NCBI GenBank assembly: GCA_028867145.1
Contig: JAGWGX010000007.1
Location: forward strand, 1 to 33,216
Direction: 5' to 3'
DNA: 33,216 nucleotides
Source: Microcaldota archaeon
GTDB taxonomy: Archaea; Micrarchaeota; Micrarchaeia; Micrarchaeales; CABMGC01
Shown here: positions 1-33,216 of the stretch, in pieces
Position numbering within the stretch: the stretch's first letter is position 1
How the letters are laid out: each line of letters starts with the position of its first letter
Program-made: the position numbers and the translations under genes
The notes under the pieces: generated by a model
Database searches by the model: none
Told to the model about the DNA's origin: nothing
Seen by the model: only the letters and a program-made list of their open reading frames with translations

Positions 1-288
1 CACGTCGCCGCGCTCAAGGCGCGTCTCAACAAACTTTGCGATGATGATTCCCTTGTACGGGGAGTTCAAATCGACGGAGTAGCTATTCAGCCTTGCCTCC
101 TCTACAATTCCGATGACAATGTCTCCCCTAATCGGATACCAAAGTCCCTCTAGTGCAACCAGGGAGCTTCTCTCCTCGTTGTATATACCCAACACTGTCG
201 AGTATGTTTTCTCGTCTTCTATTATTGCGTTCTCTATTCGGAGTGGCGTTTGCGCCAACAACTCTCCGGGAACTACTATTCTGCTCAT
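1..288 (-). CDS. rrp4: Exosome complex RNA-binding protein Rrp4, N-terminal part (gene runs off the left edge)
   Basis: Reverse strand reads MSRIVVPGELLAQTPLRIENAIIEDEKTYSTVLGIYNEERSSLVALEGLWYPIRGDIVIGIVEEARLNSYSVDLNSPYKG..., an Rrp4-like N-terminus (PGE...Y.P..GD.VIG.V...VD..SPY). It lies immediately downstream of SBDS, as in the common archaeal psmA-SBDS-rrp4 order. Confidence 0.85.
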   Translation of the reverse strand, partial: MSRIVVPGELLAQTPLRIENAIIEDEKTYSTVLGIYNEERSSLVALEGLWYPIRGDIVIGIVEEARLNSYSVDLNSPYKGIIIAKFVETRLERGDV

Positions 289-987
289 TTATACACCTAT
301 AATCTTCGCTGTTGCACTTCCGTGCGTGAAAGAGTTCAATTTGTCCATGAACTCTGCCTGCAATCCTGCAGGGAACTCAATTGTGGCCGACAGGGCACCG
401 TTTGGCAGCCAGGTCTCGCTCTTGAGGCCGTACTGCTTTAGCAGCCCGTAGCACCTATTCGCAGATTCCGCTGGAATTGTGACCTCCATCTTCGCCACCG
501 CGAACTTGATGGGGATGATCATGTTGATCTTCTTTAGTATCGGATCTATCTGCTCCTGCGCATTCTTGAAAGGGTCGATTGTGACCTTTCCCTGCTCCAT
601 CGCGTTCTCAATTCTCTGAGCCGGATGAGGGGCGTTTGTCCTTGGGTCAATCGCGTTCCTTGCAATTATCTGGATTATCTGCTTTCTCTTCTCCTCGAGC
701 AGCTTGTTTCGCTGCTCTGTTGTGATAGGAACGTTTCCGTTCTTTAGTATCTTCTCGACGACCTTTGACATCTCGGTTGTCTGGAAAGCCTTCTTTAGCT
801 TCTCCTCTGATGTTCGCTCGCCCTTGTTTGCGTCCTTGAATATCTCTTCGACTGTCAGGACCGACATCGGGTCTGTCCTCTTCCCAGTGATGTATTCGTA
901 GGCTAGCTCGGAATCAATGAAGATCTCGAACTCCTCTCCATGGACGGAGTACTTGGCTATTACTGTCTTTGAAGACATAAATTTCAC
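289..987 (-). CDS. Ribosome maturation protein SBDS/SDO1 homolog
   Basis: 232 aa; FEIFIDSELAYEYITGKRTDPMSVLTVEEIFKDANKGERTSEEKLKKAF is SBDS-like. Neighbours are psmA and rrp4. Confidence 0.9.
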   Translation of the reverse strand: MKFMSSKTVIAKYSVHGEEFEIFIDSELAYEYITGKRTDPMSVLTVEEIFKDANKGERTSEEKLKKAFQTTEMSKVVEKILKNGNVPITTEQRNKLLEEKRKQIIQIIARNAIDPRTNAPHPAQRIENAMEQGKVTIDPFKNAQEQIDPILKKINMIIPIKFAVAKMEVTIPAESANRCYGLLKQYGLKSETWLPNGALSATIEFPAGLQAEFMDKLNSFTHGSATAKIIGV

Positions 988-1011
988 TGTAAGGCGACTC
1001 GAGAGCTAAAA

Positions 1012-1707
1012 TTAAAGATACTTCGCAATCTCAGATTGCCCGAGCATCGTGTACTCCTCGGAGTCATAGATGTATCCTATGTCGATGTTCTCGGTTGAGA
1101 GCTTGCCCTCGTTCACCTTTTTGAGTATCTTGATGCCCAGGTCGATTCCGTCCTCGAGCTTCATATTATCCTTGTAATCCTTGACCAGAATGTCCGTTGC
1201 GATCTTCTTTCCGACTCCTATTGCGTCAGCCTTGTAACCAAGGAATGAGGCACCAGGCTCTATCTCGAAGAGTCGCGGCTTTGAGTCGATTCCACCAAGA
1301 AGCATTGAGACCGCGTATGGACGCATGCCCCCGTACATCGTTGCCTGCATCATGTAAGATGAGATGTCCTTTGCAAGAGCCTCCACCGACTTCGTCTCCG
1401 AAAAGAGCATCCTGTGATTTTGCGCATTCGACCTTGCGACGCCGACTAGGTGCAGCCCGTCCGAGACCATTCCGCTGTACGTGGTCCCGATATGCGAGTC
1501 AATTCGAAACACCTTTTGTATCGTCTCTGGAACTGCAAGAGGGTCGCTGATGTTCTTGTGCGCAATGAATAGAATTCCGTCTTTAATCACGAGGCCAATT
1601 GAGGTGGCGCCCTTTCTAACTGCCTCCTTTGCGTACTCAACCTGGAAGAGCCTTCCGTCAGGGTTGAACATGACTCCTCGGTCATAGGCTTGAACGTTTG
1701 GATACAT
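1012..1707 (-). CDS. psmA: Proteasome subunit alpha
   Basis: YDRGVMFNPDGRLFQVEYAKEAVRKGATSIGL is the conserved alpha-subunit N-terminus. Confidence 0.95.
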   Translation of the reverse strand: MYPNVQAYDRGVMFNPDGRLFQVEYAKEAVRKGATSIGLVIKDGILFIAHKNISDPLAVPETIQKVFRIDSHIGTTYSGMVSDGLHLVGVARSNAQNHRMLFSETKSVEALAKDISSYMMQATMYGGMRPYAVSMLLGGIDSKPRLFEIEPGASFLGYKADAIGVGKKIATDILVKDYKDNMKLEDGIDLGIKILKKVNEGKLSTENIDIGYIYDSEEYTMLGQSEIAKYL

Positions 1708-1810
1708 AGTTACACCAACAATTAGAGAATTGTAAGAATACAGTAGAATATAGGTTAATTATAATTATATACTTTTGCTTGGCCCCCTTTGCAGGGGATA
1801 TAGACGGAGT

Positions 1811-2140
1811 TTAGGGCTCCTGACGCCTTGGATTTGAGAGACGCTCGAGCTTCTCCTTGGCGTATTTGGCATAAGCAGATCCAATCTCGGTCAGAGTGTA
1901 GTATTTCTTCTTGTTTTGCTCAATTCTTTCAAGCCACCCTTGCCTAAAGGCTGCATCTAAAATCACCTCCATCTTTTTTATCTCCTCTGAGCTAATGACC
2001 CCTTCGAAAATTGCAGGCACTGTTGCCCAGTGGCCAATCTCATAAAGCTTTGAGAGTGCGGTTTTTGCGTAAGGATGTGTTGGCTCGGGGTCCTGGACCT
2101 TGATGTGCTTTGGCTTTGGGACCCCTTTCTCAAGTGCCAT
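1811..2140 (-). CDS. Hypothetical protein, possible winged-helix domain
   Basis: 109-aa ORF, co-oriented between the RNase P genes and psmA. Segment VILDAAFRQGWLERIEQNKKKYYTLTEIGSAYAKY resembles a wHTH recognition helix and wing. Confidence 0.6.
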   Translation of the reverse strand: MALEKGVPKPKHIKVQDPEPTHPYAKTALSKLYEIGHWATVPAIFEGVISSEEIKKMEVILDAAFRQGWLERIEQNKKKYYTLTEIGSAYAKYAKEKLERLSNPRRQEP

Positions 2141-2147
2141 ATGGTTA

Positions 2148-2477
2148 CTACTCTACCTTCGCTCTTATAGTTTTTGATTTAAGGGCGCGGATTGTGCCCG
2201 AGGTTTTGAGGGTGTAGAATCCGATTTCCTGGTTGTTGAAGAGCTTGATGAAAGAGAATGCAAGCACTATTGCCTTTTCCGAGCCGCGCGAGACCCTAAT
2301 TATGAACTTTGTCTCATCAGTTTGCTCAGCAAGGAATGGGTTTGCCTCAAGATAGTTTTTCTCCCCGATGAACTTTGCGATTTCAGATCTTAGCTGCGAC
2401 CAGGCAACCTTGTCAGTAATGTCAAGAGGCCTTGAGGCCTCGATCATCACATACCTGCTCTTACGCTTCAAGATCAT
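2148..2477 (-). CDS. rnp2: RNase P protein component 2 (Pop5/Rpp14 family)
   Basis: 109 aa; KRKSRYVMIEA... N-terminus and ...KAIVLAFSFIKLFNNQEIGFYTLKTSGTIRALK. Adjacent to Rpp30 and upstream of psmA, a common archaeal order. Confidence 0.75.
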   Translation of the reverse strand: MILKRKSRYVMIEASRPLDITDKVAWSQLRSEIAKFIGEKNYLEANPFLAEQTDETKFIIRVSRGSEKAIVLAFSFIKLFNNQEIGFYTLKTSGTIRALKSKTIRAKVE

Positions 2478-2985
2478 TTATCAGTTCACCAAGTGTTGTT
2501 GTCATCTTCTTTGCGGCGTGCTCCTCTATGCAGATCATCTTTGAGATCTCAAGCAGCTGCGCTGTAGAGAGGAAGTAGTGCTCGTTTGGGGCAAGCGAGA
2601 TCATCGCCATGCCCACCTTTGCGCGATACCCTTCCCTGAAACTCTTCTTTAGCTTGTGCACTTTTGAGATTCGATCTCGCTGGCTGATCTCAAGATAGTA
2701 AGCATTGAAAACGAGCAGCTTCTCGTTCTCCTTTAGCTTGTTAATCGTCTTTGGGTCGATTTCCTCGCCGTTTGTGAGAAGTCCGATTGCGTTTGGAGAC
2801 TTAATTAGGTTGTAGATTATGTTTGGATTGGTTGATGAAATCAGGAATGGATTCTTTGTCTGCTTTATGCTGTCAAGTATTTCAACATCCTCCCCGATGT
2901 TTAGCACCCTCTTGAAGCCCAGCCTCTTTGCAAGCTTTGGGTCCATTGGAATCTTGGAGTTTGTGAGGTCAAAGTACTGCATCAA
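2461..2985 (-). CDS. rnp3: RNase P protein component 3 (Rpp30 family), short version
   Basis: 174 aa; KRLGFKRVL...IGLLTNGEEIDPKTINKLKENEKLLVFNAYYLEIS...YRAKVGMAMISLAPNEHYFLSTAQLLEISKMICIEEHAAKKMTTTLGELI is consistent with an Rpp30 TIM barrel. Overlaps rnp2 by 17 nt. Confidence 0.7.
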   Translation of the reverse strand: MMQYFDLTNSKIPMDPKLAKRLGFKRVLNIGEDVEILDSIKQTKNPFLISSTNPNIIYNLIKSPNAIGLLTNGEEIDPKTINKLKENEKLLVFNAYYLEISQRDRISKVHKLKKSFREGYRAKVGMAMISLAPNEHYFLSTAQLLEISKMICIEEHAAKKMTTTLGELINDLEA

Positions 2986-2986
2986 A

Positions 2987-4219
2987 TCATTGCTCCTTTG
3001 CCTCCTCCTTTCCCTCTGCCTCGCTCTCTTTGTAGAGTCCCTTCTCTACCGTCATCTTTATCTTGTCCGGGGAGTACGCGAGCTTGATTAATTTTGTGTG
3101 GCCCCTAATTCCCTTGCCCGACTCGTATGTGTTGATCAGCCCTTGCATCTCAAGATCTGAGATGTACTTCCTGTACCACCTTGATGACTTTGGCTCCTTG
3201 GAAAGCGAGCCTGATATCGAGGCGTACTTGTCGTAGACCTCGCCGCTGAAAAGATAGGTCTCGCTGTCCTGGTTTAGCTTCTTGTACCTGCTTCCTTGAA
3301 GGGTGAGCATTGCAATTGCGTAGATGACAAGCTTCTGGTGCTCGGGAAGCGTGCTCACAAGCTCATATGCAATCTCCTCCTCCGCGCTCTTTGAGGCCTC
3401 CTCAATCTCCTTGGTTGAAATCTTTGTAAGCTTCTTCTCCTCCGCAACTTCCGCGGCCCTTGATAGTATCTTTAGCGCGAATCTTGCGTCACCGCTCTCC
3501 CTTGCCGAGATTGCCGCAGCAAGATTTAGGGCGGAGGGCTCAACCATGTTTGCCTTGAGGCCAACCGCTGATCGCTGCTGAAGTATTGCGAGCAGCTCAC
3601 TTGAGTTGTATGGCGGAAAGACAAGCTCTGTCTCGTAGAGCGTTGAGAGGCTCCTTGGATCAAGGTCCTCCTTGAATGATATTTTGTTTGAGACGCCAAG
3701 TATTGTTATTCCCCCGTTCTTTATGTCCGAGTTTGCCCTTGTCATAGTGTAGATCAAATCGTCTAGGTCCTTTACTATGTCAATCTCGTCAAGCACTACG
3801 ATCAGGACCTTGCCGTCCTCCTCTATCCACGACATCAGCCTCTCGTAGATATCAACTAGCCCGTATCCCCTCTTTGCATATGTGGGAAGGTGGTCGGAGA
3901 TTATCTTGCTTAGCACCCTGTACCTTGAGTTGTAGATCCTGCAGTTGATGTATGATATCTTTGCCTTGACTGTCGAGAGTTTTTTAACCTCATCAATCAC
4001 GTACTTGACGCAGGAGGTCTTTCCTGTACCGGTCTTGCCATAGACAAAAAGATTCCTCCCCCTCTCCCCCTTGAGCGATGGGGTTAATGCCTTCACAATC
4101 AGTGAGATCTGCTTGTCACGAAAGAGAAGGTGGTCGGGCATAAAGTGAGGCGAGAGTGCATCTCTGTTCACAAATACGGCCGACTCCTTTAGGAGATCGG
4201 CAAAAGGCTCTGCCATCAA
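2987..4219 (-). CDS. Orc1/Cdc6 family replication initiator
   Basis: Walker A GKTGTGKT, Walker B VLIVVLDEID, sensor ITILGVSNK, C-terminal winged-helix region (RWYRKYISDLEMQGLINTYESGKGIRGHTKLIKL). Confidence 0.95.
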   Translation of the reverse strand: MMAEPFADLLKESAVFVNRDALSPHFMPDHLLFRDKQISLIVKALTPSLKGERGRNLFVYGKTGTGKTSCVKYVIDEVKKLSTVKAKISYINCRIYNSRYRVLSKIISDHLPTYAKRGYGLVDIYERLMSWIEEDGKVLIVVLDEIDIVKDLDDLIYTMTRANSDIKNGGITILGVSNKISFKEDLDPRSLSTLYETELVFPPYNSSELLAILQQRSAVGLKANMVEPSALNLAAAISARESGDARFALKILSRAAEVAEEKKLTKISTKEIEEASKSAEEEIAYELVSTLPEHQKLVIYAIAMLTLQGSRYKKLNQDSETYLFSGEVYDKYASISGSLSKEPKSSRWYRKYISDLEMQGLINTYESGKGIRGHTKLIKLAYSPDKIKMTVEKGLYKESEAEGKEEAKEQ

Positions 4220-4231
4220 ACCCCCGATTAG

Positions 4232-5047
4232 CTAAATGAATTTCTTTACAATATCTATAAATACTCCCTTAATGCGCTCATCTTCGAGGACAGGAACCTT
4301 TCCAAGATCGCTTAATTCTCCGATGTTCAAATCAAGGTTGACCATGCCTAGCATCTCGCATCCAAGCGCCTCTGAGACCTCTTTTGCGCCCTTTGGAACC
4401 CCGTTTGACATGTTCTCAATCACCCCAAGCAGTGCAAGCCCGAACTTCTTTGCCATGACCCCGGATTTGATGGTGTTGATTGCAGAGATGTGCTGCGGGG
4501 TCGTAACAAGCACAAATCCATCAAGTGGGATTAACTGCATTAACGTTAGCGGCGCATCGCTTGAGCCAGGAGGAAGGTCAATTATCAGATAGTCGAGTTC
4601 TCCCCACTTTGTGTCAACAAAAAACTCCTTGAGCATCTTTGTGAGCATCGGGCCTCTCCAGATAATCGGCTTTGATGTATCGGTGAAGAACATCGCGGTT
4701 GAGATTATCTTTACCCCGTTGACCTCCGCAGGCTGAAGAGGATAATCGCGCGCTGGAACATCCTTGTATCCTACAAAGTAGGTTATGTTTGGTGTGTCAA
4801 TGTCCGCGTCAACGAGCCCAACCTTGTACCCCATCCCACTTAAAGTGTAGGCGATGTTCACAGCGGTCGTGGTCTTTCCGACTCCACCCTTGGCGCTGTA
4901 AACCCCTATCTTGTGCTTTATTCCCGAAAGGCTCTTCTTTAGCTCCTCGCGCTGCTTTATCACGGCAAGAAATGATGGGTCGATCTTCTTCAGGTCGGCG
5001 TTTTCCGGATTAAATTCTCCTTCCGCCATGCAATCACAAATAGACAA
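4232..5047 (-). CDS. Mrp/NBP35-type P-loop ATPase (Fe-S carrier / ApbC family)
   Basis: KIGVYSAKGGVGKTTTAVNIAYTLSGMGYKVGLVDADIDTPNITYF (deviant Walker A), DYLIIDLPPGSSDAPLTLMQLIPLDGFVLVTTPQ. An internal start at MAEGEFN is possible. Confidence 0.9.
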   Translation of the reverse strand: MSICDCMAEGEFNPENADLKKIDPSFLAVIKQREELKKSLSGIKHKIGVYSAKGGVGKTTTAVNIAYTLSGMGYKVGLVDADIDTPNITYFVGYKDVPARDYPLQPAEVNGVKIISTAMFFTDTSKPIIWRGPMLTKMLKEFFVDTKWGELDYLIIDLPPGSSDAPLTLMQLIPLDGFVLVTTPQHISAINTIKSGVMAKKFGLALLGVIENMSNGVPKGAKEVSEALGCEMLGMVNLDLNIGELSDLGKVPVLEDERIKGVFIDIVKKFI

Positions 5048-5074
5048 TGCTAATGGGAGGAGAATGAATATAAT

Positions 5075-5341
5075 TCATGCCCTCTTTGGCAGGCGCTGCT
5101 GCCAGGCCTCCTCAAATGCGGTGATGAAAAGTCGAATCTGGTCTGTGCCTTCCCGAGATTCCCAAAGGTCTTCTGAAGCTTCCCAGAGGGTGTTGACTAT
5201 TGATACCTTGGTGAACCACTCATCTATCGGGATTTTGGCTGCGGTCTGGATCGCCGTTGCGCTTCTCTGAGCATGATCCATCTTTTTGATCAATTCAACG
5301 CTGAGCCCGTGGGGCAGCTTTCGAAACTTTGGCTGAAGCAT
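5075..5341 (-). CDS. Hypothetical protein (88 aa)
   Basis: Open frame in the space between mrp and the ssb promoter; no family recognised. Confidence 0.5.
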   Translation of the reverse strand: MLQPKFRKLPHGLSVELIKKMDHAQRSATAIQTAAKIPIDEWFTKVSIVNTLWEASEDLWESREGTDQIRLFITAFEEAWQQRLPKRA

Positions 5342-5488
5342 CTTACCAAAAGTTGTATGGCGGGGCTGTTTATATGCCTATTCCATTTCTTTGTTGGGAG
5401 GCGATAATCGACGGATTAATCGAGAAAATTACAAAGCTTCTTATAATTATTCAATCAAATTCAGTTTGTTAAACACTAAGGTGAAATA

Positions 5489-5848
5489 ATGAAAATAAGC
5501 GAGTTGAAAGCAGGAGCAACAAATGTCACAATAGAAGCGACAGTTGCGTCAAAGCAGGAGCCAAGAGAGGTCGTTACAAAGTATGGAAAGAGGCTTAACG
5601 TTGCAAACATAACCCTCAAGGATGATTCGGGAAGCATCGCAATGTCCCTATGGGGCAATGATGTCGAGGCGGTCAATGAGGGAGACGTGATAAAGGTCAC
5701 AAACGGATATGTCAGTGAGTTCAGGGGTTCGCCACAGCTCTCATCTGGAAAGTTTGGGAAGATTGAGGTCATCTCAAAGGGAACAGGAAAGGCCGCGAAG
5801 TCTGAGGACGAGGCCAGCTTTGATGACATGGAGGAAGGAGAGATGTAA
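5489..5848 (+). CDS. ssb: Single-stranded DNA-binding protein, single OB fold with acidic C-terminal tail
   Basis: KISELKAGATNVTIEATVASKQEPREVVTKYGKRLNVANITLKDDSGSIAMSLWGNDVEAVNEGDVIKVTNGYVSEFRG (OB fold of archaeal SSB/RPA type); acidic end EDEASFDDMEEGEM. Confidence 0.85.
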   Translation: MKISELKAGATNVTIEATVASKQEPREVVTKYGKRLNVANITLKDDSGSIAMSLWGNDVEAVNEGDVIKVTNGYVSEFRGSPQLSSGKFGKIEVISKGTGKAAKSEDEASFDDMEEGEM

Positions 5849-6312
5849 TGGTCCTTTCGGAAGGAACATTAGCACCGGATTTTAAACTTGCAGGAACGGA
5901 CAACAGGCCCCACTCCCTAAAGGAGTACAGGGGAAAGAAGGTTGTCCTTTATTTTTACCCAAAGGATGACACGCCAGGCTGCACCAAGGAGGCTTGCGCA
6001 TTTCGCGACTCGCTTTCCCAAATCAAAAAGACCGACACAGAAGTTTTGGGCGTGAGCAGGGACGGTGTAGAATCTCACGAGAAGTTTGCAAGCAAGTACA
6101 ATTTGAACTTCATGCTGCTTGCAGATACTGAGGAGAAGGTTTGCAAGGCGTATGGCGTGATAGGGAAGAAGAACCTTTACGGAGTGATATCGATTGGTCT
6201 AATAAGGTCAACATTCATAATAGACAAGAAGGGAAAAATCGCAAAGGTGTTCTCCCCAGTGCGCGTAGACGGCCACAAGGACAAGGTGCTTGAGGCACTG
6301 GAGCAGATTTGA
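5848..6312 (+). CDS. bcp: Peroxiredoxin, Bcp/thioredoxin-dependent thiol peroxidase
   Basis: GTLAPDFKLAGTDN...VVLYFYPKDDTPGCTKEACAFRDS; peroxidatic Cys motif present. Confidence 0.95.
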   Translation: MVLSEGTLAPDFKLAGTDNRPHSLKEYRGKKVVLYFYPKDDTPGCTKEACAFRDSLSQIKKTDTEVLGVSRDGVESHEKFASKYNLNFMLLADTEEKVCKAYGVIGKKNLYGVISIGLIRSTFIIDKKGKIAKVFSPVRVDGHKDKVLEALEQI

Positions 6313-6327
6313 TATTGAAGTGATTTT

Positions 6328-6612
6328 ATGGCAACAAAGAAAAATAGTGCAAAGAAGGAGATGGAAGAGATGCATGATCATGAGATGATGCACCATGGGA
6401 TGAAGGGAAAGGGAATAGTCTACCTTGTCGTGGGTGTGATATTCGTGTACCTTGCATACACATGGAGCGCGGCATTGATTGTTCCTCTAGTAACGCTAGG
6501 CATTGGACTCTGGTTCCTAAGCGCAGGCTCGATGAAGATGGGCTGGAACATGATGGGCTACGGTTGCGGATGCTGCGGCTGTTGCGATTGCGAGTGGGAC
6601 GAGAAGGGCTAA
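6328..6612 (+). CDS. Small membrane protein with His/Met-rich N-terminus and C-terminal Cys cluster
   Basis: 94 aa; EMEEMHDHEMMHHGMKGKG, then hydrophobic IVYLVVGVIFVYLAYTWSAALIVPLVTLGIGLWFLSAG, then GYGCGCCGCCDCEWDEKG. Confidence 0.75.
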   Translation: MATKKNSAKKEMEEMHDHEMMHHGMKGKGIVYLVVGVIFVYLAYTWSAALIVPLVTLGIGLWFLSAGSMKMGWNMMGYGCGCCGCCDCEWDEKG

Positions 6613-7421
6613 GCGCTCTTTCTTCTCTGCTTGGATTCAGCTCTTTTTATTTCGAGGAACGGGGTTCTCTCCGTTCCGAATTTTTCTCTTTCCTCTATTA
6701 TCTTCTTCTTTAGCTCTGTGCCGATTTTGGCTCTCCTTATTGCAGAGGGAAGAAGCTGGGAAACATCGGACATCGAAAAGTATTTCGCTCCGGCAAGCTG
6801 GACTGCGGTGGCCACGTCAGGGGGGTTTAGCTTCTCGATGCTTGAATTCATTAGGGAGTTTAGCGTATGCCTGTACTTCGCCACCTTTTCGTAATAGTCA
6901 ACCCCTAAGATAGGAGGCCTTTCCATTCTGTCCGTAAGGGAAATTACATAGTCCACTTTCAATCCGGCGAGCTTAACATAGAGCATGCTCTCCAGCACTG
7001 AGAGGCCTGTGGTGGTTACGTCCTCAACTAGAACAATCGGCTCCTTTGGGGTGCCTATAAAATATCTATCAAGCGGATGGCCATGGTCCTTTGGGGTTTT
7101 TCTCATAGAGACTACAGTGTATTTGCCCTGTTCCAGCGAACTTTTTTCTGAGATATATGAAAGCTGCGCGGAAACTCCAAATGGGCTCATGCCCTCGGGC
7201 ACACCCAAAATCGTCATAGGCTCTAGGCCCATGTCCCTCACGAATCCAAGGGTGAACTTTATCGTTGAGTTGAGAAGCCTTGGGTTGTTGTACATCTCCT
7301 TCCAGCGCACGAAAAAATTTGACATCCTGCCTGAGTTGAGCAGCTTTGGCTCCGAATGGAATCCCACAAGGTTGCTTGAGAGGACCGACTGGTTGAATGC
7401 GTCTTGGTCAAAGCAGGGCAA
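6609..7421 (-). CDS. Orotate phosphoribosyltransferase-like PRTase with C-terminal extension
   Basis: SGRMSNFFVRWKEMYNNPRLL, MTILGVPEGMSPFGVSAQLSY, PRPP motif PIVLVEDVTTTGLSVLES. Confidence 0.8.
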   Translation of the reverse strand: MPCFDQDAFNQSVLSSNLVGFHSEPKLLNSGRMSNFFVRWKEMYNNPRLLNSTIKFTLGFVRDMGLEPMTILGVPEGMSPFGVSAQLSYISEKSSLEQGKYTVVSMRKTPKDHGHPLDRYFIGTPKEPIVLVEDVTTTGLSVLESMLYVKLAGLKVDYVISLTDRMERPPILGVDYYEKVAKYRHTLNSLMNSSIEKLNPPDVATAVQLAGAKYFSMSDVSQLLPSAIRRAKIGTELKKKIIEEREKFGTERTPFLEIKRAESKQRRKSA

Positions 7422-7480
7422 TCTGACACCAACTCTACTTGCAATGGGGCATACTTATTGCTTTCCTGCAATTTGTTTAC

Positions 7481-8734
7481 CTAGAAATCAACGTGCAGCC
7501 TGTCGCCGAACTTTGGCGCGTGCGCGTCGAATCCCTCTAGCTTTAGCGCCTCAGCAAGCGATTCCGTGTTTGCCTTGTCGCCATGTATGCAGTAGACCAC
7601 CTCAGGGTTGCTCTTTCTCACGTACTCGTAGATGTCCTCCTTGCTTGCGTGCGCGGAGAAGTCGTAGTATGTCGCGGGGTTATCTATCCTGTATTTCTCG
7701 TCGTCTATCTCAAGCTCGTGGCCGTCAAGAAGCAGCCTGCCGTTTGTGCCCTCAACTTGGTAGCCCGTGAGCATAATCCTTGACTGCTTGTTTAGCTTTG
7801 TTATGTAGTGCAGCACTGGCCCGCCGTTTAGCATCCCCGCAGTTGTTACAATTACGGATGGTTGTGCAAGTGCGGCGTCCCTCTCCTTGTGCTCGCCTAT
7901 CCAGTTGCACTGCTTCATTGCTGAGAGGAGCAGCTCCCTGTTTGGGGTGAACTCGGGATATCTCATCACAATCTCCGTCGCCTTCTTTGCCATTCCGTCC
8001 ATGTAGGTGTAGTTTATGAGACCGTGCTGGTAGAGTATTGCAATCATCTCCTGCGCCCTTCCGACCGCAAAGCAGGGAACCAGTGCTGTTCCTCCATCCT
8101 CAAGCGTTGCCTTCACGTCCGCGACGAAATCCTTGATCAACTTTGCCCTGTCGGGATGGCTCCTTGTCGCATACGTTGACTCGATCATCAAGATGTCGCT
8201 CTCCACGATCTCCGCGCCGCGCTGCAAGATCTGCGGCTGAGACTTGAAGTCGCCCGTGTAGACAAGCCTCTTGTCGTTGTGGTTCTTTTGTATGAGCGTA
8301 ACGGCGCTGCCCGTTATGTGCCCTGCATCCTTGAAGGTTATCTTGTAGTTTGCAAAGTCGATCTCGGAGTCGTAGTTGTAGGAAAGGTACTTTCTCAGGT
8401 AGTTCTTGAGCTGCATCTTTGAGTACATAGGCTTGATGTTTTGCTTCTTGGAAATTCCAAGCGAGTCCTCAAGGAGGAGCTCGCTTAAGTCCTTTGTCGG
8501 CTTTGTTCCAAACGCGACAGGAAACGCCTGGTCGTAGAGGATTGGAAGAGCGCCGGTGTGGTCAAAGTGCGCGTGGCTCACCACGACCGCATCAACCTTT
8601 GCGGGAATTAAGGGGTACTCTAGCCTTGGGGTGCCGTTCTTTGCCCCGTAGTCAAGAAGTATGTTCTTCTCGTCTTTTAGTAGAAATGCTGACCTTCCTA
8701 CCTCTCCTGCTCCACCTAAAAATTGTATTTCCAA
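7481..8734 (-). CDS. Metallo-beta-lactamase/beta-CASP RNA-processing nuclease (aCPSF-like, no KH domains)
   Basis: VVVSHAHFDHTGALP (HxHxDH), DAGHITGSAV, IESTYATRSHPDR, TTAGMLNGGPVLHYI, DFSAHASKEDI. Confidence 0.92.
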   Translation of the reverse strand: MEIQFLGGAGEVGRSAFLLKDEKNILLDYGAKNGTPRLEYPLIPAKVDAVVVSHAHFDHTGALPILYDQAFPVAFGTKPTKDLSELLLEDSLGISKKQNIKPMYSKMQLKNYLRKYLSYNYDSEIDFANYKITFKDAGHITGSAVTLIQKNHNDKRLVYTGDFKSQPQILQRGAEIVESDILMIESTYATRSHPDRAKLIKDFVADVKATLEDGGTALVPCFAVGRAQEMIAILYQHGLINYTYMDGMAKKATEIVMRYPEFTPNRELLLSAMKQCNWIGEHKERDAALAQPSVIVTTAGMLNGGPVLHYITKLNKQSRIMLTGYQVEGTNGRLLLDGHELEIDDEKYRIDNPATYYDFSAHASKEDIYEYVRKSNPEVVYCIHGDKANTESLAEALKLEGFDAHAPKFGDRLHVDF

Positions 8735-8817
8735 TAGCTCACATCCGATTAAACAGAAAAATAATCCTTTTAAGTATTTGTTTGTAAGTATCTTTAGCTT
8801 TTGCTTTAGGCGATTTG

Positions 8818-9486
8818 ATGGTTGTAGAGGACATAAACTTCTTGGACATGGCGTGCCTGCTCAAAATCGGGCCGGATACAGTCATGGAAAGGTTCGGCGG
8901 GCTGATAAACACTAGCTTCTTTGACGCCTCAACAATCGCTGGAACACTCAAGCAAAAGGGGCTAATCGAGTTCACCAATGATTATCCAGGGCCAAACGGG
9001 ATTCTGGTCACAACTGCAGGAAAGACGCTCATTACTGAGGCAGAGACGAAGAGCGCGGAGCCGTTTGACGCGCTTGACTCAACGATACTTGTGCAGATGT
9101 CAGGAGGAAAGAGGCTCCCATTTGAGCTTGCAAATTCACTTACGCTTAGAGGAAGGGACCTTGCATTTAGGCTCTACAAACTCTACAAGCAAAATTACAT
9201 AATCTACGACCTAAAGAACGGGGGCGTTGAGCTTCTTTTAACTGAAAGCGGATTTTTGAAGGTGAGGGAGGTGCAGCCAAACATGGCGCCAAACATCGGG
9301 CAGCAAAAGGCTGCTGCAAAGGCCGCAGGGATAGGGCCGATAGAGAAGATGCTGCAGGGCAATGCACAGCCGCAGCAGGATCCGAATGCAAAGAAGGGAA
9401 TGGGAAGGCTGCCGCTCATAATAGTTGCCATAATTGTAATCGTTGTAGTCGTGGTCCTTGCAAAGAAGTATGTTCTCGGAGGATGA
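8818..9486 (+). CDS. Tail-anchored protein with HTH-like N-terminal region
   Basis: ORF track starts at TTG 8815; ATG at 8818. Repeated helical/wing-like blocks (ASTIAGTLKQKGLIEFTNDYPGPNGILVTTAGKTLI; LAFRLYKLYKQNYIIYDLKNGGVELLLTESGFL), Gln/Ala-rich linker, C-terminal TM LPLIIVAIIVIVVVVVLAKKYVLGG. Confidence 0.7.
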   Translation: MVVEDINFLDMACLLKIGPDTVMERFGGLINTSFFDASTIAGTLKQKGLIEFTNDYPGPNGILVTTAGKTLITEAETKSAEPFDALDSTILVQMSGGKRLPFELANSLTLRGRDLAFRLYKLYKQNYIIYDLKNGGVELLLTESGFLKVREVQPNMAPNIGQQKAAAKAAGIGPIEKMLQGNAQPQQDPNAKKGMGRLPLIIVAIIVIVVVVVLAKKYVLGG

Positions 9487-10103
9487 ATATGGAGCTCATG
9501 GAGTATGGTGCGGCTGCAAAGCTTGTCAACTCCTACAAAATAAATAGCATCGAGAGCAAATACGTTAAGAATGCGCAGGAGGCGCTCTTATTTTCAAAGG
9601 GCAAGAAGATTGTGCTAAAGGTGCTCTCAGGCAAGGCGCTGCACAAATCCAAGATGGGCCTTGTCAAGGTTGGACTTGAAAACCAAAAAGAGATGGAGGC
9701 CGCGTTCAGCGATCTTTCAAAGAAAGGGAAAAAGTTTGCGCCTTACAAGATCATCGCGCAGAAGATGGCGCCAGGCGGAGTTGAGATAATAGTAGGGGGC
9801 AGGAACGACGCGCAGTTTGGAAAGATGATACTACTTGGTCTTGGAGGTATTTACGTTGAGACATTTAGGGACTTTGCGCTGCGCGCATGCCCAATAACAA
9901 GGTTCGATGCCAAGTCGATGATAGCGCAGCTAAAATCAAAGAAAGTTGTAACTTACAATGGAAAAATGGAGGCCCAGCTTGAGGAGCTCCTCTTGAAAAC
10001 ATCGAAGCTTCTTGTCGCAACCAAGCTTGAGGAGCTTGATTTAAACCCCGTTATAATTAGGGAGGATGGATACGATGTCGTGGACATCAGGGTGCTGAGG
10101 TAA
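9483..10103 (+). CDS. ADP-forming acetyl/acyl-CoA synthetase, beta subunit (ATP-grasp)
   Basis: KIVLKVLSGKALHKSKMGLVKVGL, MAPGGVEIIVGGRNDAQFGKMILLGLGGIYVE, LEELDLNPVII; adjacent alpha subunit. Confidence 0.93.
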   Translation: MNMELMEYGAAAKLVNSYKINSIESKYVKNAQEALLFSKGKKIVLKVLSGKALHKSKMGLVKVGLENQKEMEAAFSDLSKKGKKFAPYKIIAQKMAPGGVEIIVGGRNDAQFGKMILLGLGGIYVETFRDFALRACPITRFDAKSMIAQLKSKKVVTYNGKMEAQLEELLLKTSKLLVATKLEELDLNPVIIREDGYDVVDIRVLR

Positions 10104-10107
10104 GAGC

Positions 10108-11496
10108 ATGGCAAAAAGAAAAATAGATCTGGGTCCGATGCTAAAGCCAAAGAGCGTTGCGATAATTGGGGCCTCAAACAATCCGGACAAAGTCGGACAT
10201 GTGATACTAAACAACTACGTTGAAGGGGGATATCAGGGAAAGATTTACCCTGTAAACAAAGATTCTGATTTGATAATGGGAATGAAGGCATACAAAAGCG
10301 TGAGGGACATTCGCGAGCCGATAGATCTTGCGGTGATTGCAGTGCCTGCGCCAGTAGTCCCTATGGTCCTTGAAGAATGCGGAAAGGCGAAGGTTAAGTC
10401 GGTTGTAGTCGTAAGCGGTGGATTTGCAGAGACAGGAAACGTGGAGCTGCAATCGCAGATAGTCAAGATTGCAGACAAGTACCAAATGTCAATGATGGGG
10501 CCTAACTGCCTTGGCGTTATGGACCCGAGGGCGAGGAGTGACACGATGTTTCTGCCAACATATAAACTCAGCAAGCCAAAAATTGGAGGAGTGAGCTTTG
10601 TTTCGCAAAGCGGGGCGGTTGGAAGCACTGTACTAGACCTAATTGGAAAGGAGGGATTTGGGTTATCAAAGTTTCTTTCATACGGAAATGCCGCGCAGGT
10701 CGATGAGGTCGACATCTTGGAGTACCTCATGCACGATGAAGAAACAAAAGTGATTATAGTCTACCTTGAAGGCGCGAAGAGGGGCAGGGAGTTCCTTGAA
10801 ATGGGGAAGAGGGTTAGCAAGATCAAGCCAGTTGTGATAATTAAGGGGGGCGTGACAGAGGCGGGGGCCGCGGCAGCCCATTCGCACACTGCATCACTTG
10901 CAGGGAGTCATGAAGCATACGACGCGGTCTTTAGACAGTGTGGATTTTCAATAGCTCATGATCTTGATGATCTGCTTTACTTTGGGAAGGCATTTGCAAC
11001 AGAGCCGATGCCAAAGGGGAATCGTGTCGCAATAATAACAAATGGGGGAGGCACAGGAGTTCTAACAACCGATGCGGTTTACAACAGTGGGCTGAAAATG
11101 GCAGAGTACAGCAAGGAAACAGCAAAGTCGCTAAAGAAGAGTATGCCGATGACAGTGAATGTTAGAAACCCGCTAGATGTTGTGGGCGATGCTGACGTAA
11201 AGAGGTATGAAGATGCTCTCATGGCAATCTCAGGCGACCCAAACATTGACATGATAATCGTGATTGCGCTCTTTCAGACTCCAGGGGCAGATGAAAAGCT
11301 TGCTCAGAAGCTCATTGAATACAAAAGAAAGATGGACAAGCCAATGATAGTGATTAGCGCAGGGTCGCAGTACACCGAGGAGCGCAAGATCTTGATGGAG
11401 AATGAGGGACTGCCGGTTTATGATTCGCCTACAGCTGCGGCAAACTCTCTTGCAGAGTTGCTCAAGTACTCGAATTACAGAAAGGGCATAGTCTAA
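10108..11496 (+). CDS. ADP-forming acetyl/acyl-CoA synthetase, alpha subunit
   Basis: PKSVAIIGASNNPDKVGHVILNNYVEGGYQGKIYPVN, MMGPNCLGVMDP, SQSGAVGSTVLD, HSHTASLAGSHEAYDAVFRQCG. Confidence 0.95.
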   Translation: MAKRKIDLGPMLKPKSVAIIGASNNPDKVGHVILNNYVEGGYQGKIYPVNKDSDLIMGMKAYKSVRDIREPIDLAVIAVPAPVVPMVLEECGKAKVKSVVVVSGGFAETGNVELQSQIVKIADKYQMSMMGPNCLGVMDPRARSDTMFLPTYKLSKPKIGGVSFVSQSGAVGSTVLDLIGKEGFGLSKFLSYGNAAQVDEVDILEYLMHDEETKVIIVYLEGAKRGREFLEMGKRVSKIKPVVIIKGGVTEAGAAAAHSHTASLAGSHEAYDAVFRQCGFSIAHDLDDLLYFGKAFATEPMPKGNRVAIITNGGGTGVLTTDAVYNSGLKMAEYSKETAKSLKKSMPMTVNVRNPLDVVGDADVKRYEDALMAISGDPNIDMIIVIALFQTPGADEKLAQKLIEYKRKMDKPMIVISAGSQYTEERKILMENEGLPVYDSPTAAANSLAELLKYSNYRKGIV

Positions 11497-12714
11497 TTAC
11501 TCCTCAAAAAGTTGGACCATCAACTCGTTTAGGATCTTTTCTTTCTTCTCTCCTGAGCTTAGGATATCAAAGAGCTCCGTTGGGTTCTTCTTTAGGGTGT
11601 ACTCACTCTTCTTTAGGCATTCAAGGAAGATGCTAAGCCCGTAATCACGAATTGAGATGTTCTCGAAGGCGCCCTTCCTCAGGGATTCTAGTTCCGCGTC
11701 GGACTCCCTGTCCTCCACCTTCCCCTTGCTGATCTCGACAACGGCGCTTTTGTCATAGCGCTTTAGCAGCTCCATGAAATCAAGGTCCGCGTTTTTGTAG
11801 CCGGACTTTAGCTCACCGTCCAGGACGATTCTAATTATCGGCTTTACCTTTGACTTTGCAATGAGCCGCTCTATCTTCTCGGAAACTTCCTGTGAGATCT
11901 CGCGGGGCTCGCGTCCCTTGACGCTCACCTTCTCAACATGGAAGTCCCTCGACTCGATTTTTACGAACTCGTACCTTAGCGTCTTTGTGTCAAATATGAA
12001 GAACCCTTTTTGCTCAACCTCACCATCCTTGAGCTGCGTAAGAACCGTGCTCCCTGGGATCAAGAAAGGCCTTCCAAAAACTTTGTGCTCAAGCCTGCTG
12101 TGTATGTGGCCGTCAACATAGAGGTCGAATCCCTTTGGAAGCTCCTCGTAGTTTATAAAATCCGCGCTGAACGGAAGTATCTCGTAGATTGACTGATGGA
12201 ACATGAAGATGTTGAATGCGCCCGCAACAGGGGTAGGATTGAGCTCCTTTAGCGTCTCTCGCACCTTCTCTTCAGCAAGTCCGCCCAGTGCAAAGACTGC
12301 GACCTTCTCTCCGTCCTTCTCTATCTCCACTGTTGCATCACTTGCGTCAACAAGCAGGCCCGCAAGCCCCAAAAGTTCAACCGAGTTGCCAGCATTCTGG
12401 GCCCTTCGCTCGTGAGTCCCAGGTATTGCAATTATCGGAAGGTCTGTGTGAATTCTCTTGCCCCCGCGATATGCGACGACCTTGGCTTCCCACTTCTTTT
12501 TTGTTGCAGCCATGAAAAGATTTACGCCCTGCGCAAGAAACTCGAGCCTTGGATTTCGAACGTCGAAAATGTCACCAGGGATAATCATCATATCGCTAAG
12601 CTCTGCGGCTTTTTTCATCGCCTCTTCTGCCTGGATGTATGCATCATCCACGAATCTCTCATATCCTAAGTGAAAATCTGAGAGAATTGCAATCTTCAAA
12701 GTATCATTCCTCAA
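11497..12714 (-). CDS. mre11: DNA double-strand break repair nuclease Mre11
   Basis: LKIAILSDFHLGYERFVDDAYIQAEEAM, DMMIIPGDIFDVRNPRLE, IAIPGTHERR, FDLYVDGHIHSRLEH, IPGSTVLTQL. Confidence 0.9.
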   Translation of the reverse strand: MRNDTLKIAILSDFHLGYERFVDDAYIQAEEAMKKAAELSDMMIIPGDIFDVRNPRLEFLAQGVNLFMAATKKKWEAKVVAYRGGKRIHTDLPIIAIPGTHERRAQNAGNSVELLGLAGLLVDASDATVEIEKDGEKVAVFALGGLAEEKVRETLKELNPTPVAGAFNIFMFHQSIYEILPFSADFINYEELPKGFDLYVDGHIHSRLEHKVFGRPFLIPGSTVLTQLKDGEVEQKGFFIFDTKTLRYEFVKIESRDFHVEKVSVKGREPREISQEVSEKIERLIAKSKVKPIIRIVLDGELKSGYKNADLDFMELLKRYDKSAVVEISKGKVEDRESDAELESLRKGAFENISIRDYGLSIFLECLKKSEYTLKKNPTELFDILSSGEKKEKILNELMVQLFEE

Positions 12715-13705
12715 GTTTTTGGCGCAGCTGCGAAATTATCTTGTCGACCGCCTTCTTCGCATTTGCCTTCCCCGGCCCATAAGCACCTGCTGCGCCAGAG
12801 TGCCCGCCGCCGTGGCCATTGATTATTCCCTCAATTCCCTGCATCATCTTTCCAAGATGTACGGAGAGTGTTTTGTCAAGTGGGGGCTTTAGACGCGCGG
12901 AGATTGAAACCTCCTTTTCCCCGATCTGCCAAAAGACCGAGGCGTCAGCGCCCACCTTCATCGCCTCTTCAGCTGCAATGCTTGCGTGTATTGAGGAGGT
13001 TCCGGTTATGAGAAGATAGTTTCCTATCACTTCTGCATTTGCGGAGGTTAGGTCCTTTAGTGCGGTCAATCTATTTTGCGCAGGCACCCTGTCCGCAAAC
13101 TCCTCCATGAACCTTGAGTAGCTAATTCCGCCGCTCTCAAGAAGCTCTGAAATCTGTCTGAACGTGAGTGCATGCATGTTGTGGAAGTCAAATGAGTCAG
13201 CAATGATACCGCTCAGCAGCGCAACTGCAACATCGCGGCTTGGCCTGACCCCCAGCTTGTTTATTATAGAGTAGACAAGGCTTGATGTGGAGTTGAAGCT
13301 CTCGTCATTGAAGAGGGTGGCCTTTGACTTTTCTTCCTTGTGTGGAAGGTGGTGGTCGATGAATAGAATTGGCTTTTTCAAGGTGCTAAGCTTTTCCTCA
13401 AATGGGCCAAGAGCCTCGAAATTGTTTGCGTCCACGACTATCACCCCAAAGAGATCCCTTGGCATTTTTCCGGTTAGCAGCTCTGGTTTATTTGAGAGGC
13501 TGTCGAGAACCCTCCTTGAGGTGCTTGTGACAAAATCTGGGGTTGCAACAACTGAGTTGGAGAGATAGCTTTGAAGCCCTAGCGCCGCGCCTATGCAGTC
13601 GCGGTCGCCCATAGAGTGGAAGGTTATTAGGAATTTTTGCTCTTTGTTTTGGATAAGGAAATTTAGAAGGTCGTTAAATCCAATTTCGGTTGCCAAAAAT
13701 CTCAC
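12704..13705 (-). CDS. DHH/DHHA1 family phosphoesterase (NrnA/RecJ-like)
   Basis: LITFHSMGDRDCIGAALGL, GVIVVDANN, ILFIDHH, and C-terminal GHGGGHSGAAGAYG (DHHA1). Confidence 0.9.
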   Translation of the reverse strand: MRFLATEIGFNDLLNFLIQNKEQKFLITFHSMGDRDCIGAALGLQSYLSNSVVATPDFVTSTSRRVLDSLSNKPELLTGKMPRDLFGVIVVDANNFEALGPFEEKLSTLKKPILFIDHHLPHKEEKSKATLFNDESFNSTSSLVYSIINKLGVRPSRDVAVALLSGIIADSFDFHNMHALTFRQISELLESGGISYSRFMEEFADRVPAQNRLTALKDLTSANAEVIGNYLLITGTSSIHASIAAEEAMKVGADASVFWQIGEKEVSISARLKPPLDKTLSVHLGKMMQGIEGIINGHGGGHSGAAGAYGPGKANAKKAVDKIISQLRQKLEE

Positions 13706-14064
13706 TGTTGCATCGTGTTTGAAACCTGAGTTATCTTGTCCCTGAGTGTCTTCTCCCTTGACTTATAGTCGTTAAGCTGCTTGTTCACGGACTGGATCCT
13801 AACTTCCCCAGACTCGCTCTTCTCGGAGATGTTCTTGAGCGCGACATCCTTCTTTGCCTCGACTATAACTCCGCCGACTGTCACATACACCTTGCCTGTC
13901 GACTTCTCGACCTCCTCCTTTGCGGTCTGCAGCTCGTTTTTTTGTATCGCAAGCTGCTCCACCTGCATAGAAAGGGCCCTGATTTGCTCCTGAATCATCT
14001 GGTAGTCCCTTAGCATCTTCTCAACTTCCTGTGGGGAAGGCTTTGCATTTGCTTGTTCTGGCAT
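13702..14064 (-). CDS. pfdB: Prefoldin subunit beta
   Basis: Coiled coil EVEKMLRDYQMIQEQIRALSMQVEQLAIQKNELQTAKEEVEKSTGKVYVTVGGVIVEAKKDVALKNISEKSE; typical length. Confidence 0.85.
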   Translation of the reverse strand: MPEQANAKPSPQEVEKMLRDYQMIQEQIRALSMQVEQLAIQKNELQTAKEEVEKSTGKVYVTVGGVIVEAKKDVALKNISEKSESGEVRIQSVNKQLNDYKSREKTLRDKITQVSNTMQQ

Positions 14065-14068
14065 ATTA

Positions 14069-14779
14069 TCATTCTCGTTTTGTGTTGTTAATCATTTCTT
14101 GCAGTACGTCTTCTTTTGTTATAGTAATTTTGTTTGCAAAATCTACGATTACATTAGCAAGGGCCTTGTCATATTTTTCGGCGTCGGAAGAGAATTTTAT
14201 TGTGAGTTTGTATCTTCCATTTAGGTAAACTTTGCCACCATCTTCAACATATACATCAATACCCGTGAAAATATTCTTGTCGTAGTTTCCAAATATTATG
14301 TGATCAGTATCAGTTCTCCCCTTTTCTTTTTGATCAGAAATGGCGACATAACGCAAAGGCGCTTCAGTTTTAGACCCTAGTTCGTCTACGGGAAATGCTT
14401 TCTTTATTGTATTCAGAAGTCCCTGAGATACTGCTTGCCTTAACAAGGCATGATCAAGAGATTTACTGTATGAAATAGTTATGGTACTTACACGTCTGAC
14501 CTCAGTGTTTATATTTGGAACATCAAAAAACCTGTCTTCATATTTGCCAGTATAACCAAGTTCCAGGAATCTTTTCTCCTTCGCCAAATCAATTAACGTC
14601 GAGCTAAATTCAACACCGGAATTTAGGACTTCGTCTAGATTTGGACCTGAAAGAGAACCATCTTTTTCTATTTTTAAACCGCTGCGTAGCGGCTCCACAA
14701 TATTTAGGGCACCTAGAGGGGATTTATCAACTCCCTCTAAATTTCCCTTTTTTGACTTTCGTGTAAAGAGTTTCATCAA
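14069..14779 (-). CDS. Hypothetical protein (236 aa)
   Basis: Long uninterrupted ORF with its own upstream AT-rich promoter-like region; no family recognised. Looks less codon-biased and more AT-rich than its neighbours. Confidence 0.7.
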   Translation of the reverse strand: MMKLFTRKSKKGNLEGVDKSPLGALNIVEPLRSGLKIEKDGSLSGPNLDEVLNSGVEFSSTLIDLAKEKRFLELGYTGKYEDRFFDVPNINTEVRRVSTITISYSKSLDHALLRQAVSQGLLNTIKKAFPVDELGSKTEAPLRYVAISDQKEKGRTDTDHIIFGNYDKNIFTGIDVYVEDGGKVYLNGRYKLTIKFSSDAEKYDKALANVIVDFANKITITKEDVLQEMINNTKRE

Positions 14780-14840
14780 ACCGTAGATATATGCACTTGA
14801 AGTATTATACTTCTTTCTTTTGAGGCCAAAAAGAGGGAGA

Positions 14841-15227
14841 TTACGTTGGTTGAGCCACTTTTGCGCTGACCTCCGCGCACTCTAGCTCCTTTATGTACTC
14901 CTTCCTCTCCGAGATTGCCCCGTCCTTGTCGTAGATAAAGAGCGTGACCTTGATCTTGTAGATTTCAGGGTAGGTGTCGCTGCCTGCATAGACCTTCACC
15001 CGCTTCTCGCGTTGCTCTCCGGAAGATAGTATTCCGATTAGCGCCTTTGCGGTAGAGAGGTTCTTGTCGGGTGCGAGCGATAGTGGGGCCGGAACCTCGT
15101 AGACGGCCTCAACCCAGTAAGGCTCGGCGCTCTTTGTGGAAAGCGAGAGGTTTAGCTCAAGCTCCGTGTAGGAGAACGGCCGTATCCTCTCAGGGACAAT
15201 AGAGACCGCAGCTTCCATCTCGGGCAT
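14841..15227 (-). CDS. Hypothetical protein, predicted all-beta (possible Ig-like domain)
   Basis: 128 aa; alternating beta-type pattern (AAVSIVPERIRPFSYTELELNLSLS...YKIKVTLFIYDKDGAI...), no signal peptide. Confidence 0.6.
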   Translation of the reverse strand: MPEMEAAVSIVPERIRPFSYTELELNLSLSTKSAEPYWVEAVYEVPAPLSLAPDKNLSTAKALIGILSSGEQREKRVKVYAGSDTYPEIYKIKVTLFIYDKDGAISERKEYIKELECAEVSAKVAQPT

Positions 15228-15290
15228 GATTTAACTTGGATGCCACCCTTTAATTATCTTGCGAGCAGGTCGCATTTATATAATTTAATG

Positions 15291-15308
15291 ACGCTAGAAG
15301 AGTAGCGT
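15291..15308. promoter_or_regulatory. Perfect 6-bp inverted repeat ACGCTA-GAAGAG-TAGCGT between a TATA-like box and the 15315 start codon
   Basis: TATA-like cgcatttatataatttaatg at ~15271-15290, then the palindrome, then ATG at 15315. Confidence 0.5.
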
Positions 15309-15314
15309 GTTGAC

Positions 15315-15779
15315 ATGGAGCTAAACGAGGCCTCGCTCATCGAATCCGAGATAATGCTCAGGAACCTCAGGATGACAAAGGAGGTGCTCGAGACTAGGCG
15401 CTCGATTGCAAGGTGGCTCGCGCTCTCACTTGGAGTGATAAACCCTGGGGAGTCAAGGCTCAGCGCGGTTGCGGTGCTAGATGCGATGATAAACTTCCAG
15501 TTTGTGAGGTCAATTGATCCAAACTACGCGGATTTGGAAAAGTATATTAATGACAATTGGGAACTCATGAATGAGAAGACCCTAAGGTACCATCTGCTCA
15601 AGCTAAAGAACATGGGCCTAATTGAGAACAGCAAGGGAAAGTTCTACTTCAGGCCCCCAAGCTTTGGGGACCGCTTTGACGCAAGCGCCTGGGCGACCAA
15701 GCTCTTTGAGGAGGAGCACAGGCAGATTGCTACAAAGATTGGGGATGCGATTAAAGAACTAAAAAATAAGCAACAGTGA
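15315..15779 (+). CDS. Winged-helix/HTH domain protein
   Basis: 154 aa; SRLSAVAVLDAMINFQFV..., NEKTLRYHLLKLKNMGLIENSKGKFYFRPPSFGDRF is a wHTH recognition helix and wing. Confidence 0.7.
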   Translation: MELNEASLIESEIMLRNLRMTKEVLETRRSIARWLALSLGVINPGESRLSAVAVLDAMINFQFVRSIDPNYADLEKYINDNWELMNEKTLRYHLLKLKNMGLIENSKGKFYFRPPSFGDRFDASAWATKLFEEEHRQIATKIGDAIKELKNKQQ

Positions 15780-15783
15780 TCTT

Positions 15784-17418
15784 ATGAATAAGGAATGGAT
15801 TTTTTGGGCATTACTTGTGGTGGTGATCGTCTCAGTATCGCTGTACATCAGGCTGTATAGCACGCAGACGATCTCGATGTTTGTGAGCATAGCAAACCCA
15901 AGCTCTGCAAACGTGGTTTATCCATTCCAGAACATCGCACTGCCAATAACAGTCACAAACAACGGCCAGAGCGCGATAACAGGGCTCGTCTTTTCGGTAA
16001 TCTCGAACGGAAACAACTCTAAGGCATACCAGCTGACAATCCCTGTGGGAAAGAGCGTTAGCATAAACTACAACTTCACTCCGTCCTACTCTGGCAAGTA
16101 CAACGTGACGGTGATTGCGGATCCTGCAAAACTATACAGCGTTGCGAACAGGAACGGCGCCAAAAACCAGACGACCGTGACAGTAGCATCGCAGAGCGCT
16201 GCAGCGCCATACAAGCTGCTGCCTGCACGCAACACAACAGACTACGGAACGCTAAATTTGGCAAGGGGAGGATTTGTGGCATCGAGCTTCATCTACTCAT
16301 CGTATTCAATACCGACATTCGCGACGACCAGCACATATGACAAGTTCATCTACTCAGTTCTCAACTTAACCCAGACATACATCAGAAATGTCTCAACTGC
16401 TTATGCGACTTATGGAAATGGAGACTTTGCTTACTCGGTTTGGATCAGGGGATATGTGGTTCCTGGAATCTTTGGAATCGCAGGGGCTGCGCAGGGATAC
16501 GCGATAACTAATTATACAATTGGCGCAAATCGCGTGATGCTTGCAAAGATTTCAAACTCGACCACCCTTTGCAGCTGGTATGAGCAGGGATGGATAAAGA
16601 GTGTTGTCTATCGCAACGCCTCAAACTCGTGCCTTAGGATCTACAACAAGACAATAGCGACATTAAATGCCTCGATTAGCTCTGCAAATGCGACAGTTTA
16701 TGCAAAGCTTGCGTCTGCAACAAACAGCACAATAATCGGAAACTACAGCGGTTCTGGCAAGGGAGTAAGCAGCTACTCGGCGCTCTCTCTGGTCGGGCCT
16801 AAGTTCTCACTTACAAGGGTCTCGGTAAACAGCACACAGGCAAGCAAGTGCTACGGGATCGTGAGCACGGTGAATGGAACAACGTACTGCAGCGTCTATT
16901 TGCTTCCTGCAACAGGAACGGTAAGCGGATTTGCGCTGATAAAGACGATGGGATACATAGGAAAGTACAATGTCAGCGTCTTCTCATTGGTGAACAGCTC
17001 GAATGTTTTCCAGACAATCCCTCCCGACATTGCAACAATCAGGGGACTTGGGCTAAACGGAACAGCAAAAACATTTGCAAGCGGATTTGGAAATAGCTGC
17101 TCTTTCAATAGCACCATTTCGTGCAAGAACCCGAGCTTCCTAAACAGCACGCTTACGCTAAACCTCACAAACACCCTGAACTCGAGCATAAAGCTCAACT
17201 CGATTTCGTGCAGGGCTATAGGTGCCGGACTTAAGATAGCTCTAAACAAGACGCTTGTCGGAAAGGCCTCAACTAGCGTGAAGTCAACTTGCTACAATGC
17301 AGGAAATGTGATAAAGGGAGTTCCGCTCAACTTGCAGCTATACCTTCAGCTAAACTACACGGCGGTGAATATGACAAGGCTGATTGCAGGAAACGCGACT
17401 GTGAATATCATTTCCTAG
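15784..17418 (+). CDS. Large extracytoplasmic, N-sequon-rich surface protein with N-terminal TM anchor and CARDB-like beta domain
   Basis: [18 protein letters not shown]-terminal hydrophobic segment, then [40 protein letters not shown]...[12 protein letters not shown]; dozens of NxS/T sequons and several Cys pairs. Confidence 0.8.
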
Positions 17419-19871
17419 ATTTGAGGAGAAGAATCAACTGGTGCTGCGGAGACTGGAGACGGGGCATCAATGTCTGAGCCGTCTAGCACCCTTGCGTCAA
17501 CGACTTTTGCGGAAGACTCGACCTTCATGAGCCTGACTCCTGATGCGCTCCTGCCGGTTATCCTTATCTCGTCGACCTCGAATTTTATCGTGACCCCCTT
17601 TGAGTTTATTATCAGGACCTTTGACTTGCCGTGCACAAAGACGGATTTTGCAACATCTCCGGTCTTTGGAGAGACCTTGAGGTTGATTATCCCGCTTCCG
17701 CTCCTGTTCTGGTCGCGGTACTTGCTGATCTCGGTGAGCTTTCCGTATCCGTGCTCTGTTACGGTGAGCAAATAGCCCGTCTCCTCCACGGGAATGATGT
17801 TCTTTGCAACATCATCGCTGCCGAGCCTTATTCCGCGCACGCCCATCGCGCTTCTCCCAAGAGCCCTGACATCCGCATCGTCAAACTTTATCGACTTTCC
17901 CTTCTTCGTGGCGATCATGATGTACTTCTCCTGCGCGTAGATTTGCGCATCTGCGATTGTGTCCCCCTGGTTTAGGGTTATTGCCCTAACTCCCGTGACC
18001 CTTGGATGCGCAAAGAGCTTTGCGGAAATCTTCTTGATCAGTCCCCTTGTGGTGAGGAACATTATCCTCGACTCCTCAAAGTTCTTTATGCTCATTATCG
18101 TAACGATCTTCTCGTCCTTGAGGTTTAGCAGGTTAACAATTGCCTTTCCTTCGGCGTACCTGCTCGACTCGGGAACCCTGTACGCCTTGAGCCAGTATGC
18201 CCTTCCCTTGTCAGAGATGCAAATTAGGTAGTCCTTTGCCTTGCAGGTGATTATCTGCTTTACAAAGTCGCCCTCCTTTAGGTTGATTGCGATAACTCCC
18301 CTTCCTCCGCGCGCCTGTTCCTTGTAGGTGGTCAGGTTCATTCTCTTCACGTAGCCAACGCTTGTGAAGATCACGGTAATCCTGTCGTCCGCAATTAGGT
18401 CCTCCTCTGTCCTATCGGAGGAGCCGTCGTCTTGGAGAAGCTGCGTCTTCCTTGGCCTGCCATACTCCTTTTTCACCTCGAGGGTCTCACTCTTGATTAT
18501 TGCATCCACCTTCTTTGGATCGGCAAGGATGCCTGAGTAGTGAGAGATCTTCCCTTCTAGCTCTGCTTTCTCATCGGTGAGAGAGGTGAACTCGAGGTTT
18601 GTGAGCTTTGAGAGCTTCATGTCAAGTATCGCATTAGCCTGCTTTTCTGAGAGCTCATAGTGCTTCATCAAAAGCGCGCGGGCTGAGGCGAGCTCCCTGC
18701 TCTCCTTGATCTGCTTCACCATCTGGTCGATGTTTGTGATTGCGACAAGCAGTCCCTCCACGATGTGGATGCGGTCCTTTGCCACATTTAGCTCAAAGGT
18801 GCTCCTCCTTGTGATTATCTCCCTCCTGTGGTTGATGAAGGCGAGGAGAAGCTCTAGGATGTTGAAGTTCTTTAGCTTCTTTCCAAGGATTGCAAGGTTG
18901 ATTATTGGGAAGGTGGTCTCAAGCTGCGTGTGCTTGTATAGAGAGTTGAGGATAACCTCGGGCTGTACATCGCCCCTAAGCTCAATTACGACCCTGATCT
19001 CGGTGTCGCTCTCATCCCTAATGTCTGTGATGCCCACAATTCGCTTTTCCTTGACGAGCTCTGCGATGTTTTGGATGAGAGCGGATTTGTTTACGCTGTA
19101 TGGAAGCTCGTGTAGGATTATCTGGTTCTCCTTTGTGTCAATCTCCGCCTTTGCCTTGATTGTGACCTGCCCCCTTCCGTACTTGTACCCATTGTAGGTG
19201 TTCTCTGAGATTAGTGCGATTCCGCCGGTTGGGAAGTCCGGCCCTTTGATTATGTTAAGTATGTCGGTAGGCGTCGTGCCCTCATTTTCAAGAACGTGCG
19301 AGATTGCATCGCACACCTCGATAAGGTTGTGTGGAGGCATGCTAGTTGAGACTCCAACTGCAATTCCGTAGGTTCCGTTCACCAAAAGATTTGGTATTTT
19401 TGCGGGGAGCACATCTGGCTCCTGCTCAGTGTTATCGTAATTTGGAATCATGTCAACGGTCTTCCTTTCAAGGTCGTCAATCATTCCCTCCGCAAGCTTG
19501 GTGAGTCGAACCTCAGTGTACCTCATTGCGGCTGGAGGGTCTCCGTCAACGGAACCGAAGTTTCCCTGTCCCTCCACAAATGTGTGGTTCATGGAGAAGT
19601 CCTGCGCCATTCGCACGAGCGATTCGTAAACCGCAGAGTCTCCGTGCGGGTGGTACTTACCGATTACGTCTCCCACAACCCTTGCCGACTTCTTTGTGGG
19701 CTGGTTGTGCACGTTGTTGATGTTGTACATGGCGTAGAGAATCCGTCTGTTGACCGGCTTGAGCCCGTCCCTTACGTCGGGGATTGCTCTGCCGATGATC
19801 ACGCTCATCGCGTAGTCAATGTAGCTAGATTGGAGTTCGTCCTCCAGCAGTACATTCTTTATGTTTTGCAT
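17415..19871 (-). CDS. gyrA: DNA gyrase subunit A
   Basis: [33 protein letters not shown], catalytic Tyr in [12 protein letters not shown], GyrA-box-like QARGGRG. Confidence 0.97.
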
Positions 19872-19880
19872 GATTTTCCC

Positions 19881-21803
19881 TCATACGTCCAGGAACTTTA
19901 CCTCCGCTGAGTGCTCCTCAAGGAACTTTCTTCTCCTTGCGACGTCCACTCCCATGAGTATTGTGAAGAGCTCGTCAGCCTTTGCTCCGTCAAGTATGTT
20001 GATCTTCTTCAGCACCCTGTTGTCTGGGTTCATCGTGGTCTCCCAGAGCTGCTCCGGGTTCATCTCTCCAAGACCCTTGTATCTTTGCACGCCCGCCTTT
20101 CCGTCATAGTTCTTCATCTTTGCCTCAAGCTCCTCGTCGCTGTAGCAGTAAGAGGACTCTCTACCCTTTGTGAGCTTGTAGAGCGGCGGCTGTGCGATGT
20201 AAACATAGCCCTTCTCGATTAGCGGCTTTAGGTAACGATAGAGGAATGTGAGTATGAGGGTCCTGATGTGGCTTCCATCGACGTCCGCATCGCTCATCAG
20301 GACTATTTTCTTGTACCTTATCTTATCTGGATTGAATGTCTCCTTTATCCCTGTCCCAAATGCAGCGACCATTGCGTGAATCTCCGCATTGTCAAATATC
20401 TTGTCAACGCTTGCCTTCTCTACGTTGAGGATCTTTCCCTTTAGCGGCAAGATTGCCTGGAACTTCTTATCACGGCCCTGCTTGCTAGAGCCCCCTGCGC
20501 TCTCTCCCTCAACTATGAAGATCTCCGCCTTTTCCGGATCCGATTCTTGGCAATCCGCAAGCTTTCCGGGAAGCACAGAGCTCTCAAAGATGCTCCTCTT
20601 TCGAACCATCTCTCTTGCCTTTCTTGAAGCTTCTCGGGCTATCGCCGCATTGATTACTTTTTCTACAATTATCCTTGCCTCTGCAGGATGTTCCTCAAGA
20701 TATCTTGAGATCTGCGCATAGACAACGTTCTCCACTAGGCTCTTGACCTGAGTGTTGCCGAGTTTTTCCTTTGTCTGACCCTCGAATTCGGGGTTTGGCA
20801 TGAGCACGTTTATGATTCCGGTAAGCCCTTCTCGCACATCGTCTCCGCCAACCTTTATTTCCTTGTTTGCGGCGCTTGCGTTCTTTGCGATATAATTAGT
20901 AATGACCCTTGAGAAGGCGGACCTAAATCCGATCACGTGGGTTCCTCCCTCTGAGGTTCTTATGTTATTGACAAATGACTCGATTTTCTCGTCGTACTCC
21001 TTGTTGTACTGAAGCGCAATCTCAACTGTTGTCCCCTCTGCCTCCTTCTTGAAATGAATAGGCGCGGTGATAACCTCGATTCCCTTGTTTAGGTGCTCGA
21101 CAAAATCGACAAGCCCTCTTTGCGAATAGAACTCTGTTGTCTCCTCAGGGGCTGTCCTTGCATCAACCAGGATTATCCTAAGGCCCTGGTTTAGGAAGGT
21201 TGTGTACCTGAGCCTGTCCTTTAACACATCGACATTGAAGTGCGGAGCGTTGAAGATTTCAGGATCTGGCTTGAATCTAATCGTGGTTCCCTTGTCTTGC
21301 GTCTCGCCAACTTGGGTTAGCTCTGATGTCGGGTAACCTTTGCTGAAATCCATTCGGAACTTCTTCCCGTTTTTGTTGACAATCACCTGCGTGAACTCAG
21401 AAAGCGAGTTGATGACCGTGAGTCCCACTCCGTGCAGCCCTCCTGCGGTCTTGTAAACATCATTATTGAATTTTCCGCCCGAGTGAAGCGAGGTCATTAT
21501 GACCTCAAGCGCAGGCTTGTTGTACTTTGGCATTATGTCGATAGGAATTCCCCTTCCGTTGTCGGAGAGCTCTGCAATCTCTCCTGTGCCATCAGTGCTA
21601 AGCGTGATCCTTATTGTGTCGCAGTGCCCTGCCATCGCCTCGTCCACTGCGTTGTCAAGCGCTTCGTAGAGCAAATGGACGACTCCCCCAGGGCCTGTTG
21701 AGCCGATGTACATCGCAGGCCTTTTCCTAATTCCCTGGACTCCTTCAAGTACCACGATCTTTGATGCGTTATACTCGTCCTGCGTCTCTACCATAGCAAT
21801 CAA
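19881..21803 (-). CDS. gyrB: DNA gyrase subunit B
   Basis: LEGVQGIRKRPAMYIGSTGPGGVVHLLYEALDNAVDEA, EGESAGGSSKQGRDKKFQAILPLKGKILNVEKA, MSDADVDGSHIRTL, RRKFLEEHSAEVKFLDV. Confidence 0.97.
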   Translation of the reverse strand: MIAMVETQDEYNASKIVVLEGVQGIRKRPAMYIGSTGPGGVVHLLYEALDNAVDEAMAGHCDTIRITLSTDGTGEIAELSDNGRGIPIDIMPKYNKPALEVIMTSLHSGGKFNNDVYKTAGGLHGVGLTVINSLSEFTQVIVNKNGKKFRMDFSKGYPTSELTQVGETQDKGTTIRFKPDPEIFNAPHFNVDVLKDRLRYTTFLNQGLRIILVDARTAPEETTEFYSQRGLVDFVEHLNKGIEVITAPIHFKKEAEGTTVEIALQYNKEYDEKIESFVNNIRTSEGGTHVIGFRSAFSRVITNYIAKNASAANKEIKVGGDDVREGLTGIINVLMPNPEFEGQTKEKLGNTQVKSLVENVVYAQISRYLEEHPAEARIIVEKVINAAIAREASRKAREMVRKRSIFESSVLPGKLADCQESDPEKAEIFIVEGESAGGSSKQGRDKKFQAILPLKGKILNVEKASVDKIFDNAEIHAMVAAFGTGIKETFNPDKIRYKKIVLMSDADVDGSHIRTLILTFLYRYLKPLIEKGYVYIAQPPLYKLTKGRESSYCYSDEELEAKMKNYDGKAGVQRYKGLGEMNPEQLWETTMNPDNRVLKKINILDGAKADELFTILMGVDVARRRKFLEEHSAEVKFLDV

Positions 21804-21948
21804 AACCGATACTCCCGCATACTATAAGCGATTCAATCCTTATAAACCTTTTGAGGCTGGTTTGTCGTCGTAAAAAGAGTTAAAAACGGGTTGAAAATCA
21901 AACCTGTTTGGTATAATAATTATTACAACTTAGTTATACATTGATTTG

Positions 21949-23268
21949 ATGCGCAGAAAGGTAATAATTTTGGGTGCTGCGGGGCGTGATTTCCACAATT
22001 TCAACATGCTTTTCAGGGAAAATAATGAGTTTGAGGTTGTCGCTTTCACCGCTGCGCAGATTCCGTACATTGAAAAGAGAAGCTACCCAAGGGAGCTCTC
22101 CGGAAAATTATACAAGAGCGGAATTCCTATTTTTAGCGAGGCGAAATTGCCAGAATTAATTGAGAAATTGGGGGCGCAGATCTGCGTGATGTCCTATAGC
22201 GATGTCTATGAGGTGGACGTGATGCACAAGGCGAGCATCACAAACGCGCACGGTGCGGATTTTTGGATGGTTGCGCCTTCGCACACGATGATAAAATCAA
22301 GCAAGCCGGTGATTGCAGTGTGCGCGGTCAGGACAGGCAGCGGCAAGAGCCAGATCTCAAGGCATATCGCGAGCCTCATTAAAAAGCAGGGAAAGAGGCC
22401 GATAGTTTTGAGGCACCCGATGCCCTACGGTGACCTGAAAAGAGAGATTGTGCAGAGATTTGAGACGCTAGATGACCTTGACAGATACAAGGCCACAATC
22501 GAGGAAAGGGAGGATTATGAGCCGCACATTAGAAACAACACTGTTGTCTATGCAGGAGTGGACTATGAAAAAATACTAAGGCAGGCGGAAAAGGAGGCTG
22601 ATGTGATAATTTGGGATGGAGGGAACAATGATGCACCCTTCATTAAGCCCGATTTGATGATAACTGTTGCTGATCCTCTGCGAGTTGGGCACGAATTCTC
22701 ATATTACCCAGGGGAGATTGTCGTCAGGATGGCAAATTTGCTGGTAATAAACAAGGTCAACTCTGCGACAAAAGGGGAAGTTGCGCAGCTCAGGGAAAAT
22801 CTTAAGGGACTAAATGCTTCCGCTAAAATAATTTTGGCAAACTCTGAAATAAGCGTGGACACACCCTCAAAAATAAGGGGGAAGCGGGTCCTTGTGATTG
22901 AGGACGGCCCTACGGTAACACATGGCGGGATGAAATTTGGGGCCGCATTTGTTGCAGCAAAGAAGTATCATGCAAAAACTATTGTTGATGGAAGGCTCGG
23001 CGCAGTTGGGGAGATAAAAAAAGCATATGAAAAGTATCCGCACCTAAAGCTGATACTTCCGGCGCTTGGATACAGCAGGGCGGAGATACAAGACTTAGAT
23101 AAAACTATAAATAATGCAAAGTGTGATGTTATAGTGTCTGCGACGCCCATTGAGCTCTCTAGAGTTCTGCGCCTGCGGAGGGATGTGGTAAACGTTAGGT
23201 ATGAGCTTTCGGAGATTGGAAGCGCCCTTTCAGATACCATTATTAATTTTGTAAGGAAAGAGTGTTAG
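21949..23268 (+). CDS. Cyclic 2,3-diphosphoglycerate synthetase-like / predicted GTPase (COG2403-like)
   Basis: KVIILGAAGRDFHNFNMLFRENNEFEVVAFTAAQIPYIEKRSYP..., VCAVRTGSGKSQISRHIA (P-loop), LRHPMPYGDL, DVIIWDGGNNDAPFIKPDLMITVADPLRVGHE, EDGPTVTHGGMKFGA. Confidence 0.85.
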   Translation: MRRKVIILGAAGRDFHNFNMLFRENNEFEVVAFTAAQIPYIEKRSYPRELSGKLYKSGIPIFSEAKLPELIEKLGAQICVMSYSDVYEVDVMHKASITNAHGADFWMVAPSHTMIKSSKPVIAVCAVRTGSGKSQISRHIASLIKKQGKRPIVLRHPMPYGDLKREIVQRFETLDDLDRYKATIEEREDYEPHIRNNTVVYAGVDYEKILRQAEKEADVIIWDGGNNDAPFIKPDLMITVADPLRVGHEFSYYPGEIVVRMANLLVINKVNSATKGEVAQLRENLKGLNASAKIILANSEISVDTPSKIRGKRVLVIEDGPTVTHGGMKFGAAFVAAKKYHAKTIVDGRLGAVGEIKKAYEKYPHLKLILPALGYSRAEIQDLDKTINNAKCDVIVSATPIELSRVLRLRRDVVNVRYELSEIGSALSDTIINFVRKEC

Positions 23269-23277
23269 GTTATTTTT

Positions 23278-23352
23278 GGGTTCGTAACTCAGCTTGGTCA
23301 GAGTGGCTGGCTCTTAACCAGCAAGCCAGGGGTTCAAATCCCCTCGAGCCCA
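23278..23352 (+). tRNA. tRNA-Lys (anticodon CTT)
   Basis: Full cloverleaf: GGGTTCG/CGAGCCC acceptor, ACTC/GAGT D stem, GCTGG-CTCTTAA-CCAGC anticodon arm, AGGGG-TTCAAAT-CCCCT T arm, discriminator A. Confidence 0.95.
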
Positions 23353-23472
23353 TTTTATGTTTCGAAACAGGTTGCAAAACAACAAAATATGCTTTATATT
23401 TTGTAAAATAGAACAAGGTTTATATACCAAAAGAGCCATATTTTACTTAACTACCATTTCCTGTGATTCCCC

Positions 23473-24219
23473 ATGGCAAAATCAAACAAAAAGGCGACAA
23501 AAAAAATGAGTGTTAAGAGGACGGCAAAGAAGGTTACCAGACATGCCCCACCTAAGAAGGTGGCAAAGAAGGCAGTTTCAAGGCCAAAGGTCTCAAGGAA
23601 GATGATTAAGCGTTCAAAGGCTGTTTCTAAGATAAAGTCAGTCGCAAAGGTGGCAATCAAGAAGGAAAGGACAAAGAAGGAGAAAGTAGTTGCGCCGGAC
23701 TTCAGGGCGATGACGGTCGCTGACGAGTCTCTAATCAATGCAGTGGTTGCAAACGAGCACTTCACAAACCACGTCTCAAGGAGCGTTGGCAAGAGGGCAA
23801 AGGAGATAATCCAGCTGCTTGCGACCCCGCAGACGGACGATGCGGTCGCTGAGAAGCTTGGGATCAAGATCAACGAGGTGCGAAGGATGCTAAACACCCT
23901 AAACACCTACGGGGTAACAAGGTACAACGTCAACAAGGACAGCAAGGGCTGGCTCACATTCAAGTGGTACATCGACGCAAACAAGCTAACAGAGCTAAAG
24001 GAGCAAATTGTGCTAAGAAGCGGCGAGGGCTCATACAAGCTCCCCGAGGGGTGCAACGACTTTTTCATCTGCAACAAGTGCTACACCGAGGAGAAGACGA
24101 TCTTCCCGTTCGAGACGGCGCTTGAAATGAACTTCAAGCACGAGTGCGGCGGAGTGATGAAGCAGGTCAACAAGATGGAGGCCGAGCAGCTAATCATGCA
24201 GGAAGGAAAGCTTCTCTAA
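23473..24219 (+). CDS. tfe: Transcription factor E (TFE / TFIIE-alpha) with Lys/Arg-rich N-terminal extension
   Basis: wHTH core (ADESLINAVVANEH...AKEIIQLLATPQTDDAVAEKLGIKINEVRRMLNTLNTYGVTRYNV...GWLTFKWYID) and a zinc-ribbon-like FICNKCYTEEKTIFPFETALEMNFKHECGG; ~70-aa basic tail before the core. Confidence 0.88.
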   Translation: MAKSNKKATKKMSVKRTAKKVTRHAPPKKVAKKAVSRPKVSRKMIKRSKAVSKIKSVAKVAIKKERTKKEKVVAPDFRAMTVADESLINAVVANEHFTNHVSRSVGKRAKEIIQLLATPQTDDAVAEKLGIKINEVRRMLNTLNTYGVTRYNVNKDSKGWLTFKWYIDANKLTELKEQIVLRSGEGSYKLPEGCNDFFICNKCYTEEKTIFPFETALEMNFKHECGGVMKQVNKMEAEQLIMQEGKLL

Positions 24220-24260
24220 TCAGATAAAGTAATCTAGCTCGTAAAGGCCAAGGTTGTTTT

Positions 24261-24768
24261 ATGGATGACGTGAAAACCAAAACTTTGCCGTCGCAAGAGA
24301 AGGGCATTGTCAAAAAAGATTTGCCAGTCCCTCGTGATAGTAAACCTGTATTTGCAAGGGTCACAAGAATCTTTGACGAAAAGGATGAAACTCCTTTGTA
24401 CTGGAGATAACTTGCCAATTTTTAACACGAAAAACAGGAACATAATGGATCTTGGCCACGCTGGAGAGCACGGCAACATCGCGGAAATAAAGAGGCTGAT
24501 AGAGGTAGAGAAGGTGCCTGTTGATGCGCGGCTGCCAAATGATCCCTTCCACACTCATTCAAGCTCCCAGATGGCGGCGGCAAGGCACCAGCCTGAGACG
24601 CTTGAGCTCCTTTTGAGAACGTATCACGGAGACCCGTTCATAAAAAGCAGGAGCAAGATGAGCCTTGATGCAATTGCATGGAAGCATGAAGATTACAAGT
24701 CTGCGTTTGTGGCATGGAGGGCACAGGCGGAAATGGTTTACGGCCATCTTCGACAAAAGCTATTATAA
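24261..24768 (+). pseudogene. Ankyrin-repeat-like coding region split across two frames (24261-24410 and 24385-24768)
   Basis: Frame 1: ...IFDEKDETPLYWR-stop. Frame 2: NIMDLGHAGEHGNIAEIKRLIEVEKVPVDAR...MAAARHQPETLELLLRTYHGDPFIKSRSKMSLDAIAWKHEDYKS. A one-base frame change near 24405 would join them into an ankyrin-like protein. Confidence 0.5.
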
Positions 24769-24795
24769 GCTGTGGATACATATTATAGAAAAGAT

Positions 24796-24870
24796 AGCGA
24801 GGTAGGGTAGCCTGGAGTGCCCGCCGGGCTCATAACCCGGAGATCGATGGTCCAAATCCATCCCTCGCTA
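24796..24870 (+). tRNA. tRNA-Met (anticodon CAT), initiator-like
   Basis: AGCGAGG/CCTCGCT acceptor with A1-U72 pair, GGGT/GCCC D stem, CCGGG-CTCATAA-CCCGG anticodon arm with G-C run next to the loop, GATGG-TCCAAAT-CCATC T arm. Confidence 0.93.
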
Positions 24871-24904
24871 TAAAAATAAACGCCTAGCTAAGCGACGGCA
24901 AACT

Positions 24905-25045
24905 AACCACCCACCACCCCACACTTCCACTAATCGCGTTCCTTATATATAATTAACAAATAATAAATCATCAAATAAACCATACTCTTGGTTTTGTTTT
25001 TTGAATTATTAGTGGAAACACAGGGCTGTGGTTTTGTTTTTGGGA
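24905..25045. other. Candidate replication origin: inverted ORB-like elements around an AT-rich unwinding-type tract
   Basis: Left element (minus strand) ATTAGTGGAAGTGTGGGGTGGTGGGTGGT; right element (plus strand) ATTAGTGGAAACACAGGGCTGTGG. The 73 bp between them (24935-25007) have 17 G+C, about 77% A+T. Confidence 0.6.
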
Positions 25046-25080
25046 AGATTTTATAAGTTTTGAATGGTTAGGTAGTTAAC

Positions 25081-25545
25081 ATGGAAATAACAGTTGAGCA
25101 GCTCTACAACATGTCGTTGTCTGAAAGAAAGACTGGCGAGGTGCTTCCATTGCCAAAGGAGTTCTACAAAACCGCAGAATCAAAGCTAAAGTCGCTCGAA
25201 TCTGAGTCGGATCCGCAGCATGCAAACAACTTCAGAAAGCTGCTCGCATCGGTCAAGGAGAGGCGAATACAAAAACTATTAATATACTTAGCCTACAATA
25301 AACTATTGCCAAGTCAGGTGCCAGAAGAGGAGGAGGAGCTCTACGGAAAGGTGAAGCTTCTGCTTAACAGCAAAGAGCCTCCCTCGCAAAAGCTAAGGCA
25401 TGTGCGCGTAACAACCGAGATGCCCCAGCTGATGATGCCAAACGGAAGCAAGTCCGGGCCATACAAGCAAAACCAGCTGCTTGACCTCTCCGACAACTAT
25501 GAGGCGGAGTTCCTGCTAAACAACAAGCTCGCAGAGCAAGTTTGA
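25081..25545 (+). CDS. Archaeal GINS complex subunit (Gins51/Gins15-like)
   Basis: MEITVEQLYNMSLSERKTGEVLPLPKEFYKTAESKLKSLESE...ERRIQKLLIYLAYN; immediately upstream of L44e, as commonly seen for archaeal GINS. Confidence 0.7.
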   Translation: MEITVEQLYNMSLSERKTGEVLPLPKEFYKTAESKLKSLESESDPQHANNFRKLLASVKERRIQKLLIYLAYNKLLPSQVPEEEEELYGKVKLLLNSKEPPSQKLRHVRVTTEMPQLMMPNGSKSGPYKQNQLLDLSDNYEAEFLLNNKLAEQV

Positions 25546-25556
25546 AAAGTGATATT

Positions 25557-25850
25557 ATGAAAATAGCAAAAGAGATTTCAACGTACTGCCCTTACTGCAA
25601 CAAGCACACGGTGCACATCGTAAAGTCTGTGATAGGGCCAAAGCCGGCGAACCCGAGCAGGGGAATGAGCGTGAGCAACCGAAGGCACAACAGGAAGATC
25701 AAGGGTTATGTCGGTAAGGTCAAGGCTAAGACTCCGGTGAAGAAGCTTGCGAAGAAGCAGAAGGCTCTTCTTGAGTGCAAAGAGTGCCACAAGTCGATAC
25801 AGCGAGTCTTTGGGAACAGGACAAAGAAGAAGCTTGAGATCAAGCGTTGA
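25557..25850 (+). CDS. rpl44e: 50S ribosomal protein L44e
   Basis: MKIAKEISTYCPYCNKHTVHIVKSV...RGMSVSNRRHNRKIKGYVGKVKAKTPVKKLAKKQKALLECKECHKSIQRVFGNRTKKKLEI; ATG at 25557 preferred over TTG at 25542. Confidence 0.93.
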   Translation: MKIAKEISTYCPYCNKHTVHIVKSVIGPKPANPSRGMSVSNRRHNRKIKGYVGKVKAKTPVKKLAKKQKALLECKECHKSIQRVFGNRTKKKLEIKR

Positions 25851-25855
25851 ACTCC

Positions 25856-26626
25856 ATGATAATACACAAGGCAATGCCAGAAGTTGGCGAACTTGTCCTC
25901 GTCAGGGTAAAGAAGGTGATGCCCTTTGGGGCATACTGCGAGCTTACCGAGTACAACAACCACGATTCCTATCTCCCAATCAAGGAGGTCGCCTCAGGTT
26001 GGATAAAAAACATCCACGAGTTCATAAAAGAGGGGCAGCGAGACGTCGGAAAGGTCGTCTACATCGACAAGGAGAAGAACTCGATTGATATCTCTCTCAA
26101 GAAGGTCACAAAGAAGGAGGGCAAGGACAAGGTTAATGATGTCAACCTTGAAAAGCGCGCGGAGAATCTTTTCACTCAGGCTCTTGCTGAGGCGGGAATG
26201 AAGGACAAACTTCCTGAATTAATTCCAGAGCTCATAAAGAAGTACCAATCCTACAACGACATAATCAATTTGCTAGTTGACGGCAAGGACCCATTTGAGG
26301 GCCTCAAGATCAATGCGAAGTTTGCGACAGCAATGAAGGAGATTGTCGCAAAGAACATCAAGCCAAAGGTTTACACCGTCTCCTACATCGCGCAGGTCTC
26401 GGTCTACGACACAAAGGCAGGAATCTCGCTCATCAAGAAGGCCTTCACCGCGATAGAAAAGCTGGGAGTCACAGTTCTCTATCTTGGCGCGCCAAGGTAC
26501 AGGATGGTCTCAGAGGACATGAGCTACCCGAAGGCGGAGGAGAGAATCAAACACGCAAATGAGATACTTGAAAAGGAGCTCAAGAACAGCTCAATTGAGA
26601 TAATAAAGGAGAAGATAAATGCGTAG
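25856..26626 (+). CDS. eif2a: Translation initiation factor aIF2 subunit alpha
   Basis: S1 domain PEVGELVLVRVKKVMPFGAYCELTEYNNHDSYLPIKEVASGWIKNIHEFIKEGQRDVGKVVYIDKEKNSIDISLKKVT, and the C-terminal aIF2-alpha domain. Confidence 0.95.
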   Translation: MIIHKAMPEVGELVLVRVKKVMPFGAYCELTEYNNHDSYLPIKEVASGWIKNIHEFIKEGQRDVGKVVYIDKEKNSIDISLKKVTKKEGKDKVNDVNLEKRAENLFTQALAEAGMKDKLPELIPELIKKYQSYNDIINLLVDGKDPFEGLKINAKFATAMKEIVAKNIKPKVYTVSYIAQVSVYDTKAGISLIKKAFTAIEKLGVTVLYLGAPRYRMVSEDMSYPKAEERIKHANEILEKELKNSSIEIIKEKINA

Positions 26627-27389
26627 TTCCAAGATTTACGTGAGCAAGACGCTCAAGCCAAGAAACCCGATACTTTTAGTTGGTCTTCCCGGAATTGGAA
26701 ATGTGGGCAGCCTGGTCGGCGAGCACCTAAAGTCAGAGCTCAGGGCAAAGAAATTCGCAACTCTCTACTCTCCACACTTTCCACACCAAGTAATTATGCT
26801 AAAGTCCGGAGGGATTAGGCTTGTCAGCAACAGATTCTATCTTTGGAAGAATCCTGCAAAAGAAAAAGGAGCAAGGGACATCCTGATTCTTGTCGGCGAT
26901 TTCCAGGCACTCTCATCGGAAGGGCAGTACGAGATCAACGAGAAGATCGTTGAGTTCTTCAAGGGTCTTGGCGGAAAGACAATTTACACGATCGGCGGAT
27001 ACAACACCACAAATCAGTATGTTCAAAACCCAAGGGTGTTTGCGGTTACAACAGACAGGAAGCAGATCCCGCAGCTAAAGGCGGCAAAGATAATCTTTGG
27101 GCAGGCCTCTGGAATGATCTGGGGATCAGCAGGCCTTCTTCTTGCGTTTGCAAAAAAGCACAAGCTCACCGCAACTTGCATAATGGGTGAGACAGGAATG
27201 CTTGAGGTCGACGCGCACGCAGCAAAGGCGGTGCTAGAAATACTTGTGAGACATCTAAAGCTTAAGATAAACCTTGAGAACCTGGAGAAAATCTCACAGG
27301 AGACCGAGAAGATGGTGAAGCAGATGGAGGAGGCGGTCAAAAAAGAGCAGCAGGGCCCGACAAAGGAGCACTTCACCTACATCAGATAA
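26619..27389 (+). CDS. PAC2 family protein (proteasome assembly chaperone-like)
   Basis: NPILLVGLPGIGNVGSLVGEHLKSELRAKKFATLYSPHFPHQVIM...ARDILILVGDFQALSSEGQYEINEKIVEFFKGLGGKTIYTIGGY; follows aIF2-alpha. Confidence 0.9.
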   Translation: MRSSKIYVSKTLKPRNPILLVGLPGIGNVGSLVGEHLKSELRAKKFATLYSPHFPHQVIMLKSGGIRLVSNRFYLWKNPAKEKGARDILILVGDFQALSSEGQYEINEKIVEFFKGLGGKTIYTIGGYNTTNQYVQNPRVFAVTTDRKQIPQLKAAKIIFGQASGMIWGSAGLLLAFAKKHKLTATCIMGETGMLEVDAHAAKAVLEILVRHLKLKINLENLEKISQETEKMVKQMEEAVKKEQQGPTKEHFTYIR

Positions 27390-27422
27390 TCTATTTATAG
27401 CAAAACAGGAATATTCACCCGT

Positions 27423-27495
27423 GCGAGCGTTGTCTAGCCTGGTAGGATCTGGCCTTCCCAAGGCCATGGCCCGGGTTCAAATCCCGGCGCTCGCA
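27423..27495 (+). tRNA. tRNA-Gly (anticodon CCC)
   Basis: GCGAGCG/CGCTCGC acceptor, TGGCC-TTCCCAA-GGCCA anticodon arm, CCGGG-TTCAAAT-CCCGG T arm, discriminator A. Confidence 0.94.
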
Positions 27496-27559
27496 TCTGT
27501 TATAAACGAATCCATAATGCGGCTTTAATAAGCTCCATCCCCCATCGGAATTCGAGAAA

Positions 27560-27859
27560 ATGATTAAGCAAATAGCGCGCGAATTCAAGCTGCTTCCACA
27601 TCTTCTTAGGGGAGGACATCAGCCTTCTAGTTCAGAAGTGGAGAAGTTCTTCTCGAATCCGGAAATAGTATCTATGCAATCCACATGCGCAAAGTGCGAC
27701 ATGCCAATCGAGCTTCTGCGAAGTGCCAAAAACCCAGCGACCCGTTATATCTCCAAAGAACTATGCTATGTAAGCGTCGATCCCAGCAACTTTATTATTT
27801 TGAGAACCACAATGAGGGACGGGTCTTCTCAGGAACGCACTTCTAACATAAGAAACTAA
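27560..27859 (+). CDS. Hypothetical protein with CxxC motif (99 aa)
   Basis: ORF with STCAKCDMPIELL; no family recognised. Confidence 0.5.
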   Translation: MIKQIAREFKLLPHLLRGGHQPSSSEVEKFFSNPEIVSMQSTCAKCDMPIELLRSAKNPATRYISKELCYVSVDPSNFIILRTTMRDGSSQERTSNIRN

Positions 27860-27875
27860 AACAAAAGTTGATTCA

Positions 27876-28313
27876 ATGACCGTTAAATACTGTTCAATTC
27901 CAAGCAAGGAGAGCCTGCAAAGGGACAAATTCCTTGATGTCCTCCAATCGAACCTGATCTCAAAGTCCATGGACTCCTTCAACAAGCTTGTACAAGACAA
28001 GATCCAGGCCCCTGTTGGTGCAATCCACATAAACGAGCTTCTGCGAGACATGGACCGATGGCACACCATAAATCACAGCGTCATCACCACACATTTCATT
28101 CAGGAGCCAAAGGAGTCCCATGTCAAAAATGCGATACTCCTGGGTGCCCAGGCGGTCGAGCTCAAGTTTCAGGGCAAGCTGCCCACATGGGCAGGAAGGC
28201 TAAAGTACAGCAAAAGCCACATCACAACATTTAGCCCCACAGGCGCCATACTCTCCGACACCTCTGGAGTCAGGCTAACCGTGGACGTAAAGGGCTACGC
28301 CCCCCAAACATAG
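27876..28313 (+). CDS. Hypothetical protein (145 aa)
   Basis: ORF in series with its neighbours, no recognised family. Confidence 0.55.
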   Translation: MTVKYCSIPSKESLQRDKFLDVLQSNLISKSMDSFNKLVQDKIQAPVGAIHINELLRDMDRWHTINHSVITTHFIQEPKESHVKNAILLGAQAVELKFQGKLPTWAGRLKYSKSHITTFSPTGAILSDTSGVRLTVDVKGYAPQT

Positions 28314-28398
28314 GTTACAAAACCACAACAATTCTTGGCAAAAACGACTAATAAATCAACCTTTTAAATAAGAAAAACCAAATTTACTTGCTGATATA

Positions 28399-28683
28399 AT
28401 GAGCAACCTTAGAATCATAACTCCTAAAATTGAGAACTCGATGGCCCAGTGCAGCGAGGTGTTCCAGTATATGCACAAGAAATTCGGCATGACTGAGAGC
28501 CTTTTCAAGGATTATGTCAGGATTGACTCCGAAGGCGAAATAAGGGTCAGCCCTCCTACAAATAGGATTGGAAATCCGAAGCTCGCTCAGGCAATCTCAA
28601 TTCCTCTTGCAGTAGTCATCATAAGAGACAGGAAGAGAGAGAAAATTGCAGAGATTGTGAATGCAACATTGCCCAGTGTTTAA
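28399..28683 (+). CDS. Hypothetical protein (94 aa)
   Basis: ATG preceded by AT-rich promoter-like ccttttaaataag; ends next to the following ORF. Confidence 0.55.
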   Translation: MSNLRIITPKIENSMAQCSEVFQYMHKKFGMTESLFKDYVRIDSEGEIRVSPPTNRIGNPKLAQAISIPLAVVIIRDRKREKIAEIVNATLPSV

Positions 28684-28684
28684 G

Positions 28685-28921
28685 ATGTCCGAAAATACCC
28701 GAATTTTCAGCGGAATTTCTCCCTCAAAAGAGCTTGAGGTGCTCGCAGCGGCCGCGAAGATAGGCCAAAGGAGCTTTGGTATCCCCGCGGCAGAGTACTC
28801 GCCTGCAAAGTTAAAGGAGAGCATAAGGGATCGCTCGCTCCACATTCTAATAAGAACTTCATTGTATGATGCCTGCGCCGCAAAGGATGTTGCCTTTAGC
28901 GCACTTATCCTCCCCGATTAA
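28685..28921 (+). CDS. Hypothetical protein (78 aa from internal ATG)
   Basis: ATG at 28685, directly after the previous stop: MSENTRIFSGISPSKELEVLAAAAKIGQRSFGIPAAEYSPAKLKESIRDRSLHILIRTSLYDACAAKDVAFSALILPD. Confidence 0.5.
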   Translation: MSENTRIFSGISPSKELEVLAAAAKIGQRSFGIPAAEYSPAKLKESIRDRSLHILIRTSLYDACAAKDVAFSALILPD

Positions 28922-28930
28922 GCTGGAGAA

Positions 28931-29611
28931 TTAGAACGGCTTGATCCCAAGGACGATAAGAAGGATCATGCTCGCCCCCCATCCTGCAAACGAACAGGCA
29001 AAGTTGGAGGTGAACTTGTTTCCAATCCCCTTTTCCTCAAAGAATCCAAGTATTGAGTCGACAATGTTTCCAAGAAGCCCTGAAATCATCACCACAACCA
29101 AAAGGAACCCGTAGTTTATGGTGCTAGAGAGGCTTATTCCAATAAGCAGAGAGCCCAGCAGCCCTGCCCCAAACCCGAATGCGGTAACTGCGCCTGATGT
29201 TCCCTGCTTTACCTTCCTCATTGTAAGAAGCATCCAAGGCCTGCCGCCAAGCACCCCTATCTCGCTTGAGAACTTGTCTGCGGTGATTGCGGCGACGCTT
29301 GCCACGTACGAAACCAAGAGGAATCCCTGCGGCACCAGGTTCGCCGTCGCGTTGAAGTAGTAGAAGACCACAATTAGGAGGGGTATTATCCCGTTTGCAA
29401 TCACATTGCTGTAGCTTCTTGACCTCTCATAGACCCCAATTGCGCTCTTCCTTTTTATCCCAATCCAGGTAACGATCCCTGACAATATCAAGAACCAGAG
29501 CATCACCAAAAGGAAGAAGGCCCCCTGTGCCCCACCAAAGAAGAAAAGACCTATCCCAAGGGCGAGTGCAACAAGGACTCCTTTCCAATCTAACGTCAGA
29601 AAACTAAACAT
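28931..29611 (-). CDS. DUF92/TMEM19 family integral membrane protein
   Basis: ITADKFSSEIGVLGGRPWMLLTMRKVKQGTSGAVTAFGFGAGLLGSLLIG...GLLGNIVDSILGFFEEKGIGNKFTSNFACSFAGWGAS; multiple TM segments. Confidence 0.8.
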   Translation of the reverse strand: MFSFLTLDWKGVLVALALGIGLFFFGGAQGAFFLLVMLWFLILSGIVTWIGIKRKSAIGVYERSRSYSNVIANGIIPLLIVVFYYFNATANLVPQGFLLVSYVASVAAITADKFSSEIGVLGGRPWMLLTMRKVKQGTSGAVTAFGFGAGLLGSLLIGISLSSTINYGFLLVVVMISGLLGNIVDSILGFFEEKGIGNKFTSNFACSFAGWGASMILLIVLGIKPF

Positions 29612-29684
29612 ATTTTCATTCCATTTTTATGAATTATTCCGCTAATAACAAAGCCTTTTAAACCTTAAATCCACCAATATTCTT

Positions 29685-29760
29685 ACGGGTTCTCTACTGA
29701 GGAAGGGTTTAACTGGTCGCCTTGCCAGTCCATGAAAATGGATTGGCGCTCTTCCTAATT
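29685..29760 (+). ncRNA. Candidate structured small RNA of unknown class
   Basis: TATA-like ccttttaaacc at ~29654-29664. Outer stem AGGAAGGG (29700-29707) / CTCTTCCT (29749-29756). Inner stem TGCCAGTCCAT (29723-29733) / ATGGATTGGCG (29738-29748) with a GAAA tetraloop. Followed by AATTTTC; no ORF covers it. Confidence 0.4.
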
Positions 29761-29841
29761 TTCATCTGTAAATAGCCTTCGCTAACTATATAAGGCTTAT
29801 TTCAAGGCACCTAGAGCTTCCCACCAACCAAAAGTGATATC

Positions 29842-30054
29842 ATGATGACAAACCAGCCAGGAACAGCGAATCTGATGAAGATCGCGCCGAGCACGCTTAG
29901 CACGACTGTAAGGCAGATTGAGCGCCTGAGGCGCGACGGAAAGGACACGGAAGCAGTAAATCTGATACTTAGAACGACAGAGAAGCTATCAAAGGAGCAC
30001 GGCAGCACCTTCAAGGCGGCCCTAATTATTCTAGAACACCTCCCAAGAAGCTAA
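29842..30054 (+). CDS. Hypothetical small helical protein (70 aa)
   Basis: ORF after TATA-like ctatataaggct (~29786-29797); basic/helical TVRQIERLRRDGKDTEAVNLILRTTEKLSKEHGS. Confidence 0.55.
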   Translation: MMTNQPGTANLMKIAPSTLSTTVRQIERLRRDGKDTEAVNLILRTTEKLSKEHGSTFKAALIILEHLPRS

Positions 30055-30100
30055 ACGCTCGCTTAGGCAGGCATATATTTGCCGCTTTCCCACTTCCCTT

Positions 30101-30331
30101 ATGGCGGCATCAAGGATTTCAGCCAAAGCCACTTTCGTCGCCGAGTTTACCCAGGAGGTCTCGCTCATGCTAAGGGGCGGAAGATCAAGCGAGTCTGTTG
30201 TAAGGCTAGTTGACTCCACCTTAAAAGAGATTCAGGGTACACCGAACAAGCCACTCATTGAGGCAATACGCAAGGAGCTATCAATCCAGTTCCCAGAGCT
30301 TCCATGGACATTCAAGGAGCCAAAGCAGTAG
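30101..30331 (+). CDS. Hypothetical small helical protein (76 aa)
   Basis: ORF after AT-rich ggcatatatttgcc; FTQEVSLMLRGGRSSESVVRLVDSTLKEIQ. Confidence 0.5.
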   Translation: MAASRISAKATFVAEFTQEVSLMLRGGRSSESVVRLVDSTLKEIQGTPNKPLIEAIRKELSIQFPELPWTFKEPKQ

Positions 30332-30413
30332 TCACAAAGTAAAAATCGCAATTTCTTGAGAAGGTTTAATATTCTATTTACCCCATTAAACCTAGTTCTA
30401 ATTGTTGATTTTA

Positions 30414-31364
30414 ATGGCAAAGGAAGTGAAGGTAAAAGAGATTGAGGATCTGCCAGGAATTGGCCCTACTTCAGCCCAAAAGCTCCGCGACAACGGCTAT
30501 GACACACTAGACAAGGTAGCATCCGCGCTGGTCGGCGAGCTTGCTGACAAGACCGGAATCTCAACCGAGGTCGCAAAGAAGGCAATCGATGGCGCAAAGG
30601 CCGCAACAACCCTCACATTCCAGACCGGAACAGAGGCATACGATGAGACAAAGTCTCTTGGAAAGATCAGCACTGGCGCAAAGAGCCTGGATGATTTAAT
30701 CGGCGGAGGAGTCGAAGTCAAGGCAATCACTGAGGTCTACGGAAGGTTTGCTTCTGGAAAGTCGCAGATCGGTTTCACGCTTACTGTCAACGCGCAGCTC
30801 CCAAGGGAGAAGGGAGGCCTTGATGGAGCGGTTCTATTCATTGACACGGAAGGAACATTCAGCCCTGAGAGGATCGAGAGCATTGCAAAGGGCGCCGGTC
30901 TTGACCCCAAGCAGGTGCTTGAGAACATCTTCCTGATCAGGGCCCAGACAACTGAGCAGCAGGTTCTTGCCGCGGAGAGGGCGGACAAGCTGATCAAGGA
31001 GAAGAACATCAAGCTTATAGTGGTTGATTCAATCACCTCGCTCTTCAGGGCTGAGTTCCTTGGAAGGGGGACGCTAAACGAGAGGCAGCAAAAGCTCAAC
31101 GCGCACATCCACAGGCTTCAGATGCTAGCTGACACCCACAACATCGCGGTTTACATTACAAACCAGGTCATGGACAATCCGGGTATGCTCTTTGGCGACC
31201 CGACAACACCGATTGGCGGAAACATCCTTGCGCACGCCGCAAAGACAAGGCTCTACACAAGGAAGGGAAAGGAGGACAAGAGGATCGTGAGGCTAGTTGA
31301 TTCTCCAAACATGCCGGAGGGAGAGGCGGTCATTAAGATAACCACGGACGGGATAAAGGACTGA
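30414..31364 (+). CDS. radA: DNA repair and recombination protein RadA
   Basis: HhH domain IEDLPGIGPTSAQKLRDNGYDTLDKVA, Walker A EVYGRFASGKSQIGFTL, VLFIDTEGTFSPERI, KLIVVDSITSLFRAEF, ITNQVMDNPG; ATG at 30414. Confidence 0.97.
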   Translation: MAKEVKVKEIEDLPGIGPTSAQKLRDNGYDTLDKVASALVGELADKTGISTEVAKKAIDGAKAATTLTFQTGTEAYDETKSLGKISTGAKSLDDLIGGGVEVKAITEVYGRFASGKSQIGFTLTVNAQLPREKGGLDGAVLFIDTEGTFSPERIESIAKGAGLDPKQVLENIFLIRAQTTEQQVLAAERADKLIKEKNIKLIVVDSITSLFRAEFLGRGTLNERQQKLNAHIHRLQMLADTHNIAVYITNQVMDNPGMLFGDPTTPIGGNILAHAAKTRLYTRKGKEDKRIVRLVDSPNMPEGEAVIKITTDGIKD

Positions 31365-31368
31365 GTTC

Positions 31369-32154
31369 TTGCTTTTTCTAATCGGCATCGGATTAAACAA
31401 CAGGGATATACCCTACAGCGCAGCGGACGATCTAAGCGGCGCAGATGAGGTTCTTGTGGACCAGTACACCAATTTTATAACTGATGAAGATCTCGCGTGG
31501 ATTACGAGCAAGTTCCAAATTTCTCCAAAGCTTATCCACAGATCAGACCTTGAGGAGAATGCAAAGGTGATGGTCGAGAAGGCCAAAGAAAAAGATATTG
31601 TGCTGTTAGTCTCTGGGGATCCTCTCATTGCCACGACCCACCACACAATTCTGGATCTCGCCGCAAAAAAGGGCGTGGAATACAAAATTTACCACTCCTC
31701 AAACATTTTTTCGGGAGCGATTGGGGAGAGCGGGCTTGACATATACAAGTTCGGGCCTACAACCACCATAACCTTTTGGAGCGAGAAGTACAAACCGACC
31801 TCCTTCATTGATGTTGTCAAGAAGAACTTCGAGAATGGCCAGCACACAATGTGCCTTTGCGACTACCATTACAACGAAAAGAGAAGGATGAAGGTGTCCG
31901 AGGCAATAGAGCTTCTCCATGTAGCCGATGAGACAAAAGGATACGGTTTCATAACTGAGAAGTCAAAGATCTTGGTGCTTGGCGACGTAGGAAAGGACAG
32001 CCAAGAGATAAGGTACCTACAAGTCGGAAAGATAAACAAGGAAGACCTAAGGGCATTTGAGGGAAAAGTGATCACGCTAATTGTTCCAGGGCCAATGAAT
32101 TTTGCGGAAGAGGAAGCGCTTCAAAAGTTTACGGCGCCTACTTCTCAAAATTAA
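31369..32154 (+). CDS. dph5: Diphthine synthase (Dph5)
   Basis: MLFLIGIGLNNRDIPYSAADDLSGADEVLVDQYTN..., VLLVSGDPLIATTHHTILDLAAKKGVEYKIYHSSNIFSGAIGESGLDIYKFGPTTTITFW; TTG start. Confidence 0.95.
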   Translation: MLFLIGIGLNNRDIPYSAADDLSGADEVLVDQYTNFITDEDLAWITSKFQISPKLIHRSDLEENAKVMVEKAKEKDIVLLVSGDPLIATTHHTILDLAAKKGVEYKIYHSSNIFSGAIGESGLDIYKFGPTTTITFWSEKYKPTSFIDVVKKNFENGQHTMCLCDYHYNEKRRMKVSEAIELLHVADETKGYGFITEKSKILVLGDVGKDSQEIRYLQVGKINKEDLRAFEGKVITLIVPGPMNFAEEEALQKFTAPTSQN

Positions 32155-33160
32155 TTATTCTCCTGTCTGCGGTCTCTTGGTTGACTGAAAGAAGAACCGT
32201 CCTGCTGTGGTCATGGCAATCTGTGAACAAGTATCCTGATTCCGCTGCAATCTGCTTTGAAAACTCTACAACTTCTTCAAGTCTTGGCATCTGCTCGTAT
32301 GTAAGGTGCCTATCCTCGCTTCGCGCCCCTCCCACGAAAGAGAATCCCTTTACCTCGACATAATCCGGCTTTCCCTTTGCAATCAGGTCCGCGTATCCCT
32401 TGGCGTCAGTCATGTTGACTCCCTTCACCAAAGTGAGCCTAAACACTCTTCTTGTCTTGAGCTCTGCAAACACCTTGAGGAACTCCTGGAAGTTCTTCCA
32501 TGCATTTAACGTCTTTGCCCTTGCAACAATGTTGTAAACCTCTTCATTTGGCGCCTGTATGGAGACATAGAGCTGCGTTGGCATTACGGTTAGCTTTCTA
32601 AGTGCATTCACCATCGTCCCGTTTGTGACAATAAATGTGCTGATCTTTCTTTTGTGAAATGCTTCAATTAATATGTTCATGTGCGGATAGAAGAATGGCT
32701 CCCCAGTTAGGCTGAGTGCAACGTGTGCAGGATCATTTGCCTCTCTCCACCTTTGCAGGTCGGTCTTCGGGTTCTCCTTGAATCCGCTGATCAGCTTTCG
32801 CTGCTCTAAAATTAATCCATCAACGATTGAATCTGGGTCGTCCCACTTTCCAAGCGCATTGAGCTCGTTCCAGTTTATTCCTACTTCCTCTGGAATTATC
32901 CTCCAGCAAAAACTGCACGAGAGGTTGCAGCCGATTGCAGGAGTTGACTGCATGCACCTCCAGCTTCTAATCCCATAGAACCTGTGCTTGTAGCAGGTCG
33001 CGCCCTCCAGCTGCATGCTGCTTGCGGTGTAGGTGCAGGTCTTCACAGCAGAGTGCCTTCCCACAAAATGATAGCCCTGCCTAGTCATCATCTTCTTTAG
33101 CTCGTCTGGAACCTGCGGAGATGAAGCCGGCATTTGCACCAGCGCCTGCGTGTCGCTCAT
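32138..33160 (-). CDS. twy1: tRNA 4-demethylwyosine synthase Twy1 (radical SAM)
   Basis: CMQSTPAIGCNLSCSFCWRIIPEEVG (CxxxCxxC), ALSLTGEPFFYPHMNILIEAFHKRKISTFIVTNGTM, QLYVSIQAPNEEVY. Confidence 0.95.
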   Translation of the reverse strand: MSDTQALVQMPASSPQVPDELKKMMTRQGYHFVGRHSAVKTCTYTASSMQLEGATCYKHRFYGIRSWRCMQSTPAIGCNLSCSFCWRIIPEEVGINWNELNALGKWDDPDSIVDGLILEQRKLISGFKENPKTDLQRWREANDPAHVALSLTGEPFFYPHMNILIEAFHKRKISTFIVTNGTMVNALRKLTVMPTQLYVSIQAPNEEVYNIVARAKTLNAWKNFQEFLKVFAELKTRRVFRLTLVKGVNMTDAKGYADLIAKGKPDYVEVKGFSFVGGARSEDRHLTYEQMPRLEEVVEFSKQIAAESGYLFTDCHDHSRTVLLSVNQETADRRIINFEK

Positions 33161-33216
33161 TTTAGCACCGAAATAAGGCTATTTGGCAATGAAGATTTAA
33201 TAGGCTCTTCTAGGAG

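Follow-up and report, generated by a model that had tools for sequence, protein, structure and literature searches.

The window, the whole stretch of 33,216 nucleotides of archaeal DNA analyzed here, contains a pair of short inverted boxes flanking an AT-rich tract (positions 24917-25025) which, with a probability of about 0.88, forms the core of oriC, the site at which replication of the chromosome of this micrarchaeon starts. The window belongs to Micrarchaeota: nearly all named relatives identified through the GINS protein are metagenome genomes of 'Candidatus Micrarchaeota', and the closest is 68% identical in GINS. The replication origin proposed in the original prediction is supported by a switch in strand composition at the pair, by the order-wide conservation of the pair and by the lack of a better ORB cluster. 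The evidence supports the pair as a chromosomal origin of the ORB type, in a form specific to the lineage, at which binding of the initiator and firing would be expected.

The left ORB-like box (24917-24934, minus strand; ATTAGTGGAAGTGTGGGG) is close to the order consensus CGAATAGTGGAAnTGTGGGGT and has a PWM score of 27.6; the right box (25008-25025, plus strand; ATTAGTGGAAACACAGGG) is more diverged, with a score of 17.6. The two boxes share a perfect 10-bp inverted repeat, TTCCACTAAT / ATTAGTGGAA, with 73 bp between them. The predicted sequences, coordinates and orientation of both copies were confirmed exactly, and recounting of the spacer (24935-25007) again gave 17 G+C among its 73 bp. This spacer, a putative unwinding element, carries TATATAAT and ATAAATCATC, both of which are kept within the genus, and contains the 70 bp of lowest stability in the 33-kb window. 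The pair displays the organization of an ORB-type origin, that is, inverted ORB repeats around an AT-rich unwinding region. With a PWM built from 60 loci, the pair in the window scores 45.2, compared to the best scores of 8.7 among 2400 dinucleotide-shuffled regions and 12.1 among 30 shuffled 33-kb windows. A scan of the draft genome (681 kb, 40 contigs, 83% complete) for the motif pattern singled out in the original prediction, TTAGTGGAANNNNNGGG, detected only two exact sites, both of which belong to the pair.

The genes around the pair form a recognizable context. Its usual left neighbour is a tRNA-Met (CAT) gene (24795-24871, plus strand) with initiator features that can be read from the sequence, namely A1-U72 and the GGG:CCC anticodon stem. 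To the right lie the genes for a GINS15-type GINS subunit (25081-25545), ribosomal protein L44e (25542-25850; PF00935) and aIF2-alpha (25847-26626; PF07541), all on the plus strand, the latter a member of the ancient GINS15-L44E-aIF2alpha cluster (PMC2643942). The 68%-identical orthologue (L004) of the GINS protein of the window passes the Pfam Sld5/GINS model PF05916, and the predicted location of the pair in a gap between an initiator-type tRNA-Met and a GINS gene holds. The pair is not a feature of the tRNA because it is present without an adjoining tRNA-Met in three loci (L014, L017 and L029). Some of the pair-adjoining initiator tRNA-Met genes appear to contain intron-like insertions, in the anticodon-loop region (L004, identical to L033, and L024) or in the T-arm region (L024 and L068). 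The PPsG-LSIN gene cluster has been described as a combination of PCNA/PriS/GINS15 with L44E, S27E, aIF2alpha and Nop10 (PMC2643942), and the single run of GINS15, L44e and aIF2alpha genes directly downstream of the pair resembles this cluster. No report of a chromosomal origin at the PPsG-LSIN or GINS15-L44E-aIF2alpha cluster was found in the open-licence literature searched. Elsewhere in the window, genes for a bacterial-type DNA gyrase are located 3-7 kb from the proposed origin (gyrB, identified with Pfam, at 19881-21803, and a gyrA-like ORF at 17415-19871), and the replication and repair neighbourhood also includes genes for an SSB-like OB-fold protein (5489), an Mre11-like phosphoesterase (11497) and RadA (30402).

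The order consensus of the box is (CG)AATAGTGGAAnTGTGGGGT (from the logos, CGAATAGTGGAA); for archaeal ORBs, the published consensus (Pelve et al., cited in PMC4153887) reads CTTCCAGTGGAAACGAAAGGGGT. Set against this consensus, the logos of the micrarchaeal box show the canonical AGTGGAA core with a G-string 3' of it, whereas the 5' TTCC half of the dyad is missing. The resemblance to ORB suggested originally accordingly stands for the core and the G-string but not for the 5' half, and a search of the window for CTTCCAGTGGAAACGAAAGGGGT with up to 3 mismatches produced no match. Compared to the canonical ORB, AGTGGAA is retained throughout and the G-string in most micrarchaeal boxes, the TTCC half is replaced by (CG)AAT, and the spacing to the G-string is shorter. 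Two forms of the 3' part of the box occur among the loci L033-L095, GGGG in most boxes and ACCC in many right and some left ones (for example, L037, L043 and L044), AGTGGAA being kept despite the ACCC. By sequence, the micrarchaeal box presumably resembles, as a shortened ORB, the mini-ORB of Sulfolobus oriC2. The mini-ORBs, which are used at oriC2 (PMC4010727), differ from the micrarchaeal boxes in that the latter mostly keep the G-string and form one inverted pair. Similarity is also seen with the ORB-type oriC of Pyrococcus, Sulfolobus (oriC1), haloarchaea (oriC1) and Methanomassiliicoccales, in which inverted ORBs with the AGTGGAA core and a 3' G-string surround an AT-rich tract, a Cdc6-1-type initiator is encoded in the genome and the site coincides with an extreme of composition disparity. 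Unlike these origins, the micrarchaeal pair consists of two boxes only, is not adjacent to cdc6 (the distance is 21 kb in the window and 111 kb in G263, a genome of another family) and adjoins the GINS15-L44e-aIF2alpha genes and the initiator tRNA.

The pair is kept in essentially all relatives within the order, as established by a check of the predicted conservation. The motif model was built from GINS-upstream regions of 59 named loci and the window, and an inverted pair upstream of GINS is present in all 60 loci, with the boxes 72-91 bp apart and a spacer AT content of 62-88%. The lowest pair score among the 60 loci is 30.0, compared to the shuffled-region maximum of 8.7; the PWM was trained on the same loci that were scored, but the gap is too large to be explained by this alone. 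In the second family of the order, the left box was detected in 30 of the 30 scored loci, and the right box scored above 9.8 in 27 of the 30, this set overlapping in part with the training set. A degenerate pair pattern matches in 131 of 303 genomes of the phylum; by this tally, it is found in 113 of the 165 genomes within the order, approximately once in each, and in 18 of the 138 outside, compared to 11 and 10 genomes, respectively, for a reversed control pattern. Just one pair in which the two boxes each exceed 8 bits is present in each of three large assemblies, namely contig C11 of G010, G015 and the 800 kb of G263 that were analyzed. A second pair in a same-genus genome (G007:C56:101-196) has boxes and flanks like those of other genera and was set aside as probably belonging to a contaminating contig. 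In genus g16 (G029-G033), five of six genomes contain neither a GINS match nor the pair, which may reflect either an assembly gap or a real relocation; cdc6 was found in all five, in G029 only as a contig-end fragment.

An Orc1/Cdc6 initiator is encoded in the genome, and the sole copy found, at 2987-4219 on the minus strand as originally noted, presumably acts in trans on the pair. Its closest solved relative is Sulfolobus Cdc6-1 (2qby_A, E 5.7e-66). The origin reading is backed by this affinity to the Cdc6-1 type together with the agreement of the AGTGGAA core and the G-string with the published ORB. The expected separation of about 20 kb was measured as 21 kb; the replication gene that adjoins the pair is GINS, and orc1/cdc6, the usual neighbour of ORB origins, is not adjacent. 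Nearly all genomes of the family have one orc1/cdc6 gene, with 63-89% identity to that in the window among full-length matches, often located 15-50 kb from GINS on a shared contig; the distance from the pair is 37 kb in G010, and cdc6 of G263 is at 178.4 kb. No inverted pair was detected in the 3-4 kb around cdc6, either in the order (L302-L305) or in other families (L306-L331), and no better ORB cluster was found near cdc6 or elsewhere in the three large assemblies. A second orc1/cdc6 paralogue, about 30% identical, is generally present in families of other orders. It is absent from this order, four second-family genomes having been checked, except for a weak remnant in G258; this weak match (G258:C1:839441-840268) contains a stop codon, and the paralogue otherwise seems to have been lost from the order.

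Because composition differs between archaeal genes of opposite strands, skew was calculated from fourfold-degenerate third positions and the gene-strand effect was removed. The disparity curves reach an extreme at the pair, as would be required of the predicted origin, in the window, G010 and G263, and approximately so in G015, where the signal is weaker. In G010 (727-kb contig), the corrected MK minimum (386,936), AT minimum (385,818) and GC maximum (382,305) surround or approach the pair at 386,696-386,803 (about 386,750), the MK minimum being 186 bp away; the uncorrected MK curve forms one sharp V with the minimum at 386,574. In G263 (990 kb, of which the first 800 kb were analyzed), the MK minimum (68,175) is 1.1 kb from the pair at 67,054-67,190 (about 67,120), the GC maximum is at 66,739, and the uncorrected MK maximum at 545 kb is near the antipode of the pair (562 kb). 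In G015 (771 kb), the corrected maxima at 226-230 kb are 23-27 kb off the pair at 253 kb, and the minima at 627-650 kb are near the antipode (639 kb), which is compatible with an origin at the pair, albeit imprecisely; the uncorrected GC skew of this genome is too noisy, and the corrected version is better. The MK polarity in G015 differs from that in G010 and G263. A two-break model with gene permutation gave a strong signal in all three measures for G010 (MK SS 338, compared to the permuted maximum of 38), a clear one in G263 for GC only (SS 21 versus the permuted maximum of 10; break position, 82 kb), MK showing no clear signal, and a clear one in G015 for AT only, with the MK break not at the pair. 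In the window itself, the fourfold GC skew is positive to the left of the pair and negative to the right for genes on both strands, the cumulative extremes are at 25,796 for the GC maximum (0.8 kb from the pair) and 25,847 for MK, and the right-left difference is significant by gene permutation (GC, p < 1e-4; MK, p = 0.008). The composition switch tracks the pair, not cdc6.

The polarity of this switch bears on whether the pair might be a replication terminus or a segregation or resolution site, the composition switch then being a terminus switch. The GC and MK skew polarity is reversed compared to typical bacteria: at degenerate sites, GC skew peaks at the pair (in the window and in G010:C11), as it does at bacterial termini. 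However, a GC maximum at third codon positions has been reported at the experimentally mapped origin of Haloferax volcanii (PMC12999951), and the motif matches the ORB core. Furthermore, as a separate line of evidence, the direction of highly expressed genes, namely those for ribosomal protein L2, 23S rRNA and rpoB, located in nine genomes and hand-scored relative to the pair (or to the GINS gene as its stand-in in G190, G246, G258, G222 and G254), is away from the pair in 8 of 9, 4 of 6 and 6 of 6 cases, respectively, or 18 of 21 in total (p = 0.0015), the count leaving out rpoB of G246, which is at the antipode, and genes on a contig other than that of the pair. L2 is within 26 kb of the pair in 8 of the 9 genomes. 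Outward transcription of these genes fits an origin, and a terminus at this position appears extremely unlikely; the direction of tRNA genes was uninformative as a polarity test.

The constant association with GINS brings up another possibility, that the pair merely regulates the GINS-L44e-aIF2alpha operon, as an operator to which Orc1/Cdc6 or some other protein binds, with the origin elsewhere. The right box is mostly located 28-76 bp upstream of the GINS start, and the pair remains with GINS throughout the order, as would be expected of an operator, but conservation is higher in the left box, which is more distant from GINS, and the genome-scale composition switch sits at the pair. An inverted pair with an AT-rich spacer was also found at a different locus in family f15, near a gene for a PhageMetallopep-domain protein (Pfam PF18894), in G170 (L215:1501-1606, contig C21), G166 (L214:1501-1604, contig C2) and G171 (L333). 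In G170, the GINS gene lies on a different contig, and in G166 its distance from the pair is about 144 kb. The occurrence of the f15 pair away from GINS argues against a mere GINS operator, and we consider this explanation very unlikely. The f15 site is probably the origin of that family; no pair at the metallopeptidase locus was found in the families other than f15 that were searched. A GTAACCATGGTTAC-type palindrome is present near the PhageMetallopep gene in G170, G171, G166 and G168 (L334).

The remaining alternative, which overlaps with the preferred explanation and does not compete with it, is that the pair is one of several origins, with comparable contributions from other Orc1 sites or from RadA recombination-dependent initiation. 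Multiple origins and origin-independent replication are found in other archaea (PMC4010727; PMC11005403), and G015 combines a strong single ORB at 157 kb with a weak skew; against this, nearly all of the order genomes examined have one orc1/cdc6, there is approximately one inverted pair per genome, and the MK curve of G010 is one sharp V. Several origins of comparable weight seem unlikely.

If the pair is oriC and works as ORB origins do (PMC4010727), the Orc1/Cdc6 protein, whose gene lies 21 kb away, would attach to both inverted boxes and melt, or help to melt, the 73-bp AT-rich spacer; MCM would be loaded at the opened spacer, and two forks would then depart in opposite directions. The weak skew in G015, the restriction of the clear permutation signal in G263 to GC, the reversed GC polarity, the missing TTCC half and the non-adjacent cdc6 are counted against this reading. 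No described origin for any Micrarchaeota was found in the open-licence literature searched, this absence being weak evidence of novelty. It seems more likely than not that the whole order uses one minimal two-box origin, a diverged ORB that is fixed by GINS15-L44e-aIF2alpha and uncoupled from the single orc1/cdc6, and that an origin of this kind is found at another locus in a related family, the origin having moved while the pairing of box and initiator was kept. A 110-bp origin with a stated consensus would provide an anchor for read-depth estimates of growth in these uncultured archaea, and the pair would give Orc1 biochemistry a small substrate with only two boxes and represent a clear order-wide exception to the rule that the replicator lies beside its initiator gene.
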